Assembly (NCBI RefSeq): GCF_000621705.1
Contig: NZ_JHXO01000001.1
Coordinates: 620,001 to 684,000, forward strand
DNA from: Prolixibacter bellariivorans ATCC BAA-1284
GTDB taxonomy: Bacteria; Bacteroidota; Bacteroidia; Bacteroidales; Prolixibacteraceae
Length of the DNA: 64,000 nt
Direction: 5' to 3'
Shown: one piece after another, positions 1 to 64,000 of the stretch
Layout of the letters: the number at the start of each line of letters is the position of its first letter
Numbering within the stretch: the stretch's first letter is position 1
Notes under the pieces: generated by a model
What the model was told of the DNA's origin: nothing
What the model saw: only the letters and a program-made list of their open reading frames with translations
Databases searched by the model: none
Made by a program: the position numbers and the translations under genes

Positions 1-2
1 TG

Positions 3-1457
3 GTACTGGCCGGAAATTTCAACCTCACCAATGTGGATGAGCTGTTCGACTTGTTGGTTGATTTGGGACAGCATCCGAAAGCTTATACCGATACGGTAAC
101 CATTCTTGAAAAAGTGGGGCATTTCCTTGATGAGGAGAATGAAATGCTTTTCCGCAGATATAAAAACGAAGGTTACTCCAATAAGGAGATTTCGCCGCTT
201 ATTGAACGAAACCTGGATTTGAGACAAACACTGGAGCGCTCCAGCCGCGATTGGGATGGAGGTTATGCCATTGGTGGAATTATCGGTCACGGAGATTCTT
301 TTGTGTTGCGTGATCCATGGGGAATTCGGCCGGCTTACTATTATGCCGACGATGAAATTGTGGTGGTTGCTTCCGAACGTCCGGTTATTCAAACCGTGAT
401 GAACGTTTCCTGGAAGAGTGTTCAGGAAGTGAAACCAGGAGGAGCCTTGATTGTGAGGAAGGATGGAACCTTGTCGGAAGAGATGGTTCGTGTTCCGCAA
501 GAACGGAAATCATGTTCTTTCGAAAGGATTTATTTCTCCCGTGGTTCGGATCGCGATATTTACCTCGAACGTAAAAAGTTGGGACATCTCCTCGCGCCGA
601 CCATCATGAAGGCTGTGGACAACGATCTGGAGAATACTGTTTTCTCCTATATCCCCAATACAGCAGAGACTGCTTTTTCCGGGATGATGGAAGGTATCCG
701 CGACCTGCTGCTGGAGTGGAAGAAAGACAAAATTCATGCGTTGGGCGAGAATATGACGGAAGAGGAGATTTCAAAAATCATTTCCGTTGAGCCCCGTATT
801 GAAAAGGTTGCCATTAAGGACGTGAAGATGCGAACGTTCATTACCGACGATTCCAGTCGTGATGATTTGGTTGGCCACGTGTATGATGTTACCTATGGCG
901 TCGTGAAAAATGACAAAGATACGCTGGTGGTCATCGACGATTCCATTGTTCGGGGTACTACGCTGAAGCAAAGTATTCTGCGTATTCTCGATCGGCTTCA
1001 TCCGAAGCGCATTATTATCATCTCATCGGCACCGCAGATTCGTTATCCCGATTGTTACGGAATCGACATGGCCGAGCTTGGCAAGTTCATTGCTTTTGAA
1101 GCGGCGATTACGCTGTTGCGGGAAACGGGTAAAAGCCATGTGATTGATGAAACTTATAAGAAATGTAAAGAGCAGCAGCATTTGCCGAAGGAGGAGATTG
1201 TGAACTACGTGAAGGAAATTTACCGTCCGTTTACCGACCAGGAAGTTTCCGATAAAATTGCTCAGTTGCTGAAGCCGGTAGATTGCAACGCCGAGGTGGA
1301 TATCGTTTACCAGACAGTAGACAATCTCCATAAAGCTTGTCCGAACGATTTGGGCGACTGGTATTTTACCGGCGATTATCCAACGCCTGGTGGAAACAAG
1401 GTGGTGAATACTTCATTCATTAATTATATCGAAGGAATTAAAGGGCGGGCATATTAA
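3..1457 (+). CDS. purF: PurF-like amidophosphoribosyltransferase (5' truncated by window edge)
   Basis: The reading frame is open to the window edge, so the gene begins upstream; a GTG at 33 is internal. The first visible residues (LAGNFNLTN) match the N-terminal glutaminase (Ntn) domain of glutamine-PRPP amidotransferase, which feeds glutamine nitrogen to PRPP in the first step of purine synthesis. The PRPP-binding signature VVIDDSIVRGTT lies at about 305-320 and is intact, followed by the typical ISSAPQIRYPDCYGIDM segment. The C-terminal tail (CPNDLGDWYFTGDYPTPGG) is, from memory, characteristic of the longer Bacteroidota version, roughly 630 residues, of which about 484 are here. The N-terminal catalytic Cys is outside the window. 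Which of possibly several PurF paralogs this is cannot be told. Confidence 0.88.
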   Translation, partial: VLAGNFNLTNVDELFDLLVDLGQHPKAYTDTVTILEKVGHFLDEENEMLFRRYKNEGYSNKEISPLIERNLDLRQTLERSSRDWDGGYAIGGIIGHGDSFVLRDPWGIRPAYYYADDEIVVVASERPVIQTVMNVSWKSVQEVKPGGALIVRKDGTLSEEMVRVPQERKSCSFERIYFSRGSDRDIYLERKKLGHLLAPTIMKAVDNDLENTVFSYIPNTAETAFSGMMEGIRDLLLEWKKDKIHALGENMTEEEISKIISVEPRIEKVAIKDVKMRTFITDDSSRDDLVGHVYDVTYGVVKNDKDTLVVIDDSIVRGTTLKQSILRILDRLHPKRIIIISSAPQIRYPDCYGIDMAELGKFIAFEAAITLLRETGKSHVIDETYKKCKEQQHLPKEEIVNYVKEIYRPFTDQEVSDKIAQLLKPVDCNAEVDIVYQTVDNLHKACPNDLGDWYFTGDYPTPGGNKVVNTSFINYIEGIKGRAY

Positions 1458-1479
1458 TCAGGGCCTTTTCAAAATATAA

Positions 1480-1511
1480 AAGAAGGATGTCATTTGGCAT
1501 CCTTCTTTTTT
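1480..1511 (+). terminator. Rho-independent terminator after purF
   Basis: A 10-bp stem (AAGAAGGATG at 1480-1489 with CATCCTTCTT at 1498-1507) encloses an 8-nt loop and is followed by a T run. It sits 22 nt after the purF stop. The A-rich left flank may let it also serve the convergent minus-strand gene ending at 1533. Confidence 0.85.
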
Positions 1512-1532
1512 GGCTAATACAACTATGTTTGA

Positions 1533-3128
1533 TTAAAACTCAATGGGAATGGTATAACTTACAGAAACAGGTTTTCCCCGTTGTTTTCCCGGGCTCCATT
1601 TCTCCATACCCTTTATAATTTCAGCGGCTTTTTCATCGGTATACCCGGAGCCACTGCCTCTTGCGATTTTTGTCTCAGCAACAGAACCGTCAGTTTGAAT
1701 GACAAAGCTAACGTAGGTTTTTCCTTTTAGCTTTTTCCCTTCCGATTCCGCTTTTTTAAGCATTTCTTCCTTTTGTTTTTCGATGTACTCTTTTAATGCT
1801 TCATCGCCACCTGGATACTTTGGCATATCCTCTACGATGAAGAATACCGTGCCATCTTTCTTCGCATTGTTACCAGCTTGCTTTGAAACAGCTGGAGGTG
1901 GTGGAGGCGGTGATGGCATTTCTGTTTTGGAAGGTTTGTTTACAGGATCAATTGCGATAACAGTTTTTTCCATCCGAAATTTTGGGTTATTTTTTTTCGC
2001 GGAAACCTGTTTGACAATTGTTTTGTAACCTACAAAAGAAATAACCAACTCACATCCATTTTCCGGAATCTCGAGTGAAAACTCTCCCTTCATATCTGCT
2101 ACAGTACCTTGGGTTGTATTACGGATTACCACCGATGCACCAGGCATTGGTTCGCCATTTTCATCAACCACTGTACCATGAATCCTTTTTGTGGGTACAA
2201 TAGAAGTAGTTTCTTCCGTCGTTGGCGTAATGCTATCCTGTGTCGGAGCTGCCTTCTGAAATTCAGGTTCGGCGAATGCCACCAGCATAAAAGCCAGGAC
2301 GGGAATCCCCCAAGCCATGTGGAACAGCTTCTTTTTCGATGTTTTTTGTCTTTTCATCATGTTTAAACGGGTTGGGCCAAGGGCAAAATTCAGATTGTTG
2401 GTGATTCCAATGACCTGCATGCCCATTAGCTGATTAACTAATAAAGCCTGGTACCTGACGGGTGAGTGGCCCCGGGATATCACACCTTGATCGGCCAGGT
2501 ACTCGTGATTTTGTTTGATTGCCAATTCAATAAACCAAATGAATGGATTGAACCAGAAAATGACTGTCAACAGTTCTATAATCAGCAGGTCGATCCAATG
2601 GCGCTCACGAATGTGCACTTGTTCGTGAGAAAGTATTTCATTGATTTCGTCCTGTTTAAGGTATTTCGGATTGATGAGTATATGGTTGAAGAATGAAAAT
2701 GGCAGTGCGTAGTTGTCATTTTCATGAATGTAATAACCATCCTGTATTTTGGGCTCTGACGAATAGATAATCTGGAGTGGCTTCCACGTTTGGATAAGCA
2801 ACCGTAATGCGAATAGTACTGCTCCGGTTAGGTAGACGAACAGCAAAATCATTTGCCACATTGTTTCGTAGTTATCTGATTTGGAGCCGTCTGGTATTCC
2901 TGTACGGTTTAAAACTCCGGTTAACGTAGGTAGATGCGTTGCTGACTGCAGTGTTACAGTATAGTGAAATGGAAATGCAGTAACAATCAATGCTATCAAA
3001 ACTGAGGCTAACAGATAAAACCGGTTCGCCTTAAAATGAGTTGATTGACGGAGCAGCAGCCAGTACAATAGAAAAAACAGGCTGAAGCCAACAGAGGCAT
3101 GTAACAGAAAGTCAAACCAGTTTTCCAT
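1533..3128 (-). CDS. BlaR1-type M56 metallopeptidase sensor fused to CarboxypepD-reg and TonB C-terminal domains
   Basis: Predicted inner-membrane sensor protease of 531 residues. Order seen: hydrophobic segments near 8-27, 36-56 and 90-112; the zinc motif HEQVH at 168-172 with a downstream Glu in NHEYLADQ (about 209); hydrophobic segments near 180-202 and 270-286; a carboxypeptidase-regulatory-like beta domain (about 314-390); a proline-rich linker (PPPPPP); then a TonB C-terminal domain (about 440-531, starting YPGGDEALKEYI). The family (BlaR1/MecR1) senses an envelope signal and inactivates the partner BlaI repressor by proteolysis. There is no penicillin-binding sensor domain, so a beta-lactam ligand is not implied. 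The start codon overlaps the repressor stop (TAATG), so the two are translationally coupled. In this phylum such genes are often labelled M56/TonB family protein. Confidence 0.88.
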   Translation of the reverse strand: MENWFDFLLHASVGFSLFFLLYWLLLRQSTHFKANRFYLLASVLIALIVTAFPFHYTVTLQSATHLPTLTGVLNRTGIPDGSKSDNYETMWQMILLFVYLTGAVLFALRLLIQTWKPLQIIYSSEPKIQDGYYIHENDNYALPFSFFNHILINPKYLKQDEINEILSHEQVHIRERHWIDLLIIELLTVIFWFNPFIWFIELAIKQNHEYLADQGVISRGHSPVRYQALLVNQLMGMQVIGITNNLNFALGPTRLNMMKRQKTSKKKLFHMAWGIPVLAFMLVAFAEPEFQKAAPTQDSITPTTEETTSIVPTKRIHGTVVDENGEPMPGASVVIRNTTQGTVADMKGEFSLEIPENGCELVISFVGYKTIVKQVSAKKNNPKFRMEKTVIAIDPVNKPSKTEMPSPPPPPPAVSKQAGNNAKKDGTVFFIVEDMPKYPGGDEALKEYIEKQKEEMLKKAESEGKKLKGKTYVSFVIQTDGSVAETKIARGSGSGYTDEKAAEIIKGMEKWSPGKQRGKPVSVSYTIPIEF

Positions 3129-3520
3129 TATGAATCAGTTTTAGGTTGCTCTTTTTTTAATTCTTCTTCGGCCTGTTTCATAATTGATTCCAGGTCTTCG
3201 ATATTCAATTGATTTTCGCGGGCAAAGAAGGTGGCCATTTTGGGAAATGATCCACTGAAGTAGTTTTTCAGCAGCGATGTAAATTGAAGCTTTGTGTATT
3301 CTGCTTTACTGATGGCGGGTATAAAAAGGTTGGTGTTTCCGATTTTCCGCTTTTCAACAAAGCCTTTTTTCTCCAAAACTGTTAGAACAGTAGCAACTGT
3401 TGTATAAGCTGGCTTGGGCTCATCAAATTGTTCAACAACATCTTTTACCACAGTTTCTTTCAGTTGCCATACAATTTGCATAACCTGTTCTTCAGCGTTT
3501 GTCAGTTGTTTTATTTCCAT
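3128..3520 (-). CDS. BlaI/MecI/CopY-family transcriptional repressor
   Basis: A 130-residue winged-helix repressor, the usual length for BlaI/MecI. The N-terminal half has the family pattern LTNAEEQVMQIVWQL and TTVATVLTVLEKKGFVEKRK (recognition helix and wing); the C-terminal half is the dimerisation region, ending in a Lys/Glu-rich tail. It is expected to repress its own operon and be cleaved by the co-transcribed M56 protease immediately downstream. Three dyads lie just upstream of its start, one overlapping the likely -7 element, consistent with autoregulation. The regulon beyond this operon is unknown. Confidence 0.9.
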   Translation of the reverse strand: MEIKQLTNAEEQVMQIVWQLKETVVKDVVEQFDEPKPAYTTVATVLTVLEKKGFVEKRKIGNTNLFIPAISKAEYTKLQFTSLLKNYFSGSFPKMATFFARENQLNIEDLESIMKQAEEELKKEQPKTDS

Positions 3521-3542
3521 TTGAATACACTTTTACTTAAAT

Positions 3543-3615
3543 ATCTACTACAAACATAGTAGATGTATTTTTTATTTCCTACTATTTCTATAGAAAACCT
3601 ACTATAAAAGTAGTA
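3543..3615 (-). promoter_or_regulatory. Promoter and three BlaI-type operator dyads
   Basis: Three inverted repeats share the architecture TACTA-N6-TAGTA. The first, ATCTACTA-CAAACA-TAGTAGAT (3543-3564), is perfect over 8-bp arms. The second, at 3580-3595, is imperfect (right arm TAGAA). The third, at 3600-3615, has perfect 5-bp arms. Centres are 34 and 20 bp apart. Read on the minus strand, TATGTTTG (complement of 3551-3558) inside the first dyad fits the Bacteroidota -7 element TAnnTTTG, so repressor binding would occlude the promoter. The sites resemble the TACA/TGTA dyads known for BlaI/CopY proteins. Confidence 0.7.
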
Positions 3616-3667
3616 AAAGTAAGAGTAATGGTTTTTTAATTCCCTTTTTATCAGTGTGTACAGGTAG

Positions 3668-3703
3668 AAAAAGAAAAGCCTTCTGAAATCTTCAGAAGGC
3701 TTT
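3668..3703 (-). terminator. Rho-independent terminator downstream of glsB
   Basis: A 13-bp perfect stem (AAAGCCTTCTGAA at 3675-3687 with its complement at 3691-3703) has a 3-nt loop. On the minus strand it is followed by a T-rich run (TTCTTTTTC), so it ends the glsA-glsB transcript. Confidence 0.85.
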
Positions 3704-3731
3704 AGTTATCTATGAATAGATTCAATTTCTT

Positions 3732-4703
3732 TTACTGGAATCTTACTTTCGGATCTTCTCCTTTTTCAACCAGTTCTTCCAAATAAGTGGAAACGTGGCG
3801 GTCGATTTTTGCATCGTACATTTCGTCGATGTTAATCATGATTCCGGTCTCTTCTACATCACCAAAATGGTCGTTTACAATGGTGCCAAAGGTTCGCATC
3901 GATGGCGAAATATTCATGTAGGCATTGATGAGCGGTGGAATATTTTCACCGTAGTTTCGTACTTCCTGCGACAGAATTTTGTATGCCTCCTGGTACTCTT
4001 TGCCTTCAAAAAGTGCATTGAGTTTTTCGATGTTACGGTGCGTTGGCATGGGATTCTTGGGGCGGACCAATTCATCCGGGTCGCTGAAATAGGTTTCGAA
4101 GAAATGAAGTATCAGGTTCCGGGCCTCGGTATTGAAATGCGTGTACATCGTCACTTTCCCGAAGAAGTACTTGATTTCGGGGTGATCAACAGTTAACGCC
4201 CCCAGTCCATCCCATAGATTGTCAAGAGCGAACAGTCCTTTGGCTCCCGCTTTGCTCGACTGATATTCGGGTTGTACAAACGAACGCCCTAACTCGATGA
4301 CATGAGGAAGGTACTCATCGATGAATTTTTCGGAGAAACGGAAAAGACGCGCTGTCGCCAGTTGTACTTCGCCGTTTTCGTCACGCGGCAGGCCGGAACA
4401 ATGAATATACCGGTACCCTCCCAAAATTTCTTTTCTGATGGGGTCCCATACAATCAATTGCTTGTAGGGATTATTTTCACAGGTATCGTAATCGTCAATG
4501 TCAATTTCTTTACCGGTACCGCCCCCCGCTTTCCTGAAAGTCAGCTCTCTCAATCTACCTATCTCCTTCATCGTATTCGGAGCTTCGTGATAGGTAAAAA
4601 TGTAAATCTCGTTCCCGGCTTTGTTCGTCTTGCGTTGGAATTTATCCTCGGTAAGTTCCGATTCAATTAGCTCCCGTGGAACGGGAGGAATGATTTCCTT
4701 CAT
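3732..4703 (-). CDS. glsB: GNAT-family acyltransferase, probable glycine-lipid N-acyltransferase GlsB
   Basis: A 323-residue protein of the hemolysin/OlsB-like acyltransferase group (Acetyltransf_5-type GNAT). Recognisable segments are RLRELTFRKAGGGTGKE (about 50-66), DPIRKEILGGYRYI (about 87-100) and the ELGRSFVQPEYQ block (about 137-148). In Bacteroides, GlsB transfers a 3-hydroxy-acyl chain from ACP to glycine in the first step of glycine-lipid synthesis, and GlsA adds the second chain. The adjacent upstream gene is a PlsC-type O-acyltransferase on the same strand, 66 bp away, matching that pair. The ornithine-lipid version (OlsB) has the same fold, so the head-group amino acid is inferred. 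Confidence 0.72.
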   Translation of the reverse strand: MKEIIPPVPRELIESELTEDKFQRKTNKAGNEIYIFTYHEAPNTMKEIGRLRELTFRKAGGGTGKEIDIDDYDTCENNPYKQLIVWDPIRKEILGGYRYIHCSGLPRDENGEVQLATARLFRFSEKFIDEYLPHVIELGRSFVQPEYQSSKAGAKGLFALDNLWDGLGALTVDHPEIKYFFGKVTMYTHFNTEARNLILHFFETYFSDPDELVRPKNPMPTHRNIEKLNALFEGKEYQEAYKILSQEVRNYGENIPPLINAYMNISPSMRTFGTIVNDHFGDVEETGIMINIDEMYDAKIDRHVSTYLEELVEKGEDPKVRFQ

Positions 4704-4769
4704 GTTTCGAACATTTGATTTAAGTTGTCAAAAATAAGAAATAAAAGACAGGTTATGTGTAAAGTACAC

Positions 4770-5612
4770 TTATTTTTGAGCAATCGGTGCCATATCGTAA
4801 ACCTTCGCTTTAACCCATGCTGCCCACGTATTCTGCGACTTTTCTTTAGTGAAAGTCTGCCACGGAATCGGTTCACCGAATGTGATACTTATCTCTTTTC
4901 CCCTTTGTTTGAATGTTTCGTCAGGCAAAAGAAACATTTCAATATTGAATTTCAAACCGATGAACTTGCGGAAATTAGCCAACCAGTAGAAAAATCCTGA
5001 ATTTCTTCCGGAAATATGAACCGGAATGACATTCCGCTGGTATTGTATCGATTTTTGTATGAAGTGTTTGTGCCAATTTAAATCCACGATCTTTCCTTTT
5101 ATTCTTCTGGAAGCCAATCCGGATGGGAAAATGAGGATTTGATCGTCAGATTCATAGGCTTCCTGTATGAGCTTCGCTGCCTTTCGCTGACTGCCGTGTT
5201 TGTTGATAGGAACAAAGACCGGGGCCAGTGGTGGTATCTTTGTCAATTCGTCTCTTACCAGGAATTTCGAGGGCCCCATTTGGTGTGTTACCTGACTGAG
5301 AAGAAGTACGCCATCGAATCCGCCCAACGGATGGTTGGAAGCAAAAATGTATTGACCTTTATCCGGGAGTTTCTCAATGCCATGAAAACTGAACTTAATC
5401 TCAAAATCGCGAATTACGGCATCGGCGAAAGCTACTCCGGTCAGATGTCCATAGTTCCGGATAATTTGATTTGCTTCCGCAATGTGCAGTTTGTAGTTCA
5501 GGTAACGGTATAAGAATCCCGGAATTCGTGACGCCAGTTTGGCACTTTTCTCCGCGATAAGCTCTTTTAGTACAATCGGTTTTAACTTTTGAACCGGTTC
5601 TCTTTGCTCCAT
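4770..5612 (-). CDS. glsA: PlsC-type O-acyltransferase, probable GlsA
   Basis: A 280-residue lysophospholipid-acyltransferase-family protein. The catalytic block is SNHPLGGFDG, placing His94 and Asp100 with five residues between them rather than the four of canonical HX4D; I recall this longer spacing from the Bacteroidota/OlsA-like branch. A substrate-binding block follows at about 160-172 (LIFPSGLASRR, equivalent to FPEGTRS). It is the first gene of a two-gene unit with the GNAT acyltransferase and likely O-acylates the N-acyl-glycine made by it, giving a zwitterionic membrane lipid. A role in phosphatidic-acid synthesis is a weaker alternative given the partner gene. Confidence 0.7.
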   Translation of the reverse strand: MEQREPVQKLKPIVLKELIAEKSAKLASRIPGFLYRYLNYKLHIAEANQIIRNYGHLTGVAFADAVIRDFEIKFSFHGIEKLPDKGQYIFASNHPLGGFDGVLLLSQVTHQMGPSKFLVRDELTKIPPLAPVFVPINKHGSQRKAAKLIQEAYESDDQILIFPSGLASRRIKGKIVDLNWHKHFIQKSIQYQRNVIPVHISGRNSGFFYWLANFRKFIGLKFNIEMFLLPDETFKQRGKEISITFGEPIPWQTFTKEKSQNTWAAWVKAKVYDMAPIAQK

Positions 5613-5805
5613 AGAAATTGTGATTCAACTGTGGCGAAATTTACTAAAAAATTGATCGTGTGAAGAATGGTGAATAATTTAAAGCCGCGGGTAGCCGGAT
5701 TTACAACACGAAGTGTATCTTTGAATTCCAAAGACAGGGAAATTTCCTCCGCATTAAAGATTTCAACAAATTCCTACTGGTTGTTAACATGGTTATGAAC
5801 ATTGA

Positions 5806-5824
5806 TGTCAACAATTTGTTGACA
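5806..5824. promoter_or_regulatory. 19-bp perfect palindrome upstream of mraZ
   Basis: TGTCAACAA-T-TTGTTGACA has perfect 9-bp arms around one central base. It lies 86-104 bp before the mraZ start, between divergent glsA and mraZ, and just upstream of the phased repeat array. With a one-base centre it fits a dimer-binding operator better than an RNA hairpin. The cognate regulator is unknown. Confidence 0.5.
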
Positions 5825-5835
5825 AAATTGCTAAG

Positions 5836-5869
5836 TGTCTCAATGTGTCATACTTTGTCAGATAGTGTA
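5836..5869 (+). promoter_or_regulatory. mraZ: Putative MraZ-binding direct repeats (10-bp phased)
   Basis: TGTC occurs at 5836, 5846 and 5856 and TGTA at 5866, giving four direct repeats with an exact 10-bp step (flanks AAGTGTC, ATGTGTC, TTTGTC, TAGTGTA). Known MraZ operators are short direct repeats spaced at about one helical turn just upstream of mraZ (for example GTG-containing boxes in mollicutes and E. coli). The array overlaps the -33 element, so binding should repress the operon. Confidence 0.62.
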
Positions 5870-5884
5870 AAAAAGATACCTTTA
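5854..5884 (+). promoter_or_regulatory. Bacteroidota-type promoter of the dcw cluster
   Basis: TTTG (5854-5857), 19 bp, then TACCTTTA (5877-5884) match the -33 TTTG and -7 TAnnTTTG elements of Bacteroidota primary sigma promoters, with the final base A instead of G. Transcription would begin near 5890, about 20 nt before mraZ. No other strong promoter was seen before the terminator at 23.1 kb. Confidence 0.65.
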
Positions 5885-5909
5885 CATGAAAATGTAGGTA
5901 ATCTGGGCT

Positions 5910-6371
5910 ATGATCTCTTTCACCAGCATATATCCTGTAAATGTTGACGGTAAAGGCCGTGTCGTGCTTCCGGCTCCTTTTAAAAAGGAGATGGGAGATG
6001 CGCTGGAAGTGGTGTATGTGGTGGAGAAAGATATTTACGATAAATGTTTGAATGTTTATCCGCTCTCGGCCTGGCATCGGAAAGTGGATAAGCTTCGCCA
6101 GCGGGTTAACATGGATGATCCGCTCCACAGTAAAATGCTTTCCCGCTATTTCGAAGAGGTGGTGAAAGTGAATATGGCTGACAATGGGCGGCTCAATATT
6201 CCTAACGAAATGCTGGAATATGCCGGAATCGGCAAGGAGGCCATTTTTGCCGGTCAGGGCGAACGCATGAGGTTGTGGGAGCCTGCAAGGCACGAGGCAT
6301 CACGGATTTCCGACGAAGATTTTGTGCGGCTTTACAAAGAGCTGCTTGGTGGTCCGGCCGATAGTTTTTGA
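5910..6371 (+). CDS. mraZ: Transcriptional regulator MraZ
   Basis: A 153-residue protein close to the family's usual length. It has two AbrB-like half-repeats, each with the DxxxR/DxxR hallmark: DGKGRVVLPAPF (Asp13, Arg17) and DNGRLNIPNEM (Asp91, Arg94). MraZ forms ring-shaped oligomers that bind direct repeats at its own promoter and control the dcw operon; such repeats are present just upstream. It is the first gene of the cluster, 19 bp before rsmH, as in most bacteria. The ATG at 5910 is supported by the conserved N-terminus (SIYPVNVDGKGR). Confidence 0.96.
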   Translation: MISFTSIYPVNVDGKGRVVLPAPFKKEMGDALEVVYVVEKDIYDKCLNVYPLSAWHRKVDKLRQRVNMDDPLHSKMLSRYFEEVVKVNMADNGRLNIPNEMLEYAGIGKEAIFAGQGERMRLWEPARHEASRISDEDFVRLYKELLGGPADSF

Positions 6372-6390
6372 TTCTTCAAATTGCTGAGTG

Positions 6391-7290
6391 ATGAGTGAAT
6401 ATCATGTACCCGTGTTGTTGGATGCAAGTGTGGACGGTTTAGCGCTCAAACCGGGAGGTGTATACGTCGATGTGACATTTGGTGGTGGAGGGCACTCACG
6501 CAAAATTCTGGATAAACTGGAAGGTGGCAAATTGCTGGCTTTCGACCAGGATGAGGATGCCCGCCGAAATCTTATCGAGGATGAGCGACTGATATTCGTT
6601 CAGCATAATTTTCGGTTTCTGAAAAATTTTCTCCGTTACCATGGGATTGAAAAAGTGGATGGAATATTAGCCGATTTAGGCGTTTCGTCGCACGAATTTG
6701 ATGAAGCCGATCGTGGATTTTCTTTTCGCTTCGAAGGAAAACTCGATATGCGGATGAATCAGACGGCAGAGAAAAATGCGTCATCAGTTGTGAATGAATA
6801 CGAAGAGAACGAACTGATTCGGATTTTCAGAACGTACGGAGAGGTGAAAAATGCGCGGAGACTGGCTTCTCTATTGGTTAATGCCCGTGCGCTGGAACCG
6901 ATTAATACCATTAGTCAATTCCTTAAGGTGATTGAGCCATGCGTTCCAACAAAAATCGAAAAGAAGTATTTGGCGCAGGTTTTTCAGGCGCTTCGGATTG
7001 AGGTAAACCGGGAGATGGACGTGTTGAAGGATTTTTTGGAGGCCATTCCTGAGGTGTTGAATCCTGGTGGACGGTTTGTTGCCATCACTTATCATTCGCT
7101 GGAAGACCGGATGGTGAAGAACTTTGTGAAGAGCGGCAAGGTTGAGGGAACGATTGAGAAGGACTTGTACGGAAATTACGAAGTACCGATGAAGGCGGTG
7201 AACCGGAAGCCAATTGTACCTGACGAAAACGAAATTAACGAGAATCCGAGGGCACGAAGTGCCAAGTTGCGGATTGCAGAACGAATATAA
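6391..7290 (+). CDS. rsmH: 16S rRNA m4C1402 methyltransferase RsmH (MraW)
   Basis: A 299-residue SAM-dependent methyltransferase that N4-methylates C1402 of 16S rRNA. Visible motifs are the SAM-binding loop FGGGGHS (30-36), DLGVSSHEFD (95-104) and the C-terminal YHSLEDR (234-240). An in-frame GTG precedes the ATG by one codon (6388); the ATG at 6391 is chosen because MSEYHVPVL matches the usual N-terminus. It lies between mraZ and ftsL, the standard dcw position, and ends 2 bp before ftsL. Confidence 0.96.
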   Translation: MSEYHVPVLLDASVDGLALKPGGVYVDVTFGGGGHSRKILDKLEGGKLLAFDQDEDARRNLIEDERLIFVQHNFRFLKNFLRYHGIEKVDGILADLGVSSHEFDEADRGFSFRFEGKLDMRMNQTAEKNASSVVNEYEENELIRIFRTYGEVKNARRLASLLVNARALEPINTISQFLKVIEPCVPTKIEKKYLAQVFQALRIEVNREMDVLKDFLEAIPEVLNPGGRFVAITYHSLEDRMVKNFVKSGKVEGTIEKDLYGNYEVPMKAVNRKPIVPDENEINENPRARSAKLRIAERI

Positions 7291-7292
7291 AT

Positions 7293-7640
7293 ATGCCCGA
7301 AAAGAACAACCGAAAGAGATACCGGATTTCGTTGCGAACCATTTTAAATGGTCGGATTCTGGAGAGTGACTGGCTGCGGAGGAACCGGTTGTTGATTTTT
7401 GTCGTGGTGGTCATGTTGCTGGTCAATATTTCCATTCGGTATAAATCGGAAAAAACAATCAGGCACATCACGGCTTTGCAGGATTCGCTCAAAGAGCTGC
7501 GCTCGGAATCGGTATCAGTCGCAGCCGAGCTGATGAAGATGAGCCGGCCTTCGGAAGTGATGGATCGAATAGAGAAAAGTAACCTGGGGCTCGAGGTCTC
7601 GAAGGAACCTCCCCGAAGATTATATGTAGATAAAGAATAG
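7293..7640 (+). CDS. ftsL: FtsL-like division protein
   Basis: A 115-residue bitopic membrane protein. A basic cytoplasmic N-terminus (1-33) is followed by one hydrophobic segment (about 34-47, LLIFVVVVMLLVNI) and a periplasmic coiled-coil-prone region (KSEKTIRHITALQDSLKELRS). Identification rests on topology, size and position between rsmH and ftsI, since FtsL sequences diverge strongly. In the divisome FtsL works with FtsQ/DivIC-type proteins to activate FtsWI. In this phylum such proteins are often called FtsL-related or hypothetical. Confidence 0.82.
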   Translation: MPEKNNRKRYRISLRTILNGRILESDWLRRNRLLIFVVVVMLLVNISIRYKSEKTIRHITALQDSLKELRSESVSVAAELMKMSRPSEVMDRIEKSNLGLEVSKEPPRRLYVDKE

Positions 7641-7646
7641 TGGTTG

Positions 7647-9782
7647 ATGGAAATCCGGAAAACCATACTAACCCGATTTAGCCTGTTTTACGTGGCTGCG
7701 ATACTTTTTGCCCTCCTTCTGATGGGCAATATTTTTATCATTCAGCAGGATAAGAGCTGGGATCAGAAAGGTCAGCGGCTTAACGTAAAAGAGGTGACGA
7801 TTCCTGCCCGGCGTGGTGATATCTGCGCCGACGACGGGAGGCCTCTGGCTACGTCGGTTCCGTATTATGAGTTGCGGATGGACTTGGCGGCACCCGGGGT
7901 GAAGGCGGTTTTCAATGCGAAAGTTGATTCACTGGCCTGGTGCCTGTCTCACTTTTTCAAGGATAAATCGGAAGCGGTTTACCGGAATGAGTTACGTTCG
8001 GCTTATCGCCAGGGAGCACGCTACCATTTGCTTAATCCACGCAAAGTGAATTACCTGGAACTGCAAAAAATTGAGAAGTTTCCCATTTTGCGGCGTGGGC
8101 GAAACCGGGGTGGTTTAATTGCTGAACAGGAAAATATGCGGGTTTATCCTTTCGGGAATATGGCCACGCGCACGTTAGGCCGGATGAGTAGCACGGTGTA
8201 TGGTGGTACACACGGTAGCGTAGGTTATTATGGACTGGAAGAAGCGTATGAAAGCTACCTCAAAGGTGAAGACGGTCTGGCTTTGAAACGGAATATGTCT
8301 GGACGATGGTTGTATGTAAGTAAGGAAGACCCGCAGGATGGTTACAACCTGATTACAACTATCGATGTGAATTTTCAGGATATGCTGATGCATGCCCTGA
8401 AGAAGGAGATGGTGAAGAGTCGGGCTAAATATGGGACGGCTGTATTGATGGATGTGAAAACCGGAGATATTAAGGCGATTGCTAACTATGGCCGGGACGG
8501 AGACGGTGATTTGGTTGAGGGCTACCAGAATTATGCCATAGGAAATTCCGGAAATGCAGAGCCAGGTTCGACCTTTAAACTGGTGTCGTTAATGGCGGCG
8601 CTGGAGGATGGGAAAGTGGATACGTCTACGATAGTTGACACCGGTAATGGTGTTTGGAAGTACAAAGATCGCACGGTTTACGACAGCGACTGGCGACATG
8701 GCGGACATGGAAAAATTAACATGAAGCAGGTTTTCGAGTATTCTTCCAATGTTGGGGTTGCCAAAATAATTACGAAGGCTTATGCCGGGCACGAAAAAGA
8801 GTTTGTCGATCGGATATACAGCTTTGGCTTGAATCGCCCGGTCGATTTAGGCATCAAAGGTGAAGCAAAACCATTCATCAAGTATCCGGGCGGAGGTAAT
8901 GGCTGGTCGGGCGTAACGCTGGCCTGGATGTCGTTTGGGTACGAGCTGAAATTGACGCCTTTGCAAATGCTGACATTTTATAATGCAGTTGCCAACAATG
9001 GACGTATGGTGGAGCCACGGCTGGTTAAAGCGATTGAGCGAAATGGACGGGTTGTCAAGCAGTTTAAAACGAAGGTGATAAATCCGAAAATTTGTTCTTC
9101 CGAAACGCTCAGTAAAGTTCATGACATGCTGAGGGGAGTGGTGGAATATGGAACAGCCAAATCGTTAAATACCCCCAATTACGAGATTGCCGGAAAAACC
9201 GGTACGGCCCAGGTGGCTAATCAAAGTGAAGGATATTTCCATGCTTCTGGACGAATTTACCAGGCGTCTTTTGTCGGTTATTTCCCGGCCGATAAGCCGC
9301 GCTATTCGTGCATCGTGGTTATCAATGGTCCCAAAGGAGCTTATTATGGCGGCTCGGTAGCAGGTCCGGTTTTCCGGGCAATATCAGATAACGTGTATGC
9401 GAGTGATTTGCGGATGCACGATGATTTGGACATTTCGGCTTTCGCCGGAAAACAGGATTATCCCGGAGAGGTTTCGGGTAAGCGAAAAGATTTGGAGGAA
9501 GTGCTGGACGATGCCGATTTACTGCATGGTTGGTTTCACGGTAGTAGCGAATGGGCTGAAATGGATACCACCAATAACGATGTGGAACTGGAGCCGCTTC
9601 AGGTTGTTCCGGGTGAAATGCCTAAGGTAACCGGAATGGGCGCATCGGATGCTGTTTATCTGTTGGAAAACAGGGGGCTGCGTGTTTCAATAACCGGACG
9701 GGGGAAGGTGGTCGCTCAATCGATAAAGGCTGGCACCAAATATCGCACCGGTCAATCAGTGGTTTTAAGATTAAGAGAGTAA
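7647..9782 (+). CDS. ftsI: Division-specific transpeptidase FtsI (PBP3) with C-terminal PASTA domain
   Basis: Class B penicillin-binding protein of 711 residues that crosslinks septal peptidoglycan with FtsW. Order: cytoplasmic tail and one transmembrane segment (about 12-33), pedestal domain beginning PARRGDI, then transpeptidase motifs STFK (about 308-311, nucleophile Ser), SSN (about 366-368) and KTG (about 517-519). A single PASTA domain ends the protein (about 655-711, MPKVTGMGASDAVYLL). An in-frame TTG at 7644 directly precedes the chosen ATG at 7647. The stop is immediately followed by the murE ATG, with no gap. An insertion rich in acidic residues (about 590-650) separates the catalytic and PASTA domains. 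Confidence 0.95.
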   Translation: MEIRKTILTRFSLFYVAAILFALLLMGNIFIIQQDKSWDQKGQRLNVKEVTIPARRGDICADDGRPLATSVPYYELRMDLAAPGVKAVFNAKVDSLAWCLSHFFKDKSEAVYRNELRSAYRQGARYHLLNPRKVNYLELQKIEKFPILRRGRNRGGLIAEQENMRVYPFGNMATRTLGRMSSTVYGGTHGSVGYYGLEEAYESYLKGEDGLALKRNMSGRWLYVSKEDPQDGYNLITTIDVNFQDMLMHALKKEMVKSRAKYGTAVLMDVKTGDIKAIANYGRDGDGDLVEGYQNYAIGNSGNAEPGSTFKLVSLMAALEDGKVDTSTIVDTGNGVWKYKDRTVYDSDWRHGGHGKINMKQVFEYSSNVGVAKIITKAYAGHEKEFVDRIYSFGLNRPVDLGIKGEAKPFIKYPGGGNGWSGVTLAWMSFGYELKLTPLQMLTFYNAVANNGRMVEPRLVKAIERNGRVVKQFKTKVINPKICSSETLSKVHDMLRGVVEYGTAKSLNTPNYEIAGKTGTAQVANQSEGYFHASGRIYQASFVGYFPADKPRYSCIVVINGPKGAYYGGSVAGPVFRAISDNVYASDLRMHDDLDISAFAGKQDYPGEVSGKRKDLEEVLDDADLLHGWFHGSSEWAEMDTTNNDVELEPLQVVPGEMPKVTGMGASDAVYLLENRGLRVSITGRGKVVAQSIKAGTKYRTGQSVVLRLRE

Positions 9783-11249
9783 ATGAAGAATTTAAACGAA
9801 ATATTGTCTGGATTAAGCGGACTGGAAGTGACGGGATCTAAGGATATCTCGGTTACCGGAGTCGCTTTTGATTCACGTAAAGTGGAACCGGGATTTTTGT
9901 TTGTTGCCGTTCCCGGAACACAGGTGGATGGCCATCAGTTTATTGATAGTGCCATCGCTGACGGGGCAGTGGCAATTGTTTGTGAAACGATGCCGGAAAA
10001 GCCAAGTCCGGATGTGACATGGATTCAATGCGAAAATTCGGCCTTGACACTGGGTGAAGTTGCTTCCCGGTTTTTCGGGGAACCTTCAGCACAAATGAAG
10101 GTGGTAGGCGTAACCGGTACAAACGGTAAGACCACCATTGCTACGTTGCTGTATCAGCTGTTCGGAATGCTCGGTTACAAAACAGGTTTGCTGTCGACCA
10201 TTTGCAATTATGTGGATGATAAAAAACGGCCTTCGACACATACCACACCCGATCCGGTTCAGATTCATGAATTGATGGCGGAGATGGTGGCGGTTGGCTG
10301 TAATTATTGTTTTATGGAAGTCAGTTCACATGCCATTCATCAGCAACGTATTGCTGGTATTCAGTTTGATGGCGGAATTTTTACGAACCTGACGCACGAT
10401 CATCTCGACTATCATAAAACATTCATCGAATACCGTAACGCCAAAAAGTTGTTCTTCGATGGATTGAACAAAGGATCTTTCGCTCTGACGAATGCCGACG
10501 ATAAAAACGGTATGGTGATGCTTCAAAATACAGCTGCTCAAAAATTGACATACTCCATGCGTTCGCTGGCCGATTTTCGGGTAAAAGTGCTGGAAAGTCA
10601 TTTCGATGGCATGTTGTTGAGTGTTGATGGAACGGAAGTTTGGTCGCATTTCGTTGGTAATTTCAACGCCATGAATTTACTGGCGGTATATGGTACGGCT
10701 GTTTCGCTTGGCGCGGAAAAAGTGGAAGTATTGCAGCAAATGAGTCTGCTGAAGTCGGTTGATGGTCGTTTCGAAATTATTCGATCTCCGCTGGGCGTTT
10801 TTGCCATCGTCGATTATGCGCATACGCCCGATGCGCTGAAGAATGTGCTTTCATCGATTAACGAAATTCGTACCCGGAACGAAACGCTTTTCACGGTAGT
10901 GGGAGCCGGTGGCGATCGGGATAAGACGAAACGTCCGGAAATGGCCCAGGAAGCCGCGTCAGCCAGCGACCGCGTTGTGCTAACGGCTGACAATCCGCGT
11001 TCAGAGGACCCGGAGGAAATTATTGCGGATATGATGAAGGGTGTGGAAGCGCACCAAAGAAATAAAGTGCTGGCCATTTCGAACCGAAAAGAGGCAATTC
11101 GCACAGCGGCCATGATGGCCCGGCCGGGCGATATTATCCTGGTGGCCGGAAAAGGACACGAAACATACCAGGAAATTAAAGGTGTAAAACATCATTTCGA
11201 TGATCGCGAAGTTATTCGGGAAATATTCGGTGTAACCGGACAAAACTAA
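9783..11249 (+). CDS. murE: UDP-MurNAc-tripeptide synthetase MurE (meso-DAP type)
   Basis: A 488-residue cytoplasmic Mur ligase adding the third residue of the stem peptide. The P-loop TGTNGKTT is at 111-118, and the probable carbamylated Lys region is EYRNAKK (216-222). The specificity motif DNPR at 403-406 marks meso-diaminopimelate as substrate, as in E. coli MurE, rather than lysine. It begins on the base after the ftsI stop and precedes mraY by 6 bp. Confidence 0.96.
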   Translation: MKNLNEILSGLSGLEVTGSKDISVTGVAFDSRKVEPGFLFVAVPGTQVDGHQFIDSAIADGAVAIVCETMPEKPSPDVTWIQCENSALTLGEVASRFFGEPSAQMKVVGVTGTNGKTTIATLLYQLFGMLGYKTGLLSTICNYVDDKKRPSTHTTPDPVQIHELMAEMVAVGCNYCFMEVSSHAIHQQRIAGIQFDGGIFTNLTHDHLDYHKTFIEYRNAKKLFFDGLNKGSFALTNADDKNGMVMLQNTAAQKLTYSMRSLADFRVKVLESHFDGMLLSVDGTEVWSHFVGNFNAMNLLAVYGTAVSLGAEKVEVLQQMSLLKSVDGRFEIIRSPLGVFAIVDYAHTPDALKNVLSSINEIRTRNETLFTVVGAGGDRDKTKRPEMAQEAASASDRVVLTADNPRSEDPEEIIADMMKGVEAHQRNKVLAISNRKEAIRTAAMMARPGDIILVAGKGHETYQEIKGVKHHFDDREVIREIFGVTGQN

Positions 11250-11255
11250 TTTGAT

Positions 11256-12506
11256 ATGCTCTATTACCTGTTTAAATATCTTGAATCGCTGAATTTTCCC
11301 GGTGCGGGGATGTTCGAATATCTTTCGTTCCGGTCGGCACTGGCAATTATTACAGCCTTGCTATTTTCCACTTTCGTGGGAAAGAAAATCATCCGCATTT
11401 TGCAACGCCAGCAAATTGGGGAGGAGATTCGCGACTTAGGACTGGAAGGGCAGCTGCAAAAGAGAGGAACGCCTACCATGGGCGGGATTATTATCCTGTC
11501 GTCGTTGCTGGTACCGACACTTTTGTTTGCGAAACTGGATAATGTGTACATCCTTCTGATGATCATTACCACAGTTTGGCTCGGAATCATCGGTTTTGTT
11601 GACGATTACATCAAGGTTTTTCTGAAAGACAAAGAAGGACTGGCTGGTAAGTTCAAAATTCTGGGACAGGTGTCTCTGGGATTGATTGTTGCAGCCACGC
11701 TTTATTTCAGTAAAGATGTCGTGATTCGCGAAAGGGTAACGAATCCTAACGGGCAGGTAAAGACGGAGATTTTGGTAAATAGCATGACCGGTGAGCAGGA
11801 AGTTCGTCAGGTAACCCGCGATGTAAAATCGACTAAAACCACCATCCCGTTTGTGAAAAATCACGAATTCAATTATAAGTGGCTGGTTTGGTTCATGGGG
11901 AATAAGGCTTCCGAGTGGGGCTGGATTGTGTATGCGCTGGTCATCATTTTCATTATAACGGCTGTATCGAATGGAGCGAATCTCACCGATGGTCTGGACG
12001 GACTGGCGACGGGAACTTCCGCGATTAGCGGAACGACGCTCGGGGTGTTTGCCTACCTCAGTGGTAACCTGATATATGCCGATTACTTGAATATCATGTA
12101 TATCCCGCAGGTCGGTGAACTGACGGTCTTTATGGCGGCCTTCATTGGTGCGGCGATTGGATTTCTCTGGTACAACTCTTTCCCCGCACAGGTTTTTATG
12201 GGCGATACGGGAAGTCTGGCCATGGGAGGCATTTTGGCAGTGTTTGCCATTATCGTTCGGAAGGAAATTCTGATTCCGCTGTTGTGCGGTGTTTTCCTCG
12301 TCGAAAACCTGTCGGTGATGATTCAGGTTTCTTATTTCAAGTATACTAAAAAGAAATACGGTGAAGGGCGCCGGGTATTCCTGATGTCGCCGCTTCATCA
12401 TCATTACCAGAAAAAAGGTATTCCTGAAGCCAAAATCGTTACGCGGTTTTGGATTATTGGGATTTTACTGGCTGTACTGACCGTGGCAACTTTGAAAATG
12501 CGTTAA
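11256..12506 (+). CDS. mraY: Phospho-MurNAc-pentapeptide transferase MraY
   Basis: Polytopic membrane enzyme of 416 residues making lipid I from UDP-MurNAc-pentapeptide and undecaprenyl phosphate. Catalytic signatures are FVDDYIKV (about 110-117), [10 protein letters not shown] (about 244-253), [13 protein letters not shown] (about 313-325) and the C-terminal [11 protein letters not shown]. The protein is about 55 residues longer than E. coli MraY: a hydrophilic insert at roughly 152-200 ([17 protein letters not shown] and onward) sits between two membrane segments. I recall a similar insert in other Bacteroidota MraY proteins. Confidence 0.95.
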
Positions 12507-12508
12507 TC

Positions 12509-13849
12509 ATGGCCCGGAAAAAACTGGTCATATTGGGCGCAGGCGAGAGCGGAATCGGTTCTGCTATTCTCGGTCAGAAAAAGGGTTTTGATGTATTCGT
12601 TTCGGATAGTGGAACGATTAAAAATAAATACAAAAGCGTTCTTTACGAGAATGGAATCCGGTGGGAGGAAAAGCAGCATACCGAGGCTGAAATCCTATCG
12701 GCTGATTTGGTGATGAAAAGTCCGGGTATTCCAGAAAAAGTACCGTTGGTGCAGAAGCTTATGGAAAAGGGAGTGCCGGTCATCTCGGAGATCGAATTTG
12801 CCGGAAGGTACACGCAGGCAAAAACCATCTGCATTACCGGAAGTAACGGGAAAACAACCACTACGCTGCTCATTTACGATATGATGAAACGAGCGGGACT
12901 GAATGTGGGCGTTGCCGGTAACATGGGAAAAAGTTTTGCCTGGCAGGTGGCCGAGGAAGATTTCGATCTGTATGTGATTGAGCTTTCCAGTTTTCAGTTA
13001 GACGGGATGTATGAATTCCGCGCCGATGTGGCAATTTTGCTGAACATTACTCCCGATCATCTGGACCGCTACGATTACGAGATGCAGAATTACGTAGATT
13101 CGAAGTTCCGCATTTTGCAGAATCAGCGGCCGGAAGATTATTTCATCTATTGTGCCGATGACGAGGTCATTACATCCGAAATTGAAAAGCGGGAGATCGA
13201 TGCACAAATGATTCCATTCTCCATAAAAAACAAACTGGCCTTTGGGGCCTGGATTGAAAATAACGAACTAAAAGTTAGCATTAATCATAATTCATTCGCA
13301 ATGTCCATATTCGATTTGGCTTTACAGGGAAAACACAACACGTACAACAGCATGGCGGCAGGCTTGTCGGGAGTCGTTTTCCGGTTACGAAAAGAGAAGA
13401 TTCGCCAGTGTCTCACCGACTTTCAGGGAGTGGAGCACCGGCTCGAACGCTTCATCAAAGTACATGGTATCGAATTCATCAACGATTCGAAGGCCACCAA
13501 TATCAATTCTACCTGGTATGCGCTGGAAAGCATGAGTACGCAGGTGGTATGGATTGTTGGCGGTGTTGATAAAGGCAATGACTATTCGATGTTGTACGAT
13601 TTGGTCAAAACCAAGGTGAAAGCCATTGTTTGCCTCGGGAAAGATAACCGGAAAATAATCGAGGCGTTCGACTGCATTGTGAAGGATATTATTGATACTG
13701 ATAATATGGAAGAAGCGGTTCGGAATTCATATTTCCTTGCCGGTGAAGGCGACACCGTTTTGTTGTCTCCGGCTTGTGCCAGCTTCGACCTGTTTCAGAA
13801 TTATGAAGAACGCGGCCAGATGTTTAAGCAGGTCGTACGAAACTTATAA
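12509..13849 (+). CDS. murD: UDP-MurNAc-L-alanine:D-glutamate ligase MurD
   Basis: A 446-residue Mur ligase adding D-Glu. It has the N-terminal Rossmann-like VILGAGESGIGSA (7-19), the P-loop GSNGKTTT (111-118), and the C-terminal DSKATN block used for substrate binding. The open frame extends 20 codons upstream into mraY, but the ATG at 12509, 2 bp after the mraY stop, gives the conserved MARKKLVILGAG start and is preferred. Confidence 0.95.
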   Translation: MARKKLVILGAGESGIGSAILGQKKGFDVFVSDSGTIKNKYKSVLYENGIRWEEKQHTEAEILSADLVMKSPGIPEKVPLVQKLMEKGVPVISEIEFAGRYTQAKTICITGSNGKTTTTLLIYDMMKRAGLNVGVAGNMGKSFAWQVAEEDFDLYVIELSSFQLDGMYEFRADVAILLNITPDHLDRYDYEMQNYVDSKFRILQNQRPEDYFIYCADDEVITSEIEKREIDAQMIPFSIKNKLAFGAWIENNELKVSINHNSFAMSIFDLALQGKHNTYNSMAAGLSGVVFRLRKEKIRQCLTDFQGVEHRLERFIKVHGIEFINDSKATNINSTWYALESMSTQVVWIVGGVDKGNDYSMLYDLVKTKVKAIVCLGKDNRKIIEAFDCIVKDIIDTDNMEEAVRNSYFLAGEGDTVLLSPACASFDLFQNYEERGQMFKQVVRNL

Positions 13850-13861
13850 CGGGATTGTAAG

Positions 13862-15088
13862 ATGGGATTTGGCATTTATCGGAAATATTTCAAAGGCGAT
13901 AACATCATCTGGATGGTGCTGGTAGCACTCTCCATTGCTTCTATGCTGATTATTTACAGCTCGACGGGAGCACTGGCTTTTCGTGTAGCAGGCGGAAATA
14001 CCGCTCACTACCTGATTCGCCAGACGTTGATGCACTTGCTCGGATTTGGAATTATCCTGGTAATGGTCAATATTATTCCCGTTAAGTTTTACAACCGGAC
14101 AGCGAATTTAGGTATGCTAACTGCGTTCTTTTTCATCATCATGGGATTGGTTTTTGGCCGGGCCAGTGGTGGAACAGGGCGTACTCTGCCGCTTGGGTTT
14201 ATTTCTTTCCAGCCAGCCGAGTTGGCAAAAGTGGCTTTGGTTATATGGGTGTCCCGAATTCTGGCCAACAATCAAACCAGTAAGGAGAGCCTGAAAAAAG
14301 CGTTTGGCAAAACACTGTTGGGGGCAGCCGCCATTTGCGCCCCGATTGCCGTAGCAGATTTTTCAACTGCCGGGTTGCTTTTTACCACGGTGGTCATCAT
14401 GATGTTTGTCGGACGGGTGCCTTTAAAATACATGATGTTACTTGCTATGGCCGGAGTAGCGTTGGTCGCAATGCTGTATTTCATAGCGCCGCATCTTCCC
14501 GATGGCGGTCGTTCCGGTCGTATCAAAACGGTGCGGGCCCGAATCGAACGCTATATACATGGCGATAAACGTTCCGAGAAAGGATTAACGCAGGCCGACT
14601 TTGCGAAGATCGCCATTCACCGCGGTGGATTTGGCGGTGTAGGTACCGGAAACAGTACGGTAAGTAACTTCATGAGTGCAGCGTACAACGACTTTGTTTA
14701 TTCCATTATTGTTGAGGAATATGGAATGTTTGGCGGAGGCGTTATCTTGTTATTCTACATCATGTTGCTAACTCGGGGAGGAATCTTGCTGAAGAAGAGT
14801 AACCGGACATTCCCGGCTTTTTTGGCTACCGGAATAACGGTGCTACTGTTTCTGCAGGCCATGATTAATATGGGAGTATCGGTGGGCATTTTACCTGTAA
14901 CCGGACAACCGTTGCCATGGATAAGCTGGGGAGGAACATCCCAGCTGTTTACGGCGATTGCTTTTGGACTATTGCTGAGCGTGAGCTCTCAAAATAATAA
15001 AGAACGGCGGGAGGAAATTGAACATAAATTCCACTCGACGGAAGATCTGCCCGATGAGGATGTACAATTGAGAGAAGAGACCGTGTAA
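13862..15088 (+). CDS. ftsW: Septal glycosyltransferase FtsW (SEDS family)
   Basis: A 408-residue SEDS-family membrane protein with about ten hydrophobic segments, the polymerase partner of FtsI at the septum. Family marks include FQPAELAKVALV (about 119-130), the large periplasmic loop region with VGTGNSTVSNFMSAAYNDFVYSI, and PLPWISWGGTSQL (about 347-359). Its position between murD and murG, and an FtsI gene in the same cluster, favour FtsW over its elongation paralog RodA. Confidence 0.95.
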   Translation: MGFGIYRKYFKGDNIIWMVLVALSIASMLIIYSSTGALAFRVAGGNTAHYLIRQTLMHLLGFGIILVMVNIIPVKFYNRTANLGMLTAFFFIIMGLVFGRASGGTGRTLPLGFISFQPAELAKVALVIWVSRILANNQTSKESLKKAFGKTLLGAAAICAPIAVADFSTAGLLFTTVVIMMFVGRVPLKYMMLLAMAGVALVAMLYFIAPHLPDGGRSGRIKTVRARIERYIHGDKRSEKGLTQADFAKIAIHRGGFGGVGTGNSTVSNFMSAAYNDFVYSIIVEEYGMFGGGVILLFYIMLLTRGGILLKKSNRTFPAFLATGITVLLFLQAMINMGVSVGILPVTGQPLPWISWGGTSQLFTAIAFGLLLSVSSQNNKERREEIEHKFHSTEDLPDEDVQLREETV

Positions 15089-15125
15089 TATCCTGTCGGG
15101 AATAAGTTTTTTGAATCAGAAGAAA

Positions 15126-16238
15126 ATGAAAACATACAAATTCATCATTAGCGGAGGCGGAACCGGCGGACATATTTTCCCTGCCATATCCATTGCCGAC
15201 GGACTGAAAGAACGTTATCCTGATTGTGAGATTTTGTTCGTGGGGGCAGAACACAAGATGGAAATGGAGAAGGTTCCGGCGGCGGGATATGCTATCGAAG
15301 GTTTGCCTGTGGCTGGTTTTCACCGGGGCGAGATATGGCGCAACCTTTCGTTCCCATTTAAGCTGCTTCGTTCGATGATGAAGGCCCGTAAAATTGTCAC
15401 TTCTTTTCGCCCCGATTGTGTCATCGGAGTGGGTGGTTATGCTAGTGGACCGGTGCTTCGGGTGGCCACCAACAAGGGACTGCCAACGGTTATTCAGGAG
15501 CAGAACTCTTTTGCGGGCGTGACGAATAAAATTTTGGCACGTAAGGTCGATAAGATTTGCGTTGCCTACGATAAAATGGAGCGATTCTTTCCGGCCCCAA
15601 AGATTGTTTTTACCGGAAATCCGATACGGAGCAATCTGGTGGAAGGGAAGAAGAATATTGAGGAGGCGATGGAATTTTTTCAGTTGGAAGAAAACAAATC
15701 GGTTCTGTTGATTGTCGGTGGAAGTTTGGGAGCCCGTTCCATCAACGACAGTTTGATGGCGCAGTTTGATGCATTGAAAGAATCCGGAATACAGGTGATC
15801 TGGCAGACCGGAAAATTCTATTATAAATCCATCAGCGAAAAGCTGGAAGGGAAACTTCCCGGCCATATTCACCTGATGGAATTCATCCCGCGAATGGATT
15901 TGGCTTACGCAGTGGCTGATTTGGTCATCTCACGAGCTGGCGCGGGAACGATCTCTGAACTTTGTCTGGTGGGCAAACCGTCCATCCTGGTTCCGTCGCC
16001 CAATGTGGCAGAGGATCATCAGACCCGAAACGCCATGGCGTTGGTAGAAAAAGAAGCGGCCGTATTGGTTAAAGACAGCAAAGCAAAAGAGAAACTGGTT
16101 CCTGAGGCTTTGAAGTTGATCACTGACAAGCCCCAACTGGAAAAACTGGCAGCGAACAGTACAAAAATGGCTTTGCCCAATGCGACCCGCGATATTGTAG
16201 AGGTTATTGCTGAATTGCTCGAAAAACGAGAATCATGA
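15126..16238 (+). CDS. murG: UDP-GlcNAc:lipid I GlcNAc transferase MurG
   Basis: A GT28-family peripheral membrane glycosyltransferase of 370 residues that makes lipid II. The N-terminal GGGTGGH loop (10-16) binds lipid I, and the second half has SRAGAGTISEL and PNVAEDHQTRNA, matching the nucleotide-sugar site. An upstream in-frame TTG at 15111 is possible, but the ATG at 15126 yields the standard start. The stop overlaps murC by 4 nt (ATGA). Confidence 0.95.
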   Translation: MKTYKFIISGGGTGGHIFPAISIADGLKERYPDCEILFVGAEHKMEMEKVPAAGYAIEGLPVAGFHRGEIWRNLSFPFKLLRSMMKARKIVTSFRPDCVIGVGGYASGPVLRVATNKGLPTVIQEQNSFAGVTNKILARKVDKICVAYDKMERFFPAPKIVFTGNPIRSNLVEGKKNIEEAMEFFQLEENKSVLLIVGGSLGARSINDSLMAQFDALKESGIQVIWQTGKFYYKSISEKLEGKLPGHIHLMEFIPRMDLAYAVADLVISRAGAGTISELCLVGKPSILVPSPNVAEDHQTRNAMALVEKEAAVLVKDSKAKEKLVPEALKLITDKPQLEKLAANSTKMALPNATRDIVEVIAELLEKRES

Positions 16239-17620
16239 ATCTGGAGAAGGTACATAGGGTTTATCTGCTCGGTATCGGAGGCATTGGAATGAGTGCCCTG
16301 GCCCGTTATTTCCGTTTTCACGGGAAAAGGGTAGAAGGATACGACCGTACCGAAACGGAACTGACCCAAGAGTTGGTTGAGGAAGGAATTTATGTCCATT
16401 ATGAGGCCGATCTGAGATATGTACCGCCGTTTAACGATTTAGATAACACACTGGTCGTCTATACACCGGCCATTCCTGAGTCGAACATCGAGTTGCAGTT
16501 CTTCCGGAAAACCGGAACGGCAATGTACAAGCGTTCGCAGATACTGGGTATAATCGCAGCCGAGAGTCAGTGTGTAGCGGTAAGCGGAACGCACGGCAAA
16601 ACTTCGGTGACAACGATGACGGCACATCTGCTACATCAATCATCTGTTGGTTGTACATCCTTTATGGGAGGAATTTCGAGGAATTACCATACCAATCTCA
16701 TTCTTCCTGAAAAGGAAACCAATGTGGTGGTGGCTGAAGCCGATGAATTTGACCGATCGTTTTTGCGGTTGTTCCCGCAGCGGGCAGTGATTACATCAAT
16801 CGATCCGGATCACCTGGATATTTACGGTGAGTTTTCACATCTGCTCGATGCATTCAAAAGTTTTGTCGCGCAGGTGAACAAAGGCGGTGAAGTATTGTAC
16901 AAAAAGGGACTTCCGGTAGAAACCGACTGGAATGAAGAGGCTCAGTTCTACACATATTCCATCAAAGGGAAGGCCGATTTTTATGGGACGAATATCCGGG
17001 TGGAAGACGGAGCTTACCATTTCGATTTGGTGACACCTTTCGGTGAATTTACAGATTTGCGACTGGCTTACCCGGGACTGATGAATGTGGAGAATGCGGT
17101 TGCTGCTTGCGGATTGGCTTTGCTTTCCGGTGTTAGCGGTGATGAAATTCGGGAAGCGTTAGCCAGCTATTTGGGCGTTGTCCGCCGTTTCGACATTCGC
17201 TTTCGCGGAAAAGAGACGGTTTACATCGATGATTATGCACACCATCCGAAGGAGTTGGAGGCGACCATTCATTCGGTTCAGGATATGTTTCCAGATAAAA
17301 AGGTGACCGGCATTTTCCAGCCGCATCTTTATTCCCGGACAAGGGATTTGGCAGAAGACTTCGCCGCGAGTTTGAGTTTGCTGGATGAATTGATTCTGTT
17401 GGATATATATCCGGCACGGGAAGAACCGATTCCGGGTGTGGATTCGCGATTAATATTCGAAAAAGTAGCGATAAAAGACAAAATACTTTGCAGCAAAGAG
17501 GATTTACCCGAAGTCGTTGAGAAGCTTGAACCAGGCGTTTTGCTGACGCTGGGGGCCGGCGATATTGATCAATGGGTAGAACCGATTGTGGAAGTATTGA
17601 AGAAGAAAGAAGATGTTTAA
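16235..17620 (+). CDS. murC: UDP-MurNAc:L-alanine ligase MurC
   Basis: A 461-residue Mur ligase adding L-Ala to UDP-MurNAc. It has the N-terminal LLGIGGIGMSALA (11-23), the P-loop GTHGKTS (118-124), the central DEFDRSFL/DPDHLDIYG segments, and the C-terminal DDYAHHPKE motif that separates MurC from the other ligases. It overlaps murG by 4 nt and ftsQ by 8 nt, so murG-murC-ftsQ are translationally coupled. Confidence 0.96.
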   Translation: MNLEKVHRVYLLGIGGIGMSALARYFRFHGKRVEGYDRTETELTQELVEEGIYVHYEADLRYVPPFNDLDNTLVVYTPAIPESNIELQFFRKTGTAMYKRSQILGIIAAESQCVAVSGTHGKTSVTTMTAHLLHQSSVGCTSFMGGISRNYHTNLILPEKETNVVVAEADEFDRSFLRLFPQRAVITSIDPDHLDIYGEFSHLLDAFKSFVAQVNKGGEVLYKKGLPVETDWNEEAQFYTYSIKGKADFYGTNIRVEDGAYHFDLVTPFGEFTDLRLAYPGLMNVENAVAACGLALLSGVSGDEIREALASYLGVVRRFDIRFRGKETVYIDDYAHHPKELEATIHSVQDMFPDKKVTGIFQPHLYSRTRDLAEDFAASLSLLDELILLDIYPAREEPIPGVDSRLIFEKVAIKDKILCSKEDLPEVVEKLEPGVLLTLGAGDIDQWVEPIVEVLKKKEDV

Positions 17621-18365
17621 GAAGTTTCTGCATATCATCCTTTGGGGTGCGGCCATTGTGCTCATCGTATTTTCGCTGGGATTTTCCGCGCGAAAATACA
17701 GGCAGACGCGATGTGTAGGGCTGGTGGTCGACGTGAGTGACTCGGCCCAATACCGATTCATCGATAATGAGGATGTGGAGAAATGGATACAAAAGAAATA
17801 TAACGGGGTTTTTGGTAAACGGCTCGATTCCATCAACACCAGAACCATTGAAGAAGGACTGGAAAAGTTACAAGCCATTGGTCGGGCGCAGGTTTATACT
17901 ACACTCGCAAGCAGTACCGGTGATAAAGGCGGTTCGCTGGTCGTGCGTATTGAGCAGCGAAGGCCTATATTCAGAGTTTTTACCAGTGGACTGGATTACT
18001 ATATGGACAACGAAGGAAACGTGATGAACTGGACACCGAAGTATACGGCAAGGGTTATTCTGGTGGGCGGTTCGGTTACCCGGAAATTTGCCAGGGAAAC
18101 CTTGGTTCCTTTGGTGTCTTACATCGATTCGGATGATTTTCTAAAGGCACAGATCGACCAGATTTACGTAGATGACGACAGTGATCTGACCATGATTCCC
18201 CGGATTGGTGACCAGCGAATTGAATTTGGAAAAGCCGATGATTATCGGATCAAATTCCGGAATCTGAAAGCTCTATACACCGAAGGTTTTCGACACGGAG
18301 GATGGTCGAAATACAAAAGCATTAACCTCAAATACAGAAATCAGATAGTTTGCACAAAAAAATAA
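17613..18365 (+). CDS. ftsQ: FtsQ/DivIB-like division protein
   Basis: A 250-residue bitopic protein with a short cytoplasmic tail, one hydrophobic segment (about 7-25) and a periplasmic region. The region resembles POTRA plus FtsQ beta domains (FIDNEDVEKWI, RTIEEGLEKLQAIGRAQVY, and RIEQRRPIFRVFTSGLDYYMDNEGNVM, the last matching the usual ...R.P..R...  .YYiD..G.v. pattern). Assignment also relies on position between murC and ftsA. It probably recruits FtsL/FtsB-type partners to the septum. Confidence 0.87.
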   Translation: MFKKFLHIILWGAAIVLIVFSLGFSARKYRQTRCVGLVVDVSDSAQYRFIDNEDVEKWIQKKYNGVFGKRLDSINTRTIEEGLEKLQAIGRAQVYTTLASSTGDKGGSLVVRIEQRRPIFRVFTSGLDYYMDNEGNVMNWTPKYTARVILVGGSVTRKFARETLVPLVSYIDSDDFLKAQIDQIYVDDDSDLTMIPRIGDQRIEFGKADDYRIKFRNLKALYTEGFRHGGWSKYKSINLKYRNQIVCTKK

Positions 18366-18371
18366 CTTCCT

Positions 18372-19712
18372 ATGAGTTCAATGAAAGAAATGACCGCTGC
18401 AGTAGATATAGGTACTGCGAAAACGACTGCCATCATTGGTCGCTATACCATTGATAGGAAACTGGAGGTCGTTGGCTATGGAAGTACGGATACGCGTGGC
18501 GTCAGGAATGGTGTTGTGGTGAATATTGAAGAAGCCGGACAATCGATACGGGAAGCGGTAGATGCAGCTTGCCGTGGATTGAAACTGAAGGTTCGCGCGA
18601 TTTATGCCGGTTTGTCGGGACAGAAAATTCGTACCCGGTCGGCCAGTGGCTACCGGATGATTGATAAAGATGGTGAGGTAACCCGTGAGTTGGTTTCTTC
18701 GTTGTACGAAGAAGTTGGTCGTTACTCTTTGCAACCCGGAGAGAAGATTTTTCATGTGGTTCCGCAGGAATTCATTGTCGATGGCGAAATGGGAATCCAG
18801 CAACCGGTTGGTATGGCCGGAAACCGCATCGACGCTATGTTCAACCTGATCCTGGCGCCAGATTCGTACCGGATTAATCTTCGCCGAAGTGCGGAAAAGG
18901 CTGGTTTTGAGTTGGCTGGTGTGTTTGTCAATCCTTTTGTGCAGGGAGAGGCCTATCTCACCGAAGACGAGAAAGAAGCCGGCGTTGTATTGGTCGACTT
19001 TGGTGCCGGAACTACCGGTATTTCGGTTTACTATGAAAACCGGCTGCGTTTGGCTGCTGAACTTCCTTTTGGAGGTGCGGTGGTTACCCGTGATATCAAA
19101 GAAGGTTGTAACATCATTGCCCGGCATGCTGAACTCCTGAAAGTTCAGTTTGGACGTGCGTTGGCTGAACTGGCTCCTGACAATAAAGTGGTGCAAATTC
19201 CCGAATCGGACGGATGGCCAGCCAAAGAAGTGAGTTTCAAAAATCTCTCTCACATTATCCAGGCCCGCATGGAAGAAATTTTGGAAGGTATCAGTTTTCA
19301 GATTGAATCGACCGGGTTGATGCATAAACTGGGTGCCGGCATTGTCATTACCGGTGGTGGAGCCGGAATGGCTGAACTGGAAAAGCTGATTAGTTATAAA
19401 ACGGGTTTGGATGTTCGTTTTGGCCGACCAGTTATCCCGATGAAGGAGTTGTTGTTTGCCGAACAGGTGAATGGCCCGGAAGCAGCTAATATTCTTGGAT
19501 TGCTGGTGAAAGGACTCAAAAAGCGCGAAGGAATGCGGAATCCGGATACCATGGTGATCCATGAAAGCGAAGAAGAGGAAAGACCTCAAAATCCCCGCCA
19601 GCAACACAGGCCGAATGGAAACGGATTTAAAGGCGTATTCAACAATCTGTTCGAAAAAGCCCGGGATGGTCTTGGAAACCTGATCTCGGATGAGGATATG
19701 GAAATGAATTAG
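18372..19712 (+). CDS. ftsA: Actin-like Z-ring membrane tether FtsA
   Basis: A 446-residue actin/Hsp70-fold ATPase. It has the N-terminal phosphate-binding AAVDIGTAKTTAIIG (9-23), the FtsA-specific 1C domain, the DFGAGTTGISVY second phosphate loop and ITGGGAGM (adenosine loop). A charged linker (about 390-417) leads to a C-terminal amphipathic segment (about 418-446, with GVFNNLFEKARDGL and then ISDEDMEMN), the expected membrane-targeting helix. It lies directly before two ftsZ genes. The ending resembles the tail of the first FtsZ paralog. Confidence 0.95.
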   Translation: MSSMKEMTAAVDIGTAKTTAIIGRYTIDRKLEVVGYGSTDTRGVRNGVVVNIEEAGQSIREAVDAACRGLKLKVRAIYAGLSGQKIRTRSASGYRMIDKDGEVTRELVSSLYEEVGRYSLQPGEKIFHVVPQEFIVDGEMGIQQPVGMAGNRIDAMFNLILAPDSYRINLRRSAEKAGFELAGVFVNPFVQGEAYLTEDEKEAGVVLVDFGAGTTGISVYYENRLRLAAELPFGGAVVTRDIKEGCNIIARHAELLKVQFGRALAELAPDNKVVQIPESDGWPAKEVSFKNLSHIIQARMEEILEGISFQIESTGLMHKLGAGIVITGGGAGMAELEKLISYKTGLDVRFGRPVIPMKELLFAEQVNGPEAANILGLLVKGLKKREGMRNPDTMVIHESEEEERPQNPRQQHRPNGNGFKGVFNNLFEKARDGLGNLISDEDMEMN

Positions 19713-19745
19713 ACTACGATGTAAACCAACCAAAAGTAATACGGT

Positions 19746-21095
19746 ATGTCATCAGAAGAAGATTTGCTCAATTTTGGTTTTAGACATAACCAGGATTCCA
19801 TTATCAAGGTCATTGGCGTTGGAGGCGGCGGTGGAAATGCGTTGAACTACATGTTCCGGAATGGAATCACCGGTGTCGATTTCATCATTTGTAACACCGA
19901 TGCCCAGGCGTTGGAGAATAGCCCTGTGCCTGTTAAGGTACAGTTGGGTGTTTCGCTAACCGAGGGGCGTGGTGCCGGCAATAAACCGGAACAAGGAGAA
20001 CAGGCTGCCATCGAAAATCTGGCGGATATCCGGAAGGTGTTGGCAAACAATACCCGGATGGTATTCATCACGGCCGGAATGGGAGGAGGTACCGGAACAG
20101 GCGCTGCACCCGTGATTGCTCAATTGGCTCGTGAAATGGATATTCTAACCATCGCGGTGGTGACACTTCCGTCGGAAAAAGAAGGTAAACGTCGTTTCGA
20201 TCAGGCAATGGTTGGGGTCGATAAGCTAAAGAAATTTGTCGATAGCTTATTGGTTATCAGTAACGAAAACCTGCATAAGATTTATGGTGACTTACCGGCG
20301 TCAAAAGCGTTTGCACAGGCCGACAATATATTGGCCACAGCTGTAAAGGGGTGTGCTGAAATTATTACCCTTCATGGTAATATCAACATTGACTTTGCCG
20401 ATGTGAACACCGTTATGCAGTCGAGTGGCGTATTTATTATGGGATCGGGGATTGCCGATGGCGAAGATCGGGCCATGCGCGCAGTCAAGGAAGCGTTGAT
20501 CTCGCCGCTTTTGGATAGCAATGATATTTATGGAACCGAAAATATACTGCTGAATATTACTTCGGGTGACGAAGAAATCCGGATGGGGGAAATTGGTCAG
20601 ATTATCGATTACCTTCAGGATGCAGCTGGTGATGATGCCAATATTATCTGGGGAAACGGACGTGACGAAAAGCTCGGCTCAAAGATTTGCGTGACGCTGA
20701 TTGCTACCGGTTTCAAGACCAATCCCAACAGGATACTGAATCCCGAAACGGAAACGACCAGGGTTTCGTTGCAGGATGAGAAAACCGAATCGGTTAAGAG
20801 TGAATTGAAACTTCCGCTCAAAGAGGAAAAACGTGTTGAGCTGGAGAGGGAGTTTTATGAGCCGGTAGGCAAGAAGAAGAATTATCTTGACGAAGATGAC
20901 CTTCAGGTAGAACATGAATACCAGAATGAGGAGACGACTTCATACCAAAATGAAAGCCGGCATAAAAAGAGTGAGGAGAAAAGACACCGAAGCAAAAAGC
21001 ACAAGGAAGAAGTAACTTCGGAGCCCATTACCAACTGGTTTGTCAAACAGTTCAATACCTTCTTCAGTGACAACGACATGGAGATGGATGAATAA
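19746..21095 (+). CDS. ftsZ: FtsZ paralog 1 (FtsA-like tail, no PAYxRR peptide)
   Basis: Tubulin-like GTPase of 449 residues. The GTP-binding signature GGGTGTG is at 113-119 and the T7 catalytic loop NIDFAD at 214-219, so both halves of the polymer active site look intact. After about residue 340 the tail is long and highly charged, sharing the heptad VSLQDEK with paralog 2. It lacks the PAYxRR-like C-terminal peptide seen in paralog 2; instead it ends (427-449) in ITNWFVKQFNTFF followed by SDNDMEM. The hydrophobic residues of that segment fall at i, i+3, i+4, i+8, i+11, an amphipathic-helix pattern like the FtsA membrane tether. The spacing is 33 bp from ftsA and 35 bp to paralog 2. It may anchor or modulate the ring (inference). 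Confidence 0.93.
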   Translation: MSSEEDLLNFGFRHNQDSIIKVIGVGGGGGNALNYMFRNGITGVDFIICNTDAQALENSPVPVKVQLGVSLTEGRGAGNKPEQGEQAAIENLADIRKVLANNTRMVFITAGMGGGTGTGAAPVIAQLAREMDILTIAVVTLPSEKEGKRRFDQAMVGVDKLKKFVDSLLVISNENLHKIYGDLPASKAFAQADNILATAVKGCAEIITLHGNINIDFADVNTVMQSSGVFIMGSGIADGEDRAMRAVKEALISPLLDSNDIYGTENILLNITSGDEEIRMGEIGQIIDYLQDAAGDDANIIWGNGRDEKLGSKICVTLIATGFKTNPNRILNPETETTRVSLQDEKTESVKSELKLPLKEEKRVELEREFYEPVGKKKNYLDEDDLQVEHEYQNEETTSYQNESRHKKSEEKRHRSKKHKEEVTSEPITNWFVKQFNTFFSDNDMEMDE

Positions 21096-21130
21096 CAAAT
21101 ATTAGGTAGAATTAAATTAAAGAGCGAGAT

Positions 21131-22555
21131 ATGGCCGAACTGATGAATTTTGAATTACCAGAGAAGCAGAATTGCATCATTAAGGTAATAGGTGTTGGAG
21201 GAGGCGGTGGAAATGCGGTCAACCACATGTTCCGTCAGGGGATAAAAGATGTAGATTTTGCCGTTTGTAATACTGATGCGCAGGCGCTGATTAATAGTCC
21301 GGTGCCTACTCAGGTACAATTGGGTGCGTCGCTGACAGAGGGACGCGGAGCCGGCAATAAACCGGATGTTGGGCGCGATGCAGCCCGTGAAAATATACAG
21401 GAGGTAGAAGAAATTCTTTCTCATGGAACCAAAATGGTCTTTATAACGGCCGGAATGGGCGGCGGTACCGGAACCGGAGCTGCTCCTGTTATTGCCGAAG
21501 CAGCCCGAAAACTGAATCTGTTAACGGTGGGAATTGTGACGATTCCTTTCCGGAATGAGGGACGAAGAAGGATTGAGCAAGCCATCAAAGGAATCCGCGA
21601 GATGGAAGGCAATGTGGATTCGTTGCTGGTCATCAATAACGAACGAATCCGTGAAATGTACGGTGATTTTCCTATTTCGAAAGCCTTTTCGAAGGCCGAT
21701 GATGTGTTGGCCATTGCTGCCAAAGGGATTGCCGAGATTATCACGTATCACGGGTTCATCAACGTGGACTTTGAAGATGTAAAAACGGTGATGAAAGAGT
21801 CTGGCGTAGCCGTAATGGGCTCTTACCGGGCAACCGGCGACGAACGGGCTTTAAGAGCTGTTGAAGGCGCCTTAAATTCGCCGTTGCTGAATAATAATGA
21901 TATTCGGGGAGCCCGGAACATCCTGGTGAATATTACTTCAGGGGAAAAGCAGGAAGTGACCATGGATGAAATGAATCTCATCAACGAATATGTACAGGAA
22001 AAGGCGGGGAACTCTGCAGATTTGATTTATGGAGTGGCAATCGAGCCATCGCTCGAAGATTCCATTTCGGTGACGGTTATTGCAACCGGATTTAAAACAA
22101 GTTCGATTCCCGAGCTACGGACCGACAAGAAAGAGCCTGCCGAGAAGGTTTCTTTGCAGGATGAAAAGGATAGAGTACCCTCCAATATTTCTGGCCAGGT
22201 AGGCATGTCCGACGATGATAAGGTGGTAAGAAAATCGGGTACTCCCGTTTTTGAAGGGGAACCGGAAGATGAATTTGAACCCTTGTATGGTCCCGTACCA
22301 AAGGATAAGCATTCAGGCGGTAAACGCACAGAAGAGCAGAGGAAACAGGTTATGCAAGTCGATTTTTCAACCCTTTCGGATGATGAGGTTGAAAAAATCA
22401 GCAATGAGCCTGCTTATGTACGTCGGATGTTGCGCTTAGAGAACGAGAAGAAAAAGAAGGCTTCTGAAATATCCCGGCTTTCTCTGTCGGATAATAAAGA
22501 CGAGGGACCTAAACTTCGGCGTAATAACTCGTTTTTGCACGATAAAGCTGATTAG
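21131..22555 (+). CDS. ftsZ: FtsZ paralog 2 (canonical-type tail)
   Basis: Tubulin-like GTPase of 474 residues, longer than the typical 380-430. GGGTGTG is at 110-116 and the T7 loop NVDFED at 211-216. The disordered linker includes VSLQDEK, as in paralog 1. Near the C-terminus, PAYVRR (about 427-432) resembles the conserved peptide by which Bacteroidota FtsZ binds FtsA and other partners, followed by a 40-residue tail ending NNSFLHDKAD. These features make this the more likely housekeeping FtsZ. It is transcribed with ftsA and paralog 1 and precedes the YqeY-like gene by 24 bp. Confidence 0.94.
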   Translation: MAELMNFELPEKQNCIIKVIGVGGGGGNAVNHMFRQGIKDVDFAVCNTDAQALINSPVPTQVQLGASLTEGRGAGNKPDVGRDAARENIQEVEEILSHGTKMVFITAGMGGGTGTGAAPVIAEAARKLNLLTVGIVTIPFRNEGRRRIEQAIKGIREMEGNVDSLLVINNERIREMYGDFPISKAFSKADDVLAIAAKGIAEIITYHGFINVDFEDVKTVMKESGVAVMGSYRATGDERALRAVEGALNSPLLNNNDIRGARNILVNITSGEKQEVTMDEMNLINEYVQEKAGNSADLIYGVAIEPSLEDSISVTVIATGFKTSSIPELRTDKKEPAEKVSLQDEKDRVPSNISGQVGMSDDDKVVRKSGTPVFEGEPEDEFEPLYGPVPKDKHSGGKRTEEQRKQVMQVDFSTLSDDEVEKISNEPAYVRRMLRLENEKKKKASEISRLSLSDNKDEGPKLRRNNSFLHDKAD

Positions 22556-22579
22556 TTAACGTATAAATACCATAAAATC

Positions 22580-23029
22580 ATGAGTTTGTTTGACCAAATC
22601 AATGCCGATATTAAATCGGCTATGCTCGCCCGCGACAAAGTGAAGCTGGAAGCTTTGCGGAACATTAAAAAAGTGCTGATAGAAGCGAAAACGGCAAAAA
22701 GCGGACAGGAAGAACTTGCCGACGATGTTGCTTTGAAGGCCATTGCCAAGTTGGCGAAGCAAGGAAAAGATTCTGCAAACATTTATAAGGAGCAGAACAG
22801 GCAGGATTTGTATGACCAGGAAATGGATCAGGTGAAGGTATTTGAAGCTTATCTTCCCTCAAAAATGAGCGATGAGGAACTGGCGGCCGCAGTGAAGGAT
22901 GTTATTGCTGAAGTTGGTGCAGATTCGATGAAAGATATGGGGAAAGTGATGGGGGCTGCCAATGCAAAACTGGCCGGACGTGCTGATGGGAAGGATATTG
23001 CTGCGAAAGTGAAAAGTTTGCTTTCCTGA
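22580..23029 (+). CDS. GatB/YqeY domain protein
   Basis: A 149-residue protein with the full YqeY fold, related to the tail domain of GatB amidotransferase. Family marks include DIKSAMLARDKVKLEALRNI (about 9-28), YLPSKMSDEEL (about 93-103) and DMGKVMGAANAKLAGRADG (about 118-136). Its role is not settled; a link to tRNA-dependent amidation is inferred only from the domain. It is the last gene of the dcw transcript, an arrangement I recall from other Bacteroidota genomes. Confidence 0.9.
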   Translation: MSLFDQINADIKSAMLARDKVKLEALRNIKKVLIEAKTAKSGQEELADDVALKAIAKLAKQGKDSANIYKEQNRQDLYDQEMDQVKVFEAYLPSKMSDEELAAAVKDVIAEVGADSMKDMGKVMGAANAKLAGRADGKDIAAKVKSLLS

Positions 23030-23127
23030 TGATTGTCACCCGTTTTCTATTTTATTAGCTATACCTTTCTTTTTCTCTGGCAATCGTAGTTTCGCAGCTC
23101 TTTTATAGCCGGAGGTTATAAGAAAAG

Positions 23128-23160
23128 AAACCCCGCAATAACTTGCGGGGTTTTCTTTTG
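23128..23160 (+). terminator. Terminator ending the dcw cluster (probably bidirectional)
   Basis: An 11-bp stem, AAACCCCGCAA (23128-23138) with TTGCGGGGTTT (23143-23153), has a 4-nt loop and T-rich flanks on both sides. It lies between convergent yqeY-like and PPIase genes, so it can stop transcription from both. Confidence 0.9.
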
Positions 23161-23198
23161 TGTCTCTATATTTTCCGGTTTCACCGGGAAAATTTTCA

Positions 23199-25307
23199 TT
23201 AATAGAATTTCGAACGTTTGTCAACGATGTCGGCCTCCTTCTTCAATGTCTCGAAGGCTTGTGTGTTGGCACGATAACTCAGGCTCATCATCATCTGATT
23301 CTTGTCTCCGGCGACATCGGTATCGGCGCCTTCTTTAACATTGGTTACTTCGACCATATATACGCCGTTGTTACCTTTTACAGGGTCCGAAACTTTATGT
23401 AAGCCAAGTGTCGTTGCAGTACCGATGACGGCAGGTTCAACTCCGGCTCCCGGAATAGAATAGGAATTGAAAGTCAGGTTACTAGCCTGTTTTTCATTTA
23501 CATTCAATGCGGCAGCTAACGCGACCAGACTGGACTTTCCTTCCATTTCTTTAGCCAGGTAATTACCTTTTTGTTCTTTTCTTACGGCCAATTCAACGCG
23601 ATCTTTTACGCTGGAGAATGGAGCAATTCCTTTTTCCTGAACACCCGTGAGAACAGCAATAACAAAATTATCACCCAGTTCGAAAATTGCTGTGCCCTCA
23701 TAGCTTACAATCAGTTTCCCTACTTCGGAATTGTTAAAGGCTGAACGAACCAGAATGCGGGCATCTTTAAGACCATTGATGTTTTGCTGATCTTCTTTGA
23801 TGGTAGCATATCGTTTATCCAGTCCTTCAGCGGCAACGGCTTTGTTAAATGCTTCCTGCGTTTGATTTTCGCCGGCAAATTTCGAAGCTGTAGAGTAAAC
23901 ATTCTGGTAGGTTTGGCTACTCGGTTCAACTTTACGGCTGATAATGGCCAGCTGTACATTCGGAGCAGTTTTTCCTCGTTTTGTTACCTGAAGCAGGTGA
24001 ATACCGTACTGTGTTTGTACTTCGCTTACTTCATTTACTTTACTGGAGAACGCAGCATCGTTAAATGCTTTCACCATTGTACCACGCCGGAACCAGCCTA
24101 AGTCTCCACCATTGTTGGCAGAACCCGGATCCTGTGAATACTTTTCGGCCAATTTTGCGAAGTTGGCACCTTTCTGAATCAGCGTTTTTAAACTGTCTGC
24201 CAAAGCTTTTGCTTTTGGGGCATCAGCCTGACTGTTTACGCGTATCAGAATGTGACGTGCTCTAACTGAATCGGGAAGACTTTCGAACTTCTCAATTTTT
24301 GCCAGTTTCCAGCTGTCACCTTCTTTGTAAGGACCGTAGATGTCACCCACTTTTCCGCTGAAAGCGAAATCTCCCAGTTCGGGCGACAGTTCATCTTTCT
24401 TGTAAAAGGAATCATCGAATGGTACATCGGAGTTCACGTTTACAAATGCCACATCATCGTTGGCACTGGCAAAATCCGACTTGATATTTTCGATCCATTT
24501 GTGCGTGTTTTCTTTATCAGCAGCTGATGGCTCTACCGGAAAAACGACATACTCAATCCGACGCGCAGCATCCTGCTGATACAATTCCTGATGGTTGTCG
24601 TAGTAGCTTTGCATTGCTACGTCGGCTACGGTTACAGCACTGTCGGGAACAGAAGCGTAAGTTTTGGCAACAAAATTGATGTCAACCTGATGATTTTTGT
24701 CTGCTACATTCTGCTTTGCTTCAGCAGTAGTAACATAAAGTCCTTTGGAGACCAAATCGTTGTACTTGGTGTATTTACGCTGAGCGACGATTTGTTTTTC
24801 CATGAACAACCAGTATGCTTTCTGCTGACTTGTTCCGTTTGTTTCCAAGTGCTTCAGAAACTGAAGGATAGCCGAACGGTTTACCTGACCGGTTTGCGGG
24901 TCGCGGAACAACTGTTGGATGATAGGACTAATGTTGTTTCCCTGAACCATATCGAAAAGTTCATCGGAACTGACGCCAATTCCCAGATCCTTGTAAATAT
25001 CGCTCATGACGTAATTGCGCACCATGTTTTGCCAGGTTTGCTCTCTGAGCTGTTCCAGCGTCTTCTGGTCAACGGAATTAGTACCCGAATTCATTTTATA
25101 AATCTCGGTCAGTTCGTCAAGTTTCTGCTGGTACTCCTTGTAATCAATACTTTTTCCGGCAATCTCAGCAATTTCCATTTGTTTTCCCCGTAAAAGCGAA
25201 CGTCCGGAACGAAGCATGTCGCCCAGAATGAACGCCAACAGAGCCAAACCAATAATTACTGCAACCAGAACACCAGCCTGGTTCCTAATTTTCTGTAATG
25301 TTGCCAT
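23199..25307 (-). CDS. PpiD/SurA-like membrane-anchored peptidyl-prolyl isomerase
   Basis: A 702-residue periplasmic folding factor. One N-terminal transmembrane segment (about 11-31, GVLVAVIIGLALLAFILGDM) is followed by a SurA_N-type helical chaperone region. A parvulin rotamase domain lies at roughly 345-445, with RARHILIRV, FAKLAEKYSQDPGSANNGGDLGWF and VQTQYGIHLLQV. A second, degenerate parvulin-like region occupies the C-terminal part. PpiD-type proteins help outer-membrane and secreted proteins fold as they leave the Sec translocon. It is the last gene of the nadB-to-PPIase operon, next to lptC and an OMP gene. Confidence 0.9.
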   Translation of the reverse strand: MATLQKIRNQAGVLVAVIIGLALLAFILGDMLRSGRSLLRGKQMEIAEIAGKSIDYKEYQQKLDELTEIYKMNSGTNSVDQKTLEQLREQTWQNMVRNYVMSDIYKDLGIGVSSDELFDMVQGNNISPIIQQLFRDPQTGQVNRSAILQFLKHLETNGTSQQKAYWLFMEKQIVAQRKYTKYNDLVSKGLYVTTAEAKQNVADKNHQVDINFVAKTYASVPDSAVTVADVAMQSYYDNHQELYQQDAARRIEYVVFPVEPSAADKENTHKWIENIKSDFASANDDVAFVNVNSDVPFDDSFYKKDELSPELGDFAFSGKVGDIYGPYKEGDSWKLAKIEKFESLPDSVRARHILIRVNSQADAPKAKALADSLKTLIQKGANFAKLAEKYSQDPGSANNGGDLGWFRRGTMVKAFNDAAFSSKVNEVSEVQTQYGIHLLQVTKRGKTAPNVQLAIISRKVEPSSQTYQNVYSTASKFAGENQTQEAFNKAVAAEGLDKRYATIKEDQQNINGLKDARILVRSAFNNSEVGKLIVSYEGTAIFELGDNFVIAVLTGVQEKGIAPFSSVKDRVELAVRKEQKGNYLAKEMEGKSSLVALAAALNVNEKQASNLTFNSYSIPGAGVEPAVIGTATTLGLHKVSDPVKGNNGVYMVEVTNVKEGADTDVAGDKNQMMMSLSYRANTQAFETLKKEADIVDKRSKFY

Positions 25308-25402
25308 TAATGTTCAGGTTATTTATTAAAATCTTTTGTTTAATTCTTTGGGCTACGAAGATAATAATTTTAGAGTACCCATCACTTTTGATGGAATCAA
25401 AA

Positions 25403-26671
25403 TTACGTGTTATCCAATATTTTCAGTTCAATGAGTTCAATTCGGGTCTTCGAGCCTCTTAGTACTTTAAACTGAAACTTTTCAATATCGATGACTGTAT
25501 TCATCGTTGGGATGCTGCCGTGCTGGTGAAGAATGTATCCGGCAATGGTCTCATAATTGTCGTCGACCGGCAGACCTAAGAAATATTTTTCGTTGATTTG
25601 GTCGATTTTCATTCGTCCCGAAAATATGTAATGGTTCTCATCAATTTTGCGTTCGACCAAATCTACCGTATCATGTTCATCTTCGATTTCTCCGAAAATT
25701 TCCTCCAGGATATCTTCGGTGGTGACAATACCAGCGGTTCCTCCAAACTCATCAACCACCACGGCCAGACTTTTATGTTCGTGCAGGAACTTGGTTAGTA
25801 ATTTGCTGGCCTCCATGGTTTCCGGAACGTAAATAACTTTGCGAAGGGAAGCCGTAATATTTTCGGGATTGTGGAAAAGATCGGAGGAGTGTACGTAACC
25901 AATTATGTTGTCGATGCTGTCTTTGAACACAATGATTTTCGAGAAACCTGTTTCGATGAAGCGTTGACGCAGTTCATCCATCGGCGTATGCACATCGATG
26001 GATTCAATTTCAGGCCGTGGAACCAGACACTCTCTTAATTTGACCTTCGAAAAATCGAGTGCATTTTTGAAAAGCTTGATCTCATTTTCTACAGTTTCCG
26101 AAACTTCTCCTGCGGGGCGTTCGCTTTCGCCGATGAATTTATTTAGATCGACGCGGCCAAAAACCAGTTGTTCCTGTTCCTGTGCAATTTCTGTTTTGAA
26201 TATTTTTCTTAATAAAAGTCTGGAAATTCCCATTGTCATCCAGGTGATAGGATAGAAGAGCAGATAAAATATTCCTACCGGTATGGCAAATATATTTAGT
26301 GCCAGGTTCGGTTTTAACCGGAAGAGCGTTTTGGGCAGGAATTCGGCAACAAACAGGATGAGCAGGGTAGACAGGAGCGTCTGTGTTATTAAGGACAACG
26401 TATCATTCGTGACGATCGGAGTAACGATCGGGTCGAGTAATTTGGCGAAGGCAATACCGTAAACAACCAATGCCACATTGTTTCCCAGTAACATGGTGGC
26501 AATGTAGTGGCCCGGTTTTCTTGTATATAGTGTGAGAAATCTGCTATTTAAAAAATTCCTGTTCTTCTCTAATTCAAGTCGGAGTTTATCGGAAGATACG
26601 AACGCCATTTCCATTCCGGAGAAAAAGGCGGAGGCAGCAAGTGTTCCAAATATGATTAGAAAGACATTCAT
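25403..26671 (-). CDS. CNNM/DUF21-CBS-CorC_HlyC membrane protein (hemolysin family)
   Basis: A 422-residue protein with an N-terminal DUF21 domain (three to four hydrophobic segments within 1-150, starting FGTLAASAFFSGMEMAFVSS). Two CBS motifs follow (about 205-320, including VPRPEIESIDVHTPMDEL and LAVVVDEFGGTAGIVTTEDILEEIFGEIEDE). The C-terminal end is a CorC_HlyC domain. Family members are linked to Mg2+/Co2+ export, and in gliding Bacteroidota the paralog is GldE. It is co-oriented 18 bp after lptC. True haemolytic activity is not implied. Confidence 0.9.
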   Translation of the reverse strand: MNVFLIIFGTLAASAFFSGMEMAFVSSDKLRLELEKNRNFLNSRFLTLYTRKPGHYIATMLLGNNVALVVYGIAFAKLLDPIVTPIVTNDTLSLITQTLLSTLLILFVAEFLPKTLFRLKPNLALNIFAIPVGIFYLLFYPITWMTMGISRLLLRKIFKTEIAQEQEQLVFGRVDLNKFIGESERPAGEVSETVENEIKLFKNALDFSKVKLRECLVPRPEIESIDVHTPMDELRQRFIETGFSKIIVFKDSIDNIIGYVHSSDLFHNPENITASLRKVIYVPETMEASKLLTKFLHEHKSLAVVVDEFGGTAGIVTTEDILEEIFGEIEDEHDTVDLVERKIDENHYIFSGRMKIDQINEKYFLGLPVDDNYETIAGYILHQHGSIPTMNTVIDIEKFQFKVLRGSKTRIELIELKILDNT

Positions 26672-26689
26672 GTTTAGCAGGTAGAACGA

Positions 26690-27301
26690 TTATTTTTCTT
26701 CGTTTACGTATAGTGTTCCTTTGGGTTGAAGAATCTTCCAGTTTTTTAGATTTTCATCCGATTCCAGTCCAATCCCTGTAATAACCTGGTCGTTTTTGAT
26801 GAGCCGAACATATTTATCTGAAAAGATACGTTTTTCCTTTCTTAGCCAGGTAAGTTTTTCGGTTTTCAGTGTATCTCCATCGGCATTCACCGCGACAACG
26901 TTGCCAATGGCCAGCCATTTTTGCTCTTTCTTGAAGCGCTTGCCATAATTAGCTGATATTCCGGATGTAACATTCTGGTTCTTATCGAACTCAACAATGT
27001 GAAATCCGTCAGGAAATTCGGTATAAGGGTCCTTTTTATTTTCATACTCAAGCAAACGGGGAGTTGTCAGCCGATAACGCACAATACCAGAATCGGTATA
27101 AGTCATTTCAAAATTGGTGGCGTCAACTGTTGGTAACTCCTCCTGTTCGATAAGTTTTGACGGTAGGTCAGCTTCGACTTTAGACTGACAAGACAAAAGA
27201 AGCATTGCTGCTCCTAATGAAAGGGCAGCAATGCTTGACTTAATCAGTATTTTAATCTTAAATGCCGTAGTATTAACGGAATCGTATTTTTGTTGTTTCA
27301 T
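26690..27301 (-). CDS. lptC: LPS-export protein LptC
   Basis: A 203-residue protein with an N-terminal hydrophobic stretch and lipobox-like LLLSCQ (Cys about 38), suggesting a lipoprotein rather than the membrane-anchored E. coli form. The rest matches the LptC/OstA beta-jellyroll pattern (YTDSGIVRYRLTTPRLLEYEN, FDKNQNVTSGISANYGKRF, ITGIGLESDENLKNWKI). LptC bridges the inner-membrane LptBFG transporter and LptA. The start overlaps the upstream TPR gene by 29 nt. Confidence 0.86.
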   Translation of the reverse strand: MKQQKYDSVNTTAFKIKILIKSSIAALSLGAAMLLLSCQSKVEADLPSKLIEQEELPTVDATNFEMTYTDSGIVRYRLTTPRLLEYENKKDPYTEFPDGFHIVEFDKNQNVTSGISANYGKRFKKEQKWLAIGNVVAVNADGDTLKTEKLTWLRKEKRIFSDKYVRLIKNDQVITGIGLESDENLKNWKILQPKGTLYVNEEK

Positions 27302-28898
27302 TAATCCAGCCTCCTACTTTGTAAGTATCTCCGGCATTGTATCCCTGGAAGAAAGCATTTTCCTTATTCGGGAAATATTTTTTGTAAATGTTGATATTCT
27401 TATTGGCTTCTTCTGCAACCGAAGGATCTACTGCTTTGGCTTTTTCGAAATAGTCAACCGCTAAAACGAATACCATAGCCTTATCGAAATCAATGTCGCC
27501 AAAGTTTTTAGCGGAAGCAGCGTAAATACTACCCATCAGCAGGTAAAGCTTACCATTTTTTGGTTCCAGTTTAAGTGCTTCGCGGGCGTCTCCGCGCGCA
27601 GATTGATACTGCCCCTGACTAAGCTCAACAGTTCCCAGTTCGTACAAGTCAAGAGACTTCTGTGTGGGATCTTTTTCCAGCGAAATAGCCTCTTTATAGT
27701 ATTTAATGGCCTTCTCAAAGTCTTTCAGTTTGATGTACAGACGGGCCATTGAGAATGCTGATTGTGCTGACGGCTCCAACTGATACAACTTGTCGGCTGC
27801 ATTTTCATAAAGTTTGCTGTCTGTACAGTTTTCACTGTTCAGCATGTACAGCATCTTGCGCAGCATCTCAACATCATTCGGATTATTTTTGAATTTCGGT
27901 GTGTACAGCTTAATTAAAGTTTCACAATCCGCTGCACCGGAACTCTCGAAGATGGTATTGATGGCAGTGACAGCCTGTTTGTAGGCTTCACTATTCGGGT
28001 CCTTAGCCAGATTGGCATTGGCAATGGCCAGTGTTTTATCGTAATTCTGCATTACTTTATCCGACTCGAATTCACCTGTTTTAAAGAGAACATTGGTTCC
28101 CTGCATCAGCTGAACAAGAACAGCAGCTTCCGTTTTGTTTCCCTGCAGTTCCATCGACTGCTCCAACCAACTGTAACCGGTCTTGTATATTTCTTTCAGT
28201 TGATCATCAGTAAGCTCATCTGCATGCTCCAGTTTATATTTCAGGTATGTAGTCGCTTTTCGTCCCAACAAGTAGCCTTTGTCATCGAAGTATTTCATTC
28301 GCTTGTCGTAGATTGACAATAATTTGTCAAGTAAAGCAGGCTTTTCTGAATCCGATGCTTTATCAAGCATTGCTTCATACATCTTGATACCTACGATATA
28401 GACATTGACAGATGATTTAGGATACTTAGTGTATACATGTTCCCACGGCTTAAGTGCCGATTTGTAATCCTTCATCCGGTAAAACTGGTCATACATGGAG
28501 TAATTACTCATGTAATCCTTGTCTTTGGCTTTCACCAACTCTGTTTGTGTCCGGAGGTCAGCACCAGCATCCTCGTTATCAGTGTTCGCCGGCTTTTTAC
28601 CGATGTACATGTTGATAACATTTTTGCTATTGCCTTCAATGTCCAATTTCTCTTCGCCGGCTGCGTAAGTGAATTTCAGGTATTTTGTTTTATCACTGAT
28701 TTTCAGTTTGTACTTACCGTCGAAGCTTGTGAAAAATTGGTCACTTGACCGGTTGGCTGTAACAGTAACACCTGCAGCAGGTTTACCATCAATATATACA
28801 GTACCGGTAACCACTCGCTGTGCCATTGCGCCAGCGATTCCGACCGTGTAGGTCAGGATGAGTACTAAAGCTGTTCTGATAATCGTCTTCATATCCAT
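27273..28898 (-). CDS. Secreted CarboxypepD_reg-TPR protein
   Basis: A 541-residue protein with a signal peptide (cleavage near AMAQ, about 27), a carboxypeptidase-regulatory-like beta domain (about 29-100, TGTVYIDGKPAAGVTV), then TPR-like helical repeats through the C-terminus (for example AFSMARLYIKLKDFEKAIKYYKEAISLEK and DLYELGTVELSQGQYQSARG). No enzyme motif is seen. It lies between an outer-membrane barrel gene and lptC, overlapping the latter by 29 nt, so a periplasmic scaffold role in envelope assembly is a reasonable inference. Function is otherwise unknown. Confidence 0.85.
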   Translation of the reverse strand: MDMKTIIRTALVLILTYTVGIAGAMAQRVVTGTVYIDGKPAAGVTVTANRSSDQFFTSFDGKYKLKISDKTKYLKFTYAAGEEKLDIEGNSKNVINMYIGKKPANTDNEDAGADLRTQTELVKAKDKDYMSNYSMYDQFYRMKDYKSALKPWEHVYTKYPKSSVNVYIVGIKMYEAMLDKASDSEKPALLDKLLSIYDKRMKYFDDKGYLLGRKATTYLKYKLEHADELTDDQLKEIYKTGYSWLEQSMELQGNKTEAAVLVQLMQGTNVLFKTGEFESDKVMQNYDKTLAIANANLAKDPNSEAYKQAVTAINTIFESSGAADCETLIKLYTPKFKNNPNDVEMLRKMLYMLNSENCTDSKLYENAADKLYQLEPSAQSAFSMARLYIKLKDFEKAIKYYKEAISLEKDPTQKSLDLYELGTVELSQGQYQSARGDAREALKLEPKNGKLYLLMGSIYAASAKNFGDIDFDKAMVFVLAVDYFEKAKAVDPSVAEEANKNINIYKKYFPNKENAFFQGYNAGDTYKVGGWINETTKIRFR

Positions 28899-28917
28899 AC
28901 CAATATGTGTGTAATTG

Positions 28918-30201
28918 TTAATCGAATTTACGTTTTATGAACCACCGTTCGTTAAGCATGATATGCAAGGTCAGTTTTGCATAATCTTCTTTCAACAAGT
29001 TATTGCTCGTTGTCCCTATTCTTCCTAATTCAGCTGAAAGGTTCAGGGTAGAACGGGAACGGCTCAGTGGTAATCCTACTCCAAAGGTCATGCCATAACC
29101 GCTGATTTGTGTTCCGTTGAGGTAAAGATAGGAATTCTCGTAAAACAAACCCATGCGATAGTATGCTCGATTCCAGTAGCTTCGAATGGAATACCGGTTG
29201 GGGTTAAATTCAACGCCCGCCGAGTATCGATCCCTATCGGTCAAATACGCCGGTGTTTCTCCAAATACAGTGGTTTGAGACCACGATTGGTGATAATAAT
29301 CGGCACCCAATGTGATTTTGTTCTTAATGACGTAAGAAAATCCTGCTCCGTATGATACAGGTAATTTGGTTAGTTGAGAGCGGTCTTCAATATGGGCAAG
29401 CGTATCTGTGATTTGATTCGCTGTTCCGCGGAAAAGTGCTTTTTCCTGATGAAGAGTATATTTTGAAGTGTACTTTTGAGAAGGTTCAAAAGTTCCCCCA
29501 ACTACCCATGTATTATTATTTTTTGTTTTGAAGTGATACTGCATTCCCAGGTTGAAACCGAAATCATGAACCATCAGGCTCTTGGTTTCATAATAATCAT
29601 ACATATTTTGATCAGTGGGATAATTAAGAGAGACATTGTCGCTCAGGGTCCCAAACATGTACCAGGCATTAATTCCCAGCGAAAAGTTTGGCATAATATT
29701 GAAACCGTTTCCCCAGAATACACGGGTGAGTGTTCCTTTTCCGCTAAAACTGCTGGCTATTGCCTTCCCTTCCACTTCGGAAGTTAAATTTACCTGGTAG
29801 CCCTTATCGGAGTATGGCGTAACTCCCCATGCGGTTGCCCACCATTTCGTAATGGGAAATGAAATGGCCAGATTACTTAGATTGGTATTATTGTCACCAT
29901 TACTACTGGTTGCCGATTTGAATTCTGTATGACGAGAGCTGAGTCCAAAGTCCATCAGAAAAGTCATACTATCGACGGCAGTGTATGAAGCAGGGTTGGC
30001 CGTATTAATCTGATCGGAAAAACGTGTCCCAATTCCAATTCCACCCATGGCAGCGGAGCGTCCCTGCCCGTAATCACGCAGTTTTCCCAATCCGTACCTT
30101 GAATACGGAGAGCTGGTGTCATTATTTTGTTGTGCCCATGCGGCAACAGAGGTTACAAATACAACAACAACGGTAGCTACTATTTTAATTGTTTTTGACA
30201 T
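28918..30201 (-). CDS. Outer-membrane beta-barrel protein, function unknown
   Basis: A 427-residue protein with a signal peptide ending AWAQQ (about 24). The rest is a succession of aromatic, alternating beta strands typical of a FadL/OmpP1-like barrel of this phylum (SPYSRYGLGKLRDYGQGRSAAMGG, ITLGADYYHQSWSQTTVFG), with a strand-like C-terminal segment. It starts 17 nt inside coaX and is followed by the TPR protein, so the two envelope proteins are made together. Cargo or partner is unknown. Confidence 0.85.
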   Translation of the reverse strand: MSKTIKIVATVVVVFVTSVAAWAQQNNDTSSPYSRYGLGKLRDYGQGRSAAMGGIGIGTRFSDQINTANPASYTAVDSMTFLMDFGLSSRHTEFKSATSSNGDNNTNLSNLAISFPITKWWATAWGVTPYSDKGYQVNLTSEVEGKAIASSFSGKGTLTRVFWGNGFNIMPNFSLGINAWYMFGTLSDNVSLNYPTDQNMYDYYETKSLMVHDFGFNLGMQYHFKTKNNNTWVVGGTFEPSQKYTSKYTLHQEKALFRGTANQITDTLAHIEDRSQLTKLPVSYGAGFSYVIKNKITLGADYYHQSWSQTTVFGETPAYLTDRDRYSAGVEFNPNRYSIRSYWNRAYYRMGLFYENSYLYLNGTQISGYGMTFGVGLPLSRSRSTLNLSAELGRIGTTSNNLLKEDYAKLTLHIMLNERWFIKRKFD

Positions 30202-30919
30202 TATATTCGAGGATTCGGTTCAACCCCAGCAGGGTAATTTGAAATTTTACAAAGATGGAACTTTTTAACTTTTTATCAAAGAATTCAGCATCGCCCCCAG
30301 TGACAATAATTGTTAATTCCGGCCACTTTGATTTCATCTTGTCAATTACGCTTTCTACTTCTGACAAAATACCTGTCAATACTCCACTTTGGATGGCTTC
30401 CTCGGTTGTTGTGCCAATGTCGGGCCAATTATCGGTCGGAGTAAGCAACGGAAGTCTTCCGGTGAATTGATGAAGTGCACGGAATCGGGTTTTCAGACCC
30501 GGTGAAATATTACCACCCATAAAGCCTTTTTTCTTGTCTACAATATCGTAGGTAATGGCCGTTCCTGCATCAATAATAAGAAGATCCTTTTCGGGGAACA
30601 GGCCGGCTGCACCTACTGCTGCTGCTATACGGTCGAGGCCGAGTGTCGCTTTCGAGCGGTAATTGTTTTTAATGGGAACAGGAGTCGTTGTTGAAAGTTC
30701 CAAAAAATAAGAGAACTCCTTTTGCAGGAGTTGGAAGAGTGTTGAATCATGTTTGGTCACTGACGAAAGAATAGCCTTATCCAATTCAGGGTACTGATTT
30801 TTCAAACGCAGAATAACTTTCTGGTCGAAATCTTCCAGTTGCACTGAATCTACCAGCCGGTTCTGATCGAAAACGGCCAATTTGGTGAGACTATTTCCTA
30901 TGTCGATTACCAGGTTCAA
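30185..30919 (-). CDS. coaX: Type III pantothenate kinase
   Basis: A 244-residue ASKHA-fold kinase phosphorylating pantothenate in the first step of CoA synthesis. Motifs: LVIDIGNSLTKLAVF (PHOSPHATE 1, 3-17), GLDRIAAAVGA (about 104-114), DAGTAITYDIVD (about 127-138) with GGNISPGLKTR, and TGGDAEFF (adenosine loop). It lies 8 bp after nadC and overlaps the OMP gene by 17 nt. Confidence 0.94.
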   Translation of the reverse strand: MNLVIDIGNSLTKLAVFDQNRLVDSVQLEDFDQKVILRLKNQYPELDKAILSSVTKHDSTLFQLLQKEFSYFLELSTTTPVPIKNNYRSKATLGLDRIAAAVGAAGLFPEKDLLIIDAGTAITYDIVDKKKGFMGGNISPGLKTRFRALHQFTGRLPLLTPTDNWPDIGTTTEEAIQSGVLTGILSEVESVIDKMKSKWPELTIIVTGGDAEFFDKKLKSSIFVKFQITLLGLNRILEYNVKNN

Positions 30920-30927
30920 CAGGATGT

Positions 30928-31779
30928 TTATTTCAGGGTTACGTCTATATTCATGCTAATGTCCAGGGCTTTCACGCTGTGGGTCAAGGCTCCAATGGAA
31001 ATGAAATCAACACCCGTAGCGGCCACTTCCTTCACCCGTTCAAGTGTCATGTTTCCCGATGCTTCAACTTTTGCCCGGCCATTTACCAGTTCCACACCAC
31101 GCTTCATGGTTTCGTTATCCATATTGTCCAGCATGATGATGTCGGCACCGGCCGCGATGGCTTCTTCCACTTCGTTGAGATTGGTGGTTTCCACCTCAAT
31201 TTTTACACCGGCGGCAATGGTGGGCCTGATGGCTTTCACTGCTTCGGTGATTCCTCCGGCCACTTTAATATGATTATCTTTAATCATCACCATGTCGTAC
31301 AAGCCAATCCGGTGATTGGTGCCACCACCCATTTTTACGGCGTACTTGTCCAGAAGTCTTAGGCCGGGTACCGTTTTCCGGGTGTCCAGAATTTCGGTGT
31401 TGTATTCCTGAATGGCTTTTACATATCTGGAAGTTTCGGTAGCGATTCCACTCATGCGCTGGAGAAAGTTCAACGCAAGTCTTTCTCCGGTTAATAAAGC
31501 GCGAAATGAACCTTTTACCTGAACAAGTACATCGCCTTTTTTAACAATACTGCCATCTTCGATGTATGTCGTCCACTCAATGTCAGGATTTAGTTTGCGA
31601 AATACCCTTTCGGCAACAGGAAGCCCGGCAACCACACCATCAGCTTTAGCCGTCATCGTGGCGGTAGTTTTCATCTCTCCCGGTATCACTGCGTTTGTGG
31701 TAATGTCACCGTCAGCGATGTCCTCCTTCAATGCATATTCGATGATGGGATCGATGACGTCAAAATTCAGTGTACTCAT
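30928..31779 (-). CDS. nadC: Nicotinate-nucleotide pyrophosphorylase (carboxylating), NadC
   Basis: A 283-residue quinolinate phosphoribosyltransferase that converts quinolinate and PRPP to nicotinate mononucleotide. Recognisable segments are EDIADGDITTNAV, LNFLQRMSGIATET, DTRKTVPGLRLLDKYAV, KDNHI and VEVET(T)N/IMLDNM, ending with the typical SIGALTHSVKALDISMNI. It begins 1 bp after the nadB stop; with nadB it makes NAD de novo. nadA, which would complete quinolinate synthesis, is not in the window. Confidence 0.96.
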   Translation of the reverse strand: MSTLNFDVIDPIIEYALKEDIADGDITTNAVIPGEMKTTATMTAKADGVVAGLPVAERVFRKLNPDIEWTTYIEDGSIVKKGDVLVQVKGSFRALLTGERLALNFLQRMSGIATETSRYVKAIQEYNTEILDTRKTVPGLRLLDKYAVKMGGGTNHRIGLYDMVMIKDNHIKVAGGITEAVKAIRPTIAAGVKIEVETTNLNEVEEAIAAGADIIMLDNMDNETMKRGVELVNGRAKVEASGNMTLERVKEVAATGVDFISIGALTHSVKALDISMNIDVTLK

Positions 31780-31780
31780 T

Positions 31781-33361
31781 TCACTTTTTTATTCTTACGG
31801 GTTCGTATTGAATTTCTTTTCCTAATTGCTGAATGATGTGCTTTGCCTGCTCTGCGACTTCTTCGGGGTGATCTTCACGAATGTGGCCACCTCTGCTTTC
31901 TTTCCGAAGCAGTGCCGAGTTAATGATTAACCGGCAAATATCTATCAGATTCTTAATCTTATGACGGTTGTAATCATTCGAAGGAGCGTTGTATCTTAAT
32001 GATATTTTATTGACCTCTTCAAATGCAGAGATCAAGCCTTCGTGATTACGTAAAATACCAACATGCGAATTCATTAAATCCGCCAGCTCATTTTTCACCG
32101 AAAGGAATTCTTCATCCGTTTCCTTGTTCAGGAATATGGGAGCCGGTGTTTCCGTTTCTTTGGTTTCCTGCAAATTTCTTCGTGCTTTCTCGATAGCTCT
32201 TTTTCCATAGACGAGACATTCGAGAAGAGAGTTGCTTGCCAACCGGTTTGCCCCCATTACTCCAGTCGAAGCAACCTCGCCACAGGCGTATAAACCTGGC
32301 AGGTTGGTTTGTCCCCACAAGTCCGTAAGAATACCGCCGACCATGTAATGTGCTGCCGGTGCTACCGGAATCAAATCCTGCGTCATATCTATTCCCAGTC
32401 GACTGAGATGCGCATCGATGGATTGAAACCTGCTACGGATGTAATCTGCATCGAGGTGCTTAAGACTGAGGTAAACATAGGATGAGTCTGTTTTTTTCAT
32501 TTGCCGGAAAATGGCTGCTGCGACCACATCGCGGGGAGCCAGTTCTGCCATCGGATGAACACCTTCCATGAACCGTTCACCATTCACATCGAGCAACCTG
32601 GCACCCTCACCACGAACTGCTTCACTAACCAAAAACGCATCTTCTCCCGGAAGGGATAAAGCAGAAGGATGGAACTGGATAAATTCCATATCGGCCATTT
32701 GTACGCCGGCGCGCCATGCCAGTGCTACTCCGTCGCCGGTGGCAGTATGCGGATTGGTTGAACGGGTATAAAGGCGGGATAGTCCGCCTGTGGCCATAAC
32801 CGTGGCCCTTCCTTTGAAGAGGATGTTTTCTCCACTCATGAATTGAAGAGCCTGAACTCCGTAACAATGACCTTCGTGGACCAAAATGCGGACAGCTGCA
32901 GTATACTCAAATGTTGAGATATTCTTCTTTTCGAGAACTTTTTTCAGCATGAAGCTGGTCATCATCTTTCCGGTTGCATCACCACCGGCATGTAGTATAC
33001 GACGATGAGTGTGACCGCCTTCCAGACCGAGAAATAACTCACCATTTTCATCTCTATCGAACTCCATCCCACAAGAAATGATTTCCTGAATGCACTCCTG
33101 TCCTTCCCTGACTAAAATGTCAACAGCATCGTGATCGCAAAGACCCCGGCCCGCTATGAGGGTGTCTTGAAAGTGATTTTCCGGATGGTCGTCTTTGTCA
33201 ATGGCTACGGCGATTCCTCCCTGGGCATGATACGAGTTGCTCACATCCAGCTCTGATTTGGAGATTAAAGCGACACTTCCATGGTCAGCGGCATGATAGG
33301 CCGCAACCAATCCGGCCAGTCCACTGCCAATAATTATAAAATCAAAATCAAGGGTCTTCAT
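31781..33361 (-). CDS. nadB: L-aspartate oxidase NadB
   Basis: A 526-residue FAD enzyme oxidising L-aspartate to iminoaspartate. It has the N-terminal dinucleotide fold GSGLAGLVAAYHAADHG (about 12-28), SYHAQGGIAVAI, the substrate-loop HTHRRILHAGGDATG, EFIQFHPSAL, and PAAHYMVGGI with LYACGEVASTGVMGANRLASNSLLECLVYG. The C-terminal helical domain is present, so length and domain content are complete. It is the first gene of the eight-gene minus-strand operon. Confidence 0.96.
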   Translation of the reverse strand: MKTLDFDFIIIGSGLAGLVAAYHAADHGSVALISKSELDVSNSYHAQGGIAVAIDKDDHPENHFQDTLIAGRGLCDHDAVDILVREGQECIQEIISCGMEFDRDENGELFLGLEGGHTHRRILHAGGDATGKMMTSFMLKKVLEKKNISTFEYTAAVRILVHEGHCYGVQALQFMSGENILFKGRATVMATGGLSRLYTRSTNPHTATGDGVALAWRAGVQMADMEFIQFHPSALSLPGEDAFLVSEAVRGEGARLLDVNGERFMEGVHPMAELAPRDVVAAAIFRQMKKTDSSYVYLSLKHLDADYIRSRFQSIDAHLSRLGIDMTQDLIPVAPAAHYMVGGILTDLWGQTNLPGLYACGEVASTGVMGANRLASNSLLECLVYGKRAIEKARRNLQETKETETPAPIFLNKETDEEFLSVKNELADLMNSHVGILRNHEGLISAFEEVNKISLRYNAPSNDYNRHKIKNLIDICRLIINSALLRKESRGGHIREDHPEEVAEQAKHIIQQLGKEIQYEPVRIKK

Positions 33362-33396
33362 GCAATTGCTTTAAAGTCATCCAAATCAATGCCCGA

Positions 33397-33427
33397 CAAA
33401 AATAACATTTCTGAAACAGTTTTAAAC
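33397..33427 (-). promoter_or_regulatory. Possible promoter of the nadB operon
   Basis: On the minus strand TATTTTTG (complement of 33397-33404) fits TAnnTTTG, about 35 nt before the nadB start, with a weak TTTA at 33423-33426 in the -33 position. No repeat or NAD-responsive motif was recognised around it. Confidence 0.4.
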
Positions 33428-33924
33428 CTCTGTCTGTCTTTTGTGTCCAATGAGGGAGTAAAAAACAAGATCTCTTCATTTAATCAACAGTTAAGACGAA
33501 CGAAGGATCTGGTTTTGTGGCAATCATCAATAATTTTCTGGTTTGTAAATAACGTATACATTTGTATGTCGTATAACTTAACTGAACCAAAAATGTGGTA
33601 ATTCGCCTCTTACTAGCATCGCAGCAAATTGTTAATCGAAAAAGGAGAGAACGCTTTGTTGCTATAGCTTGTTAATGATGGAGATAGAGTGGTCGACTTG
33701 CTTTTCCAAATATCCGGTCGCACGAAATCTACTTCTCAGCATATTTTTCTTTTTCAATGATTTCGAGCTGTTTGACGGCTTTCGGAAGTCATTTTCGTTT
33801 GTGTCTGTAACTGAGAAGGGGCAGGCAATACTGATGTGTAAGTGCCGAATTGGCTGCTTGTTTTTCCATACGATTGAAAACTAACAACGATAACTGATTT
33901 AAATTCCTCATAATCAAATTAACC
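33428..33924. other. Non-coding interval between nadB and the efflux operon
   Basis: About 500 bp without a convincing gene. A promoter-like TACATTTG at 33557-33564, with TTTT 19 bp upstream, faces the efflux operon but lies about 360 nt before its start, so a long leader is possible. A 71-codon frame at 33669-33884 lacks any recognisable family and has biased Phe/Ser content; I do not call it. No hairpin terminator was found. Confidence 0.5.
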
Positions 33925-35061
33925 ATGTCGAAGAGAAGAATAATTATTGTAAGCGTTGGCCTGATTGTACTTCTGGGTTTTTCGTTTGTCCTTATGCAAG
34001 TACTGGTGGGGATGAAACCTGAACCTCCCAGAAAAGCGGAAGAAGTGGTCAAACGATTTGTGAAGGCTAAACCTGTCGCCTACCATACGGTTACTGCTTC
34101 GGTGACAGCGCCGGGACGTGTATTGGCAACTAACGAAGTGATGTTGGTTGCTGAAGCTTCGGGACGAATTGAACCCGGAGAAATAGCATTGAAGAAAGGA
34201 GCTCGTTTCCGGAAGGGCCAAAAATTGCTGAATATTTATAAAGACGAGGCAGAAATGTCCCTGAGAGCAAAAAAGTCTCAATTCCTGAATAGTCTGGCTA
34301 ATATGCTTCCGGATATTAAGATTGATTATCCGGATTTTTACGACCAGTTTAATCAGTTTTTTTCCTCGGTCAAACTTGATCAGGATTTGCCGGATTTGCC
34401 AAAAGTCGCTACCGGAAATAACGAGCAGCTGAAAGTTTTTCTGGCCAGCCGTAATATTCTGAGCGATTACTATTCCATTAAAAAGGACGAGATGGCCCTG
34501 AAACGGTATACTTTGTATGCGCCGTTTGACGGAACTTTTACCCAGGTGAATTTCGAAGTAGGAGCTTTTGTGAATATGGGTACGCAATTGGCTAAGATGA
34601 TTAGTACCAGCAATATGGAGGTCGAGGTTCCTGTCGAGAACCGCCAGAGTGAGTGGATCAAAGTGGGCTCTTCCGCCATTATTCATTCCACAAGCCGCAA
34701 TAAGAGCTGGCATGGTCATGTGGTCCGCAAGGCCGATTTTGTCGCGTCCAATACGCAGTCTAGAAGCATTTTTGTGAAGGTTGATCAGGATAATTCACGT
34801 GATGTCCTTTCCGGCGAATACCTCGAAGTGGAATTTAAAGGACAGGAAATCCCCAATGCAATGGAGGTTCAGCGAAGCGCGGTTTTCAATTCCAATTTGG
34901 TTTTCACGGTAGTGGACGGACGCCTGAAAAAAGAACCTATCAACTTGATCAAATACAACGAGGAAACAATTGTGTTCAATGGTTTAAAGCCGGGAACTGA
35001 ACTCGTGATGGAACCATTAATTAATGCAAAGGAACAAACCGAGGTAGAGATTATCAGGTAG
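33925..35061 (+). CDS. RND efflux periplasmic adaptor (HlyD/MFP family)
   Basis: A 378-residue membrane-fusion protein: short cytoplasmic tail, one hydrophobic segment (about 5-28), then a barrel-sandwich/lipoyl half (GRIEPGEIALKKGARFRKGQKLLNIY) and its partner (LYAPFDGTFTQVNFEVGAFVNMGTQL). A beta-barrel domain (MEVEVPVENRQ) and a membrane-proximal end follow. The alpha-hairpin (about 115-190) is unusual in lacking long heptads. It would link the RND pump to the TolC-like channel encoded downstream. The gap to the permease gene is 120 bp, larger than other gaps in this operon. Substrate is unknown. Confidence 0.88.
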   Translation: MSKRRIIIVSVGLIVLLGFSFVLMQVLVGMKPEPPRKAEEVVKRFVKAKPVAYHTVTASVTAPGRVLATNEVMLVAEASGRIEPGEIALKKGARFRKGQKLLNIYKDEAEMSLRAKKSQFLNSLANMLPDIKIDYPDFYDQFNQFFSSVKLDQDLPDLPKVATGNNEQLKVFLASRNILSDYYSIKKDEMALKRYTLYAPFDGTFTQVNFEVGAFVNMGTQLAKMISTSNMEVEVPVENRQSEWIKVGSSAIIHSTSRNKSWHGHVVRKADFVASNTQSRSIFVKVDQDNSRDVLSGEYLEVEFKGQEIPNAMEVQRSAVFNSNLVFTVVDGRLKKEPINLIKYNEETIVFNGLKPGTELVMEPLINAKEQTEVEIIR

Positions 35062-35181
35062 ATACTGAAATCGGTATAACTAAACCTGCTATTCATTGAA
35101 ACGAGCCAACCGGAAATCCATCAGGCATTTTCACAATTGCCCAAGGCGAGTTTCATGTGAGCCTAATTAACTTGTAAGCAC

Positions 35182-38100
35182 ATGAAAAAACTTGTATCAC
35201 AATTTGTCAAGTTTCCGTTTTATGCCAATCTGATTATAGCGTCACTTCTTTTAGCCGGTGGTGTTAGTATCATGACCATGAAGAAGTCTTTCTTCCCCGA
35301 AGTGAAGTCTCGATATATTTATGTTACAGTATTTTATCCCGGAGCTTCGCCGCTGGAAATGGAAGAGGGTGTAACTACCCGTATTGAGGAGGCCATCAGG
35401 GGAATTGTTGGTATTAAGGAAACAACTTCTACCTCGTCGGAAAATATGACCAATGTGCGTATTGAAACGACAGGGGAATATGATATCGATGAAACGTTGA
35501 TGGAGGTGAAAAACGCTGTAGACGGTATTTCATCTTTTCCAACGGCGGCTGAGCGTCCCATTGTTTATAAACAGCGGACCACCAGTATGGCCCTGTTTAT
35601 GTCCCTTTCGGGCGATGTCGATTTAATGACTCTAAAGGAATACGGGCAACGGGTGGAGGAAGATTTTCTGAACTCGGGTATTATCAGTCAGGTTTCGCTT
35701 GCCGGATATCCTTCACCGGAGATCTCTGTGGAGGTGGATGAGGAGAACCTTGTGCGTTACGGCATTACCATCGACCAAATTATGCAAGCGATTTCGGCCA
35801 ATAACCGTGATGTATCCGGAGGACAAATCCGTTCCGAAGACGAAGATATTCTGATTCGGTTACGTTCGCGAAGTGCCGACCCTGATAAAATCGGGGATAT
35901 TATTTTACGGGGAACAGCGGACGGAGGTTATATCCGTATTCGCGATGTGGCTAATGTGAAAAAACAATTTGCCGATGTTCCACGACGCTCATTTAAGAAA
36001 GGAAAACCGGTTGTTTCGCTACGGGTCAGTAAACTGAATTCAGAAGACCTTGAGGAGATTACGGCATATTGTGAGAATTATGCCAAAAGTTTCAATGCCC
36101 AAAACAACGGCGTAGAAATGTCGGTCGAGTTTTCCTTTCTGGATCTGCTCATGAGCCGTTTGGACCTTTTGCTTTTTAACGGGATGACCGGACTGATTAT
36201 GGTGATCATTTCGCTCGCTTTGTTTCTCAATTTCCGGTTGTCGTTGTGGGTAGCCTGGGGAATTCCTTCTTCCTTCCTGGCGATGTTTATCGTCGCCAAT
36301 CAAATTGGTATAACGTTGAATATGATTTCCCTTTTCGGGATGATCCTGGTTATCGGTATTCTGGTGGACGATGGAATTGTGATTGGAGAGAATATCTATC
36401 AGCATTTCGAACGGGGGAAGTCTCCCATGAGAGCAGCTGTTGATGGAACGATGGAAGTTGTGCCTGCGGTAGTAACTTCGGTATCCACTACCATTGTGGC
36501 ATTTATGCCGCTCCTTTTCTTGAAAAATCAGATGGAGCGGATGCGGGAGATGGCCATAATCGTTATATTGAGTCTTTTATTCTCATTATTCGAGGCATTT
36601 TTCGTCTTACCAGCACACCTTTCCAATCCCCGGGTTTTAAACCCCAGAGCAATTAAGAACGAAAGCCGTGGTCTTAAGAAATATCTGGAAAATGCGATTC
36701 GCTGGCTACGCGATAGATTATACCAGCGGGCATTGAAATGGATTTTGCATTATCGGTACCTCATGTTGGGCTTACCCATTGCCTTTTTTATGATTACCAT
36801 GGGGTTACTTGGTTCAGGAAAAATCAGGACTACCATTTTTCCATCCATGGAGTTCGATAGTTTCGAGATAAATATCGCGTTTACACCGGGTTCGGGTGAA
36901 AGACAAACGATGGCCTATTTAAATAAGTTTGAAAAAGCTGTGTGGGAAGTCAACGCTGACATGATAAAAGAATACCCTCATGCTTTTGATGATATCAAAC
37001 CGACCTTGTGGAGTAAACTGACAGGAAACAAAATTGATACAGCTCATACTTTTATCGATCATACCTTCGTCAATCTGGGCTCAGCATTCGACGGGTTGGA
37101 AAGTGGCTCACATGCCGGCCAGGTATCGGTGTTCCCGAGGAACCTGGAAGGTACCGGAATCAGTTCCTATGAAATTATTAACCGTGTCCGGGATAAAATA
37201 GGGAAGGTTCCTGAAGCAGAGAAGCTGACCGTCGCCGGAAGGGTTATGTTCGGAAAACCGGTTTCGCTGTCCTTGCTTGGAAGGAACATTGAAGAGCTGG
37301 GCCAAGCCCGCGATTTCATGTTCAAGAAGCTGGGTGATATGCCACAGCTCAAGGATATTGTTGATAACAATGCCATGGGAAAACAGGAGATACAGCTGAA
37401 ATTGAAGCCAAAAGCTTATTTGCTGGGTCTAAACGAGGCGACGATTGCTAACCAGGTTCGTCAGGGATTTTATGGTGGCCAGGCGCAACGGCTTCAGGAA
37501 GGCCGTGATGAATTGCGTGTTTGGGTGCGTTTCCCCAGAAAAGACAGAGAGACGATTGGACAATTGGAAAACATGAAGATCATGACCTCTCAGGGGGAAT
37601 ATCCGTTGAATGAACTGGCTACTTATAAATTGGAAAGGGGACCGGTTGCTATCAAACGCTACAACGGCATGCGTGAAATTCGTGTCGAAGCGGATGTGGT
37701 AGATCGCAATGCATCGGTAACTGATGTTCTGAATCAGGTGGAAACCGAGGTTCTTCCAGAGCTGCAGGTAAAGTTCCCGGGTGTGAGAATGGTTGCACAG
37801 GGACAGCAACGCGAAGGACGAGAGGCGATGCAGGTCATCTTCCTCTATTACGGAATCGCCTTTTTCATTATTGTCATGATTCTGATGATTCACTTTAAGT
37901 CTTTCGAACAACCGATTCTGGTCTTGGCGATGATTCCGATGTCGCTGCTCGGTGCAGTTTGGGGACATGGAATTGTCGGAAAGCCGGTTTCCATGTTATC
38001 CATGTGGGGAATGGTTGCCTTGTCCGGAGTCATCATCAACGATGCGGTCGTATTTCTTTCGAGGTATAACGATTTGTTGTTGCAAAAACTTCCCGTTAAG

Positions 38101-38460
38101 GAAGCCATAATTGAGGCTGGTAAATCAAGATTGCGTCCCATCTTACTGACGACGATTACCACCACGGTGGGGTTGTATCCGCTGATTCTCGAGAAGAGTT
38201 TCCAGGCTCAGTTCCTGATTCCTATGGCTATTTCTCTGGCTTATGGTGTTGCGATTGGAACATTCTTTATTCTGATTTTCTTTCCGGCTTTAATTCTCGT
38301 TTTGAACGATATCCGGGTAGCTCGCTATCATTTATGGAATGGTGTGAAACCCGAACGTGAAGAAGTGGAAATTGCCATCATTCACAGTTTGCGGCGTATT
38401 GATGGGGAAGACGGAGAACCCGAAGTAAATAAAGTGGTCAGCGATCTCGATTTGGAGTAA
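35182..38460 (+). CDS. RND-family efflux permease
   Basis: A 1092-residue AcrB/MdtB-like inner-membrane proton antiporter. It has the duplicated RND layout: N-terminal segment (KFPFYANLIIASLLLAGG), porter domain (FFPEVKSRYIYVTVFYPGASPLEMEEGV), then transmembrane segments with GMILVIGILVDDGIVIGENI. That segment carries the paired Asp residues (about 400-401) of the proton relay. A second porter half and a C-terminal bundle with VALSGVIINDAVVFL and PILLTTITTTVGLYPL follow. The tripartite operon supplies adaptor before it and channel after it. Substrate class cannot be told from sequence. Confidence 0.93.
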   Translation: MKKLVSQFVKFPFYANLIIASLLLAGGVSIMTMKKSFFPEVKSRYIYVTVFYPGASPLEMEEGVTTRIEEAIRGIVGIKETTSTSSENMTNVRIETTGEYDIDETLMEVKNAVDGISSFPTAAERPIVYKQRTTSMALFMSLSGDVDLMTLKEYGQRVEEDFLNSGIISQVSLAGYPSPEISVEVDEENLVRYGITIDQIMQAISANNRDVSGGQIRSEDEDILIRLRSRSADPDKIGDIILRGTADGGYIRIRDVANVKKQFADVPRRSFKKGKPVVSLRVSKLNSEDLEEITAYCENYAKSFNAQNNGVEMSVEFSFLDLLMSRLDLLLFNGMTGLIMVIISLALFLNFRLSLWVAWGIPSSFLAMFIVANQIGITLNMISLFGMILVIGILVDDGIVIGENIYQHFERGKSPMRAAVDGTMEVVPAVVTSVSTTIVAFMPLLFLKNQMERMREMAIIVILSLLFSLFEAFFVLPAHLSNPRVLNPRAIKNESRGLKKYLENAIRWLRDRLYQRALKWILHYRYLMLGLPIAFFMITMGLLGSGKIRTTIFPSMEFDSFEINIAFTPGSGERQTMAYLNKFEKAVWEVNADMIKEYPHAFDDIKPTLWSKLTGNKIDTAHTFIDHTFVNLGSAFDGLESGSHAGQVSVFPRNLEGTGISSYEIINRVRDKIGKVPEAEKLTVAGRVMFGKPVSLSLLGRNIEELGQARDFMFKKLGDMPQLKDIVDNNAMGKQEIQLKLKPKAYLLGLNEATIANQVRQGFYGGQAQRLQEGRDELRVWVRFPRKDRETIGQLENMKIMTSQGEYPLNELATYKLERGPVAIKRYNGMREIRVEADVVDRNASVTDVLNQVETEVLPELQVKFPGVRMVAQGQQREGREAMQVIFLYYGIAFFIIVMILMIHFKSFEQPILVLAMIPMSLLGAVWGHGIVGKPVSMLSMWGMVALSGVIINDAVVFLSRYNDLLLQKLPVKEAIIEAGKSRLRPILLTTITTTVGLYPLILEKSFQAQFLIPMAISLAYGVAIGTFFILIFFPALILVLNDIRVARYHLWNGVKPEREEVEIAIIHSLRRIDGEDGEPEVNKVVSDLDLE

Positions 38461-38485
38461 TCATTAATTAGTTTGAGGTATTATC

Positions 38486-39814
38486 ATGAAGATTATCTTA
38501 CATAAATACATGGTCGTTTTACTGATTATGCTCCTGCTTCCGCAACTATTGCCGGCACAGGATTCATTGAGCCTGACCAGCGCCATCCAGATTGCATTGG
38601 AGAAGAACTACGATATCCGTTTGGTGAAAGGAGACCAGCAGATTGCAGCATTGCGCAATCGCTGGGGAACCGCCGGACGATATCCGACCGTTAGTTTAAG
38701 TGCGAATTCCATCAATAAGAAGGATAATAACGAGCAGGACGATTATACACAAAATATGCTCAGTGGGGGTGTTTCGCTCAATTGGGTTCTTTTCAATGGA
38801 TTCACGGTCAATATTTCCAAAGCACGATTGGGTGATTTGGAACAGTTGTCGGCCGGAAATACAGCTGTTGTGGTCGAAGGCACCATTCAGTCGGTTATTT
38901 TAGGATATTACAGAGTTCTGTTGGCCCGTAACCAGTTGAATGTGCTGAAAAGTGTGATGCAGCTTTCGGAGGACCGGTATACTTATGAGAAAACGAAGCA
39001 GGAAATAGGTAGTTCGGTCACTTTCGATGTATTGCAGGCGCAAAACGCGTACCTGGTCGATAAGGCCAATTACATGAGCCAGGAAGTAGCATATCGCAGC
39101 GCTTTACGCGATTTAAATTACCTGATGGGGCTGGAAGCGCAGAAAAGCTGGGAACTGACGGATGAGTTTGAACCAGCAACAAAAGCCTACAAACTGGGCG
39201 ATTTGGAGGAAAAAATGGTGAGTGACAACAGTACCCTGAAGAACCAGTTTTTGAATCAACGATTGCTGGAACACGAAGTGTCGTTTTCCAAAGCAGGTTA
39301 TTTTCCGAAGTTATCACTCAACAGCGGAATTGAGGGAACACATAACCGCATGAATTACAATACGCGGGGAGAAGTTACTTCTGATTCATGGAACTATTAT
39401 GGAAACCTGACGCTGAGTTACAACCTGTATAGCGGCGGTGTGCGTCACCGGGCATTGCAGATTGCCAAAATCAACCAGGATTTGGGGCAGATTGATATTG
39501 AGTCGCTCAAGCATACGCTGGAAAATCAGTTGCTCAATTTGTATGAATACTACAATGTCCGGAATGAGTTGATGATTGTTGCGAATGAAGCGCTTGACGC
39601 GGCGAAACTGAATATGCAGATTGCCGGAGAAAAATTCCGTAACGGAGCCATCAATTCATTTAACTATCGTGATGTGCAGTTGATTTATGCAAATGCGGCA
39701 TTGCGTCAGTTGCAGGCCATCTACAATCTGATTGAATCAAATGTATCGTTGATGCGGATCACCGGTGGTATCATCTCGGAATACGATGAATCAGAAGGAA
39801 CACAAGCAAATTGA
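38486..39814 (+). CDS. TolC-family outer-membrane channel
   Basis: A 442-residue outer-membrane efflux protein with a signal peptide (to about 24, LLPAQD). Two repeats of OEP helical hairpins follow: SLTSAIQIALEKNYDIRLVKG near the start, SVTFDVLQAQNAYL in the middle, YNLYSGG and NSFNYRDVQLIYANAALRQLQAIYNLIES at the end. It lies 25 bp after the permease and closes the operon before a strong terminator. Confidence 0.92.
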   Translation: MKIILHKYMVVLLIMLLLPQLLPAQDSLSLTSAIQIALEKNYDIRLVKGDQQIAALRNRWGTAGRYPTVSLSANSINKKDNNEQDDYTQNMLSGGVSLNWVLFNGFTVNISKARLGDLEQLSAGNTAVVVEGTIQSVILGYYRVLLARNQLNVLKSVMQLSEDRYTYEKTKQEIGSSVTFDVLQAQNAYLVDKANYMSQEVAYRSALRDLNYLMGLEAQKSWELTDEFEPATKAYKLGDLEEKMVSDNSTLKNQFLNQRLLEHEVSFSKAGYFPKLSLNSGIEGTHNRMNYNTRGEVTSDSWNYYGNLTLSYNLYSGGVRHRALQIAKINQDLGQIDIESLKHTLENQLLNLYEYYNVRNELMIVANEALDAAKLNMQIAGEKFRNGAINSFNYRDVQLIYANAALRQLQAIYNLIESNVSLMRITGGIISEYDESEGTQAN

Positions 39815-39872
39815 TTTTGTTGCTGAGTTGGTTTTTTGAAAAAAATGCCACAAATAAAATGGAAGAGAAAAA

Positions 39873-39908
39873 CAAACCCGGCTGACGTCAGTCGGGTTTG
39901 CTTTTTTT
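39873..39908 (+). terminator. Rho-independent terminator of the efflux operon
   Basis: CAAACCCGGCTGA (39873-39885) pairs with TCAGTCGGGTTTG (39888-39900), with one internal G-T, followed by seven T. The T run touches the stop codon of the convergent small gene. Confidence 0.88.
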
Positions 39909-40134
39909 ACGTTTGATTTATCAGCCTGGCATAAGCCACAGGTGGTTGCCGGCTTTCATCAATACGGGTTTCAACTAATTCGGGGAACCGGGAAATGAAC
40001 TTGGACAATTTGCCATACTTAATGCCTTTCTCCCTCAGTGCTCCTCCGATTTCTGCCAAATTTGCCCAACCATCTTCGTTTGTGCAGGCAGTTATGGCTT
40101 CTGTTAAAGCTTTTTCGTTTTCGGCGTTTTCCAT
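39907..40134 (-). CDS. Small LOTUS/OST-HTH-like domain protein
   Basis: A 75-residue protein that stands alone, with no overlapping better frame. Its core, GWANLAEIGGALREKG followed by YGKLSKFISRFPELVE, has the helix-turn-helix spacing and the GWAxLxExG and KLxxFLxxxPxLxE pattern of OST-HTH (LOTUS) domains, which bind structured RNA in other proteins. A short N-terminal acidic helix and a C-terminal beta-like end (PPVAYARL) complete one winged-helix unit. No second domain such as a NYN nuclease is attached. Identification is from pattern memory; a profile search is the needed test. Confidence 0.55.
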   Translation of the reverse strand: MENAENEKALTEAITACTNEDGWANLAEIGGALREKGIKYGKLSKFISRFPELVETRIDESRQPPVAYARLINQT

Positions 40135-40246
40135 GTTTTATGATATTAAATCCGACTAATTACACGTAACGTGACGAATGATTAATATTGATAGAATAGC
40201 ATAAAACGCTGGAATAAAGGTAATGTATTTTTAGAAAAAGAAATCC

Positions 40247-40936
40247 CTATTCATCCGTTATTATAAACCCACTTCCGTGAATGTTTTTGATCTCGATGGC
40301 CGGATCATCTTTTAGGTATTTCCTTAGTTTTGTTATGAATACATCCATACTTCGTGTAGTGAAATATCCATCTTCGCCCCAAATTCGTTTTAGCGCCACC
40401 TCTCTTGGCAGAAGCTGATTTTTGTGTTCGCAAAGCAGATGCAACAAAGCTGCTTCCTTGGGCGATAGCTGGCGAATATCTCCATTGAGTTCGATCGTTC
40501 TTAAATGCGGATCGAAAAGGTACCGGCCAACAGCTAACACCTGCTCCGGATCGGTCATTCGATCGGTTCCCCTTTTCAATATTGCCTCTATTTTACAAAG
40601 CAACACTTCCGTGTCGAAGGGTTTGGTAATGTAATCGTCCGCGCCGATTTTATATCCGTTGAGGATGTCTTCCTTAAGAGCCTTGGCAGTCAAATATATC
40701 ATGGGCACTTTTGGAGAAATGGTTCGTATTTCCTTGCCAATGGAAAACCCATCGACGTTGGGCAGCATCACATCGAGAATACAGAGCTGATAGTCGCCGC
40801 TGTGAAATTTCTCGACGGCGTACTTGCCATCATCTACCCAGGTTATTTCATAGTTGTTGATTTCCAGGTAGGATTTCAGAACGGCTCCAAAACTCAAATC
40901 ATCTTCGACAAAAAATATGCGTTTTTTCTCATCCAT
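40247..40936 (-). CDS. OmpR-family response regulator
   Basis: A 229-residue regulator. Receiver domain: acidic pair EDD at 11-13, phosphoacceptor Asp55 in ILDVMLPN, Thr83 and Lys105 (DDYITKPF). The C-terminal winged helix (about 135-229) has LSPKEAALLHLLCEHKNQLLPREVALKRIWG and SMDVFITKLRKYL. It overlaps the kinase gene upstream by 8 nt. The likely target is the divergent secreted-protein gene, which has TTAACT repeats in its upstream region. Confidence 0.94.
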   Translation of the reverse strand: MDEKKRIFFVEDDLSFGAVLKSYLEINNYEITWVDDGKYAVEKFHSGDYQLCILDVMLPNVDGFSIGKEIRTISPKVPMIYLTAKALKEDILNGYKIGADDYITKPFDTEVLLCKIEAILKRGTDRMTDPEQVLAVGRYLFDPHLRTIELNGDIRQLSPKEAALLHLLCEHKNQLLPREVALKRIWGEDGYFTTRSMDVFITKLRKYLKDDPAIEIKNIHGSGFIITDE

Positions 40937-42560
40937 TTTCCAGCGTATAAGGAATGAAAATTACGAAGCGGCTGCCTTTGCCAGCTTCGCTTTGAACAGT
41001 AATGGTACCCTTGTTGGCATCGATAACGCCTTTTACATAGCTCAGTCCCAGTCCGAATCCTTTGGTGTTGTGAATATTTCCGGTTGGTTGCCGGTAAAAG
41101 CGTTCGAATATTTTCGCCTGAACGGCCCGGGTCATCCCAATGCCATGGTCCTCCACCGTAATGGAAATCCCTTTGCTGACAGAGGACGTTCGCAAAATAA
41201 TCTCCGGCTTATCTGATGAATATTTTACCGCGTTGTCCAGCAGGTTGTATATAACATTGGTAAAATGAGTTGCATCCGTCATGACTACCGGATTGGATGC
41301 TTCGAGATACGTTTCAATCTTTCCTTTCCTTTTTTCAATTTGCAGGGAAATGCTCTGGATCGCTTTCTCAATCAGCTCGTGTGCATTAACTGCTTCGAAG
41401 TGATAGTCGCCGTTGTTCCGGTCCATACGGGCAATCTGGAGAATCTTTTCCACCTGCGAATTCATCCGGTGGTTCTCTTTCTTGATCATTCCGGCGAAAT
41501 AGCGCACCTTTTCTGCTTCCGAGATGACTTTATCGTTGACGATGGAATCGGCTGCTACACCAATCGTAGCAATAGGTGTTTTGAACTCGTGTGTCATGTT
41601 GTTGATGAAGTCCGATTTCATCTCCGAAATCTTCTTCTGACGCAGAATGAACAAGATGCTTAATGTAAAGGTCAGTAATATGATTACGGTGAAGAGTAGC
41701 GACAAGCCCATCAACCAAAACATATTACGTCCAACGAAAGAGTCTTTATCAGGAAAAAATACGGTTAGTTTCAGATTCTGACGGAAAACATCATAAGGGA
41801 ACAACCCGGTCTGGTAAGTCTGCATCTTTTCAGGAATGACATTTTCGGGTAAATCGCCACCAATTGCGCTGTCGTTGGCCATCACCAGAAAATGAAAGTC
41901 GATAGGAATATCTTTTCGCTCAAATTCCTCTTTCAGCACATGGTGAATCTGTTTCATGTTCAGTTCGCGACCTGCATGCCAGTCCTTAATTTCAACAACC
42001 ATTTGTTTGGCAAGGTTTTTTAACTGTTTAGCCTTGTTCTCAATTCGTTTTTCAAACTCGGGACGAAATACCATTGAGTCTCTTACGATAATTCTTGCCA
42101 GGTTGCTGTCCTGTATACTTTTTTCTATTTTTTTTTGCGTATAAAATTGGATTAAGCTGTCGTTTGCATGGGTTTGGTGTAATGTTATAACTGAATCGTG
42201 CTTTGAGGTGAATACGCGTATTTCATTCTCAATTTTATCAACCCTGGGATTAATCTTAATCTGGTAACTGCTTGTGCTCTTGCTGTGAGTCCTGGCTTTT
42301 GACGGTGAGGAAGGCGGTGGAACAGGAGGATTAGGAGTCCAGTGTAATGAATCATTAAAGAAGTATTGGTTCACGATCGGGTAATCCTGCATCGTTTGTA
42401 AACGCTTCGATGCACTGGTCAAGGCTTCATTCACCGAACGATCGAAAAGTTCATTCCGAACCCGTGCTGCACTATGAAACCAGTAATACTGTACGGCGAC
42501 AATTCCCAGCAGGGAAATTCCCATTAAAACTACCAAACCAATAAATCGCTTCTTGTTCAT
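40929..42560 (-). CDS. Membrane sensor histidine kinase
   Basis: The chosen start at 42560 gives 543 residues; an earlier ATG at 42578 exists. Transmembrane segments at about 6-25 and 282-305 flank a large extracytoplasmic sensor with a Pro-rich loop (PNPPVPPPSSP) and a long helical part. No HAMP domain is apparent. The HisKA box NNMTHEFKTPIATIG contains the phosphoacceptor His (about 324), followed by N box (NVIYNLLDNAVKYS), G1 (DHGIGM) and G2 (GFGLGLSYVKG). The signal is unknown; a divergent gene codes for a secreted protein that could be target or ligand. Confidence 0.93.
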   Translation of the reverse strand: MNKKRFIGLVVLMGISLLGIVAVQYYWFHSAARVRNELFDRSVNEALTSASKRLQTMQDYPIVNQYFFNDSLHWTPNPPVPPPSSPSKARTHSKSTSSYQIKINPRVDKIENEIRVFTSKHDSVITLHQTHANDSLIQFYTQKKIEKSIQDSNLARIIVRDSMVFRPEFEKRIENKAKQLKNLAKQMVVEIKDWHAGRELNMKQIHHVLKEEFERKDIPIDFHFLVMANDSAIGGDLPENVIPEKMQTYQTGLFPYDVFRQNLKLTVFFPDKDSFVGRNMFWLMGLSLLFTVIILLTFTLSILFILRQKKISEMKSDFINNMTHEFKTPIATIGVAADSIVNDKVISEAEKVRYFAGMIKKENHRMNSQVEKILQIARMDRNNGDYHFEAVNAHELIEKAIQSISLQIEKRKGKIETYLEASNPVVMTDATHFTNVIYNLLDNAVKYSSDKPEIILRTSSVSKGISITVEDHGIGMTRAVQAKIFERFYRQPTGNIHNTKGFGLGLSYVKGVIDANKGTITVQSEAGKGSRFVIFIPYTLENG

Positions 42561-42600
42561 AATTGTAAAGATAGTCAATATCTGCAGCCGAAATTTGGCT

Positions 42601-42638
42601 TTAACTTTTCCTTAACTGTTTTTCACGAGGTATTAACT
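42601..42638 (+). promoter_or_regulatory. Phased TTAACT direct repeats, probable response-regulator sites
   Basis: TTAACT occurs at 42601-42606, 42612-42617 and 42633-42638, with steps of 11 and 21 bp. Eleven-bp-spaced direct repeats are the usual binding pattern of OmpR/PhoB-family dimers, so a two-component regulator encoded next door is the natural candidate. The repeats lie between the divergent kinase and secreted-protein genes. Confidence 0.55.
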
Positions 42639-42659
42639 GGCTATTCATCAGTCTGTTCG

Positions 42660-42667
42660 TAATTTTG
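42660..42667 (+). promoter_or_regulatory. Probable -7 element of the secreted-protein gene
   Basis: TAATTTTG fits TAnnTTTG, 48 bp before the start codon and 21 bp after the last TTAACT repeat. No good TTTG is present at -33 (ACTGG instead), as expected for an activator-dependent promoter. Confidence 0.5.
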
Positions 42668-42714
42668 ACTGTGAAAGATAGTTCGAAATGTGACAATCAC
42701 TAAAACCCATTAAT

Positions 42715-43443
42715 ATGAAAAGGAAATTGATGTTTTTACCTACAGGAGCAGCCATGGTTTTGATTCTTTCTGCGTTCACTTTCAGCGGGTCTGCTCCAAT
42801 GCCGGAAGAAGCATTTCTGCCTCAGAAGAAAGAGGTTTCCCGTCATGTAACCATCAAGGTGGACGAAAACGGGAAAACGGCTAAGCTTGATACGGTTTTC
42901 ACCGGAAAGTCGGATGAAGAAATCCAAAAGGAGGTTGAAAAATTCATGCAAAAGCATGATGTGGCACAAAAGGAATTCAAGGTGCAGATGAAATTTTTTG
43001 CCGATTCGATGAAGAACACATTCGCAAATCTGGATTCCCTGCATAAAGAGATGATTATCATGAAGGCTAAAATGCCCAAATCGCACATTCGCGTGTTTCA
43101 TGAAAAAGCATTGGGTGATTCATTGCGCGAATACCGGATAGAAGTAGTAGAAGGCGATTCGATGAAAGTAATTGTACATAAGGGAAAAAGTGATAATGAT
43201 GTCATTGTCTGGAATGGGGAAATAAGCATTCCGCCGGTTCCCAAAATCCCGCCTATGCCGCCGAAAGTGATGATGCATGGTTTTCATTTCGACCGGTATT
43301 CCTTCGATTCAAGCGATAAGAATGTCATTTCTTACCAGCGGAAAAAGCTGAGTAACGGACAGGAGAAGATTACCATTATCCGCAAAGTTCCGAAGGATGA
43401 GAAAGTGCAGGAATTTGAATTTCAATCGAAAGAAACTAAGTAG
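42715..43443 (+). CDS. Secreted protein divergent from the two-component system
   Basis: A 242-residue protein I do not recognise. It has a basic/hydrophobic signal peptide (about 1-27, ending SGSAP), a highly charged helical region (about 50-120; many Lys, Glu and Met), and a Pro/Met/His stretch (PPVPKIPPMPPKVMMHGFHF, about 179-198) before a charged tail. No catalytic motif was found. The Met/His-rich segment could bind metal, and the divergent arrangement with RR and kinase suggests a Cpx/Spy-like target relation, but both are inference. It is a single-gene unit followed by a terminator. Confidence 0.72.
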   Translation: MKRKLMFLPTGAAMVLILSAFTFSGSAPMPEEAFLPQKKEVSRHVTIKVDENGKTAKLDTVFTGKSDEEIQKEVEKFMQKHDVAQKEFKVQMKFFADSMKNTFANLDSLHKEMIIMKAKMPKSHIRVFHEKALGDSLREYRIEVVEGDSMKVIVHKGKSDNDVIVWNGEISIPPVPKIPPMPPKVMMHGFHFDRYSFDSSDKNVISYQRKKLSNGQEKITIIRKVPKDEKVQEFEFQSKETK

Positions 43444-43470
43444 TAGTAATAGCCAGATTGCCTAAAACGA

Positions 43471-43506
43471 GAAAGGGGTAACCATATTGGTCACCCCTTT
43501 CCTTTC
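43471..43506 (+). terminator. Terminator between convergent genes
   Basis: GAAAGGGGT... (43471-43483) pairs with ...ACCCCTTTC (43488-43500), with one internal mismatch and a loop of about 5 nt, followed by a pyrimidine run. It lies between the secreted-protein gene and the oppositely directed oxidoreductase gene. Confidence 0.7.
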
Positions 43507-43533
43507 CATAACCTATAAATCAATCAATGCAGA

Positions 43534-45027
43534 TTAAGCCGGCATATCTGGTAAAGTAAAACCTTCACGATAAGTATGCTTAATCAATTCATTGGAAAAT
43601 GCTTTAGCATTCATCGGATCGGTCCAGACTTTATTAAATGTCGGGTCGCCATCCTTAATCGAGAAAGCATCTTCGACACAAATCCGGAGATTTTCGTCAT
43701 CCGTAATATTGGTGAACTGCATGTTGGCACCATCCCATTCCAGTTCCTTGTTTAGTCCCTGCAAGCGAACGGCAAGTACACCCATCACAACCATTTCGTT
43801 GAATGGTCCTGCTTCGCTGAACGGTGAGGCCGGTTGAACCCGGTTTTCGGGACTTTCCTTGCAGGCCCGAATCCAATCCTGTTCGTGACCACCTTGCATG
43901 GCATTTTCAACCCTGCGAAGCGTTTTTGGAACATTCGGAGTTCTTCCTGAAAGCAACCACGGGTCTTTTCCGTAACAACCACAAATCAGCTTGTCTTTGG
44001 TTCCGTGGAAAATCACACCGCCACCGGCATCATTCATGTTCTTGCCTGCTGGCCAGCCTTCTGGTTTTTTGGGCTGAAGACCTCCGTCGTACCAGGTAAC
44101 GTCTACTTCCGGGAGATTCATTTTTACACCCTTTTGTTTTTCCCTTTCGGGGAATGTCAGGTTGACCATTTGCGCATTCGGCGCGCAATCAGTTAACAAC
44201 AGTGTGGAACTTCCCTGTGCTTTTGTCGGATATCCGAGTTTCAGCCCCATAAATACCGGGTGCAAAACATGACAGGCCATATCGCCTAATGCACCTGTTC
44301 CGAAATCCCACCATCCACGCCAGTTCCATGGCGTGTAAATCGGATTATATTCCCGGAAGGCAGCCGGCCCGATAAAAAGATCCCAGTCCAGTGTATCCGG
44401 AACAGGCATTACCTCTTTGGGACGGTTCAGGCCTTGTGGCCAAATCGGACGATCCGTGAAAGCTTCGACTTTGGTAATATCACCAATTTCTCCGTTCCAC
44501 ATCCATTCGCAGGCCTGGCGAACGCCTTCGCCTGATGAGCCCTGGTTTCCCATTTGGGTAGCCACCTGGTATTTATCGGCCAGTTTGGTCAGCAACCGTG
44601 ATTCATATACGGAGTGTGTCAACGGCTTCTGCACATAAACGTGTTTGCCTAGCGTCATGGCATGAGCAGCAGCGGCAGCATGTGAATGGTCGGCAGTGGC
44701 AACCAGAACAGCATCGAACTGATCGCCCATTTCATCGTACATCTTGCGCCAGTCTTTGTACTTTTTAGCGTTAGGATAGTGCTCGAAAACACGTTTGCTG
44801 TAACCCCAATCGACATCACAAAGAGCTACAATATTCTCGGTTTCCATATTTTTCAGGTTGGCAAACCCCATTCCGCCAATTCCTACAGCAGCAATGTTCA
44901 GTTTATCGCTTGGTGCTTTGTGACCAAGTCCAGCGATGGTGTTCGAGGGAAGGATGGTAATCCCTGCAGCAGCTGCAGCGGATGTTCCCAGAAATCTCCG
45001 ACGGGAGACATTATTCTTTCGATCCAT
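43534..45027 (-). CDS. Tat-exported Gfo/Idh/MocA-family oxidoreductase A
   Basis: A 497-residue NAD(P)-dependent dehydrogenase-like protein. The N-terminus has a twin-arginine signal (SRRRFLGTSAAAAAG), then the Rossmann motif AAVGIGGMG (about 46-54), a catalytic-region Lys in VYVQKPLTHS (the family's usual EKP is QKP here), and the C-terminal alpha/beta domain with WNWRGWWDFGTGALGDMACH. The Tat signal implies cofactor-loaded export to the periplasm. Substrate is probably a sugar or polyol; some relatives are GH109 N-acetylgalactosaminidases. It is a tandem paralog of the next gene upstream, from which it is separated by a terminator and its own promoter. Confidence 0.9.
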   Translation of the reverse strand: MDRKNNVSRRRFLGTSAAAAAGITILPSNTIAGLGHKAPSDKLNIAAVGIGGMGFANLKNMETENIVALCDVDWGYSKRVFEHYPNAKKYKDWRKMYDEMGDQFDAVLVATADHSHAAAAAHAMTLGKHVYVQKPLTHSVYESRLLTKLADKYQVATQMGNQGSSGEGVRQACEWMWNGEIGDITKVEAFTDRPIWPQGLNRPKEVMPVPDTLDWDLFIGPAAFREYNPIYTPWNWRGWWDFGTGALGDMACHVLHPVFMGLKLGYPTKAQGSSTLLLTDCAPNAQMVNLTFPEREKQKGVKMNLPEVDVTWYDGGLQPKKPEGWPAGKNMNDAGGGVIFHGTKDKLICGCYGKDPWLLSGRTPNVPKTLRRVENAMQGGHEQDWIRACKESPENRVQPASPFSEAGPFNEMVVMGVLAVRLQGLNKELEWDGANMQFTNITDDENLRICVEDAFSIKDGDPTFNKVWTDPMNAKAFSNELIKHTYREGFTLPDMPA

Positions 45028-45063
45028 AAATCTGGTTAATTAATTGGTTATAAATAGGATTTC

Positions 45064-45095
45064 TAAATTTATTTTTATTTACCCGTATCTACAAA
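45064..45095 (-). promoter_or_regulatory. Promoter of oxidoreductase A
   Basis: On the minus strand TTTG (complement of 45092-45095), 20 bp, then TAAATTTA (45064-45071). The -7 element ends about 37 bp before the start codon, the same offset as in the tandem paralog. Confidence 0.5.
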
Positions 45096-45114
45096 GATTT
45101 TATATTGTATTTGA

Positions 45115-45154
45115 TACAAAAAAGAGCGGCTGCCTCATTTTTGAGACAACCGCT
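45115..45154 (-). terminator. Terminator after oxidoreductase B
   Basis: In the minus-strand RNA a 13-bp stem (45125-45137 with 45142-45154) pairs fully if two G-U pairs are allowed, and is followed by a U-rich tail (TTTTTTG). It separates the two oxidoreductase genes. Confidence 0.82.
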
Positions 45155-45180
45155 TCTATAAAAATGGATCTATTGCTTAT

Positions 45181-46674
45181 TTAAATTTGTTGCCAACCTT
45201 CGCGATAATGGTGGCGAATCCACTCTTCTGCCGCTTTTTTGGCATTCATGGTGTCGTACTTGGTGTCAAATTTCGGATCACCGTCTACTACCTCAAACTT
45301 ATCAGAGGTTACCACACGAATCTGATCGTTGTCGCCAATGTTCGTGAACTGCATGTTGGCGCCATCCCACAACAGGCGACGTTTCAGATCCTGCAAGCGA
45401 ACCGCCAGTACCCCCATGACGACCATTTCGTTCAATGGACCGGAATAATCGAAATTAGAAGAAGCTTCCATGCGGTTGCTCTTGTCTTCCTTACAGGCAC
45501 GAATCCAGTCTTGTTCATGACCACCTTCCATGGCTTTTGGGATACGACGCAGCGTTTCTGCCGGGCGTTTGAAGTCTTCCATTTTCGTTGTTGGAAGCAA
45601 CTGCGGATTACGGGCGTAGGTACCGCACATAATTTTTCCTTTCGAACCAACAAAGATGACGCCTCCGCCCCAGTCACCCATCATTTCACCGTCAACCAGC
45701 TCTTCCGGACGTTCCGGGAGTAAACCACCGTCGTACCAGGTTACTTTTACTGCCGGCATAGCCACTTTGGGTAGATTATCCCTTTCGGGGAACCAATAGG
45801 TTACTTTTTGTGCTTCGGGAGCTGATTCAGTATTAATCTGAGTGGAACTACCTTCTACGGCAGTCGGATATTTCAGTTTGAGTGCTTTGAACACGGGATC
45901 GAGTATATGACAGGCCATATCGCCCAAGGCACCTGTTCCGAAATCCCACCATCCACGCCAGTTCCAAGGTGTGTAAATGGGGTTATACGGACGGTAAGCT
46001 GCCGGGCCGAGGAAGAGATCCCAATCGAGGGTTCTGGGTACGCGAACTTTTTCTGTGGGACGCTCAAGTCCTTGCGGCCAAATCGGACGGTTGGTCCATG
46101 CATGTACTTCTTTGATTTCGCCGATGGTTCCGGCCCAAATCCATTCGCAAATATCACGAATGCCGTCACCTGAGTTTCCCTGGTTTCCCATCTGGGTGGC
46201 AACGCCCATTTCGTTAGCTGTATTGGTCAGCAGGCGTGATTCGTATACAGAATGAGTCAGAGGCTTTTGAACATACACATGCTTACCCTGCTTCATAGCG
46301 GAATAGGCTGCCAGTGCGTGCACATGATCGGGTGTGGCTACCAATACAGCATCAATATCCTTCTGCTTGTCCAGTAACTCACGGAAATCCTTATAACGTA
46401 CAGCATTGGGATAGTCGTTGAAGGTTTTGCCGGCATATTTCCAGTCAACATCGGCCAGCGCAACAATATTTTCCGTACTCATATTCTTCAGGTTGGTACG
46501 CCCCATTCCACCCACACCGATTCCGGCAATGTTCAGTTTGTCGCTGGGAGCTTTGTGCCCTAATCCGGCAATGGTATTACTTGGAAGAATGGTAAATCCT
46601 GCAGCGGCCGCTGCAGACGTGCCGAGAAAAGCACGTCGGGAAACGTTGCTTTGGTTCTTTTTAGCTTTGTTCAT
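45181..46674 (-). CDS. Tat-exported Gfo/Idh/MocA-family oxidoreductase B
   Basis: A 497-residue paralog of the downstream gene, equal in length. The twin-arginine signal (SRRAFLGTSAAAAAG) and the next 25 residues are nearly identical to A (ILPSNTIAGLGHKAPSDKLN). Rossmann motif GIGVGGMG, VYVQKPLTHSVYESRLLT and WNWRGWWDFGTGALGDMACH are conserved, while the substrate half (about 300-450) diverges more. This indicates duplication and specialisation for related sugars, or a two-step pathway. It has its own promoter and terminator, so the pair can be regulated separately. Confidence 0.9.
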   Translation of the reverse strand: MNKAKKNQSNVSRRAFLGTSAAAAAGFTILPSNTIAGLGHKAPSDKLNIAGIGVGGMGRTNLKNMSTENIVALADVDWKYAGKTFNDYPNAVRYKDFRELLDKQKDIDAVLVATPDHVHALAAYSAMKQGKHVYVQKPLTHSVYESRLLTNTANEMGVATQMGNQGNSGDGIRDICEWIWAGTIGEIKEVHAWTNRPIWPQGLERPTEKVRVPRTLDWDLFLGPAAYRPYNPIYTPWNWRGWWDFGTGALGDMACHILDPVFKALKLKYPTAVEGSSTQINTESAPEAQKVTYWFPERDNLPKVAMPAVKVTWYDGGLLPERPEELVDGEMMGDWGGGVIFVGSKGKIMCGTYARNPQLLPTTKMEDFKRPAETLRRIPKAMEGGHEQDWIRACKEDKSNRMEASSNFDYSGPLNEMVVMGVLAVRLQDLKRRLLWDGANMQFTNIGDNDQIRVVTSDKFEVVDGDPKFDTKYDTMNAKKAAEEWIRHHYREGWQQI

Positions 46675-46711
46675 TTTAATTAGTTTTAGTATGAAGTCGG
46701 ATATTGGTCTC

Positions 46712-46743
46712 TAAATATAATTTTTAATTCATGGATTTTCAAA
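46712..46743 (-). promoter_or_regulatory. Promoter of oxidoreductase B
   Basis: TTTG (complement of 46740-46743), 20 bp, then TATATTTA (complement of 46712-46719) on the minus strand; the -7 element is 38 bp before the start codon. Confidence 0.55.
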
Positions 46744-46892
46744 AGTGGGAGCGTCCATGTTGTCCTAATTTAACAGGCTTTGCGTTGTTTTTGGAAGGAA
46801 GATGCGATGCTTGCCGAATGTTTGAAAGGATTTGCGGTCAGGCTTATTGTTGTTTAGACAGTTTCTAAATTTTTAGCGGCTTAAAATGAATA

Positions 46893-46926
46893 AAAGAAAA
46901 GGGCGCCTTTGAATAAGGATGCCCTT
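46893..46926 (-). terminator. Terminator after the TonB-dependent-receptor-like gene
   Basis: AAGGGC..CCTT pairs with AAGG..GCCCTT (46899-46926) with a 2-nt internal loop; on the minus strand a T-rich run follows (TTTTCTTTTATTC). Confidence 0.65.
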
Positions 46927-46950
46927 GGTGGAATATGTTTGTTTTACAAT

Positions 46951-49422
46951 TTAGTATTCGCTACCCTGATCATCATCGGCAGGTGCTGAATTATTTCCAT
47001 TGCGGGATTTGGACTTATAGTTATTAATAATGTAGCTCAGCGTTAGCTGAAATACCCGGGGTTCTCTTCTAAATTCAAAATCGGTTTTGAAGCCGTCGCC
47101 ATACGACGTTCCGCTTCGCTTCATGGTACCGAAAATATCGCGGACCTGTAATGTGGCCGTTAGCTTTTTGTCGAACAGTTCCTGTTTCAGCGATGCATTG
47201 GCGAACATCATGCCTTTGTACTCGCCCTGGGCGGACACAGAGGGTCCCCTGTAAACCGACATCAACTGAAATCGGGTTGTCGGTGAAAACTTGACATCTG
47301 CGGTAAACCGGGAATTAAAGTTCGTACTGTTTCTATCAACACTCTCTCCGTTAATACTTCCCTCCAATTTGTAATAAAAAAGCGTACCGCTGGCAATCAG
47401 TCGCAACCACGGATAAAGTTCCAGGTTTGCCATCAATTCACTTCCGAGTGAATGGTCCCGATTGAGGTTCTCTCTGGTGTGATAGATGATCCCATCACTG
47501 CGCAATTCCTGGATTCGGGTTATCAGGTTGTTGGTCCGACGGTAGTATCCTTCCAGCGAGATAAATGACTTCTTTATGCGCTTCAATACCGACAATTCAT
47601 ATGAATCGGTGTATTCGGGCTCCAATGCTGGATTCCCCACACGAATGTTATAGGGGTCCATATAGGAAGGAAAGGGTTCGAGATCCCAGCCCCTTGGACG
47701 GCTGATACGACGACTATAGCTCGACTGAAGTTCAATATCACGTCCAAATTTTTGAGAAATATGAACGGATGGAAACCAATCAATTCGGTCAATGATATAC
47801 GGGGCAGAAGAAGTTGTGTGGTCCATTCTGCGCTTGGTGTATTCCGCTCTTAATCCTGTTTGCCAGGAAAAAGAATTGGTGGAGTGCGACCAGATAGCAT
47901 ATAGGGCGTGAATATCGCGACTAAAATCGAATGCGCTGCTGAAATTGGGGTTGTTGACCCAGTTGCTGGATGTGTAATCAAAGTTTTCGAACAGATAGTC
48001 TTCCGACTCCCGGTTAATCCGTCCCTGATAGCCCGCTTCCAGTTTATTTTGATCATTTACCGGCAATGTATAATCCGAATTAATTCGGTACTCATTGTCA
48101 TTCGACGATTCCACCGTCCGGATTTTATCAGGGTCTTGATCGATGGGATTACCGTTTGCATTGCTGGGGTAACGAATCTGATACTCGTTATCGGGACCTT
48201 TCCGGCCACTTGCATAAAATGTGGCAATAATCTGGTGCCCCTTTTTCGCAAAGTTATGACTGTATGTGAAGTCGGAACTCCAGTAATTCCCCTTTCGGGC
48301 CGATGTATTGTCTTCGTATATATATTCGTCTTTACCGAAATTATCGTAGGTGTGTTGCGTGGAAAGGCTGTTTCGCTGAAAAGTATATTCGCCCAAACGC
48401 CCACTTGCACTCAGGGTTGTGTTGTCAGAGATGCGGTAATCGATTCCGCCTCGTAAACCTTTCCCTTTTCTAACGCGATCCATGTTGCCAACTGTATTCA
48501 AGACGGTGGTGGTATCGCCGTTGTAAAATTCCTGATTGACTTTTCTTTCTCCGCTATAAACCATATCCTGAAAATCTCCTCCCAACAGCAATGTCAATTT
48601 GTTGCTGCGGTAGTTGAGCGTCAAATCTCCCCGGTTTTTATGCGTGTTACTTGTACTAAAATTGGCGACTCCTCCAAAGGAACCTTTGATGTGTTTTTTC
48701 ATTACTACGTTGATGATTCCTGAGACTCCATCTGGATCATACTTTGCCGAAGGGTTAGTGATAACCTCGATGTTCGCAATATCGCTCGCCGGAATCTGTT
48801 TCAATGCATCGCTTCCTTCCAATACACTGGGTTTACCATCGATGAGTACTGTGAAATCGGAGCTTCCGCGAACCGAAACATTTCCTTCGATATCCACATC
48901 TACCGCTGGCGTATTGGCCAGGGCATCGACAGCCGAACCTCCGGCAGCACTGATTTCCTGACTAACATTTACCACACGCCGGTCCAGTTTAAATTCTACC
49001 CGGGCTTTGTCAGCAACCACATCTACACCTTTCAGTTCTTTTGTGGCGGGTTTTAGTTCCAGTGTCCCGATATTGGCTACCGAACGTGAACGGTTAATGT
49101 TGATTCCTGGTAAGGTATGTTTTTCAAATCCAATAAAGTTTGCCTGAAGATAGTATTTCCCTGGCGGGACATTTTTAATCTGGAATGAGCCGTCAGCTTC
49201 GGTCATGATGCCACCGACAATTGAGGAATCGCGGGTCGAATAGATAACTACGTTAGCATACTCCATAGGGGTACTGGTGCCTGCTTCGACAATTTTTCCC
49301 TTGACAATCCCCGGAGAGGCCACAGCTGATTTTCCTGCAATCCCTGGAGCCGGTGCTGGTTGTGCATATAATTGAAAGGTTAACCCTGAAATTAACAAAC
49401 CGATGAGTAATATTTTTTTCAT
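46951..49422 (-). CDS. TonB-dependent-receptor-like outer-membrane protein (OMP_b-brl_3 type)
   Basis: The chosen start at 49422 gives 823 residues with a signal peptide (MKKILLIGLLISGLTFQLYAQ); an in-frame ATG 36 nt upstream gives a poorer signal. A CarboxypepD-reg domain (about 38-120) precedes a plug domain (NTPAVDVDIEGNVSVRGSSDF, IEVITNPSAKYDPDGVSGIINVV) and a large beta-barrel ending in a strand. There is no clear TonB box. This branch is common in Bacteroidota and not tied to SusD. No SusD-like partner was found, so a polysaccharide-utilisation locus is not supported. Ligand unknown. Confidence 0.88.
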   Translation of the reverse strand: MKKILLIGLLISGLTFQLYAQPAPAPGIAGKSAVASPGIVKGKIVEAGTSTPMEYANVVIYSTRDSSIVGGIMTEADGSFQIKNVPPGKYYLQANFIGFEKHTLPGININRSRSVANIGTLELKPATKELKGVDVVADKARVEFKLDRRVVNVSQEISAAGGSAVDALANTPAVDVDIEGNVSVRGSSDFTVLIDGKPSVLEGSDALKQIPASDIANIEVITNPSAKYDPDGVSGIINVVMKKHIKGSFGGVANFSTSNTHKNRGDLTLNYRSNKLTLLLGGDFQDMVYSGERKVNQEFYNGDTTTVLNTVGNMDRVRKGKGLRGGIDYRISDNTTLSASGRLGEYTFQRNSLSTQHTYDNFGKDEYIYEDNTSARKGNYWSSDFTYSHNFAKKGHQIIATFYASGRKGPDNEYQIRYPSNANGNPIDQDPDKIRTVESSNDNEYRINSDYTLPVNDQNKLEAGYQGRINRESEDYLFENFDYTSSNWVNNPNFSSAFDFSRDIHALYAIWSHSTNSFSWQTGLRAEYTKRRMDHTTSSAPYIIDRIDWFPSVHISQKFGRDIELQSSYSRRISRPRGWDLEPFPSYMDPYNIRVGNPALEPEYTDSYELSVLKRIKKSFISLEGYYRRTNNLITRIQELRSDGIIYHTRENLNRDHSLGSELMANLELYPWLRLIASGTLFYYKLEGSINGESVDRNSTNFNSRFTADVKFSPTTRFQLMSVYRGPSVSAQGEYKGMMFANASLKQELFDKKLTATLQVRDIFGTMKRSGTSYGDGFKTDFEFRREPRVFQLTLSYIINNYKSKSRNGNNSAPADDDQGSEY

Positions 49423-49458
49423 AGAATATCGTCTTCCTGTAAGTGTAATTTGCATCAT

Positions 49459-49474
49459 GTCATCCTTGGATGAC
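49459..49474. repeat. GTCATCC inverted repeat upstream of the receptor gene
   Basis: GTCATCC-TT-GGATGAC has perfect 7-bp arms, and GGATGAT recurs at 49480-49486. It is 37-52 bp upstream of the receptor start and may be an operator. No clear -7 or -33 element was located here. Confidence 0.4.
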
Positions 49475-49604
49475 GAAAAGGATGATTGGTTTAATCGGGA
49501 AATGAGAAAAAGGGATAATATTATCCGAAACGCACGAGGGCGTTATTGTATGGAAAACAGGAATATTGAAGATAATGAAAAGGGACGCGGTTTGAATAAT
49601 GGGT

Positions 49605-49799
49605 TTAGTCTCGGAAGCGACGCTCACGATTAATCAAATATAGTCCGTGATCAGAGAAGAAGAGGGCAACAAAAAGCAGGGTTGCAATCATGGCTTTGCT
49701 GAGGTGTATTCTTTCGAGGCAAACAGATAAAAACAATAATGCTGCTACTAATGCGAGCAGCATCAGGAAGTATCCTGCTATGTAGAGAAAGACACGCAT
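49605..49799 (-). CDS. Possible small two-helix membrane protein
   Basis: A 64-residue frame with hydrophobic segments at about 3-27 and 34-52 and a basic C-terminus (INRERRFRD). It overlaps no better gene and is in line with the downstream receptor, 54 bp after the YdeI-like gene. No family was recognised. Real, but weakly supported. Confidence 0.4.
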   Translation of the reverse strand: MRVFLYIAGYFLMLLALVAALLFLSVCLERIHLSKAMIATLLFVALFFSDHGLYLINRERRFRD

Positions 49800-49853
49800 C
49801 GGGGTTACGTTTAATCGTTTTATCCAATTTACGAAAAACGCGTCACAGAAGAT

Positions 49854-50411
49854 TCATTTCATTCCCAGTTTTTTACCTTTTGTTAGCAAGTTAATTGCTT
49901 CGGTTGCTCTTTTTTGCCGTGTAGTGCTTTGCTTCCCGGAAGCAATCCAACGGATGTAAAGGTCTTTTTGCTTGCCTGTCAACTGTTCAAAATGCTTCAG
50001 GGCAATGGCATTTTCTGAAAGCGCCTCCCGAAATTCAGCGCTCATTTCTGTGTTTAATTCCTGCATTGGAATTTCCCCTTTCATTACGTTCTCAGGAATA
50101 ACAGCGATACCTGCCGGTTCTAGCCGTTTTGCTGATTTGAGTAACTGAATTCGCTTGATATTGGTTACCGACCATTGACTATCCGGCTTTCTTGGCGTGA
50201 ATTTCCGGGCATAGCGATCGTCATCTAATCGTTTAATCAAGCTGTCAATCCAACCCCAGCAAAGTGCCTCCTGAACGGAATCTTCGTAAGAGACGGAACG
50301 CTTGCCGGTATGTTTCTTATGGTATATCAGCCAGACTTCTTTTTCATCAGCATGGTTGTCCTTTAGCCATTGCCTCCATTCTGCGAGGGTTGTCGGTGCT
50401 GTTGTTTTCAT
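49854..50411 (-). CDS. YdeI/OmpD-associated family protein
   Basis: A 185-residue protein of the YdeI/OmpD-associated group. Recognisable segments are LAEWRQWLKDNHADEKEVWL (about 8-27), ALCWGWIDSLIKRLDDDRYARKFTPRKPDSQWS (about 49-81) and the C-terminal SGKQSTTRQKRATEAINLL repeat-like tail. It is cytoplasmic, with no signal peptide. Relatives have been linked to bacteriocin or antimicrobial tolerance, but the mechanism is unclear. It is monocistronic or joined to the small membrane protein. Confidence 0.85.
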   Translation of the reverse strand: MKTTAPTTLAEWRQWLKDNHADEKEVWLIYHKKHTGKRSVSYEDSVQEALCWGWIDSLIKRLDDDRYARKFTPRKPDSQWSVTNIKRIQLLKSAKRLEPAGIAVIPENVMKGEIPMQELNTEMSAEFREALSENAIALKHFEQLTGKQKDLYIRWIASGKQSTTRQKRATEAINLLTKGKKLGMK

Positions 50412-50441
50412 TTCTTCCCGGTTTGGGGAATAAAGTTAGGA

Positions 50442-50470
50442 CAAAAAAATCCCCGCCGGAAAGCGGGGAC
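50442..50470 (-). terminator. Terminator of the amino-sugar cluster
   Basis: GCGGGGA (50463-50469) pairs with TCCCCGC (50450-50456) around a 6-nt loop; on the minus strand seven T follow. It is the first clear terminator after the cluster that ends with the permease gene. Confidence 0.88.
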
Positions 50471-50476
50471 TTGTTT

Positions 50477-52264
50477 TTATGCTTTTGTCTTAGTTCCGAA
50501 CTTCGGGTCGATTTTTAGCAGCGATATGAGGATGAAACCTGGAATGGTACAGAGCATGACCCAAACAAAGAAATGCTGATAGCCGATAGTTTCCTGTATC
50601 CAGCCGCTCACCATGCCGGGCAACATCATACCTAAGGCCATGAAACCGGTACATAATGCGTAATGTGCGGTTTTGTACTTACCGTCCGAGATGTAGATCA
50701 TGTAGAGCATATATGCTGTGAATCCGAAGCCGTAACCAAACTGCTCAATGCCGACCGAAGCAACGACGGGCATCATGGTTCCCGGTTGGATGTAGGCCAG
50801 ATAAACATACACCAGGTTGGGCAGGTTCATGGCTACAGCCATCCACCAGATGGTTTTCTTCAGTCCCCATTTGGCCGCTACAAATCCACCAAGGATGCCA
50901 CCGATCGTTAGCGAGATCATGCCAATGGTTCCATATATCAGACCAATGTCGCCGGTGGTTAGCGCCAGTCCTCCGGAGGCACGACTGTCGAGCATGAAAG
51001 GTGCGGCCAGTTTTACGAGCTGCGACTCCCCCAACCGAAACAGCAACAGGAATGCCAGTCCGGCGCCAATGTTTTTCTTGCGGAAGAAGGAGGCAAAAGT
51101 TTCAATCACCTCTCGCATCACGCGTGCCAGCGATGTTGTTTCATGATTGTCGACATCTTCAGCCGGGCGCGGTAAAATAAAACGGTGCCACACGAAGAAG
51201 AGAATAAACAGGCCGCCCAGCACCATGAAGGTCAGGCTCCAGGCCAACGGGATATTTCCGGCACGGCCGGAGAATGTCGCTTCAGCTTTCCTGGTTAGTT
51301 TCGGGTCAATCTGCACGATGGCGAATGCCGGTTCGTTCCAGTTCTTGTCCGTAAAAACAAAGCGGGTTCCTTCTTTTAGATGGAAGCTTTTGTCGCCTTT
51401 GTCCATTCCAAAATTGAGAACGACTTCTTTATTGTCTTCGGGCTTTTTGTTCAACCGGTAAGCAACCAAGGCGTACCCGGACGTTTTTCCGTTAGCAACA
51501 TCCGGTGTTCCGTTCAGCGAATTCTCTTCGGTATAGAAACCATGATTGATGTTCCATTCTTTCACTTTCGTGAAGAGGCTGTCAGCCTTTTCCCTGGCAA
51601 CCGGTGCAGTACCGATTTGAATATTTTGTGATGAAGGCACTAAAACGTAGTCAGTGCTTTTTGTTGCCGGGAAAGAAACATCCTGTGGATTGAACTGAAT
51701 GGTGGTCTCTTGTCCGGGTACGGAATGAAAGGCGATTTTTGTTTCCGGCAGACCGGTGGTGGTTTCGAGGTAACCAGCCAGAATCACCAACAACCCTTGC
51801 CCGGTGAGCATGGCAAAGCGATAAAAGGTGTTGCGAATGCCCACAAAATAGGTTTGTTCGTATTGGTTGAGGCCCATCATGTAAAAACCGTCGGCGGCAA
51901 TATCGTGTGTGGCCGAGCTGAAGGCGACCAGCCAAAGAAATGCCAGCGAGTACCGGAAGAAGTTGGGCATGGGAATGGTCAATGCTACGCCGGCCAGCCC
52001 GGCACCCACCAATAGCTGCATGATAACAATCCACCAACGCTTGGTGCGCAACACGTCAACCACCGGGCTCCACAACGGCTTGATGACCCACGGCAGATAA
52101 AGCCAGCTGGTATATAAAGCGATGTCGGTGTTTGAAATTCCCAGCCGCTTGTACATGATCACCGAAACAGTCATCACAATAACGTAGGGAAGCCCTTCTG
52201 CAAAGTAGAGTGTGGGAATCCACGCCCACGGATTTCTTTTGGTTGGTTTTGCGGATTGTCGCAT
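50477..52264 (-). CDS. MFS permease, AmpG-like (large periplasmic insert)
   Basis: A 595-residue major-facilitator protein with about 12 hydrophobic segments. N-terminal WIPTLYFAEGLPYVIVMTVSVIMYKRLG and SWLYLPWVIKPLWSPVVD match AmpG-type transporters, which import GlcNAc-anhydroMurNAc peptides. Between membrane segments six and seven lies a hydrophilic insert of about 170 residues (about 180-350), larger than in E. coli AmpG. In the cluster it is preceded by a GH9-deacetylase fusion, so import of released amino-sugar oligosaccharides or muropeptides is likely. A nucleotide or sugar-specific permease remains possible. Confidence 0.8.
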   Translation of the reverse strand: MRQSAKPTKRNPWAWIPTLYFAEGLPYVIVMTVSVIMYKRLGISNTDIALYTSWLYLPWVIKPLWSPVVDVLRTKRWWIVIMQLLVGAGLAGVALTIPMPNFFRYSLAFLWLVAFSSATHDIAADGFYMMGLNQYEQTYFVGIRNTFYRFAMLTGQGLLVILAGYLETTTGLPETKIAFHSVPGQETTIQFNPQDVSFPATKSTDYVLVPSSQNIQIGTAPVAREKADSLFTKVKEWNINHGFYTEENSLNGTPDVANGKTSGYALVAYRLNKKPEDNKEVVLNFGMDKGDKSFHLKEGTRFVFTDKNWNEPAFAIVQIDPKLTRKAEATFSGRAGNIPLAWSLTFMVLGGLFILFFVWHRFILPRPAEDVDNHETTSLARVMREVIETFASFFRKKNIGAGLAFLLLFRLGESQLVKLAAPFMLDSRASGGLALTTGDIGLIYGTIGMISLTIGGILGGFVAAKWGLKKTIWWMAVAMNLPNLVYVYLAYIQPGTMMPVVASVGIEQFGYGFGFTAYMLYMIYISDGKYKTAHYALCTGFMALGMMLPGMVSGWIQETIGYQHFFVWVMLCTIPGFILISLLKIDPKFGTKTKA

Positions 52265-52266
52265 GC

Positions 52267-54738
52267 TTAGAATCTATTGGGTTGATAATTGTTTTGTTTC
52301 AGAAAATGGATGACTTTGCCCAGTTGGTCGTAAAATTTATCCTTTCGGTCGGATGCAGTTCCGAGATGAATCAGGATGATGCAGCCATTCAATCCGCCCG
52401 GATTGGTCTCCTCAAACTGCACCAAATCATTGTACAACTGGTCTGAGCTGCGATAGTTCTTCATGTCGGGCGTGGTGTAGTCGGCATTGGTGCGGATGCC
52501 CGGCGTGAAATTGACGAGCGTGAGTCCCAAATTGCGGCTCCAGTCGGCAATGGCCCGGTTGTACCACTCATAAGGAGGCATAAAAACAGTGACCTCTTTG
52601 GCGGGAATGCCGGCAGATTCCATCGCTTTGATGTTGTTGCGCAAATCGTCGGTAAACTCATCACGGGTCACCAGCAACGAATCGCGGTTGGCCCAGTCGG
52701 CATACAACAGATGTTTGTCGGAGTGCGGTCCCAGGTAGTTCCCGTCTTCGCGCAGGCGCTGAATGAGTTTTCGGTTTTCCGGATTCCGGTAAAAGTCGCC
52801 GGTGAAAAAGAACGAAGCTTTTACATGGTTCCGGCGTAATATTTTCTCGATGGTTTTGCCGCCATCGTTGGTGTCGTGTGCTGAAAAAACGAGGTAAACT
52901 GTCGATTCCAGCGAATCCATCCGGACGATGCCGCCCTGTATTTTCTTTACATTTTCGTAAGTCTTACTCTTCATTCCCTCTTTCTGAAGCGAAGAGAGAA
53001 GATAGCTAAGACTGGCCGTTCCGTCCATTGTCGGTTCGTTAGTCGAGTAGTCGCCTTCGTCGTCGTGATAGACCGCGCGTCCGTTCTGGAAGGCGGCATA
53101 GTCATCGCTGTGCAGCAAACGGATGCCGCGCAGGTTCTTGTAAATCGATGTGTAAACAGGCCCATCCACCAATCCGCCATAAGTCAGTTTATCCAAAATA
53201 AGTTTATAGGAGGAGTGCGGATTAACCGGATAATCGCCGCCTGCCGGCAAGCCAACAATCATTGATGTTCCCCAGGGGTTGCATCCGAAGAGCCAGTCGC
53301 GCAAAGCGGCTTCCATTTCCCGGTAGGTTTGGTCACTGGTGATTTGACGGTACAACCGGGCCTGAGTAACTGCCGCGGTTACCAGGTTGTTGGAGCACCA
53401 GATAAACGGTATTCCGATGAGGAACGGGTCTTTCTTTGCCCGGCTATAAATATCGGCCAACCCTTGCTTCAGGTCTGCAGCGAAGGCTTTCGCTTGCGCA
53501 GAATCGCCGTGAGCAGCCAGGTATACATGGCCGAGGTTCATGAACGGGTAGAACTGGTAATGCCGGGCACGGTTCAGTTCCATCCACGGAGTAACCGGTT
53601 CCAGTTTTCCCCAATAAGCGGCATCCTGCAAATATTTTTTCTTTCCGGTTGCTTCGTTGAGGGCTGCAGCTGCCAGTTCCAGGTCGTCGACGTAATTGTC
53701 TTCTTCGTAGAAATAGGGTGAGACATAACAAGCAGTCTGGCAAGCCCCGGGCTCCGATACGCCGAATTGAAAGGCGGCTTTGGCTTTTCGAATCAGCGTG
53801 TCCGCGAAAGCGGGATCGGACTTTTTGTAAATGTCAGCGGCCAGAGCAAAAGCTGATGCAAACTTCCCGGCTGTTGAAGCTATTCCGGTCGTGCGGTTCT
53901 TGAACTCACCCAGTCCCTGCGGTTTTCCGGTAACGAAATAAACCGGGCGGCATTTTCCCAAACCATAATTAGCTGTGTCCTTATTAGGTAACCGAAATCC
54001 GATGTGGTCGCGATCGTCGGCAATCTGATTGAACATTACACTGTCCGATGGATTCATTTTCAGCAACCAGTCAATGCCCCAGCGTGCTTCGTCCAGGATG
54101 TCGGGAACACCATTCGAACCGGGTAAACCGTTGGCCTTGTAATGGTCGCCGTACACTTCCGGATTTTCCCGGTAGGCAAACAGCATTTGTGCCACGGCAT
54201 TTGCCGATGTGGTGACATACTGCAGGTAGTCGGTGGCATCGTGCCAGCCGCCGGTGACGTTGATGAACTCGCCCGAACGGGTAGGATGATCGACAATGAT
54301 GCCGTCGTGCGTATGACAGGAATCGTCGAGGAACGGATTAAATCCGCACCGCTGCTGCCGCATGTATTTCAGGATGTAGTCGGCTGTGCCGTCGTACACA
54401 TGTTCTGAAATACTGAATTGCGGTGATTCCAGTTTCCCGATGCGGAGAAAATATCCGCCGGGCTTTGTATAACTGCTAAAGTTGAGCCGGGCAGCACTGG
54501 GCATTCCCCAGGGTTTGCCGTCTGCCAATTCCGGTTGTCCCATGTAAACCACTTTCCCCGTAAGGGAATTGACCAGTTCGAACTGATAGGGTAACTCTCC
54601 TTCCGGTGAAAGAAAAACAGCCACCTTGATGTCATCGGGGAGGTACCCTAGTTGGTTGACGCGGATAACTCCGCGCGCCTGGGTGGTTCCGGCGAAAGCC
54701 AGCAGCAGGAAACTCAGAATTAGCAGATATCGGTTCAT
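52267..54738 (-). CDS. GH9 glycoside hydrolase fused to a polysaccharide-deacetylase-like domain
   Basis: An 823-residue secreted enzyme with a signal peptide (to about 21), an N-terminal Ig-like CelD_N domain (about 22-112), and a GH9 catalytic domain (about 113-590). The inverting motif is GGWHDATDY (Asp167, Asp170); CNPWGTSMIVGLPAGG and the acid Glu568 in STNEPTMDGT follow. A NodB/CE4-like domain occupies about 613-823. In it the metal-site HSDKH (672-676) is kept, but the usual TFDD motif reads AHDTNDGG and the third motif FMPPY. GH9 is best known for cellulases, but some members are exo-beta-glucosaminidases, fitting the amino-sugar context. The start overlaps nothing and follows the SpoIID-like gene by 18 bp. 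Confidence 0.82.
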   Translation of the reverse strand: MNRYLLILSFLLLAFAGTTQARGVIRVNQLGYLPDDIKVAVFLSPEGELPYQFELVNSLTGKVVYMGQPELADGKPWGMPSAARLNFSSYTKPGGYFLRIGKLESPQFSISEHVYDGTADYILKYMRQQRCGFNPFLDDSCHTHDGIIVDHPTRSGEFINVTGGWHDATDYLQYVTTSANAVAQMLFAYRENPEVYGDHYKANGLPGSNGVPDILDEARWGIDWLLKMNPSDSVMFNQIADDRDHIGFRLPNKDTANYGLGKCRPVYFVTGKPQGLGEFKNRTTGIASTAGKFASAFALAADIYKKSDPAFADTLIRKAKAAFQFGVSEPGACQTACYVSPYFYEEDNYVDDLELAAAALNEATGKKKYLQDAAYWGKLEPVTPWMELNRARHYQFYPFMNLGHVYLAAHGDSAQAKAFAADLKQGLADIYSRAKKDPFLIGIPFIWCSNNLVTAAVTQARLYRQITSDQTYREMEAALRDWLFGCNPWGTSMIVGLPAGGDYPVNPHSSYKLILDKLTYGGLVDGPVYTSIYKNLRGIRLLHSDDYAAFQNGRAVYHDDEGDYSTNEPTMDGTASLSYLLSSLQKEGMKSKTYENVKKIQGGIVRMDSLESTVYLVFSAHDTNDGGKTIEKILRRNHVKASFFFTGDFYRNPENRKLIQRLREDGNYLGPHSDKHLLYADWANRDSLLVTRDEFTDDLRNNIKAMESAGIPAKEVTVFMPPYEWYNRAIADWSRNLGLTLVNFTPGIRTNADYTTPDMKNYRSSDQLYNDLVQFEETNPGGLNGCIILIHLGTASDRKDKFYDQLGKVIHFLKQNNYQPNRF

Positions 54739-54756
54739 GGTTTGGTGTCGTTGGGT

Positions 54757-56109
54757 TTACGAATAGACTTTTTCGAGCAAAGCGTCTTTAAAATAGTGTG
54801 CCAAAATTTCCCGGTAGGAGTAACCTTTTTCGCCCATGACAGCTGCACCAATTTGACACAGACCAACACCGTGTCCCCAGCCGGCTCCGGTCAGGATGAA
54901 CTTCGCCGGAAGGCCGTTTTCTTCACCTTCGGTGTCGACCACAAAAGCGGAACTGTAAAGATGCGACGTGGAAAGCGCTTTCCGGATTTCCAGCTCCTTA
55001 CCAATGGTCAGCGTTTTCTTCGTTCCCTCGATGCGTAGCTTGATGAGACGGGCTGAATCGCCCCGTTCTACCGGTACCAATGCCTTGATGTTGCCAAAGT
55101 CGATGCCTGTGCGTTTTTTAATGAGCGCACTGATTTCTTCCTGGCTGTACTCTACTTTCCAGCGATAAAAATCGGTGGTTTCCTGATCGTAATTGTTCAG
55201 GACCTGGCTCAAAACTTTAGCATCGGTGGTGTTGCAGAACGCCGGCGGATTGGAACGAATCCATCGGTCGGCATTTTCCTCTGCCGTGAGGTCAAGATCA
55301 AATCCCTGGGGGGCTTCCGGGTTGTCGATAATTTTGACCAAATAGGGATGATGTACCGGCTCCCAGCAATTCTCGAACGATTCGGAAATTCCGCCGCACG
55401 ATTTCGAGAAACGGGCGTCGGCAATGCGTTCGTTGGAGGTGAGCGCTTCGCCAAAGGTTTCGCTAATGGCGGTGGCGGCGTTTGCCGATACTACGCGGGT
55501 AATGCCTTGGTAACGCTGACAATGATCGTCGGCGCACACATCGAAGTCGGTGTGATCTTCACGGTCGTACCATTTAATCAGCTCCTCTTCGGTTTGTCGC
55601 GTGGTTACATATTTTTCTTCTTCACTTTGCAGTGATTCATGCTTGTCAACCTGTGCCAGCAACCAACTACGCGAAATCACCGCGTGAGCTTTTAACAACT
55701 CCATGCTGCTGGTGGCGCTCATTTCCGAAGAGATGACACTGACCAGGTATTGTTCTACCGGCACCAGGTTGATGGCCCGGATGTTTTCGCCTTCGCGGAT
55801 GAGCTCCAAACCGCCGCGGAATTTCTGATCTTCCTTGCGCTCCCAGTGGAAGTTGATGCCGATGGTCACGTCGCGGAGCAGTAAACTGCAGGCTTCCCGG
55901 TCGGTCGGTTGAAACACCAGCTTTTCACCTTCGAAGGAAATCCCCGATTCGAATTTCGCGTGGATGTCGTTCCCGGAAAAGAAGGCTGAACCTTTGCCGG
56001 TGACTTCCTTGCTTCCGCATTGGTAAACTCCTTCCAGTTCGATTTCAATGGTCTTTTCTGCCATGATACCCACGCGGATATCGGGCTCGTTGCCGTTGTT
56101 GTATTGCAT
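54757..56109 (-). CDS. SpoIID/LytB-domain protein
   Basis: A 450-residue protein without a clear signal peptide. The SpoIID core is LVPVEQYLVSVISSEMSATSSMELLKAHAVISRSW (about 116-150), with AKSCGG-like FSKSCGGISESFENCWE (about 233-249) and the C-terminal GAGWGHGVGLCQIGA (about 409-423). SpoIID cleaves peptidoglycan strands lacking stem peptides during engulfment. In a non-sporulating phylum a role in wall-derived glycan processing is a reasonable inference, given NagB, HGSNAT-like and AmpG-like neighbours. Confidence 0.85.
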   Translation of the reverse strand: MQYNNGNEPDIRVGIMAEKTIEIELEGVYQCGSKEVTGKGSAFFSGNDIHAKFESGISFEGEKLVFQPTDREACSLLLRDVTIGINFHWERKEDQKFRGGLELIREGENIRAINLVPVEQYLVSVISSEMSATSSMELLKAHAVISRSWLLAQVDKHESLQSEEEKYVTTRQTEEELIKWYDREDHTDFDVCADDHCQRYQGITRVVSANAATAISETFGEALTSNERIADARFSKSCGGISESFENCWEPVHHPYLVKIIDNPEAPQGFDLDLTAEENADRWIRSNPPAFCNTTDAKVLSQVLNNYDQETTDFYRWKVEYSQEEISALIKKRTGIDFGNIKALVPVERGDSARLIKLRIEGTKKTLTIGKELEIRKALSTSHLYSSAFVVDTEGEENGLPAKFILTGAGWGHGVGLCQIGAAVMGEKGYSYREILAHYFKDALLEKVYS

Positions 56110-56234
56110 GATGTCTGGTTTAATATTTTACGAGTTTAATCGTTTTGTGCTCTTCTTTCTAAAAGAGATTCGGAGCTCCTATCAAAAAGTTTTATAACAA
56201 GTTGCCAACATGTAAGTAACTTCTATATTTTTTT

Positions 56235-56293
56235 ACCCCTAAATCCCCTGAAGGGGACTTTAAGCCGCCCCTTTAGGGGAGGTTTGGAGGGGT
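56235..56293. repeat. REP-like palindromic element
   Basis: Left arm ACCCCTAAATCCCCT..AAGGGG (56235-56264) and right arm CCCCTTTAGGGG..GGTTTGGAGGGGT (ending 56293) form an imperfect long hairpin. Similar CCCCTAAATCCCC / GGGGATTTAGGGG elements are dispersed in many Bacteroidota genomes (from memory). It begins the 0.7-kb gene-free stretch. Confidence 0.65.
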
Positions 56294-56302
56294 GATTTAC
56301 TC

Positions 56303-56760
56303 TTCCGACCCTCGCCGTGACCATTCCGCTCCTGCTGAAGTTGTTTCCGCCGCTTACGATCATCTTCCCGCTGTTGCGGAAGTAGTTTCCGCTCTAAGCG
56401 ATCATGTTTCCGTTGCCGACGAATATGTTTCCGCTGTATGCTGTGTTCATTCCTTTACAACAGACTGAAATTCCGGCAGTCGCGACTGACTTTCCGTCAC
56501 CCGGCGGGTTCATTCCGCTGTGCCCGGAGTAGTTTCCGCTGAGCCGGTTGTTCTTCCCGCTACTGCGGAAGTAGTTCCAACACCAGCAGAACTGCTTCCA
56601 ACGCCCGCCGGAGTTCTTCCAACGGCTCGCCGTGATGTTCCAACGCCTCCCGGAGTAGTTCCAACCGTCGCAGAAGTAGTTCCAACACCAGCAGAACTGC
56701 TTCCAACTACCTCAGAAGTTCTTCCAACTGATTCCGGATTATCGCAACAGGCTTCCCGTC
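56303..56760. repeat. Degenerate 21-bp tandem array (about 20 units)
   Basis: TTCC recurs at 56303, 56324, 56345, 56365, 56387, 56408, 56429, 56450, 56471, 56492, 56513, 56534, 56554, 56575, 56596, 56617, 56638, 56659, 56680, 56701 and 56722, steps of 21 bp apart from steps of 20, 22 and 20 at the two CTTCCC units. Units have a conserved TTCCG (left part) or TTCCAAC (right part) and a variable 16-17-bp interior. In one plus-strand frame the array reads as heptapeptides of the S/PxxxxVV type, with stops at 56466 and 56487. The array fills most of the gap between the SpoIID-like and DUF4922 genes. Origin and function unknown. Confidence 0.8.
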
Positions 56761-56808
56761 ATGTTTTCTCCTCTTTTCCCCATCACGTCTTCTCCGGTTC
56801 TCGATTTC

Positions 56809-57828
56809 TCACTCCACCATGCGTTTCGCGTAAGCAGTGCAGAGCTCGTCGAAATAGCTATCGTTGACCGAGACCTGCGCGAAAATGTCTGTCAGGTCGG
56901 ATGCTTTTATCTTGTCGAAATCCTTTTCCTGGGGCGTAATGCAAACACCACCGAAGTCCACTGATGCCGGACTTAGCAGAATATTTTCATCTCCTTCGGC
57001 AAAATACTGGTCAGGTCGGTGCTTATCACGCGGAAAGACCAGTACGCGCCATTTCCCGTTTTCGTATCCCGAAAGGATATTGAGCATGGGTTCCGGTTCC
57101 TGATGGCGTTGTTCCAGTAGTTCGTAAAGCCAACCAAATGCAGTATGCAACAGCGTAATATCGTCCGATTCGATGGCAATAAATTTACGCTGGTATTCGC
57201 TCACCGCAAATATCTCCAGATGATCATTGCTGAACAACTTTCTGTCGGAGGTATCTTTCAGTTTATTGTATTCGGTTTCAACTGGAAGAAAACCTTTGTT
57301 TCCGGCTTGAAAATGCATGTGATCGGGGGCCGAAGCACCGCATTTCGGACCGTTATAGAATACCGTATAGTTTTTGAGTGCGCGACTCAGCTCCAGCATG
57401 TCCCTAAAATACGGCTCAATAAGCTGCGGGACATGTTCCAACCTGGGAATGGTGAGATGGCGCGGAAAAATGGGATACGGATTGACCAGAATCAGGTATT
57501 CGTCGTTGAAAGGAATTCCCTTTTGCTGTGGCGGCAAGGCATCGGTGCAGAGGAAACATTTTCGCGCACTGATGCTCTTGGTGTCAACTTTGGCAGCCGA
57601 TGATTTGATACGTGCCGGATTGAACTGCACTTTCATAGTGCAATGGGCATAATGGAAGGTTTTTACCTTGACCTGTTTCAGACCTTCGGCATTTTCGTTG
57701 TACAACGGCCAAACGCCCTGCTGTTGTATTTGCAGGGCGTCGGCCATCTCATCCAGCGAACTGTTTTCTGACAGGTTGAGTGCACGCTTTGAAATCGTTA
57801 TGTCATCCAGGTTAACGGACTTATTCAT
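56809..57828 (-). CDS. DUF4922/HIT-like nucleotidyltransferase-phosphorylase family protein
   Basis: A 339-residue cytoplasmic protein. A Cys pair CFLC (about 90-93) is like the zinc-binding N-terminus of GalT/GDP-glucose phosphorylase relatives. The active-site-like segment GASAPDHMHFQAG (about 165-177) contains HMHFQ, matching HxHxQ. A C-terminal domain contains the segment WRVLVFPRDKHRPDQYF. The family transfers or phosphorolyses nucleotidyl groups on sugar phosphates. It overlaps the GT2 gene by 4 nt (ATGA), indicating a shared pathway. Precise substrate unknown. Confidence 0.75.
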   Translation of the reverse strand: MNKSVNLDDITISKRALNLSENSSLDEMADALQIQQQGVWPLYNENAEGLKQVKVKTFHYAHCTMKVQFNPARIKSSAAKVDTKSISARKCFLCTDALPPQQKGIPFNDEYLILVNPYPIFPRHLTIPRLEHVPQLIEPYFRDMLELSRALKNYTVFYNGPKCGASAPDHMHFQAGNKGFLPVETEYNKLKDTSDRKLFSNDHLEIFAVSEYQRKFIAIESDDITLLHTAFGWLYELLEQRHQEPEPMLNILSGYENGKWRVLVFPRDKHRPDQYFAEGDENILLSPASVDFGGVCITPQEKDFDKIKASDLTDIFAQVSVNDSYFDELCTAYAKRMVE

Positions 57829-59279
57829 TTTTCGCGTTGGTTTTTCAGGATTCGTGCTTTCAGTTCCAGTGTTCGCAGACGGTCCTTATAGCTGTTGTGA
57901 ATATTCATTTTGTTCACGTCGAGCGAGGCATCGGAGTTGTCGTCCCAACGACGGCATAGGTATACGGGCGTAAAGATGCGCCCAATTTTGTAGTCGCGTG
58001 AAATGGCGATACCCAGCGCATAATCTTCTCCGTAACTGGAGTTCGGTACCCGCAGGTCGCGCAGTACCGGCGTGTAGAAGGCACGCGGAGCACCCAGTCC
58101 GTTAATGCGTAATGCGTTGTTCGGGCCGTTGTCGTCGGTCCACTCCTTGTGATCGATGATGCCCGGGGGAATTTCCTCCAGGTCGAAGTTGGTCATTTGG
58201 TACGAGCCGATTACCATGGCGCATTTATCGGCGTGGAATTTATCGACAATGGTTTGCAGCGTATTTTCGTCGCTGTACATGTCATCGCTGTCGAGCTGAA
58301 CGGCGAAACGGCCGCACTGTTCGTTGAAAATTCCAACGTTCCAGCAACCACCAATGCCTAATCCTTTCTTCTCGGGAATCACATGAATGAGTTTGTCGCT
58401 GCCGGCAAATTCTTTTAGTATTTCCGTTGTACCATCGCTGGAGTAGTTATCTACTACAATCAGGTTAAACGGAAAGTTCGTTTTCTGCTTTAGCACTGAA
58501 TCCACCGCATCGCGAATGGTTTTTACCCGGTTAAATACCGGAATAATAACCGATGCTTCTACCGGAAATCCTTCTTCAAAATCAACGGCTTTGAATTCCG
58601 GTTTCAGGTAGGCGCCAATCTCTTTCAGGTGAGTTGTACAGGCCTTTTCCATTTCAATCTGGGTGGCACGGGCAGCACCGCTCACGTAGTCGAACTGCTT
58701 CTCTCCTGATTTCCGGGTATCCGATTCTACCATGGTGAAAAGAGGTTCCGGCACCCGGATGAATTCTCCCTTCCGGGAAACGAACAAACGGAGCGAGTAG
58801 AAACCTGCAGCGTCGAAGCTCGTGGTTTCCCATTTAGCCCATTCTTTCAAATCGGCGGTGCGGATAAGCTGCACCGGTCCGAAGTTGAAATCGTCGCGTA
58901 ATGCGCCCGACTGGTAATCAATCGTTGGATGTGCGGAACGCGTTTCGTTTTTGATTTCGTAGTAATCGGCATATACCAAAGCGGCATCGGTGAAGGTGGC
59001 TGCCTGAACCAAACGTTCCAGCCCGAACTGTCCCATCTCAAGCTCGGTATCTTTCAGCGAAAGAAGCGTGAATTCAGCTTCGGCTTTACCGGCGATGGCT
59101 TTCATGGCCTCGGTTCCCTGGATGCTTTTGACCGTAATGGCTTCGGTTCCTTCCGGAATGACTGCGCCTTCGGGAGCGAGTACGTAGATGGTATTCACAT
59201 TCGTGGCAGCTTTTAGCTCTGCCACTGATTTTTTTGTTGCCTCTTCTCCGCTATACGCGAGAAAAATATCGGTTTTCAT
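57825..59279 (-). CDS. Two-part GT2-family glycosyltransferase
   Basis: A 484-residue protein. The C-terminal half (about 244-460) is a GT-A glycosyltransferase with ASVIIPVFNRVKTIRDAVDSVLKQK, VVDNYSSDGT and the metal motif DSDD (about 330). The N-terminal half (about 1-230) resembles a GT2 fold without a clear DXD motif (VYADYYEIKN, RDDFNFGPVQLI), so it may be non-catalytic. No signal or membrane segment is present. It is translationally coupled to the DUF4922 gene and follows the GHL10 gene by 28 bp. Confidence 0.82.
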   Translation of the reverse strand: MKTDIFLAYSGEEATKKSVAELKAATNVNTIYVLAPEGAVIPEGTEAITVKSIQGTEAMKAIAGKAEAEFTLLSLKDTELEMGQFGLERLVQAATFTDAALVYADYYEIKNETRSAHPTIDYQSGALRDDFNFGPVQLIRTADLKEWAKWETTSFDAAGFYSLRLFVSRKGEFIRVPEPLFTMVESDTRKSGEKQFDYVSGAARATQIEMEKACTTHLKEIGAYLKPEFKAVDFEEGFPVEASVIIPVFNRVKTIRDAVDSVLKQKTNFPFNLIVVDNYSSDGTTEILKEFAGSDKLIHVIPEKKGLGIGGCWNVGIFNEQCGRFAVQLDSDDMYSDENTLQTIVDKFHADKCAMVIGSYQMTNFDLEEIPPGIIDHKEWTDDNGPNNALRINGLGAPRAFYTPVLRDLRVPNSSYGEDYALGIAISRDYKIGRIFTPVYLCRRWDDNSDASLDVNKMNIHNSYKDRLRTLELKARILKNQREK

Positions 59280-59307
59280 TTTATGCGATGGTTTTTAGAT
59301 TTCTGAA

Positions 59308-60864
59308 TTATTGTTTGAACATCATTCGTTCGCTCGGTTCGCTTTCGTTGTTGAGGCGATCGAGTGTAGTTACTTTGTAGTAATATTTCTTGCGGAAAAT
59401 GTGCAGAAAGCGACGTTTCACAAAGTAGCCGTCTTCTCCGGTCACATCGATCAAATATTCCGGGTCGCTGATATCGATGCTGTCGTTTTTCCCGCAACGG
59501 TACACCGCAAAGAAGCGGGCTTTGTTCATCTCGTCGTCAGTTTGCGGCGCTTTCCAGGTAATTTCCCGGCCGTGTTTCACCTTTTCTTCTTTCAGGTTGG
59601 ATGGTGCTTCCGGTGCCTGATCATCAATCCACGGCATGGCAGGAACGATGGCCGGAGTCCGGTAGTAGTCGTCCCTTAAATCTTTCTGGAAACCTTCGAG
59701 GTGGCGGGCGAAGTGTTTGGAGCTGAACCAGGCACTTCCTTCGAGTCCGGGTATCGAACGTATCAGTTTTATCTGGTTGGTTAATTCCGCGGGAGTACGC
59801 CAGTTCGGAATTTTCGAGTGTTTATCGAGCCGGTAGACCGCTTGGCCGATGTACATGCTGCGGCCATAGGTATGACGTGCCCACCAGTGTGCCAGCTCGT
59901 CAAAATCGACTGTCGGATGACCGATACGCCAGTAGAGCTGTGGCAACGTATAATCAATCCATCCCTCGCGCTGCCATTTGATAATATCGGCATATAAACC
60001 GTCGTAATTGGTGGTACCGGCATTGGTGTTCGAACCATCCGGATCGTCTTTTTTATTTCGCCATACACCAAACGGACTGATACCAAATTTCACCCATGGT
60101 TTCACCTCTTTGATGGCTTTGCTCAATTGCTGAATAATCAGGTCCACGTTGTCGCGCCGCCAATCATCGATTTGATCAGGAGCAAACCCACGATGATATT
60201 TTTTGAAGGTAGTTGAGTCTGGGAGTTCTTGATTCGCAATTCGGTATGGATAGAAGTAGTCATCAAAATGAATGGCATCAACATCGTATCGCTTTACAAT
60301 GTCGCGAACGACAGATGTTACGAAGTCGCGAACATGTGGATTTCCCGGATCGAAGTACATCTTTTTGCCGTAATTCCATGCCCAGTCCAGATGTTGGTTA
60401 ACGATGTTTGAAGCTGCCAATGTATCCAGTGTGTCATTCTTCACCCGGTACGGATTGAGCCACGCGTGAAACTCCATCCCACGTTTGTGTGCCTCTTTGA
60501 TAAAAAAGGCCAGTGGGTCATAGAGTGGTTTCGGTGCTTCACCTTGTTTGCCCATCAGGTATTTTGACCACGGTTCCAGCTCCGAAGGATAAAAGGCATC
60601 GGCCGACGGTCTGATTTGTACAATGACAGCATTCATCCCGTTCTTTTTATTCATGTTCAGCAAATTGATAATTTCTTCTTTCTGCTTTTCATCCGAAAGG
60701 CCTGGCTTCGACGGCCAATCGATGTTGGCAACGGTGGCTACCCAAACGCCCCGGAATTCTCTTTTGGGCGGAACGGGACTTTCCGGTTTCCGGTTTTCGG
60801 CGAAAGCCGGAACAGAAAGAAGAACCGACAGAAACAGAATAAATGCTTGTTGATAAGGTTTCAT
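59308..60864 (-). CDS. GHL10-family secreted glycoside hydrolase
   Basis: A 518-residue protein with a signal peptide (to about 22, VPAFAE). A GHL10 barrel (about 35-370) has RGVWVATVANIDWPSKPG, IVQIRPSADAFYPSELEPWS, MEFHAWLNPYRVK and DAIHFDDYFYPY. A fibronectin-III-like domain (about 405-518) ends the protein. GHL10 members (FenI/YngK-like) act on poorly defined, probably wall or extracellular glycans. It lies between the GT2 and HGSNAT-like genes. Confidence 0.88.
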   Translation of the reverse strand: MKPYQQAFILFLSVLLSVPAFAENRKPESPVPPKREFRGVWVATVANIDWPSKPGLSDEKQKEEIINLLNMNKKNGMNAVIVQIRPSADAFYPSELEPWSKYLMGKQGEAPKPLYDPLAFFIKEAHKRGMEFHAWLNPYRVKNDTLDTLAASNIVNQHLDWAWNYGKKMYFDPGNPHVRDFVTSVVRDIVKRYDVDAIHFDDYFYPYRIANQELPDSTTFKKYHRGFAPDQIDDWRRDNVDLIIQQLSKAIKEVKPWVKFGISPFGVWRNKKDDPDGSNTNAGTTNYDGLYADIIKWQREGWIDYTLPQLYWRIGHPTVDFDELAHWWARHTYGRSMYIGQAVYRLDKHSKIPNWRTPAELTNQIKLIRSIPGLEGSAWFSSKHFARHLEGFQKDLRDDYYRTPAIVPAMPWIDDQAPEAPSNLKEEKVKHGREITWKAPQTDDEMNKARFFAVYRCGKNDSIDISDPEYLIDVTGEDGYFVKRRFLHIFRKKYYYKVTTLDRLNNESEPSERMMFKQ

Positions 60865-60872
60865 TTGACAGG

Positions 60873-61976
60873 TCAGATTTTGATGAATATTTTTTTGCGA
60901 TATAGTACGTCGGCCAGGATCCAGTATAAGAAAATCAACGTTAGTGCGAAGAAAAGGGAACCGTTCAAATTTCCGGCCCAGGAAGCAAACCCATGTTCGT
61001 AAATCAAGGTTTTCAGTGGAGTGCTTTCACCGGAAACGGGTAGTTTAATCATGTATAGCAACCGTCCGATGATTCCCGACAGGACAAAAATAAACAACGG
61101 ATTCATACCAAAAACCAGTGCCGGCATCGACCATTTCTTGTATCCGCGAATATCGATGATCCAGATGAAGAAGGCAAGCAGTATCGTAGCCAAACCAGCT
61201 GTGTACAGCACATACGAGCTACTCCAGATGGGTTTGTTGAGCGGAAAAACAAAGCTCCAGATGACGCCCGCAAATGTCATGGCTGCACCAGCCAAAATCA
61301 AATCTTTGACGGCGCGCGATTTATCAGTTCTTACATCGACTTGCCGGCCTACCAGGTAACCGATCAACACAGTACCGATGGCTGGAATCGTAGACAGCAA
61401 TCCTTCCGGATCGAATGGAATGCCGTAACCGTGGTACACATGGTTGGAACCGAAGATGGCTAAATCGACTGTTCGAACCATGTTGCCCTGAAGCGAGAGC
61501 GCTCCGTCACCACCCAGAATCAGCAATCCCCAGTATCCCAGTAGCAGAACCGGTAGAGCTATCCAAACGCCAATGCGTTTCCAGGCTAGTACAATCAACG
61601 ACGCGACACCATAAGCAAGCGCAATACGTTGCAGCACGCCCATAATGCGAAGATGACTATAATCGATACCGAAAAAAGGAAAGGCATTTAATCCCAGTCC
61701 AATCAGGAATATCAGGGCGGTGCGTTTCAGCACTTTCTTCGTTGCTTCTCCGGTCAGGTTGTGATTGAACTTTTTGAAAGCAAACCACATGGCCGTTCCT
61801 ACTGCGAACAGAAAGAAAGGAAAGACCAGGTCGGTCGGGGTACAACCATTCCATTTGGAGTGTTCCAGCGGTGCATAAATGTGCCTCCAACTTCCCGGAT
61901 TATTGACGGTAATCATCAGAGCCACGGTGAATCCCCGCAAAACATCAAGAGCAACTAATCGTTTGGCTTTTTCCAT
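60873..61976 (-). CDS. HGSNAT/DUF5009-type membrane N-acetyltransferase
   Basis: A 367-residue polytopic protein with about 9-10 hydrophobic segments. The N-terminus has LVALDVLRGFTVALMITVNNPGSW (8-31) and NGCTPTDLVFPFFLFAVGTAMW (43-64), the pattern of heparan-alpha-glucosaminide N-acetyltransferase relatives. These acetylate terminal glucosamine across a membrane using cytoplasmic acetyl-CoA. That activity suits a cluster dealing with GlcN/GlcNAc glycans and a NodB-like deacetylase. It begins 68 bp after NagB. Confidence 0.82.
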   Translation of the reverse strand: MEKAKRLVALDVLRGFTVALMITVNNPGSWRHIYAPLEHSKWNGCTPTDLVFPFFLFAVGTAMWFAFKKFNHNLTGEATKKVLKRTALIFLIGLGLNAFPFFGIDYSHLRIMGVLQRIALAYGVASLIVLAWKRIGVWIALPVLLLGYWGLLILGGDGALSLQGNMVRTVDLAIFGSNHVYHGYGIPFDPEGLLSTIPAIGTVLIGYLVGRQVDVRTDKSRAVKDLILAGAAMTFAGVIWSFVFPLNKPIWSSSYVLYTAGLATILLAFFIWIIDIRGYKKWSMPALVFGMNPLFIFVLSGIIGRLLYMIKLPVSGESTPLKTLIYEHGFASWAGNLNGSLFFALTLIFLYWILADVLYRKKIFIKI

Positions 61977-62044
61977 GGTTGGTTATCGTTTCGTTATGCA
62001 AATTAGTGAACTTACCCCGCACTTACCCGGTCATATTGCTGAAA

Positions 62045-64000
62045 TCACGGATAGTAACGGACAAATGCTTCGATGGCTTCGTATTCGGCCATACCTAACT
62101 GATTGTACAATTCGGCAGTGGCGTGGTTTCTATCTTCTGCACGTTGCCAGAATTCGCGGTCGTCATTTCCCATAAACATGGCACCTTCTTTTTGCGACTG
62201 ATGGCGGAAAATGGCTTCCCGCTTTTTAAGCAGTTCCTGCGGACTAATGGGCACAGCCATCTCAATCTGATCGATGTCCCACTCAGCCCAAGCACCGCGG
62301 TAGAGCCAGATCCAGCTTTCCTGCATCCAGTCTTCATCTTTTAACTGTTCCAGGGCAATTAAAATCGCATCGAGGCAAACACGGTGTGTTCCGTGTGGAT
62401 CGGAAAGATCGCCGGCGGCAAAAATCTGGTGGGGTTTGATTTCGTTGAGGAAATCCATTACAATGCGTACATCTTTTTCACTGATTGGTGCTTTTTGCGC
62501 TTTTCCGGTTTCGTAAAACGGAAGATCGAGAAAATGCACGTTCTTACTTCTTATCCCGGAATAGCGACAAGCGGCTTTGGCTTCCATCCGACGGATAAGG
62601 CTTTTCAGTTTCCGAAGTTCGGGTAAATCGATGTCTCCGTCTTCTTTCTCTTTCAAATGAGCAACGAGTTTATCGTACATGGCTTTCTGCTTCTCGTTGC
62701 CCTCGTCGATATAGTTGGAGAAGGAGTTGTGGAAGGAGATAAAACGGTTCGCATATTCGTCGGACACCGCCACATTTCCCGAAACCTGGTAGGCTACATG
62801 CACATCATGCCCCTGGTCGGCCAGACGAATCAGGGTTCCCCCCATTGAAATAACATCATCGTCGGGGTGTGGACTGAAAACAACCACTCGTTTTTGTGCG
62901 GGTTCAGCTCGTTCAGGACGACGCGAATCATCGGCATTGGGTTTTCCACCCGGCCATCCGGTAATGGTTGATTGCAGGTCGTTAAAAACTTTGATATTCA
63001 AGCTGTAGGCTGAGCCAAAGATGACAATCAAATCGCTTAGTCCATTGTCGTTGTAATCCTTATCGGTCAGTTTCAGAATGGGTTTGTCTGTTTTCTGGCA
63101 TAGCCAAACAACCGCTTTGCGCACTAAGCGCTCATCATCCCAGTCGCAGGAAGCTACCAGCCAGGGTGTTTTTACGCGGATGAGATCGGAAGCTGCAGCT
63201 GAATCGATGATGAACCGTGCATTGGGATGATTCTGTAGAAATGATGCCGGAAGTAACGGAGTTACATTGCCTTCTACGGCTTTTTTGATAATGTTGGCCT
63301 TATTCTCGCCCAGCGCCATCAGGATGACTTTCTTCGCACTCATGATGGTGCCAACTCCCATGGTAATGGCCCGTTGCGGAACATTATGGATGCCGTTGAA
63401 AGAGTTCGATGCATCGCGGCGTGTCAGTGTGTCTAGTACAATGATGCGTGTATGTGAATTGGAACGGGCTCCCGGTTCGTTAAACCCGATGTGGCCGGTG
63501 CGTCCGATGCCCAATAGCTGCAAGTCGATACCACCCGCACTCTTAATTTTTTCTTCATAATCCAAGCAGAAATCATGGACCTGGTCGAGCGAAATATTTC
63601 CTGCCGGGATGTGAATATTCTCCGGCAGCACGTCGACATGGTCGAACAGATTTTTGTGCATGAAATGGTGGTAGCTGTGGCTCGATGACGGATCCATCGG
63701 GAAATATTCGTCAAGATTAAACGAGACGACATTTTCGAAACTAAGTCCTTCTTCTTTGTGAAGCTTAACCAGCTCTTTGTATACGCCAAGCGGCGTGGAG
63801 CCTGTTGCCAGCCCTAATACACACTTCTTGTTTTGCGATTGTTTTTCCCGGATAAGTGAAGCTATTTCCTGTGCTACAGCTGCCGAAGCATCGGTTGCTT
63901 CCTTATATATATAGGCAGGGGTATTTTCATATTTGGTTAGAAGTTCCCGTTCTGTTGGGTTTTCCGCGGGGAAAAGGTTTTCGTCTGCAAAAAGACTGTC
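62045..64000 (-). CDS. nagB: Glucosamine-6-phosphate deaminase (NagB) fused to a PIG-L-like domain, 5' cut by window edge
   Basis: The frame stays open to the right edge, so the gene starts outside; the first ATG inside (63697) is internal to the NagB domain. At least 651 residues are visible. The N-terminal NagB part has LATGSTPLGVY, FNLDEYFPMDP and GIGRTGHIGFNEPG. The E. coli catalytic Asp141 position is Thr here (codon at 63497-63499), while the following His and the Glu of FNEP are kept. The C-terminal part starts with VVVFSPHPDDDVISMGGTL, a PIG-L/LmbE N-acetylglucosamine deacetylase-like zinc motif (HPDD). NagB turns GlcN-6-P into fructose-6-P. The long fused form is what I recall from other Bacteroidota. 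Confidence 0.88.
   Translation of the reverse strand, partial: DSLFADENLFPAENPTERELLTKYENTPAYIYKEATDASAAVAQEIASLIREKQSQNKKCVLGLATGSTPLGVYKELVKLHKEEGLSFENVVSFNLDEYFPMDPSSSHSYHHFMHKNLFDHVDVLPENIHIPAGNISLDQVHDFCLDYEEKIKSAGGIDLQLLGIGRTGHIGFNEPGARSNSHTRIIVLDTLTRRDASNSFNGIHNVPQRAITMGVGTIMSAKKVILMALGENKANIIKKAVEGNVTPLLPASFLQNHPNARFIIDSAAASDLIRVKTPWLVASCDWDDERLVRKAVVWLCQKTDKPILKLTDKDYNDNGLSDLIVIFGSAYSLNIKVFNDLQSTITGWPGGKPNADDSRRPERAEPAQKRVVVFSPHPDDDVISMGGTLIRLADQGHDVHVAYQVSGNVAVSDEYANRFISFHNSFSNYIDEGNEKQKAMYDKLVAHLKEKEDGDIDLPELRKLKSLIRRMEAKAACRYSGIRSKNVHFLDLPFYETGKAQKAPISEKDVRIVMDFLNEIKPHQIFAAGDLSDPHGTHRVCLDAILIALEQLKDEDWMQESWIWLYRGAWAEWDIDQIEMAVPISPQELLKKREAIFRHQSQKEGAMFMGNDDREFWQRAEDRNHATAELYNQLGMAEYEAIEAFVRYYP

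Follow-up and report, generated by a model that had tools for sequence, protein, structure and literature searches.

An FtsA-like conserved tail on the upstream FtsZ of a tandem pair in Prolixibacter bellariivorans and the family Prolixibacteraceae

In walled bacteria, FtsZ is usually described as dependent on an adaptor (e.g., FtsA, ZipA, or SepF); FtsA is a known membrane binder, PAYxRR is the established FtsA-binding peptide of FtsZ, and plastids are not known to have FtsA. Other arrangements have also been described. The FtsZ1 of land-plant chloroplasts has a membrane-binding C-terminus and does not bind ARC6, which is bound by FtsZ2 (PMC11285052). Odinarchaeota have an FtsZ1 that is placed on the membrane by its own N-terminal amphipathic helix and an FtsZ2 that binds SepF (PMC12583498), and Mycoplasma FtsZ binds the membrane directly through its N- or C-terminus (Dutta et al. 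2025, as cited in PMC12583498). Artificial fusions of FtsZ with the targeting sequence of Escherichia coli FtsA bind membranes and treadmill on bilayers in vitro, at 23 nm/s compared with 35 nm/s for a weaker MinD anchor (PMC7320174).

The window analyzed here is a stretch of 64,000 nucleotides from Prolixibacter bellariivorans ATCC BAA-1284 containing two adjacent ftsZ genes, of which the first (ftsZ-1) encodes a protein ending in an FtsA-like tail and the second (ftsZ-2) a protein with the usual FtsA-binding peptide. If the tail binds lipid, the pair would resemble that of chloroplasts, where one paralog binds the membrane at its C-terminus and the other sits on the membrane protein ARC6; the chloroplast pair differs in belonging to a plastid and in the source of its membrane motif, which is the former C-terminal motif (PMC11285052); the Prolixibacter tail instead resembles that of FtsA. 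Odinarchaeota likewise combine a self-anchored paralog with one held through an adaptor, but are archaea, use an N-terminal helix, and have SepF as adaptor instead of FtsA (PMC12583498). Mycoplasma offers a bacterial case of direct membrane binding, although in wall-less bacteria (cited in PMC12583498). In the FtsZ chimeras, an FtsA-type targeting sequence anchors the filaments and FtsA itself is dispensed with; these chimeras are laboratory constructs, whereas Prolixibacter FtsZ-1 would be a natural one, present beside a normal FtsZ (PMC7320174). No paper on the FtsZ of Prolixibacteraceae, and no pair of self-anchored and adaptor-bound FtsZs in a walled, FtsA-bearing bacterium, was found in a literature search that covered few subscription journals and no preprints; two papers that the search brought up (PMC9871819, PMC4164004) showed nothing on such a pair in the passages covered.

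The ftsA-ftsZ-1-ftsZ-2 locus and the ends of its proteins

Prolixibacter bellariivorans (family Prolixibacteraceae; genome size 5.15 Mb) carries ftsA, ftsZ-1, and ftsZ-2 consecutively and in that order, within an apparent division-and-wall cluster whose genes were named by eye (Table 1). Apparent wall-synthesis genes, also recognized by eye, adjoin ftsZ, and the organism is presumably a walled bacterium bearing FtsA. Genome-wide searches gave a single SHS2_FTSA match (one FtsA) in the P. bellariivorans genome, no match to SepF, and no tubulin/FtsZ matches other than FtsZ-1 and FtsZ-2, both of which score above the curated FtsZ cut-off.

Table 1. Positions of the division genes and their C-terminal features in the window.
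Feature	Position	Strand	Details and basis
ftsA	18372..19712	+	446 aa; TIGR01174 304 bits, cut-off 176
FtsA C-terminal segment and acidic end, GFKGVFNNLFEKARDGLGNLISDEDMEMN, presumed membrane-targeting sequence	19623..19709	+	translation, amphipathicity, column pattern
ftsZ-1, upstream FtsZ paralog	19746..21095	+	449 aa; TIGR00065 352 bits, cut-off 295; fold
FtsZ-1 disordered linker, fast evolving	20736..21017	+	residues 331-424; codon differences; pLDDT about 35-50
FtsZ-1 conserved tail	21018..21092	+	residues 425-449; codon differences, column conservation, FtsA-likeness versus shuffles
FtsZ-1 predicted membrane-targeting segment, ITNWFVKQFNTFF	21027..21065	+	residues 428-440; translation, prediction
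FtsZ-1 SDNDMEM	21066..21086	+	residues 441-447, then DE and stop; acidic end 441-449
ftsZ-2, canonical downstream paralog	21131..22555	+	TIGR00065 369 bits; translation
FtsZ-2 FtsA-binding peptide core, PAYVRR	22409..22426	+	sequence

The preliminary description of this DNA had stated that FtsZ-1 lacks the FtsA-binding peptide found in FtsZ-2, that it ends instead with ITNWFVKQFNTFF followed by SDNDMEM, and that FtsA just upstream has a similar end with SDEDMEM. The translations and motif counts bear this out. FtsZ-2 contains NEPAYVRR and has the C-terminus NNSFLHDKAD, neither of which occurs in FtsZ-1; the C-terminal sequence of FtsZ-1 reads EPITNWFVKQFNTFFSDNDMEMDE in translation, with the hydrophobic segment and SDNDMEM at residues 428-447, and its SDNDMEM shares six of seven residues with the SDEDMEM of FtsA, which ends in GFKGVFNNLFEKARDGLGNLISDEDMEMN. 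At the DNA level, the best local alignment at this point covers 15 bases with 12 identities, and there is therefore no sign of recent copying between ftsA and ftsZ-1.

The same difference between upstream and downstream copies recurs throughout the family. FtsZ matches were obtained in 58 of the 60 Prolixibacteraceae genomes sampled, and the loci of these 58, from 23 genera, were read. In 57 of them ftsA is followed by two ftsZ genes; in the remaining one the contig breaks off behind the first ftsZ. A regular expression for the FtsA-binding peptide matches 44 of 55 single FtsZs (the remaining 11 show a looser PA[FY]xR by eye), and the motif is found in 47 of the 49 downstream Prolixibacteraceae copies with a closed frame, the exceptions being a broken frame (L008) and a copy from which the motif is absent (L118). 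Overall, the motif is retained by 59 of the 63 last copies with a closed frame. The expression matches just two of 57 upstream copies in the family, both times in the linker, 52 residues before the C-terminus, and none of 18 upstream copies from other families. The Prolixibacteraceae pair consists of two FtsZ paralogs with an adaptor-binding C-terminal peptide on one only; judged by its domain, FtsZ-1 is still an FtsZ, and the loss of the peptide is a variant feature. The GGGTGTG signature and the T7-loop catalytic residues are intact in all 57 upstream copies checked (FtsZ-1 included).

Elsewhere in the window, two adjoining genes on the minus strand (43534-46674) encode 497-residue proteins that resemble each other, begin with a twin-arginine-like sequence, and appear oxidoreductase-like by eye. 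This gene pair looks like a tandem duplication.

Conservation of the tail and its likeness to FtsA

The preliminary description had named a lack of conservation in orthologs among the grounds on which its reading would fall; the tail is strongly conserved. The sequence W[FLI] lies near the C-terminus in 56 of 57 upstream copies (49 WF, 7 WL), mostly as W[FL]x[RK]QF followed by acids, and of these 56 copies, 55 have R or K at +3, 36 have Q at +4, and 50 have F at +5. The one other copy (G013) has a different hydrophobic end. These counts leave aside the locus in which the gene is broken in the assembly (L112, G015), one fragment of which has the same kind of tail at its end, and include a copy that stops at a contig end and whose tail is possibly cut (L103, G050). 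W431, F436, and F440 are each conserved in at least 90% of 53 aligned sequences, a level that no other column after 323 reaches.

Codon differences, summed over the comparisons of the window genome with each of two congeners, separate the tail from the linker preceding it. The folded domain has 283 synonymous-only and 22 nonsynonymous differences and the linker 48 and 72, while the tail has 13 synonymous-only and 2 nonsynonymous differences and is therefore under selection. A relaxed or decaying end on a functionless spare gene copy would be in keeping with the long branches of several upstream copies from other families, but it is highly improbable given this synonymous-only excess in the tail, on which it was rejected, together with the intact GTPase motifs and the presence of the upstream copy in 58 of 58 genomes of 23 genera (broken in one assembly).

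The resemblance of the tail to FtsA was measured by aligning 37 of 75 upstream tails (every third family row and all rows from other families) with 40 sequences sampled from each class and comparing the scores with those of each tail's own shuffles. Mean z was 2.86 with FtsA from single-FtsZ genomes and 3.66 with FtsA from Prolixibacteraceae, as opposed to 0.53 with ordinary FtsZ ends and 0.29 with FtsA-binding peptides; z of 2 or more was reached by 25 and 30 of the 37 tails with the two FtsA sets, by 6 with FtsZ ends, and by 2 with the FtsA-binding peptide. The nearest class was an FtsA set for 36 of the 37. These comparisons bear on a possible descent of the tail from the FtsA-binding peptide by degeneration, in which PAYxRR would have drifted to WFxRQF and would still bind FtsA weakly. 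Both motifs share an aromatic-x-R/K arrangement, EP precedes the tail in Prolixibacter and in g15 (SEPITNWFVKQF versus NEPAYVRRML), and the membrane motif of plant FtsZ1 arose where the old C-terminal core got shorter (PMC11285052). Nevertheless, the mean z of 0.29, on which this candidate was rejected, and a proline at the matching place in just 7 of 56 aligned Prolixibacteraceae tails make such drift very unlikely.

The likeness to FtsA extends to the column layout. When anchored on the last hydrophobic pair (-2, -1), FtsZ-1 tails and FtsA tails (the latter from 26 genomes of the order with a single FtsZ) are both hydrophobic at -9 and -5 and acidic at 0, +1, and +3, with mostly M, I, or L at +6. 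By shuffle alignments and column pattern, the FtsZ-1 tail is laid out in sequence like the C-termini of FtsA proteins from its own order. The presumed amphipathic segment, the acids, and M/I/L occupy the columns that they have in the FtsA membrane-targeting sequence, but the tail sits on FtsZ and not on the actin-like adaptor. A strict regular expression for this end, composed after the tails had been seen, matches 35 of 57 Prolixibacteraceae upstream copies, 3 of 18 other upstream copies, 0.6% of shuffled tails, and none of 118 downstream or single FtsZs; among FtsA proteins it matches 12 of 57 in Prolixibacteraceae and 7/26, 0/28, and 0/14 in the other groups. The close likeness of FtsZ-1 and FtsA tails is the same in four Prolixibacter genomes (the window's and that of Prolixibacter denitrificans, G006, among them); beyond the genus only the pattern survives, namely a hydrophobic pair, acids, and often M/I/L six residues later.

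A tail of this kind fits membrane binding and the binding of a shared partner alike, as far as its sequence goes. It could be a new protein-docking peptide, recognizing not lipid but FtsA itself or a partner or regulator that also recognizes the FtsA tail. The near-invariant W, the spaced F, and the acidic end shared with FtsA, M/I/L at +6 included, are more specific than lipid binding alone needs. FtsA and FtsZ-1 tails of the same genus are closer than when genera are permuted, at z 2.93 (p 0.003), and the control comparisons made with FtsZ-2 ends give z -0.46 and -1.19. Composition-preserving shuffles themselves give a z of 1.47 on average, 2 of 40 attain the observed value, and the likeness is due in part to amino-acid composition. 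The exact tail residues, however, vary between families while the hydrophobic segment and the acids are kept, as lipid binding would permit, and FtsA, which has an equal layout, is established as a membrane binder. A docking peptide is accordingly regarded as unlikely, though a more serious contender than the drifted peptide or the decaying gene end.

Distribution of tailed copies and their possible origin

In a sample of the order, a match at E 1e-50 was obtained in 285 of 294 genomes, at least 19 of which have more than one match (four of these genomes being Prolixibacteraceae); at most five candidates were scored per genome, and extra copies may be missed. Loci were read for 14 of the 15 multi-FtsZ genomes outside Prolixibacteraceae, the remaining one (G117) being split over contigs. 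Upstream copies that have no FtsA-binding peptide and end in a hydrophobic, mostly acid-tipped segment occur in families f16, f23, f32, f99, and f132, and in f113 the upstream copy has a hydrophobic stretch away from the very end. Tandem pairs with such an upstream end are also present in two of four named Rikenellaceae records and in one Marinifilaceae record. Two matches were found in 2 of 61 genomes of the family of one of these named records, and the tandem pair is therefore rare in that family. No tandem pair was found among the 118 genomes of a phylum sample drawn from outside the order.

Several of these loci have peculiarities of their own. Four (L120, L157, L158, and L159; f32 and f99) have three tandem ftsZ genes after ftsA, of which the third is canonical and the first two are without the FtsA-binding peptide and carry two different hydrophobic tails, the second being GWIQTTFDSLF-like. 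In f132 (L161, L162, and L163), FtsA is very divergent (65-78 bits to the FtsA of the window), with short basic hydrophobic ends, and the FtsZ-2 open frame stops directly past the FtsA-binding peptide. At locus L164 (G359, f119) about 500 bases separate the two ftsZ genes, both of which have unusual ends, and neither shows a clear FtsA-binding peptide; L126 (G017) is a third, distant FtsZ-like protein (open frame of 374 aa, 37% identity) on a contig other than that of the division cluster.

Phylogenetic analysis used a first tree of 203 of 204 rows (the fragment L112_2of3 omitted) and a second of 93 of the 204 (14 Prolixibacteraceae genomes, all single-FtsZ rows of the order, and 8 of 29 phylum rows, without f119). 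The 14 Prolixibacteraceae upstream copies form one clade in this second, quick tree (SH-aLRT 100) and the 14 downstream copies another (97), which suggests that the pair is older than the family. Approximately unbiased (AU) tests were run on 91 of the second tree's 93 rows, two very long f16 rows having been dropped. Joining the Prolixibacteraceae copies as one group (28 rows) was not rejected (AU p 0.868), nor was constraining 30 upstream copies to one clade (AU p 0.85), and one or several origins are both compatible with the data. In both AU tests the constrained trees outscored the short free search, and the tree search is therefore not exhaustive.

How an FtsZ might acquire an FtsA-like end is a more tentative matter. 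One possible though doubtful account is that FtsZ-1 is a natural FtsZ::FtsA-tail chimera born of a one-step tandem duplication, possibly repeated within the order. The duplicated unit would begin at the 3' end of ftsA and take in ftsZ, so that the linker of the first ftsZ would fuse to the FtsA tail preceding the second, and each such duplication would yield a self-anchoring FtsZ beside an FtsA-dependent one. Duplication from the end of ftsA would account for the upstream position of the tailed copies and for the FtsA-binding peptide that the last copy mostly has (59/63). In a young Rikenellaceae pair with FtsZs 68% identical, the DNA before ftsZ-2 is collinear with the ftsA end plus the spacer before ftsZ-1 (one locus; alignment score 27, mononucleotide-shuffle mean 19.3, p 0.034). 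Matching of tails with the FtsA of their own family is better than in 4976 of 5040 permutations (64 are as good), a result driven by Rikenellaceae and f16, two families picked after being seen. At the protein level, the FtsZ-1 tails of the Rikenellaceae locus and its sister have no significantly greater likeness to their own FtsA (p 0.12 and 0.16); 20 and 48 of 125 other FtsA tails are as good as the own FtsA at the Rikenellaceae loci, as are 20 of 124 in f16. Within Prolixibacteraceae, a search for recent DNA copying from ftsA to ftsZ-1 found own-genome similarity at chance (mean rank fraction 0.49 over tandem loci). The case for a one-step duplication is no more than suggestive.

Two proposed routes of membrane attachment

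The reading favored here is that FtsZ-1 is probably an active paralog that carries an FtsA-type tail in place of the conserved C-terminal peptide and anchors itself, while FtsZ-2 docks on FtsA. Since the GTPase signature and the T7 loop are kept, FtsZ-1 should polymerize into filaments through its intact GTPase domain. These filaments would be tethered straight to the inner membrane by the aromatic-rich amphipathic segment and acidic end, with the segment folding as a helix on lipid and FtsZ-1 not binding FtsA; FtsZ-2 filaments would be tethered via FtsA through the FtsA-binding peptide. Were the two FtsZs to co-assemble, the ring, or mixed filaments, would be attached to the membrane by two routes. 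More speculatively, the dwell time of a mixed ring, or its speed, could be governed by the self-anchored partner, as the FtsZ-FtsA-mts chimera treadmills more slowly than the MinD-anchored one.

Amphipathicity and predicted structure give a mixed picture of this self-anchoring. Median best hydrophobic moments of the upstream tails are 0.67 in Prolixibacteraceae and 0.58 in other families, compared with 0.58-0.74 for FtsA groups, 0.38 for downstream FtsZ ends, and 0.36 for single FtsZ ends. The shuffle p of the window's FtsZ-1 tail is 0.063 over the last 25 residues and 0.025 for the 13-mer chosen in the preliminary description. Counted against self-anchoring are the median best moments of tails (0.64), FtsA-binding peptides (0.49), and linker stretches (0.38), the proportion of tails with shuffle p of 0.05 or less (27 of 57 upstream tails in Prolixibacteraceae and 1 of 18 from other families), and the charge of the predicted tail helix, whose few positive charges and trailing acids set it apart from basic targeting helices. 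Among FtsA groups, shuffle p of 0.05 or less was obtained for 3/57 (Prolixibacteraceae), 12/26, 18/28, and 8/14, and the median net charge of the FtsA tails of Prolixibacteraceae is 0, the same as that of FtsZ-1 tails. Helical periodicity of the FtsZ-tail columns peaks at 90-102 degrees and is not significant (p 0.27, 0.09, and 0.37); for FtsA columns of single-FtsZ genomes, p is 0.003. AlphaFold2 (53 sequences) predicts the FtsZ domain with a mean pLDDT of about 89 over residues 21-320, a disordered linker, and a mostly disordered C-terminus with a lone 5-residue helix at 432-436 (pLDDT about 50, low confidence), which is compatible with a helix that folds on the membrane and proof of nothing. 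Following a disordered linker, the C-terminal segment is as in FtsA in its position and group-level moment; single-tail shuffles and periodicity are weak, and single FtsZ-1-type tails are only marginally amphipathic. The case for the tail rests on its conservation (W[FLI] in 56/57) more than on the amphipathicity of single tails.

The preliminary description had also presented the division of labor between a self-anchored and an FtsA-bound FtsZ as new. The absence of the peptide and the FtsA-like tail on which it built that interpretation stand; novelty in principle does not, as such a division is already described for land-plant chloroplasts (PMC11285052) and Odinarchaeota (PMC12583498). Pairs of self-anchored and adaptor-bound FtsZs are known, and what is new is the presumably walled, FtsA-bearing host, the FtsA-like tail, and its family-wide conservation. 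A free-living bacterial family appears to have an additional FtsZ that reproduces the anchor of the adaptor itself, as a natural equivalent of the FtsZ-mts chimeras employed in reconstitution. Together with chloroplasts and Odinarchaeota, this suggests that FtsZ pairs can repeatedly settle as one self-anchored and one adaptor-bound member, and the Prolixibacteraceae pair would be a ready test of roles of FtsA other than tethering.
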